Source of the DNA: Tropicimonas sp. IMCC34043
GTDB taxonomy: Bacteria; Pseudomonadota; Alphaproteobacteria; Rhodobacterales; Rhodobacteraceae
Direction: 5' to 3'
DNA length: 64,000 nt
Assembly: GCF_003390845.1 (NCBI RefSeq)
Contig: NZ_QMEK01000001.1
Coordinates: forward strand, 124,001-188,000
Positions 1 through 64,000 of this stretch are shown here, in pieces. A model generated the notes under the pieces. That model saw only the letters and a list, made by a program, of their open reading frames with translations, did not search any database and was not told the origin of the DNA. The translations under genes were made by a program, and so were the position numbers. Every line of letters begins with the position of its first letter. The first letter of the stretch is position 1.

Positions 1-511
1 CGAAAAAGAACCGGTCATAGGGCGCGTGGCCCTGACGGTATTCCTGAAACCAGTTCGAATAGCTCGAGACATGGTTCAGCACCAGATCCGACATCAGTTT
101 GAATTCGGCGCCGATGCGGTTGATGTCGGCCCATTCCCCGAGGTTCGAGTTGACCACGCGATAGTCGGTGACGGCAAAGCCGTCGTCCGAGGTAAAGGGG
201 AAAAACGGCAGGATATGCACGTCGTGCACGACCCCGCCGAGATAGCGCCGAAGGAAGTCATAGAGCAGGTCGAGCGGCTTGTGGTTTCCGTCCACCAGCG
301 TGTTGCCATAGGTGATGACCAGCGTGTCGCTTTGATCCCACAGCGAATTGCCCGGCGCCCGCGCCCGTGTGCGCCGCGCCGTGCCATCGGGCCAGAACGC
401 CGCCTGAACCTCGGCGGCCAGCGCGCCGATATCGGCCTCGGGATAGATCTGCTGCAAAAGCGTCGAGAGCTTGAGGCTGAATTTCGGGCTGTTCTTTGGC
501 ATTTTGACCAT
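1..511 (-). CDS. Sugar phosphorylase, GH13 subfamily 18 (sucrose/glucosylglycerate phosphorylase type), 3' part outside window
   Basis: The visible 170 residues are the N-terminus of a GH13 alpha-amylase-fold enzyme that phosphorolyses an alpha-glucoside to glucose-1-phosphate in the cytoplasm. Family hallmarks are a strand close to VHILPFFPFTSDDGF followed by DYRVVN, then LGEWADI, and GH13 region I DLVLNHVS, which carries the Asp and His of the active-site floor. The catalytic Asp and Glu lie beyond the window edge. The start is ATG at 511, since a GGAGG lies 13 bases upstream; an in-frame ATG at 502 is an alternative. The sequence cannot separate sucrose phosphorylase from glucosylglycerate phosphorylase, because the acceptor-site loops are not visible. 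Confidence 0.8.
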   Translation of the reverse strand, partial: MVKMPKNSPKFSLKLSTLLQQIYPEADIGALAAEVQAAFWPDGTARRTRARAPGNSLWDQSDTLVITYGNTLVDGNHKPLDLLYDFLRRYLGGVVHDVHILPFFPFTSDDGFAVTDYRVVNSNLGEWADINRIGAEFKLMSDLVLNHVSSYSNWFQEYRQGHAPYDRFFF

Positions 512-813
512 CTCTCGCGGCTTTCCTCCCGTTCAAGCGGAAAATGACGCCGGGGATCAAGGGAGAAGCGCACCGGAAGGCCGCTGCGAGCGACAGGTGA
601 AGGATCTTCAAGTCGGCTGCCCAAGGATTACGCAGTGATGCGTCCTTGGGCGAATGGCGCGCCTGTCTGTCCGCTGTTTTCGAGGCCCCCTGTCGGGGGG
701 ACATCGACAGGATCTGCCGGAGCCGCCGCGCGCGGCAGGGCGCGGCCCGGCCCAACGCCCGGCGGCCCATCTGCGATGGGCGTCCGGGGGGCGGGAGCGC
801 CAGGCCCCAGGAC
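512..813. other. Intergenic region of about 300 bp between tex and sugar phosphorylase
   Basis: No convincing coding sequence is seen here. It holds the ribosome-binding site of the phosphorylase gene, a clear stem-loop at 619-651, and a short C/G-run inverted repeat near 684-700. The flanking genes point the same way, so it is both the 3' trailer of tex and the promoter region of the phosphorylase gene. Confidence 0.5.
619..651 (-). terminator. Stem-loop downstream of tex, possible terminator
   Basis: Arms GCCCAAGGA (619-627) and TCCTTGGGC (643-651) pair perfectly. Inside them CGCA pairs with TGCG around a GTGA loop, with a three-base bulge. No U-tract follows, so a terminator role is inferred only from position after tex. 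Confidence 0.35.
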
Positions 814-3180
<2,367 letters not shown>

Positions 3181-3257
3181 GGCGGCCCGTTCTTGATGGC
3201 TGGGAGATCATTCCTAGCGGGCTTGCTCGCGCGTTCCAAGTGGTCGCGGACGCAACG

Positions 3258-4016
3258 TCACAGCCTTGCGAGTGTGGCGCCTTCATCCTCGAGCCGCGCG
3301 CGCACGGTGCGCGAGATATGAAGGCTGCCGGGCGTGTCGCCGTGAACGCAGACCGACCGGATCGGGCAGGGCAGCCGGCGCCCCGAGGCGCAGAGGATCG
3401 CGCCGTCGCGGACCATTGTCGCGACCTGTTCGGCGGCGGCATCGGCGTCGTGGATCACCGCACCGGGCTGGCTGCGCGGCAAAAGCGTGCCGTCGTCGGC
3501 ATAGGCACGGTCGGCATAGATCTCGGCCGCCCAGTCGGCACCGATTTCGCGGGCCGCCGTCTCCATCGCGGTCAGCGGCATGACCAGCAGCACAAGGCCC
3601 GGTTCGGCCGACAGCGCCGCCAGATAGCAGAGCCGCGCCAGATCCGGGCTTTCGGCCGCCATGTTCGCCAATGCGCCGTGCAGCTTGACATGGCGCAGCG
3701 CCCCGCCCGCGGCCCGCGCCATCACTGCCGCGGCGCCGACCTGATAGCGGATCAGGTTGGCAAGGCTCTCGTCGGGCATCTGGATGCGTCTGCGGCCAAA
3801 GCCCTGAAGATCGGCAAATCCCGGATGCGCGCCGATCCCCACCCCGCGTGCCACCGCCGCCGCCATGGTGCGCGCCATCACGTCCGGATCGCCGGCATGA
3901 AAGCCGCAGGCCACGTTGGCCGAGGTCACGATGTCCAGAAGGGCTTCGTCGCAGCCGAGGTCCCAGCGACCGAATCCCTCGCCGACGTCGGAATTGAGAT
4001 CCACCTTCAGGCTCAT
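3258..4016 (-). CDS. pxpA: 5-oxoprolinase subunit PxpA (LamB/YcsF family)
   Basis: This 252-residue protein is one of three subunits of the prokaryotic ATP-dependent 5-oxoprolinase, which opens 5-oxo-L-proline to L-glutamate. LamB/YcsF motifs are visible: the N-terminal VDLNSDVGEGFG, ACGFHAGDP, HVKLHGAL and, near the end, VCVHGDTPG. The ATG at 4016 lies inside the stop of pxpC (ATGA overlap), which fixes the start and implies translational coupling. It is the last gene of a pxpB-pxpC-pxpA operon. Confidence 0.93.
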   Translation of the reverse strand: MSLKVDLNSDVGEGFGRWDLGCDEALLDIVTSANVACGFHAGDPDVMARTMAAAVARGVGIGAHPGFADLQGFGRRRIQMPDESLANLIRYQVGAAAVMARAAGGALRHVKLHGALANMAAESPDLARLCYLAALSAEPGLVLLVMPLTAMETAAREIGADWAAEIYADRAYADDGTLLPRSQPGAVIHDADAAAEQVATMVRDGAILCASGRRLPCPIRSVCVHGDTPGSLHISRTVRARLEDEGATLARL

Positions 4017-5056
4017 GGCCCGTCCTCCCCGGTCTGCTCCCAGGGCAGGTCTTCGCCGGTCACGGCGCCGCCGACAAGCTGATAGGCCAGAAGATCGGGG
4101 ATATCGCGCGGATCCCGGATCAACGGCTCGGCCCGGGCGGCAACCTCGCGGGCAAGCTGCGCAGGCGTGCGGTAGTCGGCCCGCGCCGCCTGCGGCGTGA
4201 CAAAGGCAAACCGCAGCGGCGCGCCGGTCGTCGCCTGCATCACGCGCGGCAGGTCCTGCGGCAGCACCGTGCCGACGCGGGGATAGCCGCCGATGGTCTG
4301 GCATTCGCAGCCCAGTACATAGGGCACGCCGTCGCCCGCGATCTGCACATCGCCCGGCACTACGGTTTCCGACAGCAGCGACCGGCCGTCGAGCGGCGCA
4401 AAGCCCTCGCCATCGTGGTGCAGGCGCACGCCCTGACGGTTGCCCCAGGCGGTCCGCTTGAAGTCGGTCGCGCAGAAACGGGCGATCTCGGCGTCGGAGA
4501 ACAGTGCGGTCTGCGGACCCGCGAGCAGCCGGATCGTGCCGCCGGAGAAGCGCTCGGCCGGGACAAGCCTGCGCGCCGTGCGCCCGGGCAGAGGGTCGGC
4601 ACCAAGCGGCAGAATGCTGCCCGGTTCGACCGGCCCGAGCAGCCCCGCCGCCAGATGCGCCCCGCGCCCGCCGACCACCTGCGGCAGGTCGATGCCACCG
4701 GCGGCAGAGAGATAGCCATAGTGCCCCCGGCCCGAGGGCGTCAGGCGCAACCATGCGCCGGGGCCAAGCAGGTGGCAGGCAGACCAGGCCAGGCGCTCGC
4801 CATCCGCGGTCGCGGCCATCGGCGCGCCGGTCAGCGCGACCCAGACCGCGCCCTCTGTCTCGATCTCGACCGCCGATCCGGTCATTTCAAGCGCGGCAAG
4901 TTCTGGCGACTGGCCGAGCAGCGCGGCGCCTTCGGCAAGCGCTGCCACGTCGGCCGCACCGCCGCGCGAAAGCCCGGAGGCCAGAAATCCGACGCGCCCG
5001 AGGTCCTGCACCGTCACGCCCGGACCGCCACGGCGCAGGATCAACGCCCGGCTCAT
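4013..5056 (-). CDS. pxpC: 5-oxoprolinase subunit PxpC (biotin-dependent carboxyltransferase-like)
   Basis: The 347-residue product is the C subunit of 5-oxoprolinase, belonging to the KipA/AHS2 family. It starts MSRALILRRGGPGVTVQDLGR, a typical beginning, and contains GHYGYLSAAGGIDLP and the late YVLGCECQTIGGYPRVGTV segment characteristic of this fold. It overlaps pxpB and pxpA by four bases at each end, so the three subunits are probably made in equal amounts. The name urea amidolyase-related protein in older annotations refers to the same family. Confidence 0.93.
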   Translation of the reverse strand: MSRALILRRGGPGVTVQDLGRVGFLASGLSRGGAADVAALAEGAALLGQSPELAALEMTGSAVEIETEGAVWVALTGAPMAATADGERLAWSACHLLGPGAWLRLTPSGRGHYGYLSAAGGIDLPQVVGGRGAHLAAGLLGPVEPGSILPLGADPLPGRTARRLVPAERFSGGTIRLLAGPQTALFSDAEIARFCATDFKRTAWGNRQGVRLHHDGEGFAPLDGRSLLSETVVPGDVQIAGDGVPYVLGCECQTIGGYPRVGTVLPQDLPRVMQATTGAPLRFAFVTPQAARADYRTPAQLAREVAARAEPLIRDPRDIPDLLAYQLVGGAVTGEDLPWEQTGEDGP

Positions 5057-5796
5057 GCCAGCGGCTCCGCGGTTGCGCCGCCCGCGGGGGCGCTTGCCAA
5101 GGCCTCAAGGTCCTTGGGCGCGACCGGGTCAAAGACGATCTCGTCGCCGGGCGACAGCGGGAAGGCGGGATCGCCCGTCGGGCGGAAGCAGCGGAATGCG
5201 GTCTGCCCGATGTGGTACCAGCCCGTGGCGCTTTCGGCGGGGAACAGCACGCACTGGCGGACAGCGAGCGCCACGGCACCGGGCGGCACGCGGGTCTTGA
5301 GGTCGCTCTGGCGCGGCAGGTTCCAGCGATCCGGCAATTCGCCGAGATAGGGTTGGCCGGGGGCAAAGCCGATTGCCATGACGCGCAGCCTGCAGGCGGC
5401 AATCTCGGCCACGGCCTCGGCCGTGCTGATGCCCGCGAGGGAGGCTGCAAGCTCGAGCTGGGGGCCATGGTCGCCGCCAAGGACGGTCGGGATGCGCCAG
5501 AGGCGTCGGTTGTGGGGTAGCGGGGCCCGATACCAGTCGCGGCTGTCGAGAAGCGCGCGCAACCCATCCGTCAACGACGCGGGATCGGCGGCGTCGGGGT
5601 CAAAGCGCAGGTAGGTGCCGGCCAGCGAGCTGGAAATCTCCGCCACGCCCGGAAACGCGGCCGCATCCACGGCCGCCCGAAACGCCAGCGCGGCGCGATT
5701 GGCGGGCTCGGACAGGCGGGCGGCGAACTGCACCAGGATCCCGTCGAGCCCGAGCGCGCCAATGCGGGGGAAGACCTGTGGGGGCGTGGCGGTCAT
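5053..5796 (-). CDS. pxpB: 5-oxoprolinase subunit PxpB (KipI/AHS1 family)
   Basis: This 247-residue protein is the B subunit of 5-oxoprolinase and the first gene of the pxpBCA operon. AHS1-family hallmarks include the N-terminal RIGALGLDGILVQF, the central GFAPGQPYLGELP and the GWYHIGQT segment close to the C-terminus. It ends in an ATGA overlap with pxpC. An AGGAA stretch precedes the ATG at 5796. The gap of about 200 bases to the upstream globin gene suggests its own promoter. Confidence 0.92.
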   Translation of the reverse strand: MTATPPQVFPRIGALGLDGILVQFAARLSEPANRAALAFRAAVDAAAFPGVAEISSSLAGTYLRFDPDAADPASLTDGLRALLDSRDWYRAPLPHNRRLWRIPTVLGGDHGPQLELAASLAGISTAEAVAEIAACRLRVMAIGFAPGQPYLGELPDRWNLPRQSDLKTRVPPGAVALAVRQCVLFPAESATGWYHIGQTAFRCFRPTGDPAFPLSPGDEIVFDPVAPKDLEALASAPAGGATAEPLA

Positions 5797-5998
5797 CCGG
5801 GGGCGGTTCCTGCTGTCGGCGGCAGTCTGCCCAGAGGTTCTAGGCCGAGAGCGGGATGGATGGAACCGTCGCGCTCCGTCGCGCGATTCAGCGATGTCTG
5901 GTCCGCGCCCGCCGAGGCTGGCGCGAAACAGTCATACCGCAGGTATGTCTCCCTCGATGGCCGGGGCCGCGCGGCGGTCGAGGCGCCGCGCGCCGAAG

Positions 5999-6418
5999 TC
6001 AGTCCGAAACGCCTCCGGCTTCGATCAGCTTGGCACTGAACTCCTCATAGGCCTTGCGCCAGGCGGCTTCGAGCTCGGGCGTGAACCTCTCGCCGAGTTT
6101 GCTGCGCAACGTGTCCATCAAGGCCTCTTCCATCGGCTTGAAATGCTCGGCCTTGACCCCGAGGGTGGCATGCAGGTGACCGAGCGTGGCGTAGTCGACC
6201 TTGCCGCTGCCCGGATTCTCGAGGTCGGTCAGGATCGTCCCCAACGTGGTCATGAACCGCATGCCCTGACCCTTCAGATCCTCGCGGAACAACTGTCGCA
6301 GATGCGGCGCCCGTTCGAACAGCTTTTCGTAGAATTCGATCGAGGTCGGTTCCAGATAGGGCCGCAGGTCAGAAAAACTCTGATGGACCAGGGCGAGCTC
6401 TTTGTCAGATGGCGGCAT
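5999..6418 (-). CDS. Single-domain globin (bacterial haemoglobin)
   Basis: The 139-residue protein matches single-domain bacterial globins of the Vitreoscilla/flavohaemoglobin haem-domain class. The sequence contains LVHQSFSDLRP, YEKLFERAPHLRQLF in the A-to-C helices, GMRFMTTLGTIL in the E helix and HLHATLGVKAEHF, where the first or second His is the likely proximal (F8) ligand. No reductase domain is attached, so it needs an external electron donor for any NO dioxygenase activity. It is divergent from trxC, with 268 bases between the starts. Binding O2 or NO is a family inference. Confidence 0.85.
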   Translation of the reverse strand: MPPSDKELALVHQSFSDLRPYLEPTSIEFYEKLFERAPHLRQLFREDLKGQGMRFMTTLGTILTDLENPGSGKVDYATLGHLHATLGVKAEHFKPMEEALMDTLRSKLGERFTPELEAAWRKAYEEFSAKLIEAGGVSD

Positions 6419-6686
6419 GGCGGTCTCCTCTTGCGTTCTCGTATTCCGGACTCAAGACTGTCACGGTTCTTTGGGCATCGACTTGACTTGTCGCAAATCC
6501 GGCGCTTTGCCGCAGGTTGTTGACGTTCCTGCCCCGGCAGACGGTCGGCGGTGCCGTCGTCGATGCCTTATTGCGCCGGAAACGCCGGTCAGGGCGCTGC
6601 CGCGGGCACCTTTGCCGGCGTATCCCTTGGAATCCGCGGGTGCTGCATTATTTATTCGTGAAGTGGAATGTAAAGGAGCCGCGGCG

Positions 6687-7133
6687 ATGAGCGCCAACCT
6701 CAAAGTCACGTGTCACGATTGTGGCACGACCAACCGTGTGCCGGCGGACCGTCTGGGCGCCGGGCCGAAATGTGGAACCTGTGGCGCCAGGCTGGTGGAT
6801 GGAAAGGTCCACGAACTTGATTTTCGTGGCCTCGAGAAGGCGGCGCGCACCGACGAACTGCCGCTGCTGGTGGATTTTTGGGCCGCCTGGTGCGGGCCCT
6901 GCCGCGCCATGGCGCCGGAATTCGCCCGTGCGGCCAATGCGCTGCAGGGGACCGCACGGTTTGCCAAGGTCGATACCCAATCGAACCCCGATGCGACGGT
7001 TCGGTACGACATCCGTGGCATTCCGGCGTTGATCCTGTTTCAGGGCGGGCGCGAGGTCGCGCGGTTGGCCGGTGCCCGGCCGGCATCACAGATCGAAGCC
7101 TTCGTGCGCGAAAACGCCAAGCTGCCCGCTTGA
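6687..7133 (+). CDS. trxC: Thioredoxin 2 (zinc-containing TrxC)
   Basis: The 148-residue product is a cytoplasmic disulfide reductase of the TrxC type. An N-terminal zinc ribbon is formed by CHDC (C9, C12) and CGTC (C29, C32). The thioredoxin fold follows, with the redox motif WCGPC (C69, C72) and the cis-proline segment RGIPALILF. The ATG at 6687 is preceded by AAAGGAG seven bases away, which decides the start against a longer upstream reading frame lacking thioredoxin similarity. It precedes tRNA-Ala on the same strand. Confidence 0.95.
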
Positions 7134-7158
7134 CAACCTGACGCGCATGCGCCAAATC
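7130..7158 (+). promoter_or_regulatory. Candidate promoter for tRNA-Ala
   Basis: A perfect -35 TTGACA (7130-7135) overlaps the stop codon of trxC. At 17-base spacing a weak -10 (CAAATC, 7153-7158) lies 11 bases before the mature tRNA. Assigned from sequence alone. Confidence 0.35.
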
Positions 7159-7168
7159 CAGCCACCGT

Positions 7169-7244
<76 letters not shown>

Positions 7245-7379
7245 GATACGTTATTCAAGTATTTGATTTATATTGGGAAAGAGAGGATGCCGGATAGGGC
7301 GTCCCCTGCAACTTTCCCCAATGCGTTCTGGAAGGCCCCGGAATTTATCGGAACCACTAGCCGGAACGCCCTGCTGCGT

Positions 7380-7850
7380 TCAGCGATAAGCCCGCCTCCA
7401 CCCTGCGGTCACGGCTTCCGATTCGGAGCAGATCCACCGCTTTCCTTTCTCGGTCGAGTTGCGGGTGCGGTCGTAGTCTCGCTGCCCTGGCAGGTGGTAG
7501 ATCCTCCCCGAGTCGGAGATGTTGCCCTTGCTCTTGCACCCCGCTGGCCCTGCCTCAGGTGCACTCTACGCCGACGCATGCCGGTAAGTTTCGGGTGGGA
7601 TCGCTTCGCCCTGCCAGACACCGCGGCCCGCCTTGGCCGCTTTTGTCTCGGCCTCCACGGCGTCGAGCGAATACCGGCGACAGGCACAGGCCGCCCCAAG
7701 TTCGACCGTCTCGGCGTCCATGTCTTTGCCAGCCGCATAGCAAACGGCGACCACCCTGCCATAGCGGTCATGGTCGCGGGGCTCACAGACCAGCTTCCTG
7801 CCGGCCAAGAGGCCCGTCAGCCTTTCGCCAGACGGATTTGTCAGGTTGTT
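7380..7850 (-). pseudogene. Thermonuclease (SNase) family protein, 5'-truncated and interrupted by a stop
   Basis: One minus-strand frame carries two blocks of SNase-family sequence. The first (about 7850-7569) contains ERLTGLLAGRKLVCE, DRYGRVVAVCYAAGKDM and KAGRGVWQGEAIPPETYRHA. After an in-frame TAG at 7566-7568 the same frame continues with GCKSKGNISDSGRIYHLPG, DYDRTR and GKRWICSESEA..AGWRRAYR, ending at TGA 7380-7382. This is the C-terminal extension common in alphaproteobacterial secreted thermonucleases. The signal peptide and the first half of the nuclease fold are missing, cut where the truncated glycosyl-transferase gene begins. The gene is therefore dead at two points. Confidence 0.85.
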
Positions 7851-7906
7851 GACCCTGCCCGGCCCTGTCCGCGGGCCAGGATCTGGACATAGGGGGCAAG
7901 GCTCAT
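7841..7906 (-). pseudogene. First codons of a truncated glycosyl transferase family (TrpD2/YbiB-like) gene
   Basis: The ATG at 7906 overlaps the nasA stop (ATGA) and opens MSLAPYVQILARGQGR, which resembles the start of the anthranilate-phosphoribosyltransferase-like glycosyl transferase family protein often found after nasA in Rhodobacteraceae. The resemblance breaks after about 17 codons at roughly 7852, and the frame stops at 7841 inside the SNase remnant. I infer a deletion or recombination junction here. The identification rests on a short N-terminus and on gene order. Confidence 0.55.
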
Positions 7907-10503
7907 TCCGCCGCCTCGGACACGCGGGCGCCCCCCAGAAGTGCGGCGATCTCGGACCGGCAGGACCCGCAGTTCGTACCGGCAGACAGGGCCGCGCCGA
8001 CCGCCTCGACGCTCATCAGGCCCCCGGTCTCGATCGCGGAGAGGATGGTGTTCACGCCGACGCCGAAGCACGAGCATAGGACGGGTCCGGGATCGGGTCG
8101 GTCGGCGGGCGCGCGCCCGGTCAGCACGTCGTCCCCGGGCAAGGTCGACAGGTAGTCTCGCATGACCGCCACGGGTCCAGGTGCGGCAAAGAACGCCGCG
8201 ATCAGTCGACTGCCTTCGTGAAACGCCAGCCGCGCGAGGCCGCGCGCCGGATCGCTCAGCATCTGGACGTCGGCGTCGGGCAGGCCGAACAGCGCCCTGG
8301 CCTCGGCTTCCCAATCCCGGGGGGTCGCTCTTCCCGCAAGCTCCAGCCGCCAGCCGCTCTCGCTGCGCGCCACGGCCCAATAGTCGCTGGCGGGCCGGAC
8401 CGGGCGGGAAGAGACCGCGAACCCGTACCACGCCGCGCCGTAGGGACGCACGGCGCAGACGGAGGCCTTGCTTTCAGGCTGGCCCGAGACCGGGTCGGTC
8501 GCTCCAGCGACCAGCGCGTCGATGCGCCCGGTCGGCGCGGTCTCGCCCGTCCAGTGGATTGGCGCAAAGACCGTGCCGCGCTGGACCGCCTCGGTGAGCG
8601 TCGCCCGCAGGACCGCGATCCCGGTCGGAGACGAGAGCTCGACCAGCGTATCTGGCCCGATCGCCAGGTCGGCGGCATCGTGGGGGTGGATCTCGACGAA
8701 GGGCTCGGCCATGTGGCCCGACAGGCGCGGAGAGGTCCCGGTGCGGGTCATCGTGTGCCAATGGTCTCGCACCCGGCCGGTGTTCAGACGGAACGGAAAG
8801 CGCGGTGCCCGTTTCGCGGCCGGTCCGCGCCATGTCACCGGGATCATCTGCATGCGGCTGGTCTTGTGGAACGACTTGCCGTCCGCAAAGAAGCGCCCGC
8901 CTTGTCGGGCCGCCACCGGCCAGCGGGTCGGGGAAAGCGCGGCGTAGTGCGTGTCGCTCAGGTCCGACAGGCCCGAGATGTCGAAGTCACGCCCGAGCGT
9001 CCCCGCGATCCCGGACAGGGCCGCGTGCTCGCGGAAGATCTCGGCCGGGCTGTCGTAGTCGAACGCCGCCCCGAACCCCATGCGCCTCGCGACCTGCGCG
9101 ATGTGCCACCAGTCGGGCCGGGCATTGCCCGGGGCGGGCAGCACGGCGCGCTGGCGAGAGATCGTGCGGTCGGAGTTGGTGACCGTCCCGTCCTTCTCGG
9201 CCCAAGCACTGGCGGGCAAGAGCACGTCGGCCAGCCGCGCCGTGTCGGTCGCTGGCGTGATATCCGAGACGACGGTGAAGTCGCAGGCCGCGATTGCGGC
9301 CCGCACGGCGTCCGCCTCGGGCAAGGTCACGGCGGGGTTCGTATGCATGATCCACAGGGCCTTGATCCGGCCCTCCGCCACGGCCCTGAACATCTCGACC
9401 GCCCTCAGACCGGGCGCGTCGGGAATGCGCGGAGCCTGCCAGAATTCTCGCACCGCCGCGCGGTGGGTCGCGTTCTCGAGATCGAGGTGACAGGCGAGCG
9501 TATTGGCAAGGCCACCGACCTCGCGCCCGCCCATGGCGTTTGGCTGGCCGGTGACGCTGAAGGGGCCCATCCCGGGCTTGCCGATGCGGCCCGTCGCGAG
9601 GTGGCAGTTGAGGATGGCGTTCACCTTGTCGGTGCCGCTGCTCGACTGGTTGACGCCTTGGCTGAAGACCGTGACGACCCGTTCGGTGCCGAGCCACATG
9701 CTAAAGAAGCGGTCGATCAGCGCCCGGTCGAGCTCCGTTGGCGCAAGGCTGTCGCCCCGTGCGGCCGCGATCGTGGCATCGAAGCCGTCGACCCGGCCAA
9801 CGTAGGCCGCGTCAACCGCGCTGCCATCGCAGATTGCCGCAAGCAGCCCGTTGAACAGCGCCACGTCCGATCCGATGCGCAGCGGCAGGTGCAGGTCCGC
9901 CCCTTCGCAGGTCGCGGTCCGGCGCGGATCGATGACGACGACCTTCGTCCCGCGCGCGGCCTTTGCGGCCAGGATGCGCTGGTGCAGGATCGGATGGCAC
10001 CACGCCAGGTTAGAGCCGACAAGAACCACCAGATCGGCCTGGTCCAAGTCCTCGTAGGTACCAGGTACCGTATCGGTACCGAAGGCGCGCTTGTGCCCCG
10101 CGACGGTGGATGACATGCAGAGCCTCGAATTGGTGTCGATATTCGCGGTGCCGACGAAGCCCTTCATGAACTTGTTGGCGACGTAGTAATCTTCGGTCAG
10201 CATCTGACCGCTGGCGTAGAAGGCCACGCTGTCGGGGGAATGTGCGTCGATCGTCGCCCTGAACCGCTCCGCCACGAGATCCAGCGCCGCATCCCAGCCG
10301 GCCTCCTGCCCGCCGATGCGCGGGGCCAGCAGCCGCCCCTCGTGCCCCACGGTCTGGCCCAGCGCCGAGCCCTTGGAGCACAGCCGTCCCCGGTTGGCCG
10401 GGTGGTCGGGGTCGCCACGGACGGACAGGCCCTGGCCGTCCCGCGACAGGATCACGCCGCAGCCGACCCCACAGTAGGGACAGGTCGAGCGGACCTCGCT
10501 CAC
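7903..10503 (-). CDS. nasA: Assimilatory nitrate reductase catalytic subunit
   Basis: This 866-residue cytoplasmic molybdoenzyme reduces nitrate to nitrite. The N-terminal CPYCGVGCGV with a later LCSKG binds a [4Fe-4S] cluster. The bis-MGD molybdopterin oxidoreductase domain follows, with NIDTNSRLCMSS carrying the Cys expected to ligate Mo, then the C-terminal dinucleotide-binding domain. A BFD-like [2Fe-2S] domain ends the protein (LCSCFGVGV and TNCGSC), as in NasA/NarB forms that take electrons from NADH partners or ferredoxin. The start is GTG at 10503, in a GTGA overlap with the nirD stop; sequence upstream of it in this frame shows no similarity. It is the last intact gene of the nrt-nir-nas operon. 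Confidence 0.95.
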   Translation of the reverse strand: MSEVRSTCPYCGVGCGVILSRDGQGLSVRGDPDHPANRGRLCSKGSALGQTVGHEGRLLAPRIGGQEAGWDAALDLVAERFRATIDAHSPDSVAFYASGQMLTEDYYVANKFMKGFVGTANIDTNSRLCMSSTVAGHKRAFGTDTVPGTYEDLDQADLVVLVGSNLAWCHPILHQRILAAKAARGTKVVVIDPRRTATCEGADLHLPLRIGSDVALFNGLLAAICDGSAVDAAYVGRVDGFDATIAAARGDSLAPTELDRALIDRFFSMWLGTERVVTVFSQGVNQSSSGTDKVNAILNCHLATGRIGKPGMGPFSVTGQPNAMGGREVGGLANTLACHLDLENATHRAAVREFWQAPRIPDAPGLRAVEMFRAVAEGRIKALWIMHTNPAVTLPEADAVRAAIAACDFTVVSDITPATDTARLADVLLPASAWAEKDGTVTNSDRTISRQRAVLPAPGNARPDWWHIAQVARRMGFGAAFDYDSPAEIFREHAALSGIAGTLGRDFDISGLSDLSDTHYAALSPTRWPVAARQGGRFFADGKSFHKTSRMQMIPVTWRGPAAKRAPRFPFRLNTGRVRDHWHTMTRTGTSPRLSGHMAEPFVEIHPHDAADLAIGPDTLVELSSPTGIAVLRATLTEAVQRGTVFAPIHWTGETAPTGRIDALVAGATDPVSGQPESKASVCAVRPYGAAWYGFAVSSRPVRPASDYWAVARSESGWRLELAGRATPRDWEAEARALFGLPDADVQMLSDPARGLARLAFHEGSRLIAAFFAAPGPVAVMRDYLSTLPGDDVLTGRAPADRPDPGPVLCSCFGVGVNTILSAIETGGLMSVEAVGAALSAGTNCGSCRSEIAALLGGARVSEAAE

Positions 10504-10832
10504 GCGGCGCTCCGGCGGCCGATGGCCGCGTCGTCGATCAGGATGCGGCCCGCCTCGACCCGGACCGGGTAGGTTGCGATGCGGCCCTCGTCGGCGCCCT
10601 GCGCCTCGCCGGTCTCCAGCGACCAGACCCAGTTGTGCAGCGGGCAGGTCACGCGGCGGCCGTGGACGATGCCCTCGCTGAGAGGTCCACCCTTGTGCGC
10701 GCAACTGTTCGAGGTCGCAAAGACCTCTTCCGCGTCGGTGCGGAACAGGGCGACGCAGCCGGCTGCGGTCTTGACCACCCGTGCGCCGCGCAGGGGGATA
10801 TCCTCCAGCGCGCCAATGTCGATCCAGCTCAT
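10500..10832 (-). CDS. nirD: Nitrite reductase small subunit (Rieske-type NirD)
   Basis: The 110-residue protein is the small subunit of NAD(P)H-dependent assimilatory nitrite reductase. It has a Rieske fold with intact [2Fe-2S] ligands, SCAHKGGPL and CPLHNW, whereas some NirD proteins have lost them. The ATG at 10832 overlaps the nirB stop by ATGA and gives MSWIDIGALEDIP; a 15-codon upstream extension exists but would run inside nirB. It overlaps nasA by GTGA. NirB, NirD and NasA are probably translated in a coupled way. Confidence 0.93.
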   Translation of the reverse strand: MSWIDIGALEDIPLRGARVVKTAAGCVALFRTDAEEVFATSNSCAHKGGPLSEGIVHGRRVTCPLHNWVWSLETGEAQGADEGRIATYPVRVEAGRILIDDAAIGRRSAA

Positions 10833-13258
10833 TCTGCGGCCTCCAGCGTCAGGTTTGCGATTGGGGCGAAGGCGCACGCCTTTTCGCGCACCGCCAGCTC
10901 CGCCCAGGGGTCGGTCTGATAGATCGTCTGGCTCAGGTCGAAACGGTCGACCAGCGCCTTGCGTTCAGGCGCATCGCCAAGCGTCTGCTGCACCCAGTCG
11001 AGGCCGACCTTGGCCAGCCACTTGTAGGGCCGGTCCAGATATCTGGCGTGCTCGCGGTAAAGCTGGATGAAAGCGACGGTCCACTCCACCGCCTCGTCCT
11101 CGGTCGCGACTTTGACCAGCGGCTGGACCTCCTTGACGTCCATGCCCGCCGCGCCGCCGACCCCGATCTCGAAGCCGCTGTCGACGCAGACGATGCCGAC
11201 GTCCTTGCAGGTCGCCTCGGCGCAGTTGCGCGGACAGCCTGAGACGGCCAGCTTGACCTTGTGCGGCGTCCAGGAGCCCCAGAGCCGCTTCTCTAGCCGG
11301 ATGCCAAGACCGGTGCTGTCCTGCGTGCCGAAGCGGCAGTGGTCGGTGCCGACGCAGGTCTTCACGGTCCGCAACCCCTTGGAATAGGCATGCCCCGAGA
11401 CAAGGCCTGCCGCGTTCAGATCGGCCCAGATGGCGGGCAGGTCCTCGCCCTTCACGCCCAGCAGGTCGATGCGCTGGCCCCCAGTGACCTTGACCGTAGG
11501 CACGTCGTACTTGTCGGCCGCGTCCGCGATGGCGCGCAGCTCGTCCGCGGTGGTGATGCCGCCCCACATGCGCGGCACGACGGAAAAGGTGCCGTCCTTC
11601 TGGATGTTGGCATGCTTGCGTTCGTTCACGAACCGGCTTTGCGGGTCGTCGCGATAGTCGAGCGGCCAGTCGGCCAGCAGATAGAAGTTCACCGCCGGAC
11701 GGCAGACGTGGCAGCCGTTGGGCGTGCGCCAGCCGAGTTCCTGCCAGACCGCCGTCTGCGACTTGAGGCTGCGCGACTTGATCAGGCGGCGCACATCCTC
11801 GTGGCTGAGGTCCGTGCAGTCGCAGACCTTTTGCGCGGTGGGCATCTGGAACGCATCGCCCAAGGTCGCGGCCAGCACCTGCTCCACCAGGCCCGTGCAG
11901 GTCCCGCAGGAGGCGCTTGCCTTCGTCTGCGCACGCACGGTGCCCAGATCGGTGGCCCCATCCTCGATCGCCTCGACGATCCGGCCCTTGCAGACACCGT
12001 TGCAGCCGCAGATCTCTGCGTCAGCCGGCAAGGCTGCAACGGCGGCCAAAGGGTCCGCTGTGGTCCCTCCCTGGTAGGCCGGTCCGAAGACCAGCGTGTC
12101 GCGCATATCCGAGATGTCGGTGCCGTTGCGGATCAGGCCGAAGAACCAGTTGCCGTCCGCCGTGTCGCCGTACAACACCGCGCCGATCAACGTGTCGTCC
12201 TCGACGACCAGCCGCTTGTAGATGCCTCGGGCGGGATCGCGAAAGACGATGTCCTCGCGCCCCGGCCCGTCGCCGAAATCGCCCGCGCTAAAGAGATCGC
12301 ACCCCGTGACCTTCAGCTTGGTCGACAGCTGCTTGGGCGCGAAGGCCGCCTTCTGCCCAATGAGCGTCGCCGCCAGCACCTTGGCCTGATCGTAGAGCGG
12401 CGCGACGAGCCCGAAGAGCTGACCCGCGAACTCCACACATTCGCCCACGGCAAAGATGTCCGCGTCCGAGGTCCGCATCTGCGCGTCCACCGCGATGGCC
12501 TTGTTCACCACCAGCCCGGACTGCCGGGCCAGCGCGACGGAGGGGCGGATCCCCACGGCCATCACCACGAGGTCCGCCGGCAGGACGGTGCCGTCCTCCA
12601 GTTCCACCGCCTCGACGCGGCCCTCGCCCCGGATGCACCTGGTGGAGGCCTGGGTCATGACGGCGATGCCGCGCCGCTCGAGGTCGGCGCGCAAGAGGTA
12701 GCCCGCGGCGGGGTCCAGCTGACGTTCCATCAGGTGGCCCGCCAGGTGCAGCACTGTGACCTCCAGCCCGCGCATCCGCAGGCCGGCGGCAGCTTCCAGG
12801 CCCAAGAGGCCGCCGCCGATGACCACGGCCCGCGATCCGGGCCTCGTGTCGATCATGCGGTTGGTGTCGTCCAGGTCGCGATAGGCGATGACGCCGTCCA
12901 GATCGTGGCCGGGACAGGGGATGATGAACGGGTCCGAGCCGGTGCCGAAGACCAGCCTGTCGTAGGGCACCTCGCCCCGTTCGCCGATGACCACCTTGCG
13001 GTCGCGGTCTATCCCGGTGACCCGCTCGCCGAAGCGGCAGGTGACCCCGTGGGCCGCGTACCAGTCGTCGTCGTGGGTGACGATCTCCGCAAAGCTCTTC
13101 TCGCCCGACAGCACCGGAGAGAGCATGATGCGGTTGTAGTTGCCCCGCGGCTCTGCGTTGAAGAGGGTCACGCGATAGGCGGTCGGATCGGCCTCTAGGA
13201 GATGCTCCAGCAGACGGCCCGAGGCCATGCCAGCGCCTATGACGACAAGTCTTTCCAT
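10829..13258 (-). CDS. nirB: Nitrite reductase [NAD(P)H] large subunit
   Basis: The 809-residue NirB reduces nitrite to ammonium in the cytoplasm. It begins with an FAD/NAD oxidoreductase module (VVIGAGMASGR; VVIGGGLLGLEAA near residue 147). Two BFD-like [2Fe-2S] stretches follow (ICGCNGVCKG with ASCGTC, and VCDCTDLS with GCHVCRP). The sulfite/nitrite reductase domains come last, where TCVGTDHCRFG and VSGCPRNCAEATCKD supply siroheme and [4Fe-4S] ligands. No siroheme synthase gene is in the window. It starts 10 bases after the GAF-repeat gene and overlaps nirD. Confidence 0.96.
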   Translation of the reverse strand: MERLVVIGAGMASGRLLEHLLEADPTAYRVTLFNAEPRGNYNRIMLSPVLSGEKSFAEIVTHDDDWYAAHGVTCRFGERVTGIDRDRKVVIGERGEVPYDRLVFGTGSDPFIIPCPGHDLDGVIAYRDLDDTNRMIDTRPGSRAVVIGGGLLGLEAAAGLRMRGLEVTVLHLAGHLMERQLDPAAGYLLRADLERRGIAVMTQASTRCIRGEGRVEAVELEDGTVLPADLVVMAVGIRPSVALARQSGLVVNKAIAVDAQMRTSDADIFAVGECVEFAGQLFGLVAPLYDQAKVLAATLIGQKAAFAPKQLSTKLKVTGCDLFSAGDFGDGPGREDIVFRDPARGIYKRLVVEDDTLIGAVLYGDTADGNWFFGLIRNGTDISDMRDTLVFGPAYQGGTTADPLAAVAALPADAEICGCNGVCKGRIVEAIEDGATDLGTVRAQTKASASCGTCTGLVEQVLAATLGDAFQMPTAQKVCDCTDLSHEDVRRLIKSRSLKSQTAVWQELGWRTPNGCHVCRPAVNFYLLADWPLDYRDDPQSRFVNERKHANIQKDGTFSVVPRMWGGITTADELRAIADAADKYDVPTVKVTGGQRIDLLGVKGEDLPAIWADLNAAGLVSGHAYSKGLRTVKTCVGTDHCRFGTQDSTGLGIRLEKRLWGSWTPHKVKLAVSGCPRNCAEATCKDVGIVCVDSGFEIGVGGAAGMDVKEVQPLVKVATEDEAVEWTVAFIQLYREHARYLDRPYKWLAKVGLDWVQQTLGDAPERKALVDRFDLSQTIYQTDPWAELAVREKACAFAPIANLTLEAAE

Positions 13259-13268
13259 GCTCCGCTCC

Positions 13269-14195
13269 TCAGCAATACCAGGCGACGATATGGGACAGCT
13301 CGCCGCCCCTGTGGATCGGCAGCGCGACCATCATCGCGTAGCCACGTGCGGCGGCCCCCGTCTCGGTCACGGGGAGGCCTGTGCCCAGTACGCGGCCGAC
13401 AGGGCCTTCCCAGACGGTCGCCTCGCGCTCCCGGCCCGCGTTCTCGGGGTCCCAGAGGGGACCGTCGCGGTCGCAGATGCCGTCGATCAGCTTCGCGGTG
13501 CGACCGGCGCGCGCGTCCCAGATCTCGAATCTGCGGGCGATGGGAGTGCCCTTGGCCGACAGGAGCGTCAGGACGAAGGTCGCCCCTCCGGGCACCTGCA
13601 GCGGCACACCAAGGCCGGTGGTCAGACCGGCCTGACCCGCGGATTCGGACCGCACGAAACGGTAGCCCGAGCCAAGGTCGCGCATTAGGATCGGCGTCTG
13701 CGCCGACCAGACGCTGCCGGGCAGGCCCTGGCCTTTCGGGAATTGCGTGTGCTGGCTGACCCATTCGAAGTGCTTCGCGGCCCCGTAATATCCGTCGGCC
13801 AGCGTCAGGATCCCTTCCGCCTCCGCCCAGACCTCGATCGCGCCGGTCCGCTCGGCATCATCGGCGCACAGGACGACCAGAACCGCCTTCAGCGTCTTGC
13901 CCGCAAAGACGGGGATGGCCACGGCGCAGGTCAGTCCGGCCTCCTTCGCGGCATCCGTGCGCTTGAAATAGGAGCCGTCGAAGTCCTTCAGGACCACCGG
14001 CCGCGCCTCGGCCCAGGCCTTGCCGGGCAGACCTTCGCCCTTGGCAAAACTTTCCGTGCGCGAGGCCTCGGCGAAGCGCGCGTGCGCCCCGTAGACGCCG
14101 CCGGACAGAGCCAGCCGGTCGCCATCGGGCGTCCAGATCTCCGCGACCTCGACGAAGGTCCGCCCATTTTCCAGAACCGTATCCATCGCCGTCAC
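13269..14195 (-). CDS. GAF-like triple-repeat protein of the nitrate-assimilation operon
   Basis: This 308-residue soluble protein has no recognisable catalytic motif and no DNA-binding or kinase domain. It is built from repeats. Residues 10-105 and 115-210 align clearly (FAKGEGLPGKAW against FPKGQGLPGSVW, both followed by a hydrophobic CAVAIPVF/LGVPLQVP strand). Residues 220-308 look like a third, more divergent copy. This is the core pattern of GAF domains, which bind small molecules or haem. The start ATG at 14195 overlaps the stop of nrtCD (ATGA) and the stop lies 10 bases before nirB, so it is a full member of the operon. A sensory or redox-buffer role is inference; I do not know its function. 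Confidence 0.7.
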   Translation of the reverse strand: MTAMDTVLENGRTFVEVAEIWTPDGDRLALSGGVYGAHARFAEASRTESFAKGEGLPGKAWAEARPVVLKDFDGSYFKRTDAAKEAGLTCAVAIPVFAGKTLKAVLVVLCADDAERTGAIEVWAEAEGILTLADGYYGAAKHFEWVSQHTQFPKGQGLPGSVWSAQTPILMRDLGSGYRFVRSESAGQAGLTTGLGVPLQVPGGATFVLTLLSAKGTPIARRFEIWDARAGRTAKLIDGICDRDGPLWDPENAGREREATVWEGPVGRVLGTGLPVTETGAAARGYAMMVALPIHRGGELSHIVAWYC

Positions 14196-15862
14196 TCCGC
14201 TGCCATGGCCGGGTTGGCCGACTTGGTCTCGGGACGTGCGCCGTGCTCGTATTCCTCAAGGAAATTCAGCACCTGTTCGCGGTATAGATAATAGTCGGGG
14301 TGTTCGAGCAGCGCCTTGCGCGACCGCGGGCGCGGCAGGTCCACGTCCACGATCTTGCCGATGGTCGCCTGCGGGCCGTTTGTCATCATCACCACGCGGT
14401 CGGCCAGAAGGATCGCCTCGTCAACGTCGTGGGTGACGCAGATCGCGGTGACCTTGGTGCGGTCCCAGACCTCCATCAGCACCTCTTGCAGCTCCCAGCG
14501 GGTGAGGCTGTCGAGCATCCCGAAGGGCTCGTCCAGCAGCAGCAGCTTGGGGCTGAGCGCAAAGGCACGGGCGATGCCGACCCGCTGCTTCATGCCGTTG
14601 GAGAGCTCGACGGCGGGCTTGTCCATCGCGTCGGCCAGGCCCACCCGTTCCAGGTAATATTCCACCACGTCCTGCCGCTCGGCGCGGCTGGCGCGGGGAT
14701 AGACCTTGTCCACGCCCACGGCGCAATTCTCGCGCGCGGTCAACCACGGAAAGAGCGACGGCGACTGGAACACCACGGCGCGCTCGGGGTCGGCACCCAT
14801 GATGTGGCGGCCGTCCAGCTTGATAGCGCCCTTCGAGATCTCGTTCAGACCGGCGGCCATCGTCAGCACGGTGGACTTGCCGCAGCCCGAATGGCCGATC
14901 AGCGAGATGAACTCGCCGCGGTCCATCTTGAGGTCGAAATCCTCGACCACCGTCAGTGGTCCCTTGGGCGTCGGATAGACCTTGTGGAGCTGCGAGAAGT
15001 CCAGAAACCGCTTGTCGATCAGACCGGCCTGCGCTTCCTTTTCGGCCTTGGGCACCGTGTGGATCGGGGTCACGTTCGGCAGGGTTTTCTGGCCGCCCGC
15101 CTCGGTCTTGATGCCCACATCCATCAGGTAGCCGGTGATATCGGCGCGAAGGCGCTTGAAGCCTTCGTGGTGGTTCATGGCGCCGCGTTCGCGCGGGCGG
15201 GGAATGTCCACCTTGAACTCGCGGCCGAGCGTGCCGTTCGGGTTCAGCGCGACGATCCGGTCGGCCAGCACGATTGCCTCGTCCACGTCATTGGTGACGA
15301 GCACGCAGGTCTGCTTTTCCTGGCTCCAGATCGCCTCGATCTCGTCGGCGAGGTTGGCGCGGGTCAGCGCGTCGAGCGCCGAGAGCGGCTCGTCCAGCAG
15401 CAGGACCTCGGGGTTCATCGCCAGCGCCCGGGCCACGTTGACGCGCTGGCGCATGCCGCCCGAAAGCTCGGCCGGGCGGCGCCGCGCGGCGTGGGACAGG
15501 CCCACCATCTTCACGTAGTGCTCAACCTTGGCGTCCTTTTCCTTGCCCGCCATCCTGGGGAAGACCGTATCGACGGCCAGTCGCACGTTGCCCGACACGG
15601 TCAGCCAGGGCATCAGCGAATAGCTTTGAAAGATTACGCCACGCTCGGGACCGGGGCCGGTGACGGCTTCGTCGCGAAAGGTGACCTTGCCGGAAGTGGG
15701 GCTCTCGAGCCCCGCCATGAGGTTGATCAGGGTCGTCTTGCCGGTGCCGGAAAACCCCAGCAGCACGAGGAACTCGCCTTCGGCCACGTCAAGGTCGATG
15801 TCTTTCAGCACCGGCGTTTCGCCGTGGCTTTTCGACACGTTTTTGAATGTCAGGATACCCAT
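14192..15862 (-). CDS. nrtCD: Nitrate ABC transporter ATPase with two nucleotide-binding domains
   Basis: The 556-residue protein fuses two ABC ATPase domains that energise nitrate import by NrtA and NrtB. NBD1 (about 1-245) has Walker A GFSGTGKTT (36-44), signature LSGGM and Walker B VLLLDEPLSALD. NBD2 (about 285-520) has Walker A GHSGCGKST, signature LSNGM and Walker B LLLLDEPFGMLD. The H-loop is VTNDVDEA in NBD1 but VTHDVDEA in NBD2, so the switch His is lost in NBD1. Cyanobacterial NrtC and NrtD are separate chains, and NrtC also carries a substrate-binding domain that is absent here. It starts at ATG 15862 after a 44-base gap from nrtB and overlaps the GAF gene. Confidence 0.92.
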   Translation of the reverse strand: MGILTFKNVSKSHGETPVLKDIDLDVAEGEFLVLLGFSGTGKTTLINLMAGLESPTSGKVTFRDEAVTGPGPERGVIFQSYSLMPWLTVSGNVRLAVDTVFPRMAGKEKDAKVEHYVKMVGLSHAARRRPAELSGGMRQRVNVARALAMNPEVLLLDEPLSALDALTRANLADEIEAIWSQEKQTCVLVTNDVDEAIVLADRIVALNPNGTLGREFKVDIPRPRERGAMNHHEGFKRLRADITGYLMDVGIKTEAGGQKTLPNVTPIHTVPKAEKEAQAGLIDKRFLDFSQLHKVYPTPKGPLTVVEDFDLKMDRGEFISLIGHSGCGKSTVLTMAAGLNEISKGAIKLDGRHIMGADPERAVVFQSPSLFPWLTARENCAVGVDKVYPRASRAERQDVVEYYLERVGLADAMDKPAVELSNGMKQRVGIARAFALSPKLLLLDEPFGMLDSLTRWELQEVLMEVWDRTKVTAICVTHDVDEAILLADRVVMMTNGPQATIGKIVDVDLPRPRSRKALLEHPDYYLYREQVLNFLEEYEHGARPETKSANPAMAAE

Positions 15863-15906
15863 GGTAACTCCTTGAATGCGCTATGGCCTTGCGACTCGAG
15901 CGCCGA

Positions 15907-16983
15907 TCACCGCTGGTTTGTGAAGGTGAAGGCCGCCTGGATCGCGAACATCAGCCGGTCCAGCAGAAAGCCGATGATCCCGATGGTGAGGACCGCGACC
16001 ATGATCCGCGCGAGGCTTGAGGAGCTGCCGTTCTGGAACTCGTCCCAGACGAACTTGCCGAGCCCCGGGTTCTGCGCCAGCATCTCGGCCGCGATCAGCA
16101 CCATCCAGCCCACGCCAAGCGACAGGCGCAGCCCGGTGAAGATCAGCGGCAGGGCAGAGGGCAGCACCAGCTTGGTGATCTTGGTCCAGGTGTTCATCTT
16201 CAAGACCTTGGAGACATTGATCAGGTCCTTGTCGATGGAGGCGACCCCCAGCGCAGTGTTGATCAGCGTCGGCCAGAGCGAGCAGAGGGTCACGGTGATC
16301 GCAGACACAAGGAACGACTTGGCGAAGAGTCCGTCGTTCGTCACATAGACCGCCGAGACGATCATTGTGACGATGGGCAGCCAGGCGAGAGGGCTCACGG
16401 GCTTGAAAATCTGGATGATTGGGTTCAGCGCCGCATTCGCGGTGGGCGACAGGCCCGCCAGGATGCCAAGGGGTACCGCGACAGCGGTGGCGACTAGAAA
16501 GCCGAAGAACACAGTTCCAATGGAAGTGCGGATCTGCTGGTAGAAGGACGGCGCTCCGGTATAGGCGGGCTCGGTCGGTGCCTGCCCCTTCGCGATCCGG
16601 CGTTCGTTGAGCGCGGCGACCTGTTCCTGAAACCGCGCGCGGTTTTCCCCGGTGCGCACGGCGTCGGCGTGCAGGCCGCGCGCCTCGGTCCAGACCTGCG
16701 CCGGACCGGGAACCGCCCCCAGCGACGTCTGCACTTGCGGCGCGAGAACGGCCCAGAGCGTCAGGAAGGCGGCGATCGCAACGAGCGGCACGCCCAGAAG
16801 GCGCCAGATCTCCCGCGCCTGTGCGCGGGGATTGTCGCCCGCGATGGCGCGCAACAGAGGCGTGACGAAGGACAGGCCCAGCACGCTGAACCAGGCGTCG
16901 GCCTTGTTGATGCGCGTGAACCAGACGGCGCGGCGGGCTTCGCGGTGATTGGCATCGAGAGTGTTCGGATCAACGGCGGTCAT
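15907..16983 (-). CDS. nrtB: Nitrate ABC transporter permease
   Basis: The 358-residue inner-membrane permease forms the nitrate channel. A cytoplasmic N-terminal stretch is followed by a first membrane segment near 70-90, a roughly 80-residue hydrophilic insert rich in Ala/Gln/Glu, then the conserved five-helix core with PVSPLAWLPIV and the EAA-type loop GVASIDKDLINVSKVL. The long insert is typical of NrtB/CmpB-like and NitT/TauT family permeases of this lineage. The ATG at 16983 is chosen because it follows the nrtA stop by 68 bases; longer readings would overlap nrtA. Partner genes lie on both sides. Confidence 0.93.
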   Translation of the reverse strand: MTAVDPNTLDANHREARRAVWFTRINKADAWFSVLGLSFVTPLLRAIAGDNPRAQAREIWRLLGVPLVAIAAFLTLWAVLAPQVQTSLGAVPGPAQVWTEARGLHADAVRTGENRARFQEQVAALNERRIAKGQAPTEPAYTGAPSFYQQIRTSIGTVFFGFLVATAVAVPLGILAGLSPTANAALNPIIQIFKPVSPLAWLPIVTMIVSAVYVTNDGLFAKSFLVSAITVTLCSLWPTLINTALGVASIDKDLINVSKVLKMNTWTKITKLVLPSALPLIFTGLRLSLGVGWMVLIAAEMLAQNPGLGKFVWDEFQNGSSSSLARIMVAVLTIGIIGFLLDRLMFAIQAAFTFTNQR

Positions 16984-17051
16984 GGCAGGCTCCGGGGGGC
17001 GAATGAGGGGGAGAGGAAGAGGCCCCGGCGCGCGCGGCCGGGGCGCGGGGA

Positions 17052-18419
17052 TCAACCTTGCACGCCCGATCCGTCGACGGTCTGGCCGGTCTTCAGGCCG
17101 ATCGGCAGGCTCTCGAGGTAGGCCCCCGGGCGGCGTCCATCGTAGGGGATGCCGTCGATGATATCGCCCGCAGGGGTCGGGGCCTTGAAGCCGTCCGTCT
17201 CCCAGGGAAAGCCGTCCTCTGGGGCGAGACCCTCGTCGACCAGCATTCGCGCGGCCTGCAGATAGATGTCGGGGCGATAGACGCTCTTGGCGGTGTTGAA
17301 ATACCACTGGTCGTCCTTGGACTCCGGGATCTGCCCCCAGCGGCGCATCTGGGTCAGATACCAGATTGCGTCCGAATAGTAGGGATAGGTGGCGTTGTAG
17401 CGGAAGAAGACGTTGAAATCGGGGACCTCGCGCACGTCGCCTTCCTCGTATTCGAAGGTGCCGGTCATCGAGGCGGCGATGACCTCTTCATCGGCGCCGA
17501 CATATGCGGAACGCGACAGGATCGAGACCGCCTCTTCGCGGTTGGCGTTGTCGTTCTCATCGAGCCAGATCGCCGCCCGGATCAGAGCCTTGGTCAGCGC
17601 CAGCGTGGTGTTGGGGTTTTCTTCGGCGAAGGCGGCGGTGATGCCAAAGACCTTCTCGGGGTTGTTCTTCCAAATCTCGTAGTCGGTGATGACCGGCACC
17701 CCGATCCCCTTGAAGACCGCCTGCTGGTTCCAGGGTTCGCCCACGCAATAGCCGTGGATGGTGCCCGCCTCGAGGGTCGAGGGCATCTGCGGCGGCGGCG
17801 TGACCGACAAGAGCACGTCGGCGTCGATCTGGCCGGTGGCGTCGCCGTTTGCATAGAAGCCGGGGTTCAGCCCGCCCGCGGCCAGCCAGTAGCGAAGCTC
17901 GTAATTGTGGGTCGAGACGGGAAAGACCATGCCCATCTTAAAGGCTTCGCCGTTCTTGTTGAACTCTCTGACCGCCGGCACCAGGGCCGCGGCCGAGATC
18001 GGGTGCTGCGGCATGCCGTCGGCGTTCTCGGGGATGCTCGGCTTCATCATCTCCCACACCTCGTTCGACACGGTGATGCCGTTGCCGTTCAGGTCCATGG
18101 AGAAGGGCGTGACGATATGCGCCTCGGTGCCGTAACCGATGGTGGCGGCGAGCGGCTGACCGGCGAGCATGTGGGCGCCGTCGAGCGTGCCGTCGATGAC
18201 GCCGTCCAGCAGCACCTTCCAGTTGGCCTGTGCTTCGAGGGTGACGAAGAGCCCTTCGTCGAGGAAGTAGCCCTGCTCGTAGGCGACCGCGAGCGGCGCC
18301 ATGTCGGTCAACTTGATGAAGCCCAAGGTCAGCTCGCTCTTCTCGAGCTCCAGCATCTGCGCCGCGACGGGGCCGGCAAGAAAGGTGCTGGCCGCGAGGC
18401 CGATCAGGATCTGTTTCAT
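17052..18419 (-). CDS. nrtA: Nitrate ABC transporter substrate-binding protein
   Basis: The 455-residue periplasmic protein captures nitrate for NrtB/NrtCD. It opens with a signal peptide ([20 protein letters not shown]), then [20 protein letters not shown], the standard start of the NrtA/CmpA/SsuA-like binding fold. [10 protein letters not shown]-like and [12 protein letters not shown] segments are the expected ligand-pocket regions. There is no lipobox Cys at the cleavage site, so it is likely soluble in the periplasm. The start ATG at 18419 is preceded by GGGGA and by an RNA leader with a terminator. It is paralogous to the NasS sensor encoded just upstream. Confidence 0.94.
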
Positions 18420-18438
18420 GGTGTCGTCCCCAGTAAGG

Positions 18439-18456
18439 GCCGGCTTCGGGGCCGGC
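18439..18456 (-). promoter_or_regulatory. Hairpin just upstream of the nrtA ribosome-binding site
   Basis: A 6-bp GCCGGC/GCCGGC stem with a six-base loop lies between the attenuator and the nrtA start. It may protect the 5' end of the mRNA or tune access to the ribosome-binding site. Function is inferred from position only. Confidence 0.35.
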
Positions 18457-18464
18457 GAAACACG

Positions 18465-18514
18465 AAAAAAGCCGCTGACGCACTTCGCCTGGTTGGCGAA
18501 GGGTCGAGCGGCTT
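18465..18514 (-). terminator. Intrinsic terminator (attenuator) in the nrtA leader
   Basis: On the minus strand AAGCCGCT (from 18514) pairs with AGCGGCTT, with an inner CTTCGCC/GGCGAAG stem around an AACCA loop, and six T residues follow (18470-18465). It lies before the nrtA start and after two ANTAR-type hairpins, so it should stop transcription unless NasT acts. This is one of the few U-tracted terminators in the window. Confidence 0.85.
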
Positions 18515-18524
18515 TGCTCATCTC

Positions 18525-18573
18525 CCCGGTCGTTCGGGTGTTCGGTCGTGGCGGGCCCCGTTGCCTGCCGACC
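18525..18573 (-). ncRNA. ANTAR (NasT) target leader: two AxxGxx hexaloop hairpins
   Basis: Reading the minus strand, hairpin P1 (18573-18544) has the loop AACGGG (18562-18557) closed by GGC/GCC, extended through one mismatch and a small bulge by GGC/GCC-type and GGTC/GACC pairs. After a five-base linker, hairpin P2 (18538-18525) has the loop AACGAC closed by CCCG/CGGG. Both six-base loops have A at position 1 and G at position 4, the signature recognised by ANTAR-domain antiterminators. The terminator starts 10 bases further on. nasT, an ANTAR gene, lies 1.3 kb upstream. Confidence 0.82.
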
Positions 18574-18595
18574 TCTGAAACATGTGACAGCGGGT

Positions 18596-18623
18596 GTCGT
18601 AAGGGAAGCGATTTCCGCTTCAA
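18596..18623 (-). promoter_or_regulatory. Candidate promoter for the nrtA operon
   Basis: Minus-strand TTGAAG (18623-18618) and TACGAC (18601-18596) are 16 bases apart and would start transcription just ahead of hairpin P1. The -10 is weak, and no convincing sigma-54 or NtrC site was seen nearby. Confidence 0.3.
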
Positions 18624-18681
18624 ACGGTGCGGTTGCGCCGCATTGCAGCGTGATTTGGGCGCACTGCCCGTATCCTGGGCA

Positions 18682-19860
18682 TCATGAGAATCCCGAATCG
18701 AACCGGCGGCCGTCGAAGAAAACATCGCGGCACAGTTTTATCTCGCCTCCGCGGCTGGAGGGCGCGCGCGTATCCGCGGTCAGGGCACCCTCGATTCGGA
18801 CTGAGGCCGCCGGCAGATCGCTCCCCGTCGACGCCAACGCGGCCCGGTGCAGGTCGCTGCGAAAGACCGCCGCCGCGTCACGCATTGCGCGGTCGCGATC
18901 CAGCCCCATGCGCGCCGCGATCTGCCCGCCGATCCAGGCCGCCTGGCTGCGCCACGGAAGGCTGACTGCGCCGTCGTGAAAGCCGATGAACCGGTGGACC
19001 CTCCGCGTCTCGCCCATCGGCGAGATCGCGAGCTGCCCCGACATCGCGCGTTCGATCAGTTCGGGCGAGACATCCAGGTACTCCCGCCGCGCCAGAAGCT
19101 CGGAGGCCAGCGAGCGCTCGCCGGCATCGTCCAGCCACCGGCCCGCGCGCCAGACCGCGCGTATCAACCGGCCCGAGAGCTCAGGCTCGGAGGCGGCCCA
19201 GCCGCTGCGCGTCGCCAGCACCTTCTCCGGCGCGAAGGCCCAGACCGCCGCGCCGGGCAGCAGAAGCTGGCCCATGCCGCTCTCGACCACCTTCGACCCC
19301 CAGGGTTCGCCCACGCAGAAGGCGTCGATCTCACCGGCGCGGATTGCGTCGGCCATGAGCGACGGCGGAACGGTGCGCACGATCAGGCTTTGCGGACTAG
19401 GATGCCCCAGCGACGACAACCAGTAGAAGACGAGTTCGGCATGCATCGAAAAGGGGAACGGCACCCCGATCCGGAGCGGCCCCTCCCCGGCCGCGATCAG
19501 GGCGCGACCGGCGGCGGTGGCGTCGGCGAAGTCGAAGGGGTGGCCCGCCGCGCGCATGCGGGCGGCGAGATCGGTGCTGACCCCCACTACGGTGCCGTTG
19601 ACCGACAGGACCGAGATCGCCTCGAGGCCCGCGCCGCCGCCGCCCAGCCCCAAGGCCATGGACACCGGGATCGGGGCCAGCATGTGCGCGGCGTCCACCT
19701 GCCCGAAAGTCAGTGCATCGCGCGCACTGGCCCAGGACGGTGCCCGGCGCAGCGTCAGCGAGAGGCCTTCCTCGGCGGCGAAGCCCATCTCCTGCGCGGC
19801 GATCAGGGGGGCCGCGTCGATCAGCGGGACGAACCCGATGTCCAGTGTCGTCGCCCTCAT
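18682..19860 (-). CDS. nasS: Nitrate/nitrite sensor NasS (NrtA-like, no signal peptide)
   Basis: The 392-residue cytoplasmic protein is a paralogue of NrtA used as a sensor: without nitrate or nitrite NasS sequesters NasT, and with ligand it releases it (known for Paracoccus and Azotobacter). It starts [20 protein letters not shown], directly in the binding fold and without a signal peptide, and contains [13 protein letters not shown], as in the NrtA ligand region. The ATG at 19860 overlaps the nasT stop (ATGA), so the two partners are co-translated. It ends about 60 bases before the putative nrtA-operon promoter. Confidence 0.93.
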
Positions 19861-20447
19861 CCCAGCAAACTGGCCGCAGTGACAAGCGCTGCGGCGACCT
19901 CGGCCAGCCGTTTGTTTTGATCCATGGCGGCCTTGCGCAGCAGGGAGTAGGCCTCGTCCTCGGTGATCCCTCGGGCGCGCATCAGAAGACCCTTGGCCCG
20001 GTCGATGACTTTGCGCTCCTCGAGCGCGCGCTTGGTCTCGGCCAATTCGGTGCGCATGCGCTGCATCAGGTGGAACCGTGCGATTGCGGCTTCCATCACC
20101 GGCTTGACCCGTGACGAGGTCAGGCCGTCGACGACGTAGGCCGACAGGCCCGCCTCGATCGCCGCAGTCGACAAGCCGGCGTCGCTGCGGTCGACGAACA
20201 GGGCGACGGGGCGTTCCAGAGGGCCACTGGCCAGTGTCAATTCCTCGATGATGTCGCGCGAGGGGTCCGCCACGTCCACCAGCACCAGATCCGGCCGGAT
20301 CTGCGCGATCTGGCGCGCCAGCGATGCCCGCTCGGCCACCACGTGGATCTTGTAATCGGTGCCATCGACCAAGGCATCGACAATAAACCGCGCCCGATCC
20401 GGATCGGACTCGACGACGACGACGGAGAGGGGCTGGACCATGGCCAT
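19857..20447 (-). CDS. nasT: ANTAR-domain response regulator / antiterminator NasT
   Basis: The 196-residue RNA-binding regulator has an N-terminal receiver-like domain (LSVVVVESDPDRARFIVDAL, DLVLVDVADPS) and a C-terminal ANTAR domain of about 60 residues (ALEERKVIDRAKGLLM, GITEDEAYSLLRKAAM). It should bind the paired hexaloop leader ahead of nrtA and let polymerase read through the terminator. Starts at 20447 (MAMVQP) or 20441 (MVQP) are both possible, since neither has a strong ribosome-binding site. Its upstream region runs into the IS-remnant repeats. Confidence 0.92.
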   Translation of the reverse strand: MAMVQPLSVVVVESDPDRARFIVDALVDGTDYKIHVVAERASLARQIAQIRPDLVLVDVADPSRDIIEELTLASGPLERPVALFVDRSDAGLSTAAIEAGLSAYVVDGLTSSRVKPVMEAAIARFHLMQRMRTELAETKRALEERKVIDRAKGLLMRARGITEDEAYSLLRKAAMDQNKRLAEVAAALVTAASLLG

Positions 20448-20582
20448 CGAGTGTCCAGATGTCCGGAGCCGAGACCAATTGCCAGCCAAAAACACCGCTG
20501 ACGGCGCGACTCACCGTAACCGGCCATCGAAACAGCCATTCGCAGTGCCGATGCCTGATTTCTGGGCGCGACCCTGCGAACA

Positions 20583-20801
20583 GTCGAGACGGCATGTGCT
20601 GACCTTAGACCCGACTCTCGTCCGTATTGAAGTAGCGTCCGCGGGCTCATTTCTGATGCTAGGCGGCGCGCATCGCCAGCCCTCTCTTTGCCACGAACTC
20701 GACCGGCGGAATGTTCCCGATGCCTGAGTGTGGTCGGCGGTGGTTGTCGTCGTGCTGCCATGCCCGGATCTGCTCGCGGGCTTCGGTCAGCGACGAGAAC
20801 A
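20583..20801. repeat. 219-bp tandem repeat, copy 1
   Basis: Copy 1 of an imperfect direct repeat (copy 2 at 20802-21020). Each unit holds a short flank starting GTCGAGACGGCATGTGCTG, the IS terminal repeat and the last 50 or so codons of an IS3-type transposase read on the minus strand to a TAG stop. The copies differ at about a dozen positions, so the duplication is not recent. Confidence 0.85.
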
Positions 20802-21020
20802 GTCGAGACGGCATGTGCTGACCTGAGACCCGACTCTGGTCCGTATTGACGTAGAGTCCGCGGGCTCATTTCTGATGCTAGGCGGCGCGCATCGCCAGCC
20901 CTTTCCTCGCCACGAACTCGACCGGCGAAATGTTCCCGATGCCTGAGTGTGGTCGGTGGTGGTTGTCGTCGTGCTGCCATGCCCGGATCTGCTCGCGGGC
21001 TTCGGTCAGCGACGAGAACA
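20802..21020. repeat. 219-bp tandem repeat, copy 2
   Basis: Copy 2 of the direct repeat. It is continuous with the rest of the IS remnant to its right, so it is probably the original, and copy 1 arose by duplication of its outer end plus about 45 bases of flank. Confidence 0.85.
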
Positions 21021-21234
21021 GCGTCTCGTTGAGGAACTCGTCCCGGAAGCGGCCGTTGAACCTCTCGACGAAGCCGTTCTGCATGGGCTTTCCGGGGGCT
21101 GACCCCGTGCTTGCGGCAGACATCGACCGTCGCCGCGCCCGCCTCCTGCTCCTTCAGCATCCCGATGATCTGCTCTTCCGTGACCCTTGATCGCTTCATG
21201 GTCCGTCTCCTGGCTGGGGCGGACTCTACCTCAA
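20846..21234 (-). mobile_element. Internally deleted IS3-family element
   Basis: The ends carry matching inverted repeats: TTGACGTAGAGTCCGC (20846-20861) and the complement of TTGAGGTAGAGTCCGC (21219-21234). Inside, on the minus strand, an OrfA start at 21199 ([20 protein letters not shown], up to VCRKHGV) is joined near 21105 to the end of the OrfB integrase ([27 protein letters not shown], stop at 20878). The HTH remainder and the D,D part of the DDE core are missing, so the element cannot move itself. Confidence 0.88.
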
Positions 21235-21235
21235 G

Positions 21236-21502
21236 AGGGAGGAAGAAACGGGTCGCAGGTCAAAACCTGCGCTTCGTGGCCGTGTTGGTTGCTAGATTGG
21301 TCGGTAGGCGACCGGGCCCAGACGATGCGCGCCGTTCGCGGCGGGCTCGAACCGGTGGCGCCGCGCCGCGGGACGAACATGCCCTTCGTGGCGCGCTCGA
21401 TGCCGGCGCATCCCGGGCGGCCGCGCCACGCCTATGAGACCTTGTCTGCCGGCCTCGTGGGCGATGACTGAAGTCCGATTGGCCCGGTCTTCGGGATTTC
21501 AC
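21236..21502. other. Unassigned stretch right of the IS remnant
   Basis: No recognised gene. The plus strand keeps an open frame from about 21329 to a TGA at 21471 (ending YETLSAGLVGDD) with codon use similar to real genes, but I cannot place it in a family. It may be the tail of a gene cut by the IS insertion or deletion. A small inverted repeat (GGTCAAAACC) occurs near 21257. Confidence 0.35.
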
Positions 21503-21544
21503 TTGCAAACATCCGTAAGGCATCCATATAACATCCATGTGGAT
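21503..21544 (+). promoter_or_regulatory. Promoter and likely self-operator of the ribbon-helix-helix gene
   Basis: TTGCAA (21503-21508) and TATAAC (21527-21532) are 18 bases apart. Across this promoter ATCCGT, ATCCAT and ATCCAT begin at 21511, 21522 and 21533, an exact 11-base period, and an inverted half-site GTGGAT follows at 21539-21544. Regularly phased short half-sites over the -10 are typical of ribbon-helix-helix autorepressors. Confidence 0.6.
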
Positions 21545-21554
21545 GGAGAAAGCG

Positions 21555-21971
21555 ATGCCAAATGTTGTCAAACTGGGCCAGAAGGTGCCCGAGTCCGAGA
21601 AGATCACGATCAATCTTGGCTATGTCGATCTGGGCCGGATCGACCTTCTGGTGCAGGAGGGGTTCTATTCGAACCGTTCGGATTTCATCCGAACAGCCAT
21701 TCGTACGCAGCTGAGCGGGCACGATGAGGTGGTGACCCGGTCCATCGAACGGCACACGATGGAGCTCGGGCTGCGCGACTATGACAAGGCCACCCTCGAG
21801 GCGCTGCGCGAGGCGGGCGAGATCTTGCACGTCAAGGTCGTGGGACTGGCCCGAATCGCGTCGGACGTGACACCGGAACTGGCACGCGCCACGATCGGGT
21901 CCATCACCGTCCTTGGCGCGCTTCAGGCCAGCACGGAAATCAAGAAAGCTCTGGCTGATCGCATTCTCTAG
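21555..21971 (+). CDS. CopG-type ribbon-helix-helix transcriptional regulator
   Basis: The 138-residue protein has an N-terminal ribbon-helix-helix region: a strand ITINLGYVDLGRIDLLV, then GFYSNRSDFIRTAIRTQL, where the NRSDFIR turn is typical of the family. The C-terminal half is helical, with no recognised ligand motif. The ATG at 21555 follows GGAGAAAGCG and sits about 16 bases from the predicted transcript start; upstream in-frame codons are not needed. A PHB-depolymerase-like gene follows 29 bases later on the same strand, so the pair is probably an operon. The regulator's target beyond its own promoter is unknown. Confidence 0.75.
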   Translation: MPNVVKLGQKVPESEKITINLGYVDLGRIDLLVQEGFYSNRSDFIRTAIRTQLSGHDEVVTRSIERHTMELGLRDYDKATLEALREAGEILHVKVVGLARIASDVTPELARATIGSITVLGALQASTEIKKALADRIL

Positions 21972-22000
21972 GCGACGGCCTTCCCTGAAGGATCACATGC

Positions 22001-23104
22001 ATGACCCATTTCTTCACCGGCGCCAGTCGCCGGCCGGCGGCGCACGCGCGTCCCGATCACCGCGAAGCTGCCGCACGTCTGGTGCAGGAAACGCTGGCCC
22101 GTCACGGCCTTGCCGGCAATATCGGCGTGTCCCCCGGGGCTGCCGGCGCATCTGGCCTGGGCGAGGCTTTGGCCTCTGCATTGCAGGGTGCCTTGTCCCC
22201 GCAGGGCTTGGGGCGGATCGCGCCGGTCGCCGACGCCACGCCCGCAGATGTCAACTTCACACGGCACAGCTTTGCCTGCGACGCAGGCAGCCGAGACTAT
22301 CGGCTCTATGTTCCGGAATCGGCAAAGGACGGCGCGACGGCATTGGTCGTGATGCTGCATGGCTGCACCCAGACGCCCGAGGACTTTGCCGCAGGCACGG
22401 GCATGAACGCCCTGGCCGATGCGCACGGGGTCATCGTGGTCTATCCCGCGCAGGCGCGCGGCGCGAATGCGCAATCCTGCTGGAACTGGTTCGGCCCGGG
22501 CGATCAGGTCCGCGACCGCGGCGAGCCTGCGATCATTGCGGGTCTCACCCGCGAGGTCATTGCAAGCTACCGGATCCCTTCAGGCCGAGCCTTTGTCGCC
22601 GGCCTGTCGGCGGGCGGCGCGATGGCCGTGATCCTCGGGCAGAGCTATCCCGATCTCTATGCCGGGGTAGGGGTTCATTCCGGCCTTCCCTATGCCTCGG
22701 CCAGCGATGTGGCCTCGGCCTTCTCAGCGATGGGCGGCAACCCGAGGCAGGCCGCGCAACGACCGCGCTCCATGCGCCATGTGCCCACCATCGTCTTTCA
22801 CGGCACTGCAGATGCCACGGTGCACCCCACGAACGGCGAGTTCATCGCACGCGATGCGCTGTCGTCCGAGGGGGACGCACAGATCCAGACGACGGAACGC
22901 GGTGCGATGGCGGGCCGTGCGTTCGAGCGGCGGATCACCTCGCGCCCGGACGGGCGCACGAGCGTCGAGCATTGGGAGGTCGATGGCCTGGCCCACGCAT
23001 GGTCCGGTGGCCGGCCCGCCGGTTCCTACACCGATCCGAAGGGCCCCGATGCCAGCGCCGAGATGATCCGCTTCTTTCTGGAGCTTGACGACGGGGGCAA
23101 ATGA
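22001..23104 (+). CDS. PHB depolymerase family esterase
   Basis: The 367-residue alpha/beta hydrolase belongs to the esterase/PHB-depolymerase (LpqC-like) family. After an N-terminal region of about 85 residues rich in Ala/Gly come RDYRLYVPE, the oxyanion strand VVMLHGCTQTPEDFA, the nucleophile elbow GLSAGGAMA and, late, the AHAWSGG segment with the likely catalytic His. SCWNWFGPGDQVRDRGE is a further family hallmark. There is no clear signal peptide, so it may act inside the cell or leave by another route. The true substrate could be a polyester or another ester. It is cotranscribed with the ribbon-helix-helix gene. Confidence 0.85.
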   Translation: MTHFFTGASRRPAAHARPDHREAAARLVQETLARHGLAGNIGVSPGAAGASGLGEALASALQGALSPQGLGRIAPVADATPADVNFTRHSFACDAGSRDYRLYVPESAKDGATALVVMLHGCTQTPEDFAAGTGMNALADAHGVIVVYPAQARGANAQSCWNWFGPGDQVRDRGEPAIIAGLTREVIASYRIPSGRAFVAGLSAGGAMAVILGQSYPDLYAGVGVHSGLPYASASDVASAFSAMGGNPRQAAQRPRSMRHVPTIVFHGTADATVHPTNGEFIARDALSSEGDAQIQTTERGAMAGRAFERRITSRPDGRTSVEHWEVDGLAHAWSGGRPAGSYTDPKGPDASAEMIRFFLELDDGGK

Positions 23105-23120
23105 CCCGGCCCGGGATTTT

Positions 23121-23149
23121 CCCCGACGGCGCTGTCAGCGCCGTTGGGG
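23121..23149. terminator. Strong GC hairpin between convergent genes
   Basis: CCCCGACGGCGC pairs with GCGCCGTTGGGG (12 bp, one G-U) around a TGTCA loop. It lies between the 3' ends of the esterase and the YeeE/YedE gene. Without a U-tract its terminator role, perhaps in both directions, is inferred. Confidence 0.5.
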
Positions 23150-23251
23150 CCCGGGACCAGGGTTCGCAAACTCAAGGGGATGGGGGCGGCGGAAAGGACC
23201 GCAACCGCAAACCGTGGGATCAAACAACCGGCCAGCTGGCCGGGACCGGTC

Positions 23252-24325
23252 TCAGGCGGTGGCAGCCGCGCTGCGATTGCCGCGCTTCTGGTCGACGAGC
23301 ACGTCTGTCGCAACCGCGCCGATCCACATGCAGGTCAGCGCAAGCCAGGCGGTCGCGGCAAAGATCGAACTGCCGGTCACGCCGGCGCCGATCGCACAGC
23401 CACCCGCCAGCATGCCGCCGAACCCCATCAGCGCGGCCCCGATCATGGACCTCTGCATCACGGCCGGACCGTCGAAGCCCTGAAGTTTCAGCTCGCCGGT
23501 GAAGAAGGCCGCAAAGAAGGCGCCAAGGAAGACGCCCGGCACCAGGCCGATATCGAATTCCAGCACGCTGTCAGGAACCAGGAAGAACATCAGCGTATGC
23601 GCCGAGGGGCCGGTGAAGGTGGCGCTTTCGATCTGGACCGGATCAAAGGCGACCTGACTGAGCCCGAAGGTCAGCACCCAGCCAACCGCAACCGCAAAGC
23701 CGACGCCGGAGGCCATGAAAAGCCGCGTGAGCCCCAGCGCATTGCGCCGTGCCAGAACGATCGCCAGAACCGCCAGCGCAAGACCCAGCGCCAGCCCGCC
23801 GTATGCAGGCAGGCCGGTGGCGGCCAGAAGATCGACGTTGCGCCCGCCCGGCGTAACCCACAGCCCCGAGATCCTGTTGCGCAGCGGCGCAAGCCAGCCC
23901 TCGAGGCTCATCTGTGCCACCACGGCAAAAACGAGGCCCGACACCACCGAGCGCAGGTTGCCCGTTGCTGCCAGCACCAGAAGCCGCCCGGAACAGCCGC
24001 GCGCCAGCACCATCCCGACGCCGAATATCAGCCCGCCGATCACCGCCCCAGACCAGGTGCCCGGCACCGCCATCATCCGGGCGTCCTCGGCCCGCATCAG
24101 TCCGAGAAGCTGTGCGGCCTGCACCCAGACCATGGCGGTCGAGAATGTGAGCAGCCAGATCGACATCCGCGGCCCCAGCGCGCCGCGGGCGAATTCAACC
24201 GTCGCGGCGCGCAGGCAAAAGGCCGATCGCTGCGCCGCAACTCCGAACAATACGCCGGTGATCAGCCCGAACAGCGCGGCTGTCGGCTGTTCACCGATGC
24301 GTTCCACAATCGAAAGAATGTCCAT
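23252..24325 (-). CDS. YeeE/YedE family membrane transporter
   Basis: The 357-residue polytopic inner-membrane protein belongs to the YeeE/YedE (TsuA-like) family, some members of which import thiosulfate. It has about nine to ten hydrophobic segments and the two conserved Cys-centred motifs, GMVLARGCSGRLL near residue 110 and GGMLAGGCAIGAGVTG near 310; these Cys residues relay the sulfur substrate in TsuA. AAQRSAFCLRAA near the N-terminus adds a third conserved Cys. No TsuB/TusA-like partner is adjacent. The substrate is therefore inferred to be a sulfur compound and is not shown. Confidence 0.85.
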   Translation of the reverse strand: MDILSIVERIGEQPTAALFGLITGVLFGVAAQRSAFCLRAATVEFARGALGPRMSIWLLTFSTAMVWVQAAQLLGLMRAEDARMMAVPGTWSGAVIGGLIFGVGMVLARGCSGRLLVLAATGNLRSVVSGLVFAVVAQMSLEGWLAPLRNRISGLWVTPGGRNVDLLAATGLPAYGGLALGLALAVLAIVLARRNALGLTRLFMASGVGFAVAVGWVLTFGLSQVAFDPVQIESATFTGPSAHTLMFFLVPDSVLEFDIGLVPGVFLGAFFAAFFTGELKLQGFDGPAVMQRSMIGAALMGFGGMLAGGCAIGAGVTGSSIFAATAWLALTCMWIGAVATDVLVDQKRGNRSAAATA

Positions 24326-24643
24326 GTGTCCCCTGCGCGCATTCCGTACGAAAGTGCCCCTGAAATGCCACAGATCAACATCCTAAGCCTTGATCCAGAT
24401 CAGCCGCGGCGGGGTCAGAAACCGCCAGGCGAGGCCCAAAGGCGCCGCAAGAGCCCGCAAACCGCCATCCCTGCCGCCTGTCTTCGGTCGTCCGCCGGGC
24501 CGCATTGGCCTCGCGGCCCGGGCGCGCTAGAACCGGACGGCAGGTGCCGGCCATGGCCGGCGGTCCGGGGCGGATCCGGGCAACATCCTGCCGTCCCATC
24601 CGGTCGGGTGGCGACTGACACCCACCGCCGCCGGAAGGCCCCG
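24326..24643. other. Intergenic region between divergent transporter and phosphatase genes
   Basis: About 320 bp with no supported gene. It must hold the promoters of the minus-strand YeeE/YedE gene and the plus-strand phosphatase gene. A minus-strand open frame ending WRFLTPPRLIWIKA is visible, but it is short, has no clear start and I cannot support it. Confidence 0.45.
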
Positions 24644-25207
24644 ATGCTGCTGATCCTTCGCCATGGCGAGACCGAATGGAATGTGGCCGGCCGCATGCAG
24701 GGCGGGCTCGATTCGCCGCTGACAGCGCGCGGGCGTCAGCAGGCCAGGGACCAGGGCGCGATCCTGCGCGCCGCAGGGCTGGGGCAGCTTCCGTTGCTGG
24801 TCAGTCCGCTGGGGCGGGCCATGCAGACTGCGCGGCTGGCGCTGCCCGGTGTCGCGCCGCAGCCCGATCCTCGGCTGGCCGAGGTCGCCATGGGGCACTG
24901 GCAGGGCCTGACCCGGGACGAGATTGCGGCCAACTGGCCCGAGGCGCTGGACGATCCGCACCCGTTCCGATGGAAATTCAGGGCCCCGGGCGGCGAGAGC
25001 TTTGAACAATTGGCGGACCGCCTTGGCGCCTTTGCGGCCGAGCGGCCGGGTCCTGCAATCGTCGTGACACACGGGGTGACCTCGCAGGTTCTGCGCGGCA
25101 TCCTGCTTGGCATGGATCTCGAGTCGATGGCGGGACTCGAGGATCGCCAGGGCTGCGTCTGGCATGTCGGCGAAGGGCAACACATGGCACTTGACTGCGA
25201 GGCGTAA
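24644..25207 (+). CDS. Histidine phosphatase family protein
   Basis: The 187-residue protein is a phosphoglycerate-mutase-like phosphatase. The phosphohistidine motif LRHGETEWN is at residues 5-13, followed by GGLDSPLTARG, LVSPLGRAMQTA, the acid loop LAEVAMGHWQGL and VVTHGVTSQVLRG, with the second catalytic His. The ATG at 24644 follows GGAAGG. Members of this group act on small phosphate esters such as cobalamin intermediates or phosphoglycerate, or as broad phosphatases; the sequence does not decide among them. Confidence 0.9.
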   Translation: MLLILRHGETEWNVAGRMQGGLDSPLTARGRQQARDQGAILRAAGLGQLPLLVSPLGRAMQTARLALPGVAPQPDPRLAEVAMGHWQGLTRDEIAANWPEALDDPHPFRWKFRAPGGESFEQLADRLGAFAAERPGPAIVVTHGVTSQVLRGILLGMDLESMAGLEDRQGCVWHVGEGQHMALDCEA

Positions 25208-25232
25208 AATCCACGACCGGTGCAACGGTAAA

Positions 25233-25277
25233 TAGTGTTAACCTTTTGCTGTAGTGTTAACGCTTTCGCCGTAGTGC
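25233..25277. repeat. Iterated TAGTGTTAAC repeats upstream of a LuxR-type gene
   Basis: TAGTGTTAAC occurs at 25233-25242 and 25252-25261 and is echoed by TAGTGC at 25272, at 19- and 20-base steps, about two helical turns. The array ends about 20 bases before the LuxR-type start codon and is AT-rich against its surroundings. It is a good candidate operator or activator site. Confidence 0.55.
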
Positions 25278-25295
25278 AGTCTGAGTGAGTGGACG

Positions 25296-26021
25296 ATGAC
25301 CCTGAACGATTTCCTCGATCGGATGCAATGTATCGACGACGCACCGGGCCTGTGGCGCCTGATGCTCGAGGTCTTTCGGCTGCGCGGTGCCAGCATGGTC
25401 AGCTATCGCCACATGCAGGAGGACCCCGACACCGAAACCGCGCCGGAGATCGTCTATGATGGGTTTCCCGCCGCCTTCGTCGACTTCTACTTCGGCCGCG
25501 AGATCTATCGCGACAGCCCGCTGATCGAACACGCATTGCGTACCACCGAACCGTTCTGGTGGTCGGATTCGGTGCAGGTGGCGCGGATGTCCGAGCTCGA
25601 GAAGGAACTTGTCCGAACCATGATGGCGATGCTCGACAGCGACGGACTGGTGATTCAGGTGTTCGGTCCGAACCGCCGGTTGGGGACCGTGAACCTCGGC
25701 TTCGGCAAGGACGCGCCGCGCCTCGGAGAGCAGGAAATCCGCGAATTGCAGATCATCGCCCAGAGCGCCCATCTGGCCTATTGCCGGCTGGTCGCGGGCG
25801 ATGCCGAGGCCGCCCGGCTTCGGCTGAGCGCGCGCGAATGCGAGGTGCTGGAATGGATCGCTCGCGGCAAGTCGAACGGCGTGATCGCCGAGATCCTGGG
25901 GATCTCCATCCATACCGTCGACACGCATGTGCGGCGGATCTTTCGCAAGCTTGAAGTGAACGACAGAACGACGGCGGCCATCAAGGGCTTTGGCGCGGGG
26001 CTGGTCCAGACCGCCGCCTGA
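25296..26021 (+). CDS. LuxR family regulator with autoinducer-binding domain (solo)
   Basis: The 241-residue protein has an N-terminal autoinducer-binding-like domain (about 20-160, with IYRDSPLIEHA and FWWSD in the acyl-homoserine-lactone pocket region) and a C-terminal GerE/LuxR helix-turn-helix (LSARECEVLEWIARGKSNG, EILGISIHTVDTHVRRIF). No luxI-type synthase is in the window, so it is a solo or has a distant partner. The repeats at 25233-25277 lie just before it, where an autoregulatory site would be. Whether it binds an acyl-homoserine lactone cannot be read from the sequence. Confidence 0.88.
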   Translation: MTLNDFLDRMQCIDDAPGLWRLMLEVFRLRGASMVSYRHMQEDPDTETAPEIVYDGFPAAFVDFYFGREIYRDSPLIEHALRTTEPFWWSDSVQVARMSELEKELVRTMMAMLDSDGLVIQVFGPNRRLGTVNLGFGKDAPRLGEQEIRELQIIAQSAHLAYCRLVAGDAEAARLRLSARECEVLEWIARGKSNGVIAEILGISIHTVDTHVRRIFRKLEVNDRTTAAIKGFGAGLVQTAA

Positions 26022-26278
26022 TCTCGATGTTACGTAAGGTCACGAGATTTAATGTTGACCGATAAAATCCCAATTGAGTAAAAGATCGAGCGTCGCGCGA
26101 GGTTTCGGTCGCGGGCTTGAAGCGTGGTGGGCGTCGGCCGCGGTGGCAGCGGGACGTAGGCTCCGGCCCTTGGCCGGTTTCTGAGCGCGGGCGACACGCG
26201 AAGGGCGGTGGGTTCATGGGGATGACCCGCCGCCCGGACGCTTTGACAGTCCAATCGGGGACAGTCCGGCGCCGGCTC

Positions 26279-26308
26279 TTGCCTTGACGCATATGCCTGA
26301 GGTATCAG
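26279..26308 (+). promoter_or_regulatory. Candidate promoter for tRNA-Val
   Basis: TTGCCT (26279-26284) and TATCAG (26303-26308) are 18 bases apart, and the predicted start falls a few bases before the mature tRNA at 26318. Confidence 0.35.
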
Positions 26309-26317
26309 GCACGGCGC

Positions 26318-26393
26318 GGGTGATTAGCTCAGTTGGTAGAGCGCCTCGTTTACACCGAGGATGTCGGGAGTTCGAGCCTCTCATCACCCACCA
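26318..26393 (+). tRNA. tRNA-Val (anticodon TAC)
   Basis: A 76-base cloverleaf with a perfect acceptor GGGTGAT/ATCACCC, anticodon stem CCTCG/CGAGG, loop TTTACAC (anticodon TAC), T loop TTCGAGC and an encoded CCA. Confidence 0.96.
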
Positions 26394-26602
26394 TTCCTGA
26401 ATGATCCTGGCCGTTTCACGCGCCGGCGTGCCGCCAAGCGTGGCGATCCAGACGGAATTTTTCGGTCGCGGCAGCCCGAGTCACGCTTCGACACACGACC
26501 CCGCGCATCCTGCCCGATGTTGCCGATCTCGGGCTCGGAACGCCGCCGTGGGCACGTGCCGGCGCGAAAGGGCATCCGTGCCGCATTCCGCCAAAAGCCT
26601 GC

Positions 26603-26631
26603 TTGACGGCAGTCGCCCGTCAGCCTAGAAC
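26603..26631 (+). promoter_or_regulatory. Promoter for the tRNA-Asp pair
   Basis: TTGACG (26603-26608), a 17-base spacer and TAGAAC (26626-26631) form a good sigma-70-type promoter, about 46 bases before the first tRNA-Asp. Confidence 0.55.
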
Positions 26632-26676
26632 GCCGCTCACGCCGCGCGATGCCCCTGCATCTGCGGTTCGCAGCGG

Positions 26677-26753
26677 GCGGTTGTAGCTCAGTTGGTTAGA
26701 GTACCGGCCTGTCACGCCGGGGGTCGCGGGTTCGAGTCCCGTCAACCGCGCCA
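26677..26753 (+). tRNA. tRNA-Asp (anticodon GTC), copy 1
   Basis: A 77-base cloverleaf with acceptor GCGGTTG/CAACCGC, G at the discriminator position and encoded CCA. The anticodon stem is CCGGC/GCCGG with loop CTGTCAC, giving anticodon GTC. Confidence 0.96.
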
Positions 26754-26825
26754 TCGCTGCACGACAGCCCCGAAGACGGGCATCCCCGCCCTGGCGGGAT
26801 ACATTTCGGCCCGAAAGGGCCCTGC

Positions 26826-26902
26826 GCGGTTGTAGCTCAGTTGGTTAGAGTACCGGCCTGTCACGCCGGGGGTCGCGGGTTCGAGTCCCGTCAACCGCGC
26901 CA
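26826..26902 (+). tRNA. tRNA-Asp (anticodon GTC), copy 2
   Basis: Identical over all 77 bases to the copy starting 149 bases earlier, and probably processed from the same transcript, since no separate promoter is evident in the 72-base gap. Confidence 0.96.
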
Positions 26903-27085
26903 CCTTTTCCTGTTTATTCTCCCTCTCGGATCTGACGCTGACGGCGGATTGCGCCGACCCGTCGCGCGCGCCCGTTCCGGCCATCCACGCGCCGCAGGCG
27001 CGTCCGGTCCCAAGGCCTCTCGATGCCCTTGGCATCAAGGGGCGAGGGGAGGTCTCCGCTGCAGCACCATGGCGCCGGGCCGTTC

Positions 27086-27934
27086 TCAGGACGGCGACGC
27101 GGCGAGGTGGCGCATGGCCAGCGAAAAAAGCTCGGCCTGCGAGGCAATCCCGAGCTTTGCATAGGCATGGTGGCGGTGCACCTTGACCGTTCCTTCCGAG
27201 ATCCCGAGCAGGGCAGCCGCCGACGGCGTCGAATGGCCCTGCAGCACCAGCAGGACGATCTCGCGTTCCCGCGGGCTCAGCCGGTCGGCGGCAAAGCTCT
27301 CCATCCTGAGGTCGAGCAGCCCGGTCTCGCCCGTCTCACCGGTCCCCCACTGGCGGCGCACGGCCGCCGCAACGGTCGCAAAGACCGCGCCGACCCGCGC
27401 GATCTCGGCCCCGTCGAACCGTGGCTTGGTCAGGTCGCGGGCCAGCGACACCACGATCCAGCGTTCGGCCCCGTCCGGGATCAGCAACCCCAGTTCATCG
27501 ACGATGTGGTTCTTGCGGAAAAACGTCCGGTAATATTCCGACCGCACGAAGGCCTCGGGCGCGAGGTCGAGCACCGAATAGACCCCGGGCGCCGTGCGGT
27601 TGCGGCAGGCGAGGAAAAGCGGATCGAGCAGATAGGGGCCGCTGGCATAGAAATCGACCGCGACCGCCGCCTGCAGCCGGTCGAGGGTGTGAAACAGCGA
27701 CCGCGGCGGCGCGCTGCCGGGATAGAGCGTGACGACCAGCGAATCGAACGGACAGCAGCAGGCGGCCGCGTGGTGCAGCGCGGCGGGAAACTGATCGCTG
27801 CCGACAGTCTCGACAAGCCCCGCGATCACACTGTCCCAGCCCGTGGGAAAGGGCTGCAACAGCGGATGCCCGCCAAGGGCCGTCTCGGATACAGCCGCTG
27901 CGGAAACGTCCTTGGCCCCGGGGTCGGCGTTCAT
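27086..27934 (-). CDS. LuxR-type helix-turn-helix regulator next to agmatinase
   Basis: The 282-residue regulator has a C-terminal GerE-type helix-turn-helix (LSPREREIVLLVLQGHSTPS, LLGISEGTVKVHRHHAY). The N-terminal 200 residues have no TraR-like autoinducer motif and look like a divergent sensor domain (FDSLVVTLYPG, FYASGPYLLDPLFLAC). It is divergent from the agmatinase gene, with a 104-base shared promoter region that contains an imperfect inverted repeat (TATCCG/CGGTATA, 27947-27961). Local control of agmatine/polyamine genes is inferred from this layout. Confidence 0.8.
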   Translation of the reverse strand: MNADPGAKDVSAAAVSETALGGHPLLQPFPTGWDSVIAGLVETVGSDQFPAALHHAAACCCPFDSLVVTLYPGSAPPRSLFHTLDRLQAAVAVDFYASGPYLLDPLFLACRNRTAPGVYSVLDLAPEAFVRSEYYRTFFRKNHIVDELGLLIPDGAERWIVVSLARDLTKPRFDGAEIARVGAVFATVAAAVRRQWGTGETGETGLLDLRMESFAADRLSPREREIVLLVLQGHSTPSAAALLGISEGTVKVHRHHAYAKLGIASQAELFSLAMRHLAASPS

Positions 27935-28038
27935 CGGCTGGTCCTATATCCGTCGGTATATGTCTTCGGCGGAATTTACCGCATCAGGGCCCTTGGTCAA
28001 TTCTGCAAACCGACAAGAAGACCTCGAAGGACCCCAAC

Positions 28039-29010
28039 ATGGCAACGGATTCAAGCGTCAACCCCGCCGCAGGCGATCTCGCCTTCACCCGCGAAGAGAC
28101 CCGCGGCACCATATCCGAGGCGAGCTATGCCGGTGCGCTCAGCTTCATGCGCCGCCGCTATACCCGCGACCTGACCGGCGTCGACGTGGCGATCATGGGT
28201 GTGCCCTTCGATCTGGCGGTCTCCAGCCGGTCGGGCACACGGCACGGGCCGCGGGCGGTGCGCGCGGCCTCGGCCCATATCGCCTGGTCGGCCCCCTGGC
28301 CCTGGACGGAAGACCCCTACACCACGCTTTCGGTCGTTGATTATGGCGACTGCCGGTTCGACTATGGCCGCCCTGCCGGCGTGCCGGACGAGATCGCGAA
28401 CGAGGCCCGCAAGGTGCTGGCGAGCGGCGCCGCGCTGCTGTCGATCGGCGGCGATCACTTCGTCACCTATCCGCTGCTGAAGGCGCATGCCGAAAAGCAT
28501 GGTCCCCTGAGCCTGATCCAGTTCGACGCCCACACCGACACCTGGGCCGACGAACCCGACCGGATCGACCATGGCACCATGCTGTGGCACGCGGTTCAGG
28601 ACGGTCTGGTGGTGCCGGAACGCTCGGTGCAGGTCGGTATCCGCACCCACAACCCCGATACGCTGGGGTTCAACATCATCGACGCGATCGAGATGCACCG
28701 CACCGGCCCCGAGGCGGTGGCCGCCAAGGTCAAGGCCATCGTTGGCGACAACCCGACCTATGTCACCTTCGACATCGACGCGCTGGAACCCGCCTCGGCG
28801 CCCGGCACCGGCACGCCTGTGATCGGCGGTCTGACGCCCTTTCAGGCGCAGGAGACGTTGCGCCAGATCGTCGGCGTCGATGTCGTCGGCATGGACGTGG
28901 TCGAGGTGGCGCCTGCCTATGACGTGGCGGACATCACCGCGCTGGCGGCTGCGACGATTGCAAGCGACCTGCTGTGCCTGCACGCCGCTGCCCGCAAGGC
29001 CAGGGGCTGA
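28039..29010 (+). CDS. speB: Agmatinase (ureohydrolase family)
   Basis: The 323-residue Mn-dependent ureohydrolase hydrolyses agmatine to putrescine and urea. All metal-binding motifs are present: GGDHF, FDAHTDTW and FDIDALEPASAPGTGTP. SRSGTRHGPRAVR near residue 64 is typical of agmatinases rather than arginases, although guanidinobutyrase or another guanidino hydrolase remains possible. A polyamine-type binding protein follows 60 bases later on the same strand and a LuxR-type regulator is divergent, which fits uptake and breakdown of a guanidino or polyamine compound. Confidence 0.87.
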   Translation: MATDSSVNPAAGDLAFTREETRGTISEASYAGALSFMRRRYTRDLTGVDVAIMGVPFDLAVSSRSGTRHGPRAVRAASAHIAWSAPWPWTEDPYTTLSVVDYGDCRFDYGRPAGVPDEIANEARKVLASGAALLSIGGDHFVTYPLLKAHAEKHGPLSLIQFDAHTDTWADEPDRIDHGTMLWHAVQDGLVVPERSVQVGIRTHNPDTLGFNIIDAIEMHRTGPEAVAAKVKAIVGDNPTYVTFDIDALEPASAPGTGTPVIGGLTPFQAQETLRQIVGVDVVGMDVVEVAPAYDVADITALAAATIASDLLCLHAAARKARG

Positions 29011-29070
29011 GGCGGGCTGCGTGACCTTGGGAGGAGGCCTATCAATCCACATGACGGAGACCCGGAAACG

Positions 29071-30174
29071 ATGACCGACCCAGTCCCTTTCTTCCCGCTG
29101 CCGCGCGTCGCCTCGTTGCTGGCAGCAATTGTCGCGACGCCGGCTGCGGCCGCGGATCTTTCGATCTACAACTGGGCCGATTACTTCGCGCCCGACACGA
29201 TCCAGAGCTATCAGGCCGAGACCGGCAGCGATGTGACGCTCGATTTCTTCGATTCGAACGAAGTGCTCGAAACCAAGATACTGACCGGGCGGTCAGGCTA
29301 TGATGTGGTGTTTCCCGCGACCTCGAATGCCGAGCGTGAATTTGCGGCGGGCGGATTGCTGGCCATCGATCCGGACCGGCTGCAGAACTATGGCAATCTC
29401 GACCCGGCGATCCTTGCCGCGCTCGACGCGGTGCCGGGCGGCCGGCAGCTGGGCGTTCCCTATACCTGGGGCACGATCGGCATCGCCTGGAACCGGGACC
29501 TGGTGGCGGACCGGCTGGGCGGGGATGTCGCCATGGACAGCTGGGATGCGCTGTTCGATCCGGCGATTGCCGGCAAGCTGGCCGATTGCGGCATCGGTGT
29601 GCTCGACTCGCCAATCGAGATGACCTCGGTCGCGTTGCACCGTGTCGGTGCCGATCCCTATTCCGACGCGGCCGCCGATCTTGACCGGGCGCAGGCGGCG
29701 CTCGAGGTCGCCGCGACGTCGGTGCGCTATTTCAACAGCCAGAAGACGGCGAGCGATCTTGCAGCCGGAAACATCTGTATGGCGGTGCTTTACAGCGGCG
29801 ATGCGGGTCTGGCGCAGGCCCGCGCGATGGAGGCCGGAAATGGTGTCGAGATCAGCTATGCCATCCCGCGCGAAGGCACGCTGATGTGGATCGACCTGAT
29901 GGCGATCCCGGCCGACGCGCCGCATGTGGACGAGGCCTATCGTTTCATCGACTACATGCTGCGCCCCGAGGTGATCGCCGAGGTCACCAATTCCGTGTTC
30001 TTTGCCAACGCGAATGCGGCTGCCACGGCAAATGTCGATCCGGCGATCCTGTCGGATCCGGGTGTCTATCCCGATGCGTCCACGATGGCGCGTCTGTTCC
30101 CGGACCGCAGCGTTGACGGCAAGGCGCTTCGCGCCCGCACGCGGCTGTGGACCCGGGTCATGTCTGGGATCTGA
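29071..30174 (+). CDS. Spermidine/putrescine-type ABC transporter substrate-binding protein
   Basis: The 367-residue periplasmic protein belongs to the PotD/PotF family. A signal peptide (about residues 1-27, ending TPAAAA) precedes LSIYNWADYFAPDTI, the family's hallmark start. Further PotF-like sections are YDVVFPATSNAEREF, GVPYTWGTIGIAWN and REGTLMWIDLMAIPADAP. It is in tandem with agmatinase, but no permease or ATPase gene follows: the next gene is convergent. It therefore must use transporter components encoded elsewhere. The polyamine substrate is inferred from family and neighbourhood. Confidence 0.85.
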   Translation: MTDPVPFFPLPRVASLLAAIVATPAAAADLSIYNWADYFAPDTIQSYQAETGSDVTLDFFDSNEVLETKILTGRSGYDVVFPATSNAEREFAAGGLLAIDPDRLQNYGNLDPAILAALDAVPGGRQLGVPYTWGTIGIAWNRDLVADRLGGDVAMDSWDALFDPAIAGKLADCGIGVLDSPIEMTSVALHRVGADPYSDAAADLDRAQAALEVAATSVRYFNSQKTASDLAAGNICMAVLYSGDAGLAQARAMEAGNGVEISYAIPREGTLMWIDLMAIPADAPHVDEAYRFIDYMLRPEVIAEVTNSVFFANANAAATANVDPAILSDPGVYPDASTMARLFPDRSVDGKALRARTRLWTRVMSGI

Positions 30175-30256
30175 TCGCCCGCGGTGCGGGATCTGCACCG
30201 GCCCTCGCCCTGCGGCCGGCGCGACCGCCGCGCCGCAGGCAGGTCAGGGGCGCGCG

Positions 30257-30282
30257 CGACGAGGGCGCGAGTGCCCTCGTCG
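30257..30282. terminator. Hairpin between convergent genes
   Basis: CGACGAGGGC pairs with GCCCTCGTCG (10 bp) around GCGAGT. It separates the binding-protein gene from the convergent M20 peptidase gene and lacks a U-tract. Confidence 0.5.
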
Positions 30283-30293
30283 GCGGCGGGGTC

Positions 30294-31682
30294 TCAGGCC
30301 GACAGTGCCGCCAGCACACGGGCCCAACTGCGGATGCCCTTGTGAAAGCTCTTCACGTCATACTTCTCGTTCGGCGAATGGATCGCGTCGTCGTCGTTGG
30401 CAAAGCCGATCAGCAGCGAATCCATGCCGAGGATCGACTTGAAGTAATAGGCGACCGGGATCGACCCGCCCATGCCGGTAAAGACCGCCTCGCGGTTCCA
30501 TTCGTCCGACAGCGCCTGACGCGCGGTCTCGAATTCGGGGCGGGTGATGTCCATGACCGAAGCCCGCGAGCCTTCGAGCGAATTGTCCCAGGTGACGCTG
30601 GCATCGGGGGAAAGCTGCGCCTCGACATGGGCGCGGACCTTCCGGCGCAGCGCGTCGGGGTCCATGTCGCCCACCAGCCGGCAGGTGATCTTGCAATGCG
30701 CCTTGGACGGGATCACGGTCTTCGACCCCGCGCCCTGATACCCGCCCCAAAGTCCGTTGACCTCCAGCGTCGGGCGCGCCCATTGCTGTTCGAGCGTGCT
30801 GTAGCCCGCCTCGCCATGGGCCTTGGTATAGCCGACGCTTTCCAGATAGGCCTTTTCGTCGAAGCCGCAGCTTTCCCACTGCCGCTTCAATTCCTCGGGC
30901 ACCTCGTGCACGCCTTCGTAAAATCCTTCGACCGCGACGCGACCGTCCGCGTCGTGGAACGAGGCGACGATGCGCGCGATCTCCTTCAGCGGGTTCAGCC
31001 CCGGTCCGCCATAATGGCCCGAATGCAGGTCGATCCGCGGGCCGGTGATGGTGAACTCGTCCTTCAACATGCCGCGCAGCTGCGAGGCGATCGAGGGCAC
31101 GCCGGGGCTGACCATGCCGGTGTCGCAGATCAGCACGAGATCGCGGGTCAGCTCGTCGGCATTTTCCTTCAGGAACGGCACCAGCGAGGGCGAGCCCGAC
31201 TCCTCCTCGCCCTCGAAGAAGAAGGTGACGGGCAGGGGCAGGCTGCCGTGGACGGCGATCCAGGCGCGGGCGGCCTCGACAAAGGTCATGAGCTGGCCCT
31301 TGTCGTCCGAGGTGCCGCGTCCGCGGATCAATTTGCCGTGAGGCCCGTCCTGCAATTCGGGTTCGAACGGCGGCGTGTCCCACAGATCCAGCGGGTCGAC
31401 CGGCTGCACGTCATAGTGGCCATAGAACAGCAGATGCGGCCCGGCGCCGCCCTCGCTTTTTGCCACCACCATCGGATGGCCCGGGGTCGGGCGCTTGGCA
31501 GCCTCAAGTCCCATGGTCGCCAGATCGGCCACCAGCGCATCGGCTGTCTGGTCGCAAGCCGCCTTGAAGGCCGGATCGGTCGAGATCGAGGGGATCCTGA
31601 GCAAGGTCATCAGCCGGTCGAGCGCTGCGGGCAGGTCGGTGTCGATCCGGTCCAGAACGGGGGCAAGGCGGGGGTCGGTCAT
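30294..31682 (-). CDS. M20 family metallopeptidase (dipeptidase / carboxypeptidase type)
   Basis: The 462-residue cytoplasmic zinc peptidase has the di-metal motifs of M20: LFYGHYDVQP with the first His and Asp, RGTSDDKGQL, the general base and ligand in FFEGEEESGS, LICDTGM, and a late His in NDDDAIHSPNEKYD. The lid domain contains LHSGHYGGPGLNP. The start ATG at 31682 follows AAAGGAACC; an upstream extension in the same frame has no similarity. The family includes dipeptidases and N-acyl hydrolases, and the exact substrate is not evident. Confidence 0.9.
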   Translation of the reverse strand: MTDPRLAPVLDRIDTDLPAALDRLMTLLRIPSISTDPAFKAACDQTADALVADLATMGLEAAKRPTPGHPMVVAKSEGGAGPHLLFYGHYDVQPVDPLDLWDTPPFEPELQDGPHGKLIRGRGTSDDKGQLMTFVEAARAWIAVHGSLPLPVTFFFEGEEESGSPSLVPFLKENADELTRDLVLICDTGMVSPGVPSIASQLRGMLKDEFTITGPRIDLHSGHYGGPGLNPLKEIARIVASFHDADGRVAVEGFYEGVHEVPEELKRQWESCGFDEKAYLESVGYTKAHGEAGYSTLEQQWARPTLEVNGLWGGYQGAGSKTVIPSKAHCKITCRLVGDMDPDALRRKVRAHVEAQLSPDASVTWDNSLEGSRASVMDITRPEFETARQALSDEWNREAVFTGMGGSIPVAYYFKSILGMDSLLIGFANDDDAIHSPNEKYDVKSFHKGIRSWARVLAALSA

Positions 31683-31845
31683 GGCGGGTTCCTTTCGCGT
31701 CGGCGCGAAGGTAACAGCGGCATCGCCACTGTCCAGCGACAGCCCGACGCGGCGCGCGATGTCGCGACGCCGGGACCTTCGCAGGGGTTGGCAAGCAGCA
31801 AAGCCACACGCTAGTGTGCGCGCGATCGAAGGGGAGTGACCACAT

Positions 31846-32421
31846 ATGCGCATAATCGGCCTGGCGCTGGCATTGGCCTGTCTCGCGCCGCACGCAATCG
31901 CGCAGCCGCTCGACAGCAAGGCTGCCCGCAAGATGCTGTTCGGCACCCGAGGCGTCGACGTCCAGATTTCCGATGTCGGTTTCATCGACGCGGGCATGGT
32001 CAAGGCGCTGGAACAGGCCGCCGGCCAGATCCCTTATTATGGCGCGATCGCGGTCTCGCCGGGCGAGCCGACAAGTTCGAACCTGATGTCGGTGATCGGA
32101 AACCTGCACTCGCCCGAGTCCGCCGCGAAGGCGGTGCTGGACAATTGCAACGCAAGGCGCACAACCGGCGGGCCCTGCGTGGTGATCGCGGTCGTCACGC
32201 CGCGCAAGTACTCGCCGCAGCCGCTGACCCTGTCGGTGGGCGCGACCGGGGCCTTCGAAAAGGAATATCGCAAGATGAAGGCGCCGAAGGCGATGGCAAT
32301 CTCGCGCTCGACCGGGGGCTATGCCATGGACCGCGGCGATGGTGGCCGGGCGGTATCGCAATGCGAGGCGGCAGCCGCCGCGATGGGCGGCAAGGATTGC
32401 GAGGTCGTGATCGCCGATTGA
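31846..32421 (+). CDS. Small secreted protein upstream of hemA, function unknown
   Basis: The 191-residue protein starts with a signal peptide (MRIIGLALALACLAPHAIAQ), so it is predicted periplasmic. The mature part has NCNARRTTGGPC and QCEAAAAAMGGKDCE, two Cys pairs that could form disulfides, and a LTLSVGATGAFEKEYRKM segment. I recognise no catalytic motif. Homologues directly before hemA have been labelled 5-aminolevulinate synthase in databases by neighbourhood, but nothing here supports that. It is 131 bases upstream of hemA on the same strand. Confidence 0.75.
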   Translation: MRIIGLALALACLAPHAIAQPLDSKAARKMLFGTRGVDVQISDVGFIDAGMVKALEQAAGQIPYYGAIAVSPGEPTSSNLMSVIGNLHSPESAAKAVLDNCNARRTTGGPCVVIAVVTPRKYSPQPLTLSVGATGAFEKEYRKMKAPKAMAISRSTGGYAMDRGDGGRAVSQCEAAAAAMGGKDCEVVIAD

Positions 32422-32470
32422 CTTGGCTGCCCGCTGGAGACATATGCAATTTGACGCATTTGAATGTCAT

Positions 32471-32484
32471 TTGCGCTGTGTCAA
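32471..32484 (+). promoter_or_regulatory. Possible Fnr/FnrL box upstream of hemA
   Basis: TTGCGCTGTGTCAA matches the TTGAT-N4-ATCAA consensus at 7 of 10 defined positions and lies 69 bases before the hemA start. A weaker TTGACGCATTTGAA lies about 20 bases upstream. FnrL control of hemA is known in Rhodobacter; its presence here is an inference. Confidence 0.3.
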
Positions 32485-32552
32485 GGTAGGCCTCGGCCAG
32501 AAGTGTGAACCAGGTGTAGATTGAACCGCCATAAGACCCGAGGTTATCCCAG

Positions 32553-33788
32553 GTGACGAACAAGATCCGCTATGCAGCTGCCGTCGACTCCGCGATAGAA
32601 AAACTCCATGAGGAAGGGCGTTATCGTACCTTCATCGACATCGAGCGTCGTCGCGGCGCCTTTCCGGCAGCCGTATGGAAGCGGCCGGATGGGACCGAAT
32701 CGGAGATCACGGTCTGGTGCGGCAACGATTATCTCGGCATGGGCCAGCACCCGGTCGTTCTGGCAGCGATGCATGAAGCGCTAGACGCGACCGGCGCCGG
32801 ATCGGGCGGAACCCGCAATATCTCGGGCACCACGGTCTATCACAAGGCGCTCGAAGCCGAACTTGCGGATCTGCACCAAAAGGAAGCCGCGCTGGTCTTT
32901 ACCTCGGCCTATGTTGCCAATGACGCCACGCTGTCGACCCTGCCGAAACTGCTGCCCGGTCTGATCATCTATTCCGACCAACTGAACCACGCCTCGATGA
33001 TCGAAGGCATCCTCCGCAACGGTGGCGCCAAGCGGGTGTTCCGCCACAACGATGTGGCGCATCTGCGCGAGTTGCTGGCGGCCGACGATCCGCGCGCGCC
33101 GAAGCTGATCGCCTTCGAGTCGATCTATTCGATGGATGCCGATTTCGGGCCGATCCGGGAAATCTGCGATCTGGCGGATGAATTCGACGCCCTGACCTAT
33201 ATCGACGAGGTCCATGCCGTCGGCATGTACGGCCCGCGCGGCGCCGGCGTGGCCGAGCGTGACGGGCTGATGGCGCGGATCGACATCATCAACGGCACGC
33301 TCTCCAAGGCCTATGGTGTGATGGGTGGCTATATCGCGGCCTCCGAGCGGATGTGCGACGCGATCCGGTCCTATGCGCCGGGCTTCATCTTCTCGACCTC
33401 GCTGCCGCCGGCGGTGGTGGCGGGCGCCGCGGCCTCGGTCCGGCATCTCAAGACCGACCAGGCGCTGCGCGACAAGCAGCAGTTGCATGCAAAGATCCTG
33501 AAGACCCGGCTGATAGCCATGGGGCTGCCGATCATCGACAATGGCTCGCACATCGTGCCGGTGATGGTGGGCGATCCGGTGCATACCAAGCGGATCTCGG
33601 ACATGCTGCTCGAGCAATACGGCGTCTATGTGCAGCCGATCAACTATCCCACCGTGCCCCGCGGCACCGAACGGCTGCGTTTCACGCCGTCGCCGGTGCA
33701 TACGCCGGACATGCTTGACGGGCTGGTGCGGGCCATGGATCAGCTTTGGCGCCAATGCGCGTTGAACCGCGCAGAACTTTCTGCCTAA
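32553..33788 (+). CDS. hemA: 5-aminolevulinate synthase
   Basis: The 411-residue PLP enzyme condenses glycine and succinyl-CoA to 5-aminolevulinate, the first step of haem and tetrapyrrole synthesis by the C4 route of alphaproteobacteria. [42 protein letters not shown] and [17 protein letters not shown] are family hallmarks. The PLP lysine is K252 in [11 protein letters not shown]. The predicted start is GTG at 32553, and no strong ribosome-binding site precedes it. A short secreted-protein gene lies upstream and a RodZ-like gene downstream. Confidence 0.97.
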
Positions 33789-33903
33789 CTCTTCCTTAAG
33801 TGCAAGGATGTCAGCGCTGTGTTACCGTGTGCTCAAGGGCATGTGATATGTCGAATCGCATGCCTATAGAGGACACATAATTGACGCTGACGAGGACGGG
33901 TAG

Positions 33904-35208
33904 ATGATAGGGCGCCTCTTGCCGCCCGAGGCGGGTGCCGAACATACCCCCCCCAAGGGGTATGATGATTTCGACCTGCGCCTTGGAGATGTCATGCGCG
34001 GGGAACGGGCGACGTTGGGCAAGTCATTGCTCGACGTGCAGCGCGAATTGAAAATCAAGGCCTCGTTCATCGCGGCGATCGAGAATGCCGATATTTCGGC
34101 CTTCGAGACACCGGGATTCATCGCGGGCTACGTTCGGTCTTATTCCCGCTATCTCGGGCTCGACCCCGAGTGGGCGTTCGAGACGTTCTGCCGTGAGGCG
34201 AACTTCGTCTCTCCCTCGACCAAGGACAAGCTTGGAACTCCGCCGAGTTCGAAGGCGCCGGTCTATCGCAAGGATCCGGTGGTGAAATCAAAGGGGTATG
34301 ATCCCTTTGCGGATCCGCGCTTCGCCTTTGCACCGCGCAGTTCCAGCCCCTTCTCCAACCTCGAACCGCGGGCAATCGGCTCGACGCTGGTGTTGCTTGC
34401 GCTGATCGCGGCGGTCAGCTATGGCGGCTGGTCGGTGCTTCAGCAGGTGCAGCGGGTCCAGGTGTCGCCGGTGGAACAGGTGCCGCTTGCCATAGCTGCC
34501 ATCGATCCGCTAGCGGATGTGCGTGGCGTTGCCGATCACGGCGATATCGGCATGGCCGAGAGCGATTCGGCGCAATCCAATCCGCTGGAGCGGCTGTATC
34601 GGCCGCAACCTCTCGATGCGCCGGTAATGGTTCCGCGCGACGGGCCGATTGCGGCGCTCGATCCGCGAATGACCGGTGCGCTGGCCCCTTCGGCGCTGCC
34701 CGATTTCGACGGGTCGCGGAACGAGTCTTTCGCGCAGACGGGCACTGCCGCATCTGGTTCGGACGAACAGGGGCTGAACCAGGCCGACGCCATAATCGCG
34801 GCCCTGGCCGAGGCGGCCGCGGGCCCCAAGGTCACCGTCGATGCCCCCGAGGTCGTGTTGATGGCGGTGCGTCCGGCCTGGGTGCGGATCCGCGCTGGCA
34901 ACGGCACGGTCCTGCTGGAGAAAATCCTCAATCCCGGCGACACGTGGGTCGTGCCGCAGACCGAAACGCCCCCGATTCTGCGCACCGGTGCCGCTGGCGC
35001 GATCTATTTCGCCGTGAACGGCCAGACCTATGGCCCGGCCGGAGCCCACGGCGCCGTGGTCGACAAGATCGCGCTGAACCCGGTCGCCCTGACCGAAAAG
35101 TTCGCCATGGCCGATCCTGCCTCGGGCGAGGACGCCCGCAAGGCCGTCGCTGTGGCAGAGGCCATGTTGGCCCCGGAACCCCAGCCCTCGACACTCAAGA
35201 CCGAATGA
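33904..35208 (+). CDS. RodZ-like membrane protein with N-terminal helix-turn-helix
   Basis: The 434-residue protein has a cytoplasmic XRE-type helix-turn-helix of the RodZ kind (LRLGDVMRGERATLGKSLLD, IKASFIAAIENADI, PGFIAGYVRSYSRYLGLDP), a linker, one membrane helix near residues 160-178 (GSTLVLLALIAAVSYGGW), and a periplasmic part ending in a DUF4115-type beta domain (VRPAWVRIRAGNGTVLLEKIL). RodZ links MreB filaments to the cell envelope. The periplasmic linker is long and low in complexity. It is followed by ispG after 89 bases, the same order as rodZ-ispG in many proteobacteria. Confidence 0.88.
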   Translation: MIGRLLPPEAGAEHTPPKGYDDFDLRLGDVMRGERATLGKSLLDVQRELKIKASFIAAIENADISAFETPGFIAGYVRSYSRYLGLDPEWAFETFCREANFVSPSTKDKLGTPPSSKAPVYRKDPVVKSKGYDPFADPRFAFAPRSSSPFSNLEPRAIGSTLVLLALIAAVSYGGWSVLQQVQRVQVSPVEQVPLAIAAIDPLADVRGVADHGDIGMAESDSAQSNPLERLYRPQPLDAPVMVPRDGPIAALDPRMTGALAPSALPDFDGSRNESFAQTGTAASGSDEQGLNQADAIIAALAEAAAGPKVTVDAPEVVLMAVRPAWVRIRAGNGTVLLEKILNPGDTWVVPQTETPPILRTGAAGAIYFAVNGQTYGPAGAHGAVVDKIALNPVALTEKFAMADPASGEDARKAVAVAEAMLAPEPQPSTLKTE

Positions 35209-35297
35209 TGCGGTGCGGCATGGGCACGCGGCGTCCTGCGTTGCCCAGACGACCCGACCGGACTAGATAGGGGCAAGAACAGCTCCCGGAGGTCTCG

Positions 35298-36437
35298 ATG
35301 TCGATCAATCATGTGCGCCCGTGGCGGAACATCTATCGCCGCCAGAGCCGCCAGATTTCTGTCGGGTCGGTCAAGGTGGGCGGCGATGCGCCGATCTCGG
35401 TCCAGACCATGACCAACACGCTGACCACCGACGTGGCGGCGACCATTGCCCAGGTTCAGGCCGCGGCCGATGCCGGCGCCGACATCGTGCGGGTCTCGAC
35501 CCCGGACGAGGCAAGCACCCGGGCGCTGCGCGAGATTGTCGCCGAAAGCCCGGTGCCCATCGTCGCGGATATCCACTTTCACTACAAACGCGCCATCGAG
35601 GCGGCCGAAAGCGGCGCTGCCTGCCTGCGGATCAACCCCGGCAATATCGGCGATGCGACGCGGGTGCGCGAGGTCATTGCGGCGGCAAAGGATCACGGCT
35701 GTTCGATCCGGATCGGCGTCAATGCCGGCAGCCTGGAAAGGCACCTGCTGGAAAAATACGGCGAGCCATGCCCCGACGCGATGGTCGAAAGCGGCATGGA
35801 CCACATCCGTATCCTGCAGGACCATGATTTCCACGAGTTCAAGATCTCGGTGAAGGCCAGCGACGTGTTCATGGCCGCCGCCGCCTATCAGCAACTGGCC
35901 GAGCAGACCGACGCCCCCATTCACCTCGGCATCACCGAGGCGGGCGGGTTGGTGTCGGGCACCGTCAAGTCGGCCATCGGCCTGGGCAACCTGCTGTGGA
36001 TGGGGATCGGCGACACGCTGCGGGTCAGTCTGTCGGCCGATCCTGTCGAAGAGGTCAAGGTCGGCTTCGAGGTCTTGAAATCGCTCGGCCTGCGGCACCG
36101 CGGTGTCAACATCATCTCGTGCCCGTCCTGCGCGCGTCAGGGCTTTGACGTGATCCGGACCGTCGAGATTCTGGAAAAGCGGCTCGAGCACATCAAGACC
36201 CCGATGAGCCTGTCGATCATCGGTTGTGTGGTGAACGGTCCCGGCGAGGCGCTGATGACCGATGTCGGGTTTACCGGCGGCGGGGCAGGGAACGGCATGA
36301 TCTATCTTGCCGGCAAACAAAGCCACAAGATGTCGAATGACGGCATGGTCGATCACATCGTCGAACTGGTCGAGAAGAAGGCGGCCGAAATCGAAGCCGC
36401 CGAGGCCGAGGCGACCGAGCCGCAGGCAGCCGAGTGA
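35298..36437 (+). CDS. ispG: 4-hydroxy-3-methylbut-2-enyl diphosphate synthase (flavodoxin)
   Basis: The 379-residue [4Fe-4S] enzyme makes HMBPP from MEcPP in the non-mevalonate isoprenoid pathway. The N-terminal TIM-barrel has [16 protein letters not shown] and [14 protein letters not shown]. The C-terminal cluster domain carries C275 and C278 in SCPSCAR and C310 in GCVVNGPGE, with the fourth ligand Glu in the same motif. A GGAGG lies just before the ATG at 35298. The acidic Ala/Glu-rich tail of about 20 residues is a normal family variation. Confidence 0.97.
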
Positions 36438-36510
36438 CCGCACACGGGCGGCCGCAGCGGTTTGCCCAGTAACGCAGTAATCCACTACTTAATCGCTGGT
36501 TGAGACCACA

Positions 36511-36530
36511 CCGGGGCAAATTCGCCCCGG
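36511..36530. terminator. Hairpin between ispG and the convergent HlyD-type gene
   Basis: CCGGGGC and GCCCCGG pair around AAATTC. It lies in the gap between two convergent genes, has no U-tract, and could serve both strands. Confidence 0.45.
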
Positions 36531-36561
36531 TTCGTCGCGCAGACCTCCGGCATGGCGCCGA

Positions 36562-37794
36562 TCAATGTCCGCTCAGCACCAGCGTCTGAACCGGCAGCAG
36601 CAGCGCCTGAATCCGCAGGATCAGCGCATGGACCAGCCCGACGGTGTCGACCATGTGCAGGAACAGCCATGTGCCCAACGGCAGATCCTCGGTCGCCAGC
36701 CGTTCGTGGTTCGAGGTATAGACGTTGGCGATGCACTTGCTGCCGCGCGGGATACCATCGGCACCGCCCTTGAACAGCGGCGCCATGCGAACGCTGACGG
36801 TCCCGGGACGGGCACGGTCCTGGACGTCGATGATCTGGTCGGACGGGCGGAACTGGCCCGAGGGCAGGAAATCCTGCACCCAGTTGACCTGCATCGGAAT
36901 GATCTTGAACGGCATCGACAGGCAGGTCATCTCGCCGATCATGCCGACCTTGAGCACCTGCGCCGAAATCTGGTTGAACCCGGCAAGGAACTGCTCGGCG
37001 CCGACCTCGCGCGGCACCAGAATGCCGGCCGGCCGCAGAATGGGGTTGACCAGATCGCCCGGCTGCAGCGCGAACTGCTGCACTTCACCCTGGATGCTGG
37101 CATAGACCACCGATTTCTGCACCGCGACCTCGGCCTCGCGCAGGGCTGCATTGGCGCTGGCGATCTGGGCTGGCAGCAGCACGCTTTTGCGGGTCTCGAC
37201 CGACAGCAGGTTCGCCTGCGCGGAATCGAGCGCGCCCTGCCGCCCGGCGACAACGTTTGCCAGCCGGTCGACTTCGCGCTGACTGGCGGCGCCGCTGCCA
37301 CGGGCCAGCAATTCCTGCTGTACAGCCAGTTCTTCCTGCGCCTGCTTGACGCTGAACGCCGCCTGATCGACGGCGCCCTTCGAGGCGGCAAGTTCAGCCT
37401 CGACCATCGAGAATTCGGCCTCGGTTTCGGCAACGCGGGCGCGGGCACTGTCGACCGCGGCCCGCTGCGTGTCGTCCTCGAGGCTGAAAATCGGATCGCC
37501 TGCCTGCAATATCTGGTTGTTGGTGACGAAGACCTCCTTCACCCGGCCCGGCCGCTCCGAAAGTATCGTGACGGTGCGGAAATAGGACGACACGTCGGTG
37601 GAGGACGGGTGGTAGTAGAAGACCACCGTGATCAGCGAGATGGTCAGCAGCAGACAGGCGGTCAGACCATAGCGCAACTCGTACCAGACCGAGAACAGGG
37701 TGATCTCGTGTCCGATCCGCCTGCCCTGGGCGAACCGGCGATAGAGATAGTCGGGCAGCACCGTCAGCGTGGCGCAGAACAGCAGTTCCAGCAT
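36562..37794 (-). CDS. HlyD family membrane-fusion (periplasmic adaptor) protein
   Basis: The 410-residue protein resembles the YibH/EmrA-like adaptors. Two N-terminal hydrophobic stretches (about 1-20 and 45-65, the latter LTACLLLTISLITVVFYY) anchor it. Next come the lipoyl half-motif RPGRVKEVFVTNNQILQAGDPIF, a coiled-coil hairpin (about 110-225), a second lipoyl half and a beta-barrel, and the protein ends in another hydrophobic helix (near 380-405). No transporter or outer-membrane channel gene is adjacent. The small membrane-protein gene at 37798 ends three bases before its ATG, so the two form an operon like E. coli yibI-yibH. Confidence 0.82.
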   Translation of the reverse strand: MLELLFCATLTVLPDYLYRRFAQGRRIGHEITLFSVWYELRYGLTACLLLTISLITVVFYYHPSSTDVSSYFRTVTILSERPGRVKEVFVTNNQILQAGDPIFSLEDDTQRAAVDSARARVAETEAEFSMVEAELAASKGAVDQAAFSVKQAQEELAVQQELLARGSGAASQREVDRLANVVAGRQGALDSAQANLLSVETRKSVLLPAQIASANAALREAEVAVQKSVVYASIQGEVQQFALQPGDLVNPILRPAGILVPREVGAEQFLAGFNQISAQVLKVGMIGEMTCLSMPFKIIPMQVNWVQDFLPSGQFRPSDQIIDVQDRARPGTVSVRMAPLFKGGADGIPRGSKCIANVYTSNHERLATEDLPLGTWLFLHMVDTVGLVHALILRIQALLLPVQTLVLSGH

Positions 37795-37797
37795 GGC

Positions 37798-38184
37798 TCA
37801 GACCTCGTCGCTTTCAGGCTTCGGTTCGCCCTCGGGGTCGGCCGACCGGGCAAGGCGCGCAAGCGAACTGGCGATCGACTGGACCGGTGCAAGGAAGTCG
37901 GGAAGCTGGATCGCGGCCAGCAGCAACGCCAAGATCCAGAAAATGGCGTTGTGGGTGAACAGCGCCAGCAGCGCCAAGATCGCCACTAGCTGGTATTGGC
38001 CGCGGTGGCTGTCATGGGCCATCTGTTCGGGCAGCGCGTGCAGCCGGAAATAGATCAGCCCGATGCCAAAGATCAACGCCACCACGAAGACCGCGACCAC
38101 AACGAAAAGCACGTCGGTCTGGCCCGGCTGCGTGATGAAGCTTGGCAGGCTGACCTCGTGCCCTGCGACGACAGCGTCGGCCAT
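37798..38184 (-). CDS. Small inner-membrane protein paired with the HlyD-type adaptor
   Basis: The 128-residue protein has two or three membrane helices (about 22-47, 66-92) joined by FRLHALPEQMAHDSHRGQYQL, and an acidic C-terminal tail. The size and the pairing with an HlyD-like gene recall YibI/DUF3302 proteins, but I would not assign the family firmly. It is the first gene of a two-gene operon, the adaptor starting three bases after its stop. Confidence 0.7.
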   Translation of the reverse strand: MADAVVAGHEVSLPSFITQPGQTDVLFVVVAVFVVALIFGIGLIYFRLHALPEQMAHDSHRGQYQLVAILALLALFTHNAIFWILALLLAAIQLPDFLAPVQSIASSLARLARSADPEGEPKPESDEV

Positions 38185-38266
38185 GATCTCACTCTCCTGA
38201 AGAACACTTCCGTCACTTTAGGGCAGGCGGCCTGACCTCGCCATAGCCCACCAAGGGGCGTGGCGC

Positions 38267-39043
38267 TCAGCCGCCCTGGCGCAGGCTCGCAACCAGATCC
38301 TGCATGCCGGCAAGCGGCATGTAGCCCCGCAGCATGTCGTCGCCCACCACGAAGGTCGGCGTGCCCGAGATCTGCAGCCGCTGACCGAGGGCGTGGTTCT
38401 GCCCGATCACGGCGTCGACCTCGGGGGCGTTCATCCCGTCGATGATGGTATCGGCGTCAAGCCCGAGATCGCCGGCGATTGCCCGGATGGCATTGGTGTC
38501 GGCGTTGCCGCGCAGGGTGATCAGCGCGTCGTGCATCGATTTGTAGGCGTCGTCCCCGAACGCGAGACGGGTTGCGATGGCCGCCCGCGACGAGAACACG
38601 GATTGCTCGCCGAGGATCGGGAATTCCTTCAGGATCAGCCGGATGTTGCCGTCTTCGGTCACCAGCTTCTCGACCTCGGGGAACGCCTTGCGGCAATAGC
38701 CGCAGCGATAGTCGGTGAATTCGACGATGGTCACGTCGCCATCGGGATTGCCACCGACCCAGGAATCCGCGGACTCGAACAGGTCTGCGGCGTTGGCGGC
38801 AACCAGGGTGCGGTCATCGGCGGTTTGCGCGGCGGCCTGGCGTTGCTCCAGCACGCCGATCGCCTCCATCAGCACCTCGGGGTTCTCCATAAGATAGGCC
38901 CGGACCTCGGCGCGGAACGCGGCGCGTTCTGCATCGTTCATGTCGGTCAGGTCCTGTGCTGCGGCGGGCTGGGCAAGCGGCAGCAGAAGGGCGAGGGCAA
39001 AGGCGCCGGCGAGGCGCAGTCCATAAAGGCGAAAGGCGGTCAT
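38267..39043 (-). CDS. DsbA family periplasmic thiol-disulfide oxidoreductase
   Basis: The 258-residue protein has a signal peptide (to about residue 29, ending PAAAQ), an N-terminal helical extension (MNDAERAAFRAEVRAYLMENPEVL) and a thioredoxin-like DsbA domain with active site RCGYCRK. The cis-Pro loop is GTPTFVVGD. The helical extension is as in the Com1/ScsC-like group, which often isomerise rather than oxidise disulfides. Its ATG overlaps the stop of the M48 protease gene by one base (TGATG), so the two envelope-quality proteins are coupled. Confidence 0.9.
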   Translation of the reverse strand: MTAFRLYGLRLAGAFALALLLPLAQPAAAQDLTDMNDAERAAFRAEVRAYLMENPEVLMEAIGVLEQRQAAAQTADDRTLVAANAADLFESADSWVGGNPDGDVTIVEFTDYRCGYCRKAFPEVEKLVTEDGNIRLILKEFPILGEQSVFSSRAAIATRLAFGDDAYKSMHDALITLRGNADTNAIRAIAGDLGLDADTIIDGMNAPEVDAVIGQNHALGQRLQISGTPTFVVGDDMLRGYMPLAGMQDLVASLRQGG

Positions 39044-40392
39044 CAGCGGGATTTCCTTTTTGGTTGGCTCTTGGCAGCAAGCACGATGTCATCGGCGCGC
39101 CGCCAGGCGGGTGAGCCGCGGGGAACCAGCCCCTGGGCGCGTTTGGCATGAACGGCCGCATCCTGCAACCGGCCGGACAGGGCATAGCGTTCGGCGGTCA
39201 CGACCGAGGCCATGCCGTTTTGTCCCGCCCTTGCATAGGCGAGCCCGAGATCGCGCAGCATCGACGGGTTGAGCTGATCCCGGGCGCGGGATTTTTCCAT
39301 AACCTCCAAAGCCTTGGCGTTCGAGGCCGGGGTATCCTCGGCCAGCAGCGCGCGGCCATAGCCGGCAAGCATCAGGGGATCGTTCGGGGCAAGCGCCACC
39401 GCCTCGGCATAGGCCGCGGAAGCAGCGCCGAATTGACGCGATTCGAGCAGGATCCAGGCCTTGAGTTCGCGGGCATAGACGTCGTCGGGACGCTTGGCGA
39501 TCAGTTGCTCGGCAGCCTGCAGCGCGGCGCCGGTATCGTGCGCCTGCTGGTTGGCGACGGTCCTCGCCACAAGGGTCGCATCCGAAGTGTCGCCGGGCGA
39601 GATCCGGCGCAGCGTGGCGCCGGGTGCGCGAAGATAGGCCGCGAGCTTCGCCTGCGAGCGGTCGAACCAATAGGCGGTTTCCGGATCGCTCGGTTCGCCG
39701 CCACCATAGGCCGCCGCATAGCCGCGCGCGGATCGCAGCCGCTCGCTCGACAGCGGGTGGCTCAGCACATAGGGGTCCTGATGGGCCGAGGACAGCGCCT
39801 CCTGGCCGCTGAAGATGTCGAGCAGGTCGATCATCCCCTGCGGGTCGACCCCGGCGCGCGACAGGTAGCGCAGGCCCGACTGGTCGGCCGAGGCCTCCTC
39901 GGCGCGGGTATGTGCCAGGAAGGCGCGCTTGGCCGCACTTTGGGTGCCGATCGCGAGACCGGCGCCGGCGCTTGGGTTTTGGGTTGCGACCGCAGCGGCA
40001 AGCGCAAGCCCCACGGCGGCAGCCGTCCGCGCGTTCCGCATGTTCATCGGCCGGCTTGCCAGATGGCCATTGGCGATATGGGCGACCTCGTGGGCGATCA
40101 CGCCCTGCAGCATTTCGGGACGCGTTATCTTCATCAGCAGGCCCGAATGGATCGCAATGGTCTGCGCATTCAGCACATAGGCGTTCAGGCTGCTGTCCTT
40201 GATGATCAGGATCCGCACGCTCGAAGGCGAGACCCCGGCCGCATTCAGCACCGGGCGGGCGACCTCGGACAGGGCATATTCGGCTTCGGCGTCGCGCAGG
40301 ATGGTCTGCGCCCGCGCCGGCAAGCCGGCCACCAGCAGAAGGGCGGCGGCGCATGACACCTTTGCAAAGGCGCGCCAGCGACGTGCCGCCAT
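39043..40392 (-). CDS. M48 family metalloprotease with TPR-like C-terminus (BepA-like)
   Basis: The 449-residue periplasmic protease has a signal peptide (about 1-33, AALLLVAGLPARA), the zinc motif HEVAH in GVIAHEVAHIANGH, a downstream Glu ligand in EEASADQSG, and a helical tetratricopeptide-like region from about residue 270. BepA-type proteases degrade or help assemble outer-membrane proteins. The start ATG at 40392 (MAARRWRAF) follows GGAGGGGAGG; the upstream ATG would spoil the signal peptide. It is followed by the DsbA-like gene with a one-base overlap. Confidence 0.9.
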   Translation of the reverse strand: MAARRWRAFAKVSCAAALLLVAGLPARAQTILRDAEAEYALSEVARPVLNAAGVSPSSVRILIIKDSSLNAYVLNAQTIAIHSGLLMKITRPEMLQGVIAHEVAHIANGHLASRPMNMRNARTAAAVGLALAAAVATQNPSAGAGLAIGTQSAAKRAFLAHTRAEEASADQSGLRYLSRAGVDPQGMIDLLDIFSGQEALSSAHQDPYVLSHPLSSERLRSARGYAAAYGGGEPSDPETAYWFDRSQAKLAAYLRAPGATLRRISPGDTSDATLVARTVANQQAHDTGAALQAAEQLIAKRPDDVYARELKAWILLESRQFGAASAAYAEAVALAPNDPLMLAGYGRALLAEDTPASNAKALEVMEKSRARDQLNPSMLRDLGLAYARAGQNGMASVVTAERYALSGRLQDAAVHAKRAQGLVPRGSPAWRRADDIVLAAKSQPKRKSR

Positions 40393-40464
40393 TGACTGCC
40401 TCCCCTCCGGTTGAGATACGCCCGTCGTCGGGCAGGGCATGGTCGTCAGGATAAGGAGAAAGTG

Positions 40465-41604
40465 ATGCGGGCATCAAGCCGGGGCGATGTCGATCCCTTC
40501 ATCGTGATGGACGTGATGGAGGCCGCGCGCCGTGCCGAGGCATCGGGGCGGCACATCATTCACATGGAGGTCGGTCAGCCCGGAACGCCGGCACCGGCGG
40601 GGGCGCGGGCGGCGCTGGCCGCGGCGCTCGAGACCGATGCGCTCGGCTATACCGTGGCGCTGGGGCTGCCGGAACTCCGGTCGCGGATCGCCCGGCTCTA
40701 CCGCGAGTGGTACGGGATCGAGCTGAACCCTGAGCGGGTGATCGTGACCCCCGGCTCGTCGGGGGCCTTCATCCTCGCGTTCACCGCGCTGTTCGAGGCT
40801 GGCGACCGGGTGGGGCTCGGTGCGCCCGGCTATCCATCCTATCGCCAGATCCTCAGGGCGCTCAGCCTGCAGCCCGTCGGCATCCGGACCGCGATGGAAA
40901 ACCGGCTGCAGCCGGTGGCAGAACAGGTGCCCGATGACCTCGCCGGACTGATCGTCGCCTCGCCGGCCAACCCGTCGGGCACCATGCTGTCGCGCGGCGC
41001 GCTGACGGCGCTGATCGACCGCGCGGCCGAGATCGGCGCGGCCTTCGTGTCGGACGAGATCTATCACGGCATCCAGTACGAGGGGCGCGCGATCTCGGCG
41101 CTCGAGATCAGCGACGACGTCTGCGTGATCAACTCGTTCTCGAAATACTTCTCGATGACCGGCTGGCGGGTTGGCTGGATGGTGGTGCCCGAACCGGAGG
41201 TGCGCCGCTACGAGCGGCTGGCGCAGAACCTGTTCATCTGTCCGCCGCATGCAAGCCAGGTGGCCGCACTTGCGGCGATGGAATGCGAGGCCGAGCTGCA
41301 GGGCAACCTCGCGGTCTATGCCGAAAACCGCCGGCTGATGCTGGAGGGTCTGCCGAAGGCGGGATTCACCCGCATCGCACCGCCCGACGGCGCCTTCTAT
41401 GTCTATGCCGATGTCGCGGATCTGACCACAGACAGCCGTGCCTTTGCAGCCGAGATCCTCGATCGGGCGGGCGTCGCGGTGACGCCGGGGCTCGACTTCG
41501 ACCCGGATCGGGGGCTTGGTACGCTGCGGTTTTCCTATGCCAGGTCGAGTGCCGATATCGCCGAGGGGCTGGACCGGCTGGCAGCCTTCATGAACCGTCG
41601 CTGA
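40465..41604 (+). CDS. PLP-dependent aminotransferase (class I/II)
   Basis: The 379-residue cytoplasmic enzyme is an AspC-like fold-type I aminotransferase. Motifs include HMEVGQPGTPAP, the Tyr-bearing ALGYTVALGLPELR, IVASPANPSGTML and the PLP lysine K227 in SFSKYFSMTGWRVGW. The conserved Arg near the C-terminus is in LGTLRFSYARS. The ATG at 40465 follows AAGGAG. The amino-donor specificity is not evident. Its 3' end overlaps the convergent methyltransferase gene by 17 bases. Confidence 0.9.
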   Translation: MRASSRGDVDPFIVMDVMEAARRAEASGRHIIHMEVGQPGTPAPAGARAALAAALETDALGYTVALGLPELRSRIARLYREWYGIELNPERVIVTPGSSGAFILAFTALFEAGDRVGLGAPGYPSYRQILRALSLQPVGIRTAMENRLQPVAEQVPDDLAGLIVASPANPSGTMLSRGALTALIDRAAEIGAAFVSDEIYHGIQYEGRAISALEISDDVCVINSFSKYFSMTGWRVGWMVVPEPEVRRYERLAQNLFICPPHASQVAALAAMECEAELQGNLAVYAENRRLMLEGLPKAGFTRIAPPDGAFYVYADVADLTTDSRAFAAEILDRAGVAVTPGLDFDPDRGLGTLRFSYARSSADIAEGLDRLAAFMNRR

Positions 41605-42211
41605 CAGACGCCCGCGCCAGCCAGACCGTATGACCGTTGCAGTCGGGATCCTCGGGGACAAAATCGACAACGGCAAAGCCGTTGTCATGCAGCAGCGCGC
41701 GATACTGCTCTGGCGCGAGACTTGCGTGATAGATGGGGGCGCCCGCGACGGTTCCGAAGGCCTCGCCCGCCGCGGGACCCGATGTGAACATCAAAGCGGC
41801 CCCAGGTGCGGCATGGGCCGCAAAGACCGGGAACATGCCCACCTGATCCTCGGCAGACAGGTGGAAAAAGCTGTTCCAGGCCAGGATCGCATCGAACCGC
41901 TGTCCAAGGGACAGACCGCGCATGTCGGCATGGTGACAGGTGTGGCCGGGCAGGTTCGCCCGAAACAGCGCGCACATCGCGGCCGCACCGTCGACGCCGG
42001 TGACGCTGGCACCCTGACCTGCCAGCCAGACCGAAATTGGCCGCCCCGCGCCGCAGCCGAGGTCGAGCACCCTGAGCCCGGGCGCCGTGCGCATCAGGCG
42101 TTCGAGCCAGCGGCGTTCGAAAAGGCTCTGGCCGCGTTCGTTTACCCATGCCGGCCCGACCCGCTGATAGGTTGTCAGGACGTCGTCGGGGCCGGTTGGT
42201 TTTGCCGTCAT
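41588..42211 (-). CDS. Class I SAM-dependent methyltransferase
   Basis: The 207-residue protein has motif I VLDLGCGAGRP at about residues 49-59, an acidic residue in VTGVDGAAAMC, FDAILAWNSFFHL after the SAM site, and a C-terminal half typical of small-molecule methyltransferases. It is probably cytoplasmic. There is no specific substrate signal. The last 17 bases overlap the tail of the convergent aminotransferase gene. Confidence 0.85.
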   Translation of the reverse strand: MTAKPTGPDDVLTTYQRVGPAWVNERGQSLFERRWLERLMRTAPGLRVLDLGCGAGRPISVWLAGQGASVTGVDGAAAMCALFRANLPGHTCHHADMRGLSLGQRFDAILAWNSFFHLSAEDQVGMFPVFAAHAAPGAALMFTSGPAAGEAFGTVAGAPIYHASLAPEQYRALLHDNGFAVVDFVPEDPDCNGHTVWLARASVSDGS

Positions 42212-42378
42212 GGCACAGATCTAGCGGCCCCGGGCGAACTCGCCAAGTGTGGCGGCGACGCCGCGGTCGAGCAAAGGTGATCGGGCGTCGGCGGCGTGCC
42301 GCTGCCGCGATGTTCGGTTGGTTTTGACCGTGTTCGGCGGCTGCCCTATAACCCCCCCCAATCACAGGCGGGACTTTT

Positions 42379-44913
42379 ATGCTCAGGGCCATTCTCAGCT
42401 TCTTCGGAGGCCTCTTCGCGATCATCGTGACCGGATTGCTATTCGTGGCCTTCGTGGTCGGCGGCGTGATCTGGATGTACAACCGCGATCTGCCCGACCA
42501 CGACGATCTGGTCAGCTATACGCCAAAGACGATCAGCCGGGTTTATTCCGGCGAGGGCCAGATCATCGACGAATTCGCGGTCGAACGGCGGCTGTTCGTG
42601 CCGGCCGACGACATTCCCGATCTGGTGAAGGAAGCCTTCATCTCGGCCGAGGACAAGCACTTCTATACCCATAAGGGCTATGACCTGATCGGGATCGCCG
42701 CGGCGGTGAAGGATGCGGCCCAGGGCGGGCGTCTGCGCGGCGCTTCGACCATCACCCAGCAGGTGATGAAGAACTTCCTGCTGTCCTCGGACCGCTCGAT
42801 CGAACGCAAGATCAAGGAAATCCTGCTGGCCGCGCGGGTCGAACAGACGCTGAGCAAGGACAAGATCCTCGAACTCTATCTCAACGAGATCTTCCTTGGT
42901 GCCAATTCCTATGGCGTGGCGGCGGCGGCGCAGAGCTATTTCAACAAGTCGCTGACCGAACTGACCCCCGCCGAGGCGGCCTATCTGGCGGCGCTGCCGA
43001 AGGCACCGTCGAACTATCATCCGGTCTATAACCACGACGCAGCGATCGCCCGGCGCAACTATGTGCTGCGCGAGATGTATCAGAACCGCTATCTCGACCG
43101 CGAAACCTATCTGACCGAGGTCGAGGCGCCGCTTCTGACGGTGCAGGGCGGGCAGATTGACGGTTTCCGCCGGGCGCTGCCGCCGCGCGACTATTTCACC
43201 GACGAGATTCGCCGTCAGCTGTCGGGCGATTTCGGCGAGGACGAGTTCTTTGGCGGCGGCCTGTCGATCCGAGCCACGATAGACCCGGACCTGCAGCTTG
43301 CGGCGGCAAAGTCGCTGCAGACCGCGCTCGAAAGCTATGACCGCAGCCGTGGCCAGTGGCGTGGCACCAAATGGACGATTCCCGCCGAAAAGCTTGACGA
43401 CGAGGCGGCATGGCGCGCGGCGCTGGCCGACAATATCGAGATCCCGCGCGACATCGAACTTGATGGCCACTGGTACCCGGCCGTGGTGCTGGCGGTGGGC
43501 GATCAGTCGCTGACGCTCGGGGTCGAAAGCATCGATGGAACCGTCAGCGTCCCGCGCGAGGACATCAAGTGGCTGCGCGGCGACTTCCGCAGCAACTTCA
43601 AACCCGGCGACGTGGTGCACGTGCGCCAGATGACCTCGGACGACGACGGCAGCTTCATCCGCTGGAGCCTGCGCCAGGTGCCGACGATCGAGGGCGCCTT
43701 CGTCGCGATGGATGTCCACAACGGCCGGGTTCTGGCGATGCAGGGCGGCTTTTCCTATCAGTCCTCGGTGTTCAACCGCGCCACCCAGGCGGATCGTCAG
43801 CCGGGCTCGTCCTTCAAGCCCTTCGTCTATGCCGCCGCGCTCGACTCGGGCTATACGCCCGCGACCATCGTGGTCGACGCCCCGATCGAGATCCGCAATG
43901 GCTCGGGGGTCTGGCGGCCGGAGAACTATTCGAAGAAGTTCTATGGCCCGACGCCGCTGCGCACCGGGATCGAACAGTCGCGGAACCTGATGACCGTGCG
44001 CCTTGCCCAGGCGGTCGGCATGGACATCGTTGCGAACTATGCCGAGAACTTCGGGATCTACGATCACATGGGCCTGTTCCTGCCGAACGCGCTCGGCGCG
44101 CAGGAGACGACGCTTTACAAGATGGTGTCGGGCTATTCGATGTTCGCAAATGGCGGCCAGCGGGTCGAACCGACGCTGGTCGACCGGGTGCAGGACCGCT
44201 GGGGCAAGACCGTCTATCGCCACGATCAGCGCGATTGCGTCGATTGCGAAAACCCGGTGCTGCCGCGCGGGGTCTCGCCCGAGATCGTTTCGGACCGCGA
44301 ACAGGCAATTGATGCCATCACCGCCTATCAGATCACCTCGATGATGCGCGGCGTGGTCGAACGCGGCACCGCCCGCAGCGCGGTCGGCGGAGCCAATCTG
44401 GGCGTTCCGGTTGCCGGCAAGACCGGCACCAGCAACGACGCCAAGGATGCCTGGTTCGTCGGCTTCACCACGAACATCGCGGCCGGCTGCTATATCGGTT
44501 TCGATCAGCCGCGCCCGATGGGCGATCACGCGACCGGCGGTGTCATGTGCGGCCCGGTCTTTGCCCGTTTCATGAAAGAGGCGATTGCCAAATACGGCGG
44601 CGGCGAGTTCGACGTTCCGCCGGGCGGGCATTTCGTGAAGATCGACCGCTATAGCGGGGCGCGCCTCAATGACGACGCGACGGGGGCCAATGTGGTGGCC
44701 GAGTATTTCCGCGACAACCAGCAGGAGCTTGCCCTTGGCGGCACTGGCGTCGTGATCGACGGCGGCTTCAAGATGGGCGAGAACGTGCCCCTCTATGCGC
44801 GGGGCGAGGACGCGGCAAGCGAGCCGCGGACAGTCACCACCTCGACCGGCAAGAAGGTAAAGATCGCGCCGAAGGCGAGCTTTGGCACGCTGAGTTCGGG
44901 TGGTCTTTATTGA
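42379..44913 (+). CDS. mrcA: Penicillin-binding protein 1A (bifunctional peptidoglycan synthase)
   Basis: The 844-residue class A PBP is anchored by an N-terminal helix (about 10-32). The GT51 glycosyltransferase domain has the catalytic Glu in AFISAEDKHFYTHKG plus GASTITQQVMKN and ILELYLNEIFLG. After an OB-like insert (about 300-440), the transpeptidase has the SxxK nucleophile S477-K480 (PGSSFKPF), an SRN motif, and KTGTS beginning at K681. The two Cys in RDCVDCENP are a local feature. It polymerises and cross-links peptidoglycan in the periplasm. Confidence 0.96.
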   Translation: MLRAILSFFGGLFAIIVTGLLFVAFVVGGVIWMYNRDLPDHDDLVSYTPKTISRVYSGEGQIIDEFAVERRLFVPADDIPDLVKEAFISAEDKHFYTHKGYDLIGIAAAVKDAAQGGRLRGASTITQQVMKNFLLSSDRSIERKIKEILLAARVEQTLSKDKILELYLNEIFLGANSYGVAAAAQSYFNKSLTELTPAEAAYLAALPKAPSNYHPVYNHDAAIARRNYVLREMYQNRYLDRETYLTEVEAPLLTVQGGQIDGFRRALPPRDYFTDEIRRQLSGDFGEDEFFGGGLSIRATIDPDLQLAAAKSLQTALESYDRSRGQWRGTKWTIPAEKLDDEAAWRAALADNIEIPRDIELDGHWYPAVVLAVGDQSLTLGVESIDGTVSVPREDIKWLRGDFRSNFKPGDVVHVRQMTSDDDGSFIRWSLRQVPTIEGAFVAMDVHNGRVLAMQGGFSYQSSVFNRATQADRQPGSSFKPFVYAAALDSGYTPATIVVDAPIEIRNGSGVWRPENYSKKFYGPTPLRTGIEQSRNLMTVRLAQAVGMDIVANYAENFGIYDHMGLFLPNALGAQETTLYKMVSGYSMFANGGQRVEPTLVDRVQDRWGKTVYRHDQRDCVDCENPVLPRGVSPEIVSDREQAIDAITAYQITSMMRGVVERGTARSAVGGANLGVPVAGKTGTSNDAKDAWFVGFTTNIAAGCYIGFDQPRPMGDHATGGVMCGPVFARFMKEAIAKYGGGEFDVPPGGHFVKIDRYSGARLNDDATGANVVAEYFRDNQQELALGGTGVVIDGGFKMGENVPLYARGEDAASEPRTVTTSTGKKVKIAPKASFGTLSSGGLY

Positions 44914-44974
44914 TCCCGGGTGCGACGGCGCGGCCCTCCGACGGCTGTGTGGGAAAGACGAGCAAGGATATTCG

Positions 44975-46246
44975 ATGACCGATGATCCCGTGGTGATCCG
45001 CCATCGCGATCTGGAACAGATTGCGATGACCACGCTCGAAGTTGGCCGGCGGTTGAGCGAGACCGGGGCCAAGACATCGGTGATCACCGTCGGCATCAAG
45101 AAGATCGCCGAGGGGCTGGGCGCCGAGCGGGTCTATACGAGGGTCGGCTATGCCTCGCTTGCCGTCACGGTCAGCCACGGCGCAAACACCATCACCCGGA
45201 TGATCGAGGTCGGGCCGCACGGCGTCAACATGCGGCTGAACCAGAGACTCCGCCAGCTTTGCATCCGCGTCGAGAAAGGCGGGATGAGCGTCGAGGATGT
45301 CCGGGCCGAGCTGAAGCGCCTGAACGAAACAACGCCGCATCACCCGCGCGCCCTGATCGCGATCTCGGCCGGCATCGCCTGTGCTGCCTTCGGCCGGTTG
45401 CTGGGGGTCGATTGGGCGGCGATCCTGCCGATTCTGGTGGCCAGCACCATCGGCCAGTGGATCCGGGTGTCGCTGATCCGGCGCGGCACCAACGCCTTCG
45501 TTCTGACCGCCATCGTCGCCTTCATTGCGGCGGGCCTTGCCGGGGTTGCGGCGGATCTTGCCGGCAGCCAAATGGTTCAGATGGCGATGACCTCGGCGGT
45601 GCTGATGCTGGTGCCCGGGGTTCCCGCGATGAACGCCCAGACCGATATCATGGAGGGCTATCCCACCATGGGCAGCGCCCGGTTCGTCAGTGTCGGCATG
45701 ATCCTGATGTTCATAACTGTCGGGATCGGCGCGGCACAGATGCTGGTCCCCGGCATCGTCGACGGCGTGGCGGGACCGGGGCGTGGCCTGGTGCATCAGG
45801 CGGTGTTTGGCGCCGTTGCGGCGGCGGGGTTTGGCGTTCTGTTCAACTTCAGCCCGCGCAAGCTGGCCTGGGCGGCAGTCTCTGGCGCGCTGGCTCTGGC
45901 GGTGCGTTCGGCCGGGCTGGGGCTTGGCTGGAACCTCGAGGCCTCGTCCTTCGTCGCGGCCGCCACGGTCGCACTGGCGGTCGAACTGCCGCGCGCGGGA
46001 CGCTACCGGATCCGGCGGCCGCGCAGCGTGGTGGCGATCGCAGGCTGTATCCCGATGATCCCGGGCGGGGCGGCGACCTCCGCGATCATCGGATTGCTCG
46101 AACTGACAGCACAGCACCCGGTCGACGCGGCGGCCAGCCTGCAGGTCGCGGTCAGTTCGGGGCTGCGCGTGGTCTTCACCATCGGTGCAATCGGCGCCGG
46201 ACTGACCATGGTGCGCTCGTTGATGCCACATTCGGAATTTCCCTGA
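44975..46246 (+). CDS. Threonine/serine exporter family (ThrE-like) membrane protein
   Basis: The 423-residue inner-membrane protein combines both ThrE domains on one chain. A soluble N-terminal part (about 1-120) contains VYTRVGYASLAVTVSHG, followed by about ten membrane helices including VLMLVPGVPAMNAQTDI and IAGCIPMIPGGAATSAI, the paired proline/glycine motifs conserved in the family. Members export threonine and serine or related small amino acids. The ATG at 44975 follows AAGGA. It is in line with the PBP1A gene. Confidence 0.87.
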   Translation: MTDDPVVIRHRDLEQIAMTTLEVGRRLSETGAKTSVITVGIKKIAEGLGAERVYTRVGYASLAVTVSHGANTITRMIEVGPHGVNMRLNQRLRQLCIRVEKGGMSVEDVRAELKRLNETTPHHPRALIAISAGIACAAFGRLLGVDWAAILPILVASTIGQWIRVSLIRRGTNAFVLTAIVAFIAAGLAGVAADLAGSQMVQMAMTSAVLMLVPGVPAMNAQTDIMEGYPTMGSARFVSVGMILMFITVGIGAAQMLVPGIVDGVAGPGRGLVHQAVFGAVAAAGFGVLFNFSPRKLAWAAVSGALALAVRSAGLGLGWNLEASSFVAAATVALAVELPRAGRYRIRRPRSVVAIAGCIPMIPGGAATSAIIGLLELTAQHPVDAAASLQVAVSSGLRVVFTIGAIGAGLTMVRSLMPHSEFP

Positions 46247-46346
46247 TCCCTGGATAGTGGCTGTGATCGGCGGCATGCGCGGCGCCCGGGGTCGCTTGCC
46301 CCCGTTTCCGGGCCGCGGTATGACGCGGGTCTGACAGGAGGAAGCG

Positions 46347-47468
46347 ATGCGCGCCGAGACCCAGAACGTGATCGAGAAGATCAGGAAATCGCTGACCCTT
46401 CTGGGCCAGCGGCTGAACCTCGAGACGGTCGAGCACCGGATGGAGGAATTCAACGTGCGTGTCGAGGACCCCAGCCTGTGGGACGATCCGGCCGCGGCGC
46501 AAAAGCTGATGCGCGACCGCCAGATGCTGGTCGAGGCGCTTGGCAATTATCGCGAGATCGAACGCGAACTGAACGACCAGATCGAGCTGATCGAGCTGGG
46601 CGAGATGGAAGAGGACGACGAGGTCGTGGCCGAGGCCGAGGCGGCGCTGAAGGCGCTGGCCGGGACGGCGGCGGCGAAGGAACTCGAGGCGTTGCTCGAC
46701 GGCGAGGCGGACGGCAACGACACGTTCCTTGAAATCAACGCCGGCGCCGGTGGCACCGAGGCCTGCGACTGGGCGCAGATGCTGCAGCGGATGTATGTCC
46801 GCTGGGCGGAATCGCACGGCTACAAGGTCGAACTGCAGTCCGAGGAAGCCGGCGGCGAGGCTGGCATCAAGTCCGTGGCCTACAAGATCTCCGGCCCCAA
46901 CGCCTATGGCTGGCTGAAATCCGAAAGCGGCGTTCATCGGCTGGTCCGGATCTCGCCCTTCGGCAAGGGCACGCGCGAGACCTCGTTCGCGTCGGTCTGG
47001 GTCTATCCGGTGGTCGACGACAATATCGAGATCGAGGTCAACCCGAGCGACATCCGGATCGACACCTATCGGTCCTCGGGCGCGGGCGGGCAGCACGTGA
47101 ACACCACCGACTCGGCGGTGCGGATCACCCACATGCCGACCGGCATCGTGGTGACCAGTTCCGAGAAATCCCAGCACCAGAACCGCGACATTGCCATGAA
47201 GGCGCTGAAATCGCGGCTCTATCAGATGGAACTGGACAAGCGGAACCAGGCGATCAACGCCGCCCACGAGGCCAAGGGATCGGCCGGCTGGGGCAACCAG
47301 ATCCGCTCCTACGTGCTGCAGCCCTACCAGATGGTGAAGGACCTGCGCACGAACCACGAGACCTCGGACACGGCCGGTGTCCTCGATGGCGATCTCGACG
47401 CGTTCATGGGGGCGACGCTTGCCATGGATGTCGCCGGCAAGAGCCGCAGCGAGGCACAGGCGGAGTGA
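46347..47468 (+). CDS. prfB: Peptide chain release factor 2
   Basis: The 373-residue class I release factor recognises UGA and UAA. The SPF tripeptide is in LVRISPFGKGTRE and the catalytic GGQ is at 247-249 (SSGAGGQHVNT). The gene is one continuous frame from MRAETQNVIEKI, without the +1 programmed frameshift that regulates prfB in many other bacteria. AGGAGGAAG precedes the ATG. An amidase gene follows within a few bases. Confidence 0.97.
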   Translation: MRAETQNVIEKIRKSLTLLGQRLNLETVEHRMEEFNVRVEDPSLWDDPAAAQKLMRDRQMLVEALGNYREIERELNDQIELIELGEMEEDDEVVAEAEAALKALAGTAAAKELEALLDGEADGNDTFLEINAGAGGTEACDWAQMLQRMYVRWAESHGYKVELQSEEAGGEAGIKSVAYKISGPNAYGWLKSESGVHRLVRISPFGKGTRETSFASVWVYPVVDDNIEIEVNPSDIRIDTYRSSGAGGQHVNTTDSAVRITHMPTGIVVTSSEKSQHQNRDIAMKALKSRLYQMELDKRNQAINAAHEAKGSAGWGNQIRSYVLQPYQMVKDLRTNHETSDTAGVLDGDLDAFMGATLAMDVAGKSRSEAQAE

Positions 47469-47475
47469 CGGGACG

Positions 47476-48891
47476 GTGAGCCTCGATCCCGTTCTCGATC
47501 TCGATGCGCTCGACCTGTCGCGGCGTCTGGCGGCGGGGGAGATCAGCGCCGAGGCGCTGATGGCGGCAACGCTTGAGCGGATCGCCGAGGTGAACGGGGC
47601 GATCAACGCCATCGTATCGCTGCGCGACGCAGACGATCTGCTGGCCGAGGCGCGAGCGGCTGACGCGGCCCCGCGCAAGGGCTGGCTGCACGGCATCCCG
47701 ATGGCGGTCAAGGATCTGGTCCAGACCGCGGGCATCCGCACCACCATGGGCTCGCCGATCTATGCCGAAACCGTGCCGGTGGCCGACGAGGGGTTGGCAA
47801 GGCGGTTGCGCGCCGCGGGCGCGATCCTGATCGGCAAGACCAACGTGCCCGAATTCGGGCTTGGCTCGCACAGCATCAATCCGGTCTTCGGGCCGACCCG
47901 CACGCCCTATGATGTGACCCGCTCGGCGGGCGGATCCTCGGGCGGGGCGGGGGCGGCGCTCGCCGCGCGGATGGTTGCCGTGGCCGACGGCTCGGACATG
48001 ATGGGCAGCCTGCGCAACCCGGCCGGCTGGAACAACGTCTATGGCTTTCGCCCGACCTGGGGCGTTGTGCGCTCCGATCCGCTGGGCGACACCTTCCTGC
48101 ATCCGCTGTCGACCAACGGCGCGATGGCGCGCAGCCCGGCCGATATCGCGGCACTGTTGATGACGCTGGCCGACAACGACCCGCGGTTGCCGTTCGGACG
48201 GGCGCCGCAGGAGTATCTGCAAGGCATCGACGCCGATATTGCCGGGCGTCGCATCGGCTGGCTTGGCGACTGGGGCGGGGCGCTGGCGATGGAGCCGGGG
48301 ATTCTGCCGCTGGTCGAACAGGCGCTGACGGTCTTTGCGCGCCTTGGCTGCACGGTCGAGCCGGTTTCGCCGCCGTTTTCGGCCGACGAGATGTGGGAAA
48401 GCTGGCGGGTGCTGCGCCATTTCGCCGTCGCCTCAAGGCTGAAGCCGCTGTTCGACGATCCGGGCACCCGTGCGCTGTTGCCGCCCAAGGCGATCTGGGA
48501 GATCGAGGGCGGGATCGGGCTGTCCGCGTTCGACGTGCAGGCGGCGTCCGAAATCCGCTCGCGCTGGTTCGCGCGCGCCGCGACCCTGTTCGACCGCTTC
48601 GATGCGCTGGTGCTTCCAAGCGCGCAGATGTGGCCGTTCCCGGCGGAGTGGGATTGGCCGAAGGCGATTGGCGGGGTCGCCATGGACACGTATCACCGCT
48701 GGATGCAGGTCGTCGTGCCGGCAAGTCTGATCGGCCTGCCGGCGATCTCGGTTCCCGCGGGCTTTGGCGATCAGGGTCTGCCGATGGGGATGCAACTGAT
48801 CGGGCGCGCCGGCAGCGACGCGGCGCTGTTGCAGCTTGCCCAAGGCTATCATCAGGCGACCCGCTGGACCGACCGCAAGCCGCCTTTTTAG
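47476..48891 (+). CDS. Amidase signature family enzyme
   Basis: The 471-residue cytoplasmic hydrolase belongs to the amidase-signature family (GatA-like fold). The Ser-cisSer-Lys triad is visible: Lys in GIPMAVKDLVQ, cis-Ser in SAGGSSGGAGAAL and the nucleophile in VADGSDMMGSLRNPAGW. The sequence DMMGSLRNPA deviates from the usual DTGGSIR. The likely start is GTG at 47476, giving VSLDPVLDLD, seven bases after the prfB stop. No gatB or gatC is nearby, so it is probably a separate amidase of unknown substrate. Confidence 0.88.
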   Translation: MSLDPVLDLDALDLSRRLAAGEISAEALMAATLERIAEVNGAINAIVSLRDADDLLAEARAADAAPRKGWLHGIPMAVKDLVQTAGIRTTMGSPIYAETVPVADEGLARRLRAAGAILIGKTNVPEFGLGSHSINPVFGPTRTPYDVTRSAGGSSGGAGAALAARMVAVADGSDMMGSLRNPAGWNNVYGFRPTWGVVRSDPLGDTFLHPLSTNGAMARSPADIAALLMTLADNDPRLPFGRAPQEYLQGIDADIAGRRIGWLGDWGGALAMEPGILPLVEQALTVFARLGCTVEPVSPPFSADEMWESWRVLRHFAVASRLKPLFDDPGTRALLPPKAIWEIEGGIGLSAFDVQAASEIRSRWFARAATLFDRFDALVLPSAQMWPFPAEWDWPKAIGGVAMDTYHRWMQVVVPASLIGLPAISVPAGFGDQGLPMGMQLIGRAGSDAALLQLAQGYHQATRWTDRKPPF

Positions 48892-49122
48892 GTGTGCGGA
48901 GAGGGGAGGACTGTGGAGGTTTGCGCTTCGAGCGCAAATCGGACGGCCGTAATCTCGTTAGGAATTACTTTCGTCCACAGACGCAGGCAGACCAATTGTC
49001 CTTTGCCTACGGTTACATTCTCTTTGGAGCTGACGACTTACGCGGCGGCATGCAAAATTCCGGTTGGCGAGCCTTTAAATCTCTCCTAGAAAAAAGCAGG
49101 TATTTACATTCAAGGGATTGCA

Positions 49123-49653
49123 ATGTCTCGACGCATAATGTGGGGCACGCTATTCTCAGGCATCGGAGGCTTGATGGTCGGTCTCGTTTCAGCTTGGCAG
49201 GTATTCTCGCCGGCGGAACTCAAGACACCAAATGATGTTCTGGAAGAGTTGCGAAGGATAGCGACAGCGATCGAATCGCAGGCCATGGTGATAAAGCCTT
49301 CGCAGATACCTGAGATTGCCACAGCTCTAGGCGACGTTACCACTCAGGTTGCCTTTGCTGCCCGAGGGAAGGACGGGACGCTGCCCTTTGTTCCGCGTTC
49401 ATTCGTCGGTCTGTCCGATCAGCCTCTTGGCCAAGCCTATGATCTCGTCGCACCAAATGGAAAAGGGCGCTTGATGATTATTTCCGCGCCTTCAAATACG
49501 TGGATAGACGCGCGAGCCGATGGTGAGCTAGTCGGAAATAGAGTTCGGCGTGGGGAACACTTTGAAGTGGAGTTTGGCGATCAAACCTGCCGCGTAGAAC
49601 TCATCGACATATTTGAGCCAGATAGCGCAAGGCTAAGAACTATCTGCTTCTAG
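49123..49653 (+). CDS. Orphan protein in a lower-GC insert, function unknown
   Basis: The 176-residue protein begins with a hydrophobic segment, SGIGGLMVGLVSAWQVF (about 12-28), so it is probably membrane-anchored with the rest outside or in the cytoplasm. The remainder has a helical stretch (VLEELRRIATAIESQAM) and a beta-rich C-terminal half (GRLMIISAPSNTWIDAR, EHFEVEFGDQTCRVELI). I recognise no family. The gene and its flanks (about 48.9-49.8 kb) use many A/T-ending codons, unlike the G/C-ending codons of both neighbours, a sign of transfer. The ribosome-binding site is weak. Confidence 0.6.
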   Translation: MSRRIMWGTLFSGIGGLMVGLVSAWQVFSPAELKTPNDVLEELRRIATAIESQAMVIKPSQIPEIATALGDVTTQVAFAARGKDGTLPFVPRSFVGLSDQPLGQAYDLVAPNGKGRLMIISAPSNTWIDARADGELVGNRVRRGEHFEVEFGDQTCRVELIDIFEPDSARLRTICF

Positions 49654-49832
49654 GTTGTCGATATAGCTGACGGCAGGTTGACGGTCGTGCAAGCACTGAA
49701 CCGAGGACCATCGAGTTTGCCGAGCTAGGGCCAGAAGAATCGGGATTCGGAGAGCCAACTTCGGCAAACCTGTTGATTCAGGGACGCGCCACGGCCATCC
49801 TGACCCTGCCGAAAGGCAGGGGAGGGTTTGAG

Positions 49833-50612
49833 ATGTCCGACGACGTGGCGCTGCAGGCATCGCCGCATCCAGATATTGCCGTGCTCGATTTCAGCGACCT
49901 TAAGTATGCGCTTTCCATGGGCTGGCAGGATTACCGCGCCGCCCCGGGCATCGGGTTGGTGTTCAGCGCCGTCTACGTCCTTGGCGGGCTGTTCCTGATG
50001 TTCATCTCGGGCGGATTTGTCTTTCAAACGATCATTCTGGCGCTCGGGTTCCCGATCCTCGCGCCCTTTGCCGCGGTCGGGCTTTACGAGACAAGCCGCC
50101 GGCTCGAGGCAAACAAGCCGCTCGATCTCTACTCGATCTTCGGTGTGGTCTGGCGCGAGAAAGACCGCCAGATCCCCTGGGTCGGGGCGATCATCGTGAT
50201 CTACTTCCTGTTCTATACCTTCCTTGCCCACATGGTCTTTGCGCTGTTCATGGGCCTGTCGGTGATGACCAACGTCTCGTCCTCGTTCGACGCCTTCCTG
50301 ACCACGAACGGTCTGACCATGATCGCGATCGAACTCGTGGTGGGGGCGGTGCTGGGCTTCGTCCTGTTTGCCCTCACGGTCTTCAGTCTGCCGTTGCTGG
50401 TCGACAAGGAGATCGACTTCATGACCGCGATGCTGCTGAGCTTCGAGGCGGTGCGGCAGAACTTTCTGGTGATGCTGGTCTGGGCGGGGCTGATCGCGGT
50501 GCTGGTGGTGGCGGCGATGATCCCGGCGTTCCTGGGCCTTCTGGTGGTGCTGCCGGTGCTGGGCCATGCCACCTGGCATCTCTATCGTCGGGCGCTTCTC
50601 GATCCCGAGTAG
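49833..50612 (+). CDS. DUF2189 family membrane protein
   Basis: The 259-residue protein starts at ATG 49833 after GGGGAGGG. It has a short hydrophilic N-terminus and six or so membrane helices, including VLGGLFLMFISGGFVFQ, FPILAPFAAVGLYETSRRLE and the paired helices of 155-260. RAAPGIGLVFSAVYVLGG and the LYETSRR turn are typical of DUF2189, whose function is unknown. The gene is separate from the orphan gene upstream and convergent with the AgcS symporter gene. Confidence 0.8.
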   Translation: MSDDVALQASPHPDIAVLDFSDLKYALSMGWQDYRAAPGIGLVFSAVYVLGGLFLMFISGGFVFQTIILALGFPILAPFAAVGLYETSRRLEANKPLDLYSIFGVVWREKDRQIPWVGAIIVIYFLFYTFLAHMVFALFMGLSVMTNVSSSFDAFLTTNGLTMIAIELVVGAVLGFVLFALTVFSLPLLVDKEIDFMTAMLLSFEAVRQNFLVMLVWAGLIAVLVVAAMIPAFLGLLVVLPVLGHATWHLYRRALLDPE

Positions 50613-50617
50613 GCGAA

Positions 50618-50638
50618 CGGGGCCCCGCTGGGGCCCCG
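50618..50638. terminator. Perfect 9-bp hairpin between convergent genes
   Basis: CGGGGCCCC and GGGGCCCCG pair around GCT, five bases after the DUF2189 stop and eight before the AgcS gene's 3' end. No U-tract follows, but the position suits a bidirectional terminator. Confidence 0.55.
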
Positions 50639-50646
50639 CACATGGG

Positions 50647-52059
50647 TCATTTCCAGATGTGATGGTCGACGCCGTCCGATATCTCGGGATATTCGGCGAT
50701 CCTGAACTCCGGCTCCACGCCGGCCTTGCGCTGTGCGAGGTAGTCCTTGGTCAGCTTGGTGACCGTCCCGGACAGCAGCAGGATCGCGACAAGGTTGATC
50801 GTCGCCATCAACCCCATCGAGGCATCGGCGGCGTTGAACACTGTCGAGACGCTCTGCACCGATCCCCAGACCACCATCGCCAGCACCAGCACGCGCATCC
50901 CCATGATCCATTGCGGCCCGCCGATGCCGAGATAGACGAGCGCATTTTCGGCATAGGAATAATTGCCGATGATCGAGGTGAAGGCGAAGAAGATGATCGC
51001 CAGCGCCACGAAGTACACACCAAGCCCGCCGATATGTGCCTCCATCGCGGATTGGGTCAGGGCCATGCCGGTCTGGTCGGGGGCGGTGTCCATCACGCCC
51101 GACAGCAGGATGATCACCGCGGTCGCGGTACAGATCAGCAGCGTGTCGATGAAGACGCCAAGCGCCTGCACGAAGCCCTGGCTGGAGGGATGGTGCGGAT
51201 CGGGGATCGCGACGGCCGCGATGTTCGGCGCCGAACCCATGCCGGCCTCGTTCGAGAACAGGCCGCGCTTGACGCCGTTCATCATCGCTGCGGCCATGCC
51301 GCCGGCAACGCCGCCCGCCGCCGAATGCCAGCCAAAGGCGTGGCCGATGATGCTGGCCAGCACGCCCGGCACTTGCGAGAAGTTCATGATCAGGATGATG
51401 ATCGCCAGCAGCAGATAGGCGCCGGCCATGAAGGGCACGATGATCTCGGCCACCGAGGCGATCTTCTTGACGCCGCCGAAGATCACGATGCCGGTGAAGG
51501 CGGCGATGATCAGGCCGGTGACGAAGGTCGGGATCGAGAATGCGCCGTTCAGCGCCGTGGCAATCGAATTGGCCTGCACCGAATTGAACACCAGCCCGAA
51601 GGAAAGGATCAGGCAGACCGCGAAAATCGCGCCGGCCCAGGGTGCCTTGAGGCCGCGGGCGATATAGAACGCAGGGCCCCCGCGCAGCATTCCCGACGGT
51701 CCGGTGGTCTTGTAAAGCTGCGCCAGCGAACTTTCTGCATAGGCCGTGGCCATGCCGACAAGCGCCACCATCCACATCCAGAAGATCGCGCCCGGTCCGC
51801 CCAGATGCAGCGCCACCGCGACGCCCGCAAGGTTGCCGGTGCCGACGCGGCTGGCCAGCGAAACGGTCAGCGCCTGCAGCGGGCTGATGCCGTTCGCGGT
51901 CACTTCCTTCGATCCGATGACGCAACGGATCATCTCGTGGAAATGTCGGAACTGGATGAAGCCAAGCCTGATCGTGAAGTACACGCCCGTGGCCAGCAGG
52001 CCGTATATAAGGACGTATCCCCAGAATATTGTATTCATGAAGTCGATGATGGCGTTCAT
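50647..52059 (-). CDS. Alanine/glycine:cation symporter (AgcS family)
   Basis: The 470-residue inner-membrane sodium symporter has about eleven helices with the family motifs SLASRVGTGNLAGVAVALHLGG-type in helix 3 (G/N-rich cation site), FWMWMVALVGMATAYAESSLA, and FSNEAGMGSAPNIAA with the conserved GMGSAP loop. It imports alanine, glycine or a related amino acid with sodium. The start ATG at 52059 gives MNAIIDFMNTIFWGY. The gene stands alone, convergent with the DUF2189 gene. Confidence 0.92.
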   Translation of the reverse strand: MNAIIDFMNTIFWGYVLIYGLLATGVYFTIRLGFIQFRHFHEMIRCVIGSKEVTANGISPLQALTVSLASRVGTGNLAGVAVALHLGGPGAIFWMWMVALVGMATAYAESSLAQLYKTTGPSGMLRGGPAFYIARGLKAPWAGAIFAVCLILSFGLVFNSVQANSIATALNGAFSIPTFVTGLIIAAFTGIVIFGGVKKIASVAEIIVPFMAGAYLLLAIIILIMNFSQVPGVLASIIGHAFGWHSAAGGVAGGMAAAMMNGVKRGLFSNEAGMGSAPNIAAVAIPDPHHPSSQGFVQALGVFIDTLLICTATAVIILLSGVMDTAPDQTGMALTQSAMEAHIGGLGVYFVALAIIFFAFTSIIGNYSYAENALVYLGIGGPQWIMGMRVLVLAMVVWGSVQSVSTVFNAADASMGLMATINLVAILLLSGTVTKLTKDYLAQRKAGVEPEFRIAEYPEISDGVDHHIWK

Positions 52060-52223
52060 TGGCCGTCCCCTTTGTTCCTGTTCTCTCGCAGATTGGGATC
52101 AGCGTGACCGCTGCCAGCGTGTCAGTCAATCGACCTGCACATCGGCAGCCCGCCGCGGTGTCGCCAAATGGGATATTTCGGGCAACCGCGGCTGGCAGCT
52201 TTGGAAATCAGCACATTGAAAGC

Positions 52224-52253
52224 AAAACGGGCGCCCTCTGGAAGGACGCCCGT
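52224..52253 (-). terminator. Terminator after the bactofilin gene
   Basis: On the minus strand ACGGGCG and CGCCCGT pair, with four T residues following (52227-52224). It lies 30 bases after the bactofilin stop. Confidence 0.65.
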
Positions 52254-52282
52254 ACCAATACCCCGTTCAGGGAAGGACGTGC

Positions 52283-52789
52283 TCAGTTCTCGGGTTTTGC
52301 CGGGGGCAGGACCGAGGCGCGGTGGCTCGTGATGCCGCCCTGGCCGCTCAACGGATCTTCCTGGCGCTGGACCGAGCCCTCGAAATGGGCACCGCTTTCG
52401 ATCGCGATGGTCTTGTGGATGATGTCGCCTTCGACCTTGGCGGTCGAGGTCAGGCGGACCTTCAGCCCGCGCACCCGGCCGACGATGCGACCGTTGACGA
52501 TGACGTCGTCGGCCACACATTCGCCGCGGATCGTCGCGTTCTCGCCGATGGTCAGCAAATGGGCGCGGATGTCGCCCTCGACCGTGCCTTCGATCTGAAT
52601 GTCGCCCGAGGTCTTGAGATTGCCAGTGATGGTCAGGTCCGACGACAGGATCGATGCCGGTGGTTTGGCCTTGGCTGACGGGGGAACATCCATTCCGGGC
52701 ACGACCGGCTTTTTAGCGGTCTCTGGGGCCTTTGCGGGCTCGCCGTCCTTGGCAGGGCCGGGCTCGTTGATTCGGCTCTTAGAAAACAT
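52283..52789 (-). CDS. Bactofilin (polymer-forming cytoskeletal protein)
   Basis: The 168-residue protein has a disordered N-terminus rich in Pro/Lys/Ala and a central right-handed beta-helix (about 46-140) with the regular short repeats ITGNLKTSGDIQIEGTVEGD and later GRVRGLKVRLTSTAKVEGDI. Bactofilins polymerise at the membrane and localise wall-modifying enzymes. Its start overlaps the end of the M23 peptidase gene by 11 bases, so both are co-translated, and the peptidase is its likely partner. Confidence 0.94.
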   Translation of the reverse strand: MFSKSRINEPGPAKDGEPAKAPETAKKPVVPGMDVPPSAKAKPPASILSSDLTITGNLKTSGDIQIEGTVEGDIRAHLLTIGENATIRGECVADDVIVNGRIVGRVRGLKVRLTSTAKVEGDIIHKTIAIESGAHFEGSVQRQEDPLSGQGGITSHRASVLPPAKPEN

Positions 52790-54101
52790 CCTTGGCTGCC
52801 TTGATAAAGTTCATGGGATTCACGGCCGTCCCATTCACCCGCACTTCATAGTGAAGATGGGTTCCGGTCGACCGTCCGGTATTGCCCATATCACCGATCC
52901 TGTCGCCTTTCGAGATCTTTTGGCCCGGCGTGACCCGTGTCCGCGACATGTGACCATAGACGGTTTCGATGCCGAACTCGTGCTTGATCTTGACCATCCG
53001 GCCATACCCCGAATGCCAGCCGGCCTCTTCCACCACGCCGTCGGCGGTGGAATAGATTGGCGTCCCAAGGCTCGACGCCATGTCGATGCCTTCGTGCATA
53101 CGGCCCCAGCGCCGCCCGAAACCGCTGGTATAGCGGAACGAGTCCTTCACCGGCAGGGCGAAGGGCGCCCGTTCGGCCGCGATGCGATAGAGGTTCATCT
53201 CGTCGAGCCCGCCAAGCAGCCGGTTGGCCCGCAACTCGTCGTCCGAAGGTTCCTTGCCCTTGGTCGAATACGAGATCGGGGTCAGCGGGCCGCCCTGTCC
53301 GGAATAGCCGCGGCGCACCGTATCGAGCAGTTTTGAGGGTGGCAGGCCGGCGTCCTTGAACATCTTCTCGAGCGGTGCCACCGAAACCGTCAGCGCCTCT
53401 TCGAGCTGGCTGAAGATCTTGTCGTTGCGCTCGAGGATCAGGTCGCGCTCATAGGCAATCGCCTCGGCCTCATCGACCGCATGCTCGGCCTCGATGGAGA
53501 AAGCGTCGCGTTCCTGGGACGTCTCGGTAAGGGCGGTGTTGAGGAAGGCGAGCGTCGCATCGACATCGGCAACCGACTGGTCCGACCGTGCGGCATCGGT
53601 TGCGCCATCGAGTGCGGCAATCGCCTCTGCGGCTGCGTTCCGGGCGGTGTCGCGTTCGGCGATGGCCTTCCGCAGGGTGCTCTGGATCACGCCGATGCCG
53701 GTCTCAAGCTCGCGGCGCCGATCCTCGGAGGCGAGCAGTTTGGACTGCATGTCCGAGATCTGTTCGAGTGCGGCGGCGAAACGTTCGTGGGCGGTCAGTG
53801 CCTCGGTCCGGGCCGTGTTGCGGGCGTCGGCCAGCGTGTTCAGCCGTTCCTCGAACAACGCCTGGTCGCGGCGGACCTGTTCGCGGATATTGCCGGCGCC
53901 GATGGTGTCCATCACCATGACCGACGAGGCGAGGATTGCCCAGGCGATCAGGGAGGTCGAGCCTGCGAGGATCAGGAACTGGGTGCCAGGCCGCAGCCGG
54001 ATGAACCGGGTCTGCCCGGTATCGCTGCGCAGGAACAAACGCTGTTCCGGTAGATAGCGCTCAAAGAATGCGTGAATACGGTCGGTGAATCGCGTCCGCA
54101 A
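52779..54101 (-). CDS. M23 family peptidoglycan endopeptidase with transmembrane and coiled-coil regions
   Basis: The 440-residue protein has a cytoplasmic N-terminus, one membrane helix (about 37-60), a long coiled coil (about 75-230) and a C-terminal M23 LytM domain with HEGIDMASSLGTPI, SGYGRMVKIKHEFGIETVYGHM and THLHYEVRVNG; the zinc ligands are His-Asp and HxH. The start is TTG at 54101, because no in-frame ATG lies between the upstream stop and the membrane helix region. It is co-encoded with a bactofilin through an 11-base overlap. Its role is local cutting of wall cross-links during shape change or division. Confidence 0.9.
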   Translation of the reverse strand: MRTRFTDRIHAFFERYLPEQRLFLRSDTGQTRFIRLRPGTQFLILAGSTSLIAWAILASSVMVMDTIGAGNIREQVRRDQALFEERLNTLADARNTARTEALTAHERFAAALEQISDMQSKLLASEDRRRELETGIGVIQSTLRKAIAERDTARNAAAEAIAALDGATDAARSDQSVADVDATLAFLNTALTETSQERDAFSIEAEHAVDEAEAIAYERDLILERNDKIFSQLEEALTVSVAPLEKMFKDAGLPPSKLLDTVRRGYSGQGGPLTPISYSTKGKEPSDDELRANRLLGGLDEMNLYRIAAERAPFALPVKDSFRYTSGFGRRWGRMHEGIDMASSLGTPIYSTADGVVEEAGWHSGYGRMVKIKHEFGIETVYGHMSRTRVTPGQKISKGDRIGDMGNTGRSTGTHLHYEVRVNGTAVNPMNFIKAAKDVF

Positions 54102-54405
54102 GTGCTCGTCCCCGTGGCTAGCCCCGTGTTGTGATCATCCGGATTATCCGGCTATGCGGTTTTTCGGGCGACCGTGGGCTGCCCACCGGTGGCTCGTTGT
54201 CAGCGGGGATAAGGCCGGGCCACAAGCCACGCAAGACTTTCGCCCGCCCTCCGGCGCCGCCCTGCCGATGGAGGCGAAAAGTGGCAAAAATCCGCCGACT
54301 CACAAAATTGTTTCCTGAATTGGGTAATGATTCCGTCTCGAATGCGATTTCGAGCGGAATGGACTCGCCCGGCCGGCGGACCTGCTGGCCGAGCGATGGC
54401 GTGGG
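54102..54405. other. Intergenic region upstream of the M23 gene
   Basis: About 300 bp without a supported gene, lying between the M23 start and the peroxiredoxin 3' end (both on the minus strand). It must carry the M23-bactofilin promoter. It contains a CGGATTATCCG palindrome near 54139-54149 and a run of A/T-rich sequence at 54295-54340, but I cannot identify a -35/-10 pair with confidence. Confidence 0.45.
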
Positions 54406-54867
54406 TCAGATATCCTTGATCGCCGAAAGCACCTCTTCGGCGTGGCCCTCGACCTTCACCTTGGGCCAGACCTTGGCGACGGTTCCGGTGCCGTCGATCA
54501 GGAAGGTCGCGCGCTGGATGCCCATGCTGGTCTTGCCGTACATGTTCTTTTCGACCCAGACGCCATAGGCTTCGCAGACCCCGCCATCCTCGTCCGACAG
54601 CAATGTTACCTGCAACCCGTGCTTGTCGCGGAACTTGTCGTGTTTGGATACGCTGTCCTTCGAGACGCCCAGCACCACGGCGCCTGCGGCCTCGAAGGCG
54701 GCAAGCTGTCCGGTGAAGGCGATTGCCTCGACGGTGCAGCCCGGCGTGTCGTCGCGGGGATAGAAATAGAGCACCACGGCTTTCGGACGCAGGGCCGAGA
54801 GCGTGACCTCGCCGCCGCCGTCGCGGGGCAGGGTGAAATCCGGAGCGGGAGTGCCAGCGTCGATCAT
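54406..54867 (-). CDS. bcp: Thioredoxin-dependent peroxiredoxin (BCP/PrxQ type)
   Basis: The 153-residue protein reduces hydroperoxides with thioredoxin. The peroxidatic Cys lies in DDTPGCTVEA (about residue 45). E. coli BCP has a resolving Cys five residues later; here that position is Ile (CTVEAIAF), and the only other candidate is the Cys in EDGGVCEAYGVW (about 97), so the mechanism is a different PrxQ subtype. The start ATG at 54867 follows AGGAAACAC. It is divergent from the AsmA-like gene. Confidence 0.93.
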   Translation of the reverse strand: MIDAGTPAPDFTLPRDGGGEVTLSALRPKAVVLYFYPRDDTPGCTVEAIAFTGQLAAFEAAGAVVLGVSKDSVSKHDKFRDKHGLQVTLLSDEDGGVCEAYGVWVEKNMYGKTSMGIQRATFLIDGTGTVAKVWPKVKVEGHAEEVLSAIKDI

Positions 54868-54976
54868 ATGTGTTTCCTGTGCTGCGGCCCGCCGATCCGG
54901 GCCTTGGGGGAGCTTCCCTTCTAGCGCGGCGCGGGCAAGAATGCAGCAGCGGGCAAAGCCCAGGCGGAAGGACACA

Positions 54977-57900
54977 GTGACACCCAGCGAAGACATGCCG
55001 AACCAGCCGCCGGGCAAGCCGGCGGGCAGGCGCCGTGCCGCCGCTGCCCGCCGTCGCCACCCGGTGGTCCGGATTCTGATCATCGCCTTCGATGTGGCGG
55101 TGCTTTTGATCGCTGTGATGTGGCTCGCCAGCGTCATGCTGTCGGGCCGCGATCTGGTGATCTCGGGATTCGTCGTCGACCGGCTGGACGACGTGCTGTC
55201 GCGCGGGCTTGGCGGCGGCAAGGTCGAGGTGGGCGAGGTTGTGCTGCGGCTCGAACCGCGCGAGTGGCCGCAGGTGGCGCTGCGCGACGTCACGGTGGCT
55301 GGTCCCGACGGCACGGCGCTGGCGGTCGTTCCGCAGTTGAGCGTTTCGCTTGACACGGCGGCGCTGTGGCGCGGCCATGTCCGACCGCGGGCGCTGCTTC
55401 TCGACGATGCCTCGGTGTCGCTGCGTCGCAACCCGGACGGCAAGATCGACTTCGGCTTCAGGACCGGCCGCGCGGCGGTGAGCTTCGGATCGATAGACGA
55501 TGCGGTTTCGGCGCTGAGACGGGTCTTTGCCCTGCCGGCGATGGCGCCGGTCGAGCGGATCGAGATCGCGGGCCTCAACATCGACTTCGACGATCTGCGC
55601 GCGGGCGAGCTGTGGCGCATCGAGGACGGCGCGCTGACACTGACCAACAGCGACAGCGCAATCGACGCTTCGGTGTCATTGCTGCTGCCGCCGCCAGAGG
55701 GCGCGCGTGCATCCAGCGACGCGCAGGCCCCCGCCGCGACGGCTGCGCTGCGGCTGACTGCGCAAAAGGCCACATCGGAGGCACAGCTTTCGGCGCTGGT
55801 TCAGGGCGTGCCGGCCCGGATCATCTCGCTTCAGGCGCCGACGCTGTCATGGTTGAAGCCGCTCGATGCACCGGTCTCTGGCGCGCTGATTGCGGGCGTC
55901 ACCCCGGACGGCGCGCTTGGCGGCTTCAACGGTACGCTCGAGATCGGCGCCGGTGTCTTCCGGCCCAATGCCGATGCGCGCCCGATCGGCTTTGACGGCG
56001 CGCGCACCTATTTCCGCTATCTGCCGCAACAGGGCCGGCTGGTCTTCGACGCGCTCAACCTGCATTCGTCCTATCTGACGGTCGAGGCGACGGGACATGC
56101 CGACCTCGAAGGGATCGCCACCGGATGGCCGACCGCGCTGTTGGCACAGGTGCGGTTCTCCAAGGTGGTGATCGACACGCCGGGGCTGTTCGAGCAGCCG
56201 GTCAGCTTTGGCGACGGGGCCATTGACGCGCGGATCGGTCTGGATCCGTTTCAGATCGATATCGGCCAGATGTACGTGATCTCGGCCGGCGCCGAGGGCA
56301 GCGACCCGACCCGGGTGAGCGGCGATGGCCGGGTCACGGCGGACAAGGGCGGCTGGCACGTCGATCTGGGGCTTGGCGTCGATCAGGTTTCCGCGGCCGA
56401 ACTCCCGGCGCTCTGGCCGCTCGTGCTGGCGCCGCGGCCGCGCGATTGGGTGGTGGAAAACCTGACGGGCGGCACGGTGTACAACGGCGCCGCCGGGATC
56501 CGGTTCGACCAGGGCCAGCAGCCCGATTTCGCCCTGAGCTTCGAGTTTCGCGATACCGCGGTCCGGTTCATGCCGACGCTGCCGCCGGTAACCGGGGCCG
56601 CAGGTTTTGCTGCGGTCGATCCGCATCATTTCGCGGTCACGGCGGACCGCGGTCAGATTACGCCGCCCGAGGGCGGGAGCATCGACGTTTCCGGCTCGTC
56701 CTTCCGCATTCTCGAGACCCGGAGCCAGCCGTCGCCGGCACAGGTCGATCTTGTTGCGCGCGGACCTGTCACCGCGGCGCTGTCGCTGCTCGACCAGCCG
56801 CCGTTCGAGTTTCTGAAAAAGGCCAACCAGCCGGTCGATCTGGCCACAGGGCAGGCAAGCGTCACGGGCACGATGCGTCTGCCGATCGGTCAGCCGATCG
56901 CCCCCGGGGCGGTGCACTTCGATTTCACCGGAACGCTCGGCGACGTTCGCTCGGACCGTCTGGTGCCGGGCAAGGTGGTGGCGGCGCCCAAACTTGCGCT
57001 TTCGGTCGACGACACGGGGCTGACGCTTGCCGGGGCGGCGACATTGCAGGGCGTGCCGCTTGACGCGAGCTTCACCTTGCCCTTCGGGACCGATGCCGCG
57101 GCACCGGCTGTCGTGGGAACCGCCACGATAGGTGCCGATGCGGTCGAGCGGCTGGAGATCGGGCTGCCGGCGGGGATGGTCAAAGGTGCCGGTACCGGCA
57201 GTTTCCGGGTCGAACTGCCGCAAGGCCGCCCCCCGGTTCTGACGCTCGAAAGCGACCTCAAGGGGATCGGCCTTGCGCTGCCGCCGCTTGGGTGGTCGAA
57301 ACCGGCAGCGACCGCCGGAAAGCTGCAGGTCGCGGCGCGGCTTGGCAGCCCGGTCACGATCAACCTGCTGTCGATCCAGGCGCCGGGGCTATCGGCTGAG
57401 GGGGCGATCAGCCTGTCGCCGCAGGGAAGCCTCGATCAGGCCAATTTCACCCGGGTGTCGGTCAATGGCTGGCTCGATGCCCCGCTGACGCTCTTCGGCC
57501 GCGGCCCGGACCGCCTGCCCACGGTCTCGGTCACCGGCGGCACCGTCGATCTGCGCAAGGCGCCGTCCGGCGACAGTGGCGGCGAGGCACCGCCCATCAC
57601 CCTGGCCCTCGACCGGCTGATCGTCAGCGACAAGATCGCGCTGACCGGCTTTCGCAGCGATCTGAACGGGACCCAGGGGCTGTCGGGGCGGTTCGAGGGC
57701 CGTCTGAACGGCGAGGCGCCGGTTTCTGGCACGCTGGCGCAGGGTCCGAACGGGCCGTCGATCCGGCTGTCGGCCAATGATGCGGGCTCGGTGCTGCGTG
57801 CGGCCGGAATGTTCGAGATGGCCCGCGGCGGCGCGCTGGAACTTGCGCTCGACTCTGTTCAGGGCGCGGGCAGCTATGATGGCCGGCTGAAGGTCAAGGG

Positions 57901-58327
57901 CATGAGGGTGCAAAGCGCCAACGCCCTCGCGGGCCTTCTGAACGCGATCAGCGTCGTCGGGCTGATCGACGAGTTGAACGGCGCGGGACTTCTGTTCACC
58001 GATGTCGAGGCGGTCTTTCGCTTGACGCCCAAGATACTGCAGGTCACACGCTCCTCCGCGGTCGGGCCGTCGATCGGCATCACGATGGAAGGAACTTATG
58101 ACATGGGCAACGATCGGCTCGACATGCGGGGGGTGCTGTCGCCTGTCTATCTGGTCAATGCCATTGGCGAGATGTTCACCCGCAAGGGCGAGGGGCTGTT
58201 TGGGTTCAACTATCGCCTGCGGGGCCGTGCCAAGGACCCGAGTGTCGAGGTCGATCCCTTGTCGGTGCTGACGCCGGGCATGTTCCGCGATCTGTTCCGC
58301 GCCGCGCCGCCAAAGCGGAGCCGCTGA
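54977..58327 (+). CDS. AsmA-like / DUF3971 large membrane-anchored protein
   Basis: The 1116-residue protein has a short basic N-terminus (GRRRAAAARRRH), one membrane helix (about 30-52) and a very long periplasmic part of repeated beta-strands, ending in the AsmA-like C-terminal region (GAGLLFTDVEAVFRLTPKIL, IGITMEGTYDMGNDRLDM). Such bridge-like proteins (YhdP, AsmA, TamB group) are thought to carry phospholipids to the outer membrane. The start GTG at 54977 follows GGAAGGACACA at good spacing; the ATG at 54995 is an alternative. It is followed by queA after three bases. Confidence 0.88.
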   Translation: MTPSEDMPNQPPGKPAGRRRAAAARRRHPVVRILIIAFDVAVLLIAVMWLASVMLSGRDLVISGFVVDRLDDVLSRGLGGGKVEVGEVVLRLEPREWPQVALRDVTVAGPDGTALAVVPQLSVSLDTAALWRGHVRPRALLLDDASVSLRRNPDGKIDFGFRTGRAAVSFGSIDDAVSALRRVFALPAMAPVERIEIAGLNIDFDDLRAGELWRIEDGALTLTNSDSAIDASVSLLLPPPEGARASSDAQAPAATAALRLTAQKATSEAQLSALVQGVPARIISLQAPTLSWLKPLDAPVSGALIAGVTPDGALGGFNGTLEIGAGVFRPNADARPIGFDGARTYFRYLPQQGRLVFDALNLHSSYLTVEATGHADLEGIATGWPTALLAQVRFSKVVIDTPGLFEQPVSFGDGAIDARIGLDPFQIDIGQMYVISAGAEGSDPTRVSGDGRVTADKGGWHVDLGLGVDQVSAAELPALWPLVLAPRPRDWVVENLTGGTVYNGAAGIRFDQGQQPDFALSFEFRDTAVRFMPTLPPVTGAAGFAAVDPHHFAVTADRGQITPPEGGSIDVSGSSFRILETRSQPSPAQVDLVARGPVTAALSLLDQPPFEFLKKANQPVDLATGQASVTGTMRLPIGQPIAPGAVHFDFTGTLGDVRSDRLVPGKVVAAPKLALSVDDTGLTLAGAATLQGVPLDASFTLPFGTDAAAPAVVGTATIGADAVERLEIGLPAGMVKGAGTGSFRVELPQGRPPVLTLESDLKGIGLALPPLGWSKPAATAGKLQVAARLGSPVTINLLSIQAPGLSAEGAISLSPQGSLDQANFTRVSVNGWLDAPLTLFGRGPDRLPTVSVTGGTVDLRKAPSGDSGGEAPPITLALDRLIVSDKIALTGFRSDLNGTQGLSGRFEGRLNGEAPVSGTLAQGPNGPSIRLSANDAGSVLRAAGMFEMARGGALELALDSVQGAGSYDGRLKVKGMRVQSANALAGLLNAISVVGLIDELNGAGLLFTDVEAVFRLTPKILQVTRSSAVGPSIGITMEGTYDMGNDRLDMRGVLSPVYLVNAIGEMFTRKGEGLFGFNYRLRGRAKDPSVEVDPLSVLTPGMFRDLFRAAPPKRSR

Positions 58328-58330
58328 GCC

Positions 58331-59386
58331 ATGTTGCTGTCTGACTTCGATTTCACGCTGCCCGAGGATCTGATCGCGACCCGGCCCGCCAGCCCGCGCA
58401 GCGCCGCGCGGCTGCTGGTTGCGGGCCGCGAGACCACGCGCGATGCCATCGTCGCCGATTTGCCCGGGTTCCTGCGCCCGGGCGACCGGCTGGTTCTGAA
58501 CAATACAAAGGTGATCCCGGCCCGGCTGAGCGGGCTGCGCCGGCGCCATGGCGTCGAGGGGGAAAGTGCCGCGCACATCGAGATCACGCTGCTCGAACCG
58601 CATGGCGACGGCAGCTGGGCGGTGCTGGCCAAACCCGCCCGCAAGATCCGCGACGGCGAGGAGATCGACTTTGGCGAGGGCTTTGCCGCCCGCGTCCTTG
58701 GCCGGGCCGACGGCCAGCTTTTCGTCGATTTCTCGCTGACCGGCCGCGATTTCGATGCCGCGCTCGACCGTGCCGGCGCCATGCCGCTGCCGCCCTATAT
58801 CGCGGCCCGGCGTCCCGCCGACGTCCGCGACCGCACCGATTACCAGACCGTGTTTGCCCGCCATTCAGGCGCCGTGGCCGCGCCGACCGCCAGCCTTCAC
58901 TTCGACCGCCCGCTGCTCGACCGCATCGCGGCAATGGGGGTCGAGACGACCGAGGTCACGCTGCATGTCGGCGCCGGCACCTTCCTGCCTGTGAAGGTCG
59001 ATGACGTCTCGCAGCACCGGATGCACGCCGAATGGGGCGAGGTTTCGGCCGAAGCCGCCGAACAGATCAACGCCACGCGCGCCGCGGGCGGGCGGATCAT
59101 CCCGGTTGGCACCACCGCCTGCCGGCTGATCGAAAGTGCCGCGGGCGAGGCTGGGGTCGCACCCTGGCGGGGCGAGACAGACATCTTCATTACCCCCGGC
59201 TTCCGGTTTCGTGCCACCGACGCGCTGATGACCAACTTCCACCTGCCGAAATCGACGCTGATGATGCTGGTCTCGGCGCTGATGGGGCGCGACCGGATGC
59301 TCGGGCTCTATGGCCACGCCATTGCGCATCGCTATCGCTTCTTCTCCTACGGCGATGCCTCGTTGCTGCTGCCGGGCGAGGCCTGA
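58331..59386 (+). CDS. queA: tRNA preQ1(34) S-adenosylmethionine ribosyltransferase-isomerase
   Basis: The 351-residue enzyme transfers and isomerises ribosyl from SAM onto preQ1 in tRNA to form epoxyqueuosine. Motifs are [15 protein letters not shown] at the N-terminus, [35 protein letters not shown] and the late [12 protein letters not shown] with [17 protein letters not shown]. Translation starts three bases after the AsmA-like stop, so the two share a transcript although their functions are unrelated. Confidence 0.96.
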
Positions 59387-59472
59387 ACCGGCCATAGGGC
59401 TTGTGACGACGCGGCGGCCTGTGGCAGGCTTGCCCGGTGGCCGGCCGCCCGCCGGGTCGGGGAGTGCACGTC

Positions 59473-60753
59473 ATGCGGTTTTGGCTCGTTCTCGGTGCAA
59501 TCCTGCTGTGCATTCTGGCACTGTTTCTGCTGCTGCGGGATCTGCCGCCGCCGGCTCGGGTCAGCTTTGCTGCCGGGCCACGGGATGGCGGATACTGGCT
59601 GGTCGCCGAACGCTATCGCGAGATTCTGGCCCGCGACGGTATTGCGGTCGATATCCTCGAATCCGCGGGGTCTGTCGAGAACCTCGCATTGCTGACCGAT
59701 GGCCGGGCCGAGGTCGGTCTGCTGCAGGGCGGGGTGCCCACTGACGGCTCGGGGCTCGAGGCGCTGGCCGCGGTCTTCCCCGAACCGGTCCTGATCCTCG
59801 TGCGCCGCGATGGTGCGGTGCCGACCAATCCCGGCATCTGGCGCGACCTTGCCATTGCCAGCGGTGGTCCGGGATCGGGCACGCAACTGGCGGTCGAACA
59901 ATGGAACGACCTGCTGCGGCTCGACCGGACGAACCGCATGGTGGATCTGGGTGGGGCCGACGCGGCCGCGGCGTTGCTGGCAGGCGACGTCGATGTCGCC
60001 TTTTTCGTCGCCCCGCTGGCCGCGCCCTATGTGCGCGTCCTGCTCGAGTCCCCCGAGGTGCGGGTTCTGCCGCTCGACCATGCCTTGGGCATCTCGGTCC
60101 GGCTGCCGCACAGCAATGTCGCCACCGTGCCGTCCGGGGCGATCTCGCTCGATCCGGTACAACCGGCGCTGCCGCTCGATGTCATCGTGCTGCAGGCAAG
60201 GCTCGTGGCCCGGCCCGGTCTGCATCCGGCGGTCATCGACCGTTTGATGCTGGCCGCGCGCGAGATCCACGGCGGCCACGGCATCTTCACTGAGGAAGGC
60301 GAATATCCGACCCTCGAGGGGGTCGACATGCCGATCGATCCCGGGGCGGCCAAGCTGATCCAGGAGGGGCAGAGCTTTTACCACAGTTTCCTGCCCTATT
60401 GGGTCGCGGCCCAGATCCGCCAGGTGCTGGTGGTGGTCGTGCCGCTTCTGTTCGTGCTGATCCCGCTGATCCGGTCGCTGCCCCTGGCGTATACCTGGAG
60501 CATGCGGCGGCGGGTCTGGCGCCATTATCAACGGATCCGGGAAATCGAGGACCAGCTTGCGCATCTGAAAGACCCGGCCAAGGTGATGGCGCTCGACCTC
60601 GAACTGACGCAGATCGACGACGCGCTGGGATCGCTGCGGCTGCCGCCGGCGTTCCGCGGCAGGGCCTATGACGCGCGGATGCATGTCGAACTGGTGCGCC
60701 GTCGGATTGCGCGCCAGATCGAGCGACTGGGCGAGCCCGCGACACCGGGTTGA
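59473..60753 (+). CDS. TAXI family (TRAP-associated) solute-binding-like protein, membrane-anchored
   Basis: The 426-residue protein starts with a membrane helix (about 3-22), then a TAXI-type binding fold: SFAAGPRDGGYWLVAERYREIL, GSVENLALLTDGRAEVGLLQGG, ASGGPGSGTQLAVEQ. It keeps a second hydrophobic segment (about 323-343, QVLVVVVPLLFVLIPLI) and ends in a basic, coiled-coil-prone tail of about 80 residues. The architecture is a periplasmic domain between two membrane helices and a cytoplasmic tail. No TRAP membrane subunit gene is nearby, so it may sense rather than transport. The ATG at 59473 follows GGGGAG. Confidence 0.8.
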   Translation: MRFWLVLGAILLCILALFLLLRDLPPPARVSFAAGPRDGGYWLVAERYREILARDGIAVDILESAGSVENLALLTDGRAEVGLLQGGVPTDGSGLEALAAVFPEPVLILVRRDGAVPTNPGIWRDLAIASGGPGSGTQLAVEQWNDLLRLDRTNRMVDLGGADAAAALLAGDVDVAFFVAPLAAPYVRVLLESPEVRVLPLDHALGISVRLPHSNVATVPSGAISLDPVQPALPLDVIVLQARLVARPGLHPAVIDRLMLAAREIHGGHGIFTEEGEYPTLEGVDMPIDPGAAKLIQEGQSFYHSFLPYWVAAQIRQVLVVVVPLLFVLIPLIRSLPLAYTWSMRRRVWRHYQRIREIEDQLAHLKDPAKVMALDLELTQIDDALGSLRLPPAFRGRAYDARMHVELVRRRIARQIERLGEPATPG

Positions 60754-60908
60754 CCCGAGACCGAAGCCCGAGAGCCACAGATCCGGTGATCTGCATTGAA
60801 ATGTCGCTTTGGCGCGGTGCATTTACACCCTATCTCGGATAGGCGGTGCCCCCTGACCGATCTCAACCGCCGAACCGGCCTGAACCGCCGACGCCCCGCG
60901 TCGGACCG

Positions 60909-62183
60909 ATGGGAAACATGTTTCAAGTTCTCGCCTCCACCTGGGCCCTCCTTTTCGGGATCCTGCTGCTGCTGGTCGGAAACGGCCTGCAGGGCACGTT
61001 GCTGGGCATCCGGGGCGGGCTCGAGGGGTTTTCGACCTTCTCGATGTCGATCATCATGTCCGCCTATTTCGTCGGGTTTCTCGGTGGGTCGCAGACGACG
61101 CCCTGGCTGATCCGGCGGGTCGGCCACATCCGGGTCTTCGCCGCCTACGGCTCGTTCGTTTCGGCGATCCTGGTGCTCTATCCGCTGTTTCCGAACCCGA
61201 TCGCCTGGGCGCTGTTCCGGGTCGCGATGGGGTTCTGCCTGTCGGGGGTCTATGTCACCGCCGAAAGCTGGCTCAACAATTCCGTCACCAACGAACGCCG
61301 CGGCCAGGCGCTGTCCTTGTATCTGATCGTGCAGATGGCCGGGATCGTCGCGGCCCAGGGGCTGATGCTGGTGGCCGATCCGGCGGGTTTTGCGCTGTTC
61401 ATCATTCCCTCGGTACTGGTCTCGATCTCGTTCGCGCCGATCCTGCTGGCGGTCACGCCGACCCCGGCGTTCGAAACCACGCGGCCGATGCGAATTGCCA
61501 AACTCTGGCAGATCTCGCCGCTCGGCTGTGTCGGGGTGCTGCTGATGGGGGGCGTGTTCTCGGCCACCTTCGGGATGGCCTCGGTCTATGGCTCGCAGGC
61601 CGGGCTCAGCGTGGCGCAGATCTCGGGCTTCATCGCCACGATCTATATGGGCGGCATGGTGCTGCAATACCCGATCGGCTGGCTGTCGGACCGGATGGAC
61701 CGGCGGCTGCTGATCCTTCTGACCGCGGCGCTCTGCGCGCTTGCCTCGCTGCTGGGGATGATATTCGGCGGCGATTACTGGGCGCTGCTGGCGGCGGGGT
61801 TCCTGATCGGCGGCTCGTCGAACCCGCTCTATGCGCTTCTTCTGGCCTATACCAACGACCGGCTCACGACCGATGACATGGCCGGTGCCTCCGGGGGAAT
61901 GCTGTTTCTGAACGGTATCGGTGCCATCATGGGACCGCTCGCAACCGGCTGGATCATGACCGCGACCGGACCCCAGGGGTTCTTTCTGTTACTGACGGTT
62001 CTATGTGCTACGATGGCCCTCTACGCGGCTTGGCGGATGACCCGGACGTCGGCGGTTCCTGTCGATGACACCGGCCACTACCCGCCCGTTCTGCCATCGG
62101 CGACGGCTGTCGTCGTCGATGCGGCACGCGAGGTTTTCCTCGATTCGGCGCAGGACGGAGGGGTCGGGAATACGGGCGATTGA
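60909..62183 (+). CDS. MFS transporter
   Basis: The 424-residue inner-membrane protein has twelve predicted helices and the MFS loop motifs GGSQTTPWLIRRVGHIR between helices 2 and 3 and the related GWLSDRMDRRLLI after helix 8. Subfamily resemblance is to YcaD-type transporters of unknown substrate. Starts at 60909 (MGNMFQ) or 60918 (MFQVLA) are possible, and a leader of about 20 codons further upstream is unlikely. The C-terminal 40 residues are hydrophilic. A DUF924 gene follows. Confidence 0.85.
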   Translation: MGNMFQVLASTWALLFGILLLLVGNGLQGTLLGIRGGLEGFSTFSMSIIMSAYFVGFLGGSQTTPWLIRRVGHIRVFAAYGSFVSAILVLYPLFPNPIAWALFRVAMGFCLSGVYVTAESWLNNSVTNERRGQALSLYLIVQMAGIVAAQGLMLVADPAGFALFIIPSVLVSISFAPILLAVTPTPAFETTRPMRIAKLWQISPLGCVGVLLMGGVFSATFGMASVYGSQAGLSVAQISGFIATIYMGGMVLQYPIGWLSDRMDRRLLILLTAALCALASLLGMIFGGDYWALLAAGFLIGGSSNPLYALLLAYTNDRLTTDDMAGASGGMLFLNGIGAIMGPLATGWIMTATGPQGFFLLLTVLCATMALYAAWRMTRTSAVPVDDTGHYPPVLPSATAVVVDAAREVFLDSAQDGGVGNTGD

Positions 62184-62239
62184 CGCGCCGATTCCAGGGG
62201 ACGATCTCAGGGCAGAGAAGGTGGCAATAGGGAGAGATT

Positions 62240-62818
62240 ATGACAAACGTCATGCCACAGGACATTACGACCTTCTGGGTCGACGAGGTGGGACCAACGG
62301 GGTGGTACGCCGTCGACGAGGCGCTGGATGCGAAGATCCGTGACCGGTTCCAGGACGCATGGGAGGCGGCCGGAAAACGGGAATTCGATTCCTGGGTCAA
62401 CTGCGCCGAGGGCGCCTTTGCCTTCCTGATCCTGACAGACCAGTTTCCCCGCAACATGTTCCGCGGCGATGCCCGGGCCTTTAGAACCGATGCGATGGCG
62501 CGCAGCGTGGCCAAGCTCGCGATCGACCGGCGTTGGGATCTGGCGATACCGGAACCGCAGCGCCAGTTCTTCTATCTGCCGCTGATGCATTCCGAAAACC
62601 TGATCGACCAGGACCGCTGCGTGCGGTTGCTGGCGTTGCGGATGCCCGAGACCGGCGAGGCGAACCTGCGGCATGCCCGCGCCCATCGCGAGGTCATCCG
62701 CAAGTTCGGGCGTTTTCCGTTCCGCAATGCGGCCCTGGGCCGGATGACCCTGCCGGTCGAAGAGAAATTCCTCGAAGCCGGCGGCTATAGCAAGGTGGTG
62801 GAAGAAATCGAGGACTGA
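62240..62818 (+). CDS. DUF924 family protein
   Basis: The 192-residue cytoplasmic protein shows the DUF924 core: ITTFWVDEVGPTGWYAVDEALD, FAFLILTDQFPRNMFRG and RQFFYLPLMHSENLIDQ, ending in FLEAGGYSKVVEE. The family has a helical TPR-like fold and no known function. It follows the MFS gene by 56 bases and is followed by a strong terminator, so it ends this transcription unit. Confidence 0.9.
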   Translation: MTNVMPQDITTFWVDEVGPTGWYAVDEALDAKIRDRFQDAWEAAGKREFDSWVNCAEGAFAFLILTDQFPRNMFRGDARAFRTDAMARSVAKLAIDRRWDLAIPEPQRQFFYLPLMHSENLIDQDRCVRLLALRMPETGEANLRHARAHREVIRKFGRFPFRNAALGRMTLPVEEKFLEAGGYSKVVEEIED

Positions 62819-62896
62819 GGCCCGATGCGCCGACCGGGACACCGTTTCGGGGCCCGTTCCGCGCGTGCTCCGGTGGCCGTTTGACCCGATCTGTGA

Positions 62897-62927
62897 CCCC
62901 CGGGGAGCGCTCCTCGGGGGCATTTTT
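62897..62927 (+). terminator. Rho-independent terminator after the DUF924 gene
   Basis: CCCCCGGGGAGC pairs with the following TCCTCGGGGG around a short GC loop (62897-62920), followed by CATTTTT. It is a strong stem with a U-tract, and lies about 140 bases before lpd. Confidence 0.85.
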
Positions 62928-63059
62928 CGTGGCGTTCAGCCATGCGCATCAAGAATGCCGGCTATCGGACCTTGCGGCAGAGTTTCGCGGCGACAGGGCT
63001 TCGCGCGTGCGTAAAAATAGTTTAATGCCAAACTATCCTGTCAATGCGGAGGGGCCGAG

Positions 63060-64000
63060 ATGGCAGCACAGACTTTCGACATGATCGTGATCGGCGCCGG
63101 TCCCGGCGGCTATGTTGCGGCAATCCGTGCAGCGCAGCTGGGACTGAACGTTGCCTGCGTGGAACGCGAGAACCTGGGCGGGATCTGCCTGAACTGGGGC
63201 TGCATTCCGACCAAGGCGCTGTTGCGCTCGGCCGAGGTGTTTCACCTGATGCACCGCGCCAAGGAATTCGGCCTGAAGGCCGATGCGATCGGCTATGACA
63301 TCGACGCGGTGGTCAAGCGCTCGCGCCAGGTCGCAGGCCAGTTGTCGGCAGGCGTCAAGGGCCTGCTGAAGAAGAACAAGGTCACGGTCGTCATGGGCGA
63401 GGCGACGCTGACCGCGCCCGGCAAGGTCTCGGTCAAGACCGAGAAGGGGACCGAGGAGCTGGCGGCGAAGAATATCGTGCTGGCGACAGGGGCACGGGCG
63501 CGCGACCTGCCGGGGCTCGAGGCCGACGGCAAGCGGGTCTGGTCCTACCGTCATGCGTTGAAGCCGCCGCATATGCCGAAAAAGCTGCTGGTCATCGGAT
63601 CGGGCGCCATCGGCATCGAATTCGCCAGCTTCTTCAACACGCTCGGCGCCGACACGACGGTGGTCGAGGTGCTCGACCGTGTGCTGCCCGTCGAAGATGT
63701 CGAGATCTCGACCTTCGCCAGGAAGGCCTTCACCAAGCAGGGGATGAAGATCCTCGAAAAATCCACCGTGAAACAGCTCGACCGGTCCGCCGACAAGGTC
63801 GTCGCCCATGTCGAAACCGGCGGCAAGGTCGAGAAGATCGAGGTCGATACGGTCATTTCGGCCGTCGGCATCGTCGGCAATGTCGAAGGGCTGGGGCTGG
63901 AGGCGCTGGGGGTCAAGGTCGACCGCACCCATGTGGTGACGGATGAATACTGCCGCACCGGGGTCGAAGGGCTTTACGCCATTGGCGACATCGCCGGTGC
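63060..64000 (+). CDS. lpdA: Dihydrolipoyl dehydrogenase, 3' part outside window
   Basis: The 313 visible residues are an E3 subunit of 2-oxoacid dehydrogenase complexes, reoxidising dihydrolipoamide with NAD. FAD binding is at IVIGAGPGGYVAAIRAAQ, the redox disulfide C43/C48 is in GGICLNWGCIPTK, and the NAD site has LVIGSGAIGIEFASF near residue 178. The last visible segment is EGLYAIGDIAGA, the FAD-binding GD motif before the dimerisation domain. The ATG at 63060 follows GGAGGGG. LNWGCIPTK (Trp where many E3 have Val) is typical of one alphaproteobacterial E3 type. Confidence 0.95.
   Translation, partial: MAAQTFDMIVIGAGPGGYVAAIRAAQLGLNVACVERENLGGICLNWGCIPTKALLRSAEVFHLMHRAKEFGLKADAIGYDIDAVVKRSRQVAGQLSAGVKGLLKKNKVTVVMGEATLTAPGKVSVKTEKGTEELAAKNIVLATGARARDLPGLEADGKRVWSYRHALKPPHMPKKLLVIGSGAIGIEFASFFNTLGADTTVVEVLDRVLPVEDVEISTFARKAFTKQGMKILEKSTVKQLDRSADKVVAHVETGGKVEKIEVDTVISAVGIVGNVEGLGLEALGVKVDRTHVVTDEYCRTGVEGLYAIGDIAG

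Follow-up and report, generated by a model that had tools for sequence, protein, structure and literature searches.

A putative NasT-responsive leader with three A1/G4 hexaloop hairpins upstream of nrtA in Tropicimonas sp. IMCC34043

Which hairpins in the RNA between nasS and nrtA would a NasT-type ANTAR protein use to let transcription through into the nitrate genes? The question arises from a 64,000-nucleotide stretch of Tropicimonas sp. IMCC34043 DNA (the window; contig NZ_QMEK01000001.1, positions 124,001 to 188,000). An initial annotation placed there a complete ANTAR antitermination leader made of two hexaloop hairpins, "P1" and "P2", with a U-tracted terminator 10 bases beyond P2. From the lack of overlap it suggested that the switch geometry may be non-standard.

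As that annotation stated, nasT and nasS lie directly upstream of the leader, all on the minus strand. The nasT product (19857..20447; ATG 20447 was taken, 20441 is possible, and the listed open reading frame reaches 20495) is an ANTAR-domain antiterminator (PF03861, E 2.7e-22). The proposed nitrate sensor nasS (18682..19860, ATG 19860 taken) encodes an NMT1-like protein (PF13379, E 1.6e-58) and owes its name to its place in the gene order and its Pfam family. In NCBIfam, neither protein matched a NasT or NasS equivalog. Downstream, nrtA (17052..18419) encodes an NMT1-like binding protein of a nitrate ABC transporter, with the start named in the annotation confirmed as the ATG at 18419, and NrtCD and NirB models match the genes that follow. 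A NasS-NasT system is recognised by adjoining genes for an ANTAR protein and an NMT1-like sensor that precede nitrate genes, the arrangement found here. Genome-wide, one ANTAR match lies above the Pfam cut-off, that of nasT, and one weak match lies below it. The operon also encodes a GAF-domain protein of 308 aa (14195-13269, minus strand) between nrtCD and nirB.

Read 5' to 3' on the minus strand, from the nasS stop at 18682 to the nrtA ATG, the leader contains three hairpins followed by a terminator. Hairpin 1, the earlier "P1", has the core GGC[AACGGG]GCC (loop in brackets) at 18565-18554 within a longer interrupted stem, 18573-18544, and is the proposed recruitment hairpin. Hairpin 2, the earlier "P2", is the middle one, CCCG[AACGAC]CGGG at 18538-18525. 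Both are real, and both hexaloops have the A1 and G4 ascribed to them; to take the two for a complete pair was a misreading, since they are the first two of three and hairpin 3, GAGC[AAAGCC]GCTC at 18519-18506, was missed. Its hexaloop also carries A1 and G4. The loop-closing pair is C-G in hairpins 1 and 3 and G-C in hairpin 2.

The terminator claim held up: folding shows a strong, bulged intrinsic terminator at 18515-18465 that ends in six U (18470-18465). A simple terminator scan did not list it, probably because the stem is bulged. Its 5' arm, AAAGCCGCT, is common with hairpin 3, whose loop and 3' arm supply positions 18515-18507. Neighbouring A1/G4 hexaloop hairpins, one mark of an ANTAR target, are thus found in hairpins 2 and 3, with hairpin 1 in addition, and the other mark, a P2 overlapping an intrinsic terminator, is found at hairpin 3, probably the real P2 and antiterminator. 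The gap between hairpin 2 and the terminator does exist (9 nt, 18524-18516), but hairpin 2 is unlikely to be the antiterminator. The idea of a non-overlapping switch arose because the middle hairpin was taken for P2; with hairpin 3 as the likely P2 it loses its support, and the usual mutually exclusive geometry, as reported for ANTAR leaders (PMC3369936, PMC3369931), would therefore hold.

Hairpin 3 and the terminator cannot coexist, because the loop and 3' arm of the one form the 5' arm of the other. In minimum-energy folds of the growing transcript, hairpins 1, 2 and 3 are predicted together at transcript ends 18500 and 18480, and at 18472 the terminator has replaced hairpin 3. The full-length energy is -56.6 kcal/mol, compared with -44.0 kcal/mol when hairpin 3 is forced, a difference of 12.6 kcal/mol. 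None of 200 dinucleotide shuffles of the 181-nt segment folds as stably as the segment itself (z -3.39). Position 3 of the P2 loop covaries with the terminator 3' arm in 30 of 123 relatives' rows and is unpaired in 12.

The leader is therefore modelled as follows, and very probably acts as a NasT-controlled attenuator of the nitrate-uptake operon with antitermination by hairpin 3, a reading that draws on sequence, predicted folds and analogy. Without nitrate, NasS would hold NasT; the polymerase would make hairpins 1 and 2, the stronger terminator would displace hairpin 3, and transcription would end at the U-tract ahead of nrtA. With nitrate, NasS would release NasT, as in studied relatives, and NasT would bind hairpin 1 as it emerges and move, perhaps via hairpin 2, to hairpin 3. 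By holding hairpin 3 it would occupy the terminator 5' arm and so allow read-through into nrtA, again by analogy with studied relatives. The hairpins thus look like sites of recruitment (1), possible relay (2) and antitermination (3). One predicted fold would speak against this model: at transcript end 18490 hairpin 3 is retained and hairpin 2 lost.

The layout is conserved in the family. Of 394 family genomes, sampled evenly from a larger group, 148 gave an nrtA match, as did 9/9 of the genus. We read 138 leaders, 9 from the genus and 129 from 146 further family genomes; the 17 left out were mostly the weakest or broken matches. Named relatives bearing NasT include Profundibacterium, Palleronia, Salipiger, Leisingera and Maritimibacter, which points to a leader family of the Rhodobacterales, a placement verified for Profundibacterium. 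To be selected, a leader had to have an A1/G4 hexaloop hairpin with one arm in common with a terminator and, 36-66 nt further upstream, another A1/G4 hairpin. By this rule 133/138 leaders have a terminator-overlapping P2 and 123, the window included, also have the outer hairpin (5 dropped out for want of P2 and 10 for want of hairpin 1), high rates that are built in, as the rule itself demands P2, an A1/G4 loop in it and the pairing of the terminator. The A1-to-A1 distance from outer hairpin to P2 peaks at 49 nt in the relatives and is 47 in the window.

Since the rule selects for the features under test, a second check was made with a covariance model, the kind of search that the initial annotation had proposed. 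The model (R1) was built from 39 leaders picked from 72 that passed a spacing and length filter, and its training excluded the window, its genus and its nearest relatives. Searched genome-wide (150 of 2291 first-look candidates scored), it recovered the window leader at 75.5 bits and E 1.2e-16, the next match having E 0.43. It also recovered 14 of the 15 leaders dropped by the rule at E <= 2.9e-5; the remaining one, L134, scored 0.077. Rfam gave no relevant family, either for the window (four matches only, far below gathering scores) or for the loci of 20 relatives (one weak match). Motif, neighbouring genes, terminator and family-wide conservation together give good support to the original proposal of a NasT-type ANTAR antitermination leader.

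Comparison with known systems shows where the window departs from them. In the eut (EutV), nasF (NasR) and amiE (AmiR) leaders, as described in the available parts of PMC3369931, PMC7496416 and PMC3369936, A1/G4 hexaloops are likewise present and the last hairpin overlaps the terminator in a mutually exclusive manner. Those leaders have two hairpins, 5-12 nt apart in E. faecalis eut, whereas the window has three, with 34 nt from the core of the first to the stem of the last. The linker between hairpins 2 and 3 is 5 nt (18524-18520), within the short-linker range of ANTAR targets (5-12 nt in eut, 2-25 nt in actinobacteria); hairpins 1 and 3 alone would fall outside it. By analogy, the 34 nt would lie beyond what EutV tolerates, which counts against the attenuator model. 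A precedent for three ANTAR-type loops in one RNA is the E. faecalis EutX small RNA, in which an extra single G4 hexaloop stands beside the dual motif, but EutX, as PMC8934654 presents it in the part available, sequesters EutV and is no cis leader. We found no description of a three-hairpin ANTAR cis leader in the open-licence literature searched. The layout with three hairpins looks like a new variant of the known NasT/nitrate system.

Under the published model for EutV, two loops lying close together are visited in turn by an ANTAR dimer. A leader with three loops, conserved in a family and with an outer-to-last spacing that would not be expected to work under that model, offers a direct test of successive binding. 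Such leaders could be overlooked or wrongly assigned in surveys that assume two closely linked hairpins, and the first assignment of "P1" and "P2" here is an example.

Given the 34 nt between the outer and the terminator hairpin, hairpin 2 would either close the gap by its folding or be a further contact itself. In many relatives a middle hairpin, typically UCCC[NNNGAYN]GGGA, lies between hairpins 1 and 3. With a strict cut-off a strong middle hairpin is present in 83/123 leaders, compared with a mean of 29.4 and a maximum of 40 in dinucleotide shuffles; the 118/123 reached with a loose cut-off mean little alone, because shuffles give 87.4. Alignment-based evidence is weak. A one-column slide raises covariation slightly, from 0.194 to 0.214, although changes on both sides of the stem drop from 57 to 15. 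Loop length varies, and RNAalifold on the hairpin 2 alignment predicted hairpin 1 and P2 and neither hairpin 2 nor the terminator. We therefore relied on dinucleotide shuffles. When each linker was folded and compared with mononucleotide shuffles of itself, only 35/123 reached p<=0.05.

The first possibility, which we favour tentatively and would put a little below an even call, is that NasT makes a third contact at hairpin 2, either in a relay from 1 through 2 to 3 or under an oligomer that holds several loops. That NasT binds hairpin 2, or that hairpin 2 has any role, is something we infer. G4 is conserved in the middle loops (81/123, compared with a mean of 22.8 and a maximum of 37 in dinucleotide shuffles of the same stretches) and A1 with G4 occurs in 43/123 (6.6, maximum 15). 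G4 is the only base-specific contact of EutV in the accessible text of PMC8934654, and free P. denitrificans NasT is described in PMC3795266 as running as an oligomer that roughly fits a hexamer. Hairpin 2 of the window is itself a perfect A1/G4 hexaloop. On the other hand, A1 is lost in many relatives: among the 56 middle loops of 7 nt, G4 is found in 49 and A at the next position in 44, and A1 in only 30. The G-C closing pair of hairpin 2 also differs from the C-G recovered with NasR by SELEX (PMC7496416, in part), and other causes of G4 conservation are conceivable.

Leaders in other orders bear on the same point. Among 46 regions upstream of nrtA from outside the family, 14 contain a pair of A1/G4 hairpins separated by 17-26 nt, as hairpins 2 and 3 are in the window (mean in dinucleotide shuffles 0.12, maximum 2). 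A wider pair, at 42-57 nt, was found in 8/46 (shuffles 0.15, maximum 1), and three A1/G4 hairpins in a row in 5/46 (L166, L167, L210, L213 and L221). A terminator was not required by this rule, which the other regions of the 46 failed. Both the 14 and the 5 are in line with a third contact. Our reading of these spacings is that hairpin 2 may be the positional counterpart of the canonical P1 and hairpin 1 an added outer hairpin; leaders with three loops may have arisen more than once.

The second possibility, that hairpin 2 is purely a structural spacer which brings hairpins 1 and 3 closer together and lets NasT act on both without touching hairpin 2 itself, is plausible, though we hold it to be less probable than the third contact. 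The frequent loss of A1 agrees with it, as does the distance from hairpin 2 to P2, which is 5 or 6 nt in 59/118. In the two leaders noticed to have the shortest distance from an A1/G4 hairpin to P2, a middle hairpin with G4 is missing: L054 (36 nt) and L103 (28 nt, by inspection). A 20-nt linker extension abolished antitermination by EutV, according to the part of PMC8934654 available. A pure spacer, however, needs neither the G4 nor the A1 with G4 that exceed the shuffles.

The model of the initial annotation, in which hairpins 1 and 2 alone make up the ANTAR pair and switching involves no overlap with the terminator, is very unlikely. Both hexaloops are of the right type and hairpin 2 does end ahead of the terminator, but a third A1/G4 hairpin overlaps that terminator in the window and in nearly all family leaders by the rule, and a canonical A1/G4 hexaloop at hairpin 2, giving three canonical hexaloops as in the window, occurs in only 12/123. 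That the segment, which does follow nasTS, is an ordinary terminator with chance hairpins and no regulation is scarcely credible in view of the family-wide conservation, the R1 match and the adjacent ANTAR gene.

The broader proposal built on the third contact, that in Rhodobacterales a relay from hairpin 1 through 2 to 3, or a NasT oligomer on three loops, lets the recruitment site lie far beyond the two-hairpin linker limit, is one we put forward as a possibility that may well fail.

The best-studied relative is the nasA leader of P. denitrificans, which shares with the window the types of regulator, the gene order nasT-nasS-leader-nitrate genes and the bacterial order. There, NasT binds the leader RNA with nitrate, and nitrate releases NasT from NasS (PMC3795266, in the part available). 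It is unlike the window in that the first gene is nasA and two hairpins are described in the accessible text of PMC5424462. Nitrate induction requires HI, which is located 137 bp before nasA. The second hairpin, HII, is 46 bp closer to the gene, at 91 bp; when it was mutated, induction was relatively unaffected and expression on ammonium doubled, which the authors read as attenuation (PMC5424462, in part). In the sequence of another strain, HAMBI_2443 (L233), a hairpin GGCGC[AACGGC]GCGCC matches HI by distance. AscI cuts at GGCGCGCC, and this hairpin contains such a site. The same enzyme separated the HI and HII fragments in the work described in PMC5424462 (in part). Distance and the AscI site suggest that HI is the counterpart of hairpin 1.

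By distance, HII may stand at the P2 position, and the near-normal induction of its mutant would then, by analogy, count against the attenuator model. R1 found no match at E<=1 in the P. denitrificans locus, and L233 has no run of five T within 5201-6600. The best-studied relative thus has a different leader, and the HII result is therefore evidence neither for nor against the role of hairpin 3.

The promoter candidate of the initial annotation was not confirmed. A consensus scan of 18400-20800 found none, and TTGAAG-N16-TACGAC (18623-18596) scores 7.3 where the best hits in shuffled upstream regions of the 123 leaders average 7.2. An alternative, TTACGA-CATGTT, aligned to L021, was rejected, its spacer in the window being only 12 nt. 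No sigma-54-like site was found within 18574-18900 of the window. Outside the family, TGGCA[CT]-N4..6-TTGC occurs somewhere upstream in 13/46 nrtA-upstream regions, with sites upstream of the leader hairpins in L151, L152, L153, L161, L166, L167, L174, L176 and L204. A motif enriched upstream of the leaders, [CT]TGCNNTGCNGC on either strand, occurs in 62/123 upstream regions (mononucleotide shuffles: mean 0.32, maximum 2) and is possibly a regulator or activator site. The window carries a copy, CTGCAATGCGGC, at 18648-18637 on the minus strand, a putative activator site.

In the apical regions of the terminators, TCCTCC, which resembles an anti-Shine-Dalgarno stretch, occurs in 35/123 leaders, compared with 2.1 and a maximum of 6 in mononucleotide shuffles (for example L059, L095, L112 and L118); the leader of the window lacks it. 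Once terminated, such a leader might function as a small RNA. Small RNAs with CCUCCUCCC loops occur in Rhodobacter; no link between them and the TCCTCC leaders was found in a limited literature search or in Rfam (20 loci, some of them without the motif).

Directly upstream of nasT lies a transposase remnant (HTH_Tnp_1, E 4.5e-8; 21199-20590, minus strand), which we take to be IS3-like, accompanied by a partly duplicated, degenerate stretch. DNA similarity to 4 of 20 named relatives begins near the nasT ATG, at the earliest 9 nt before it, and the original promoter of nasT may have been displaced in the window.
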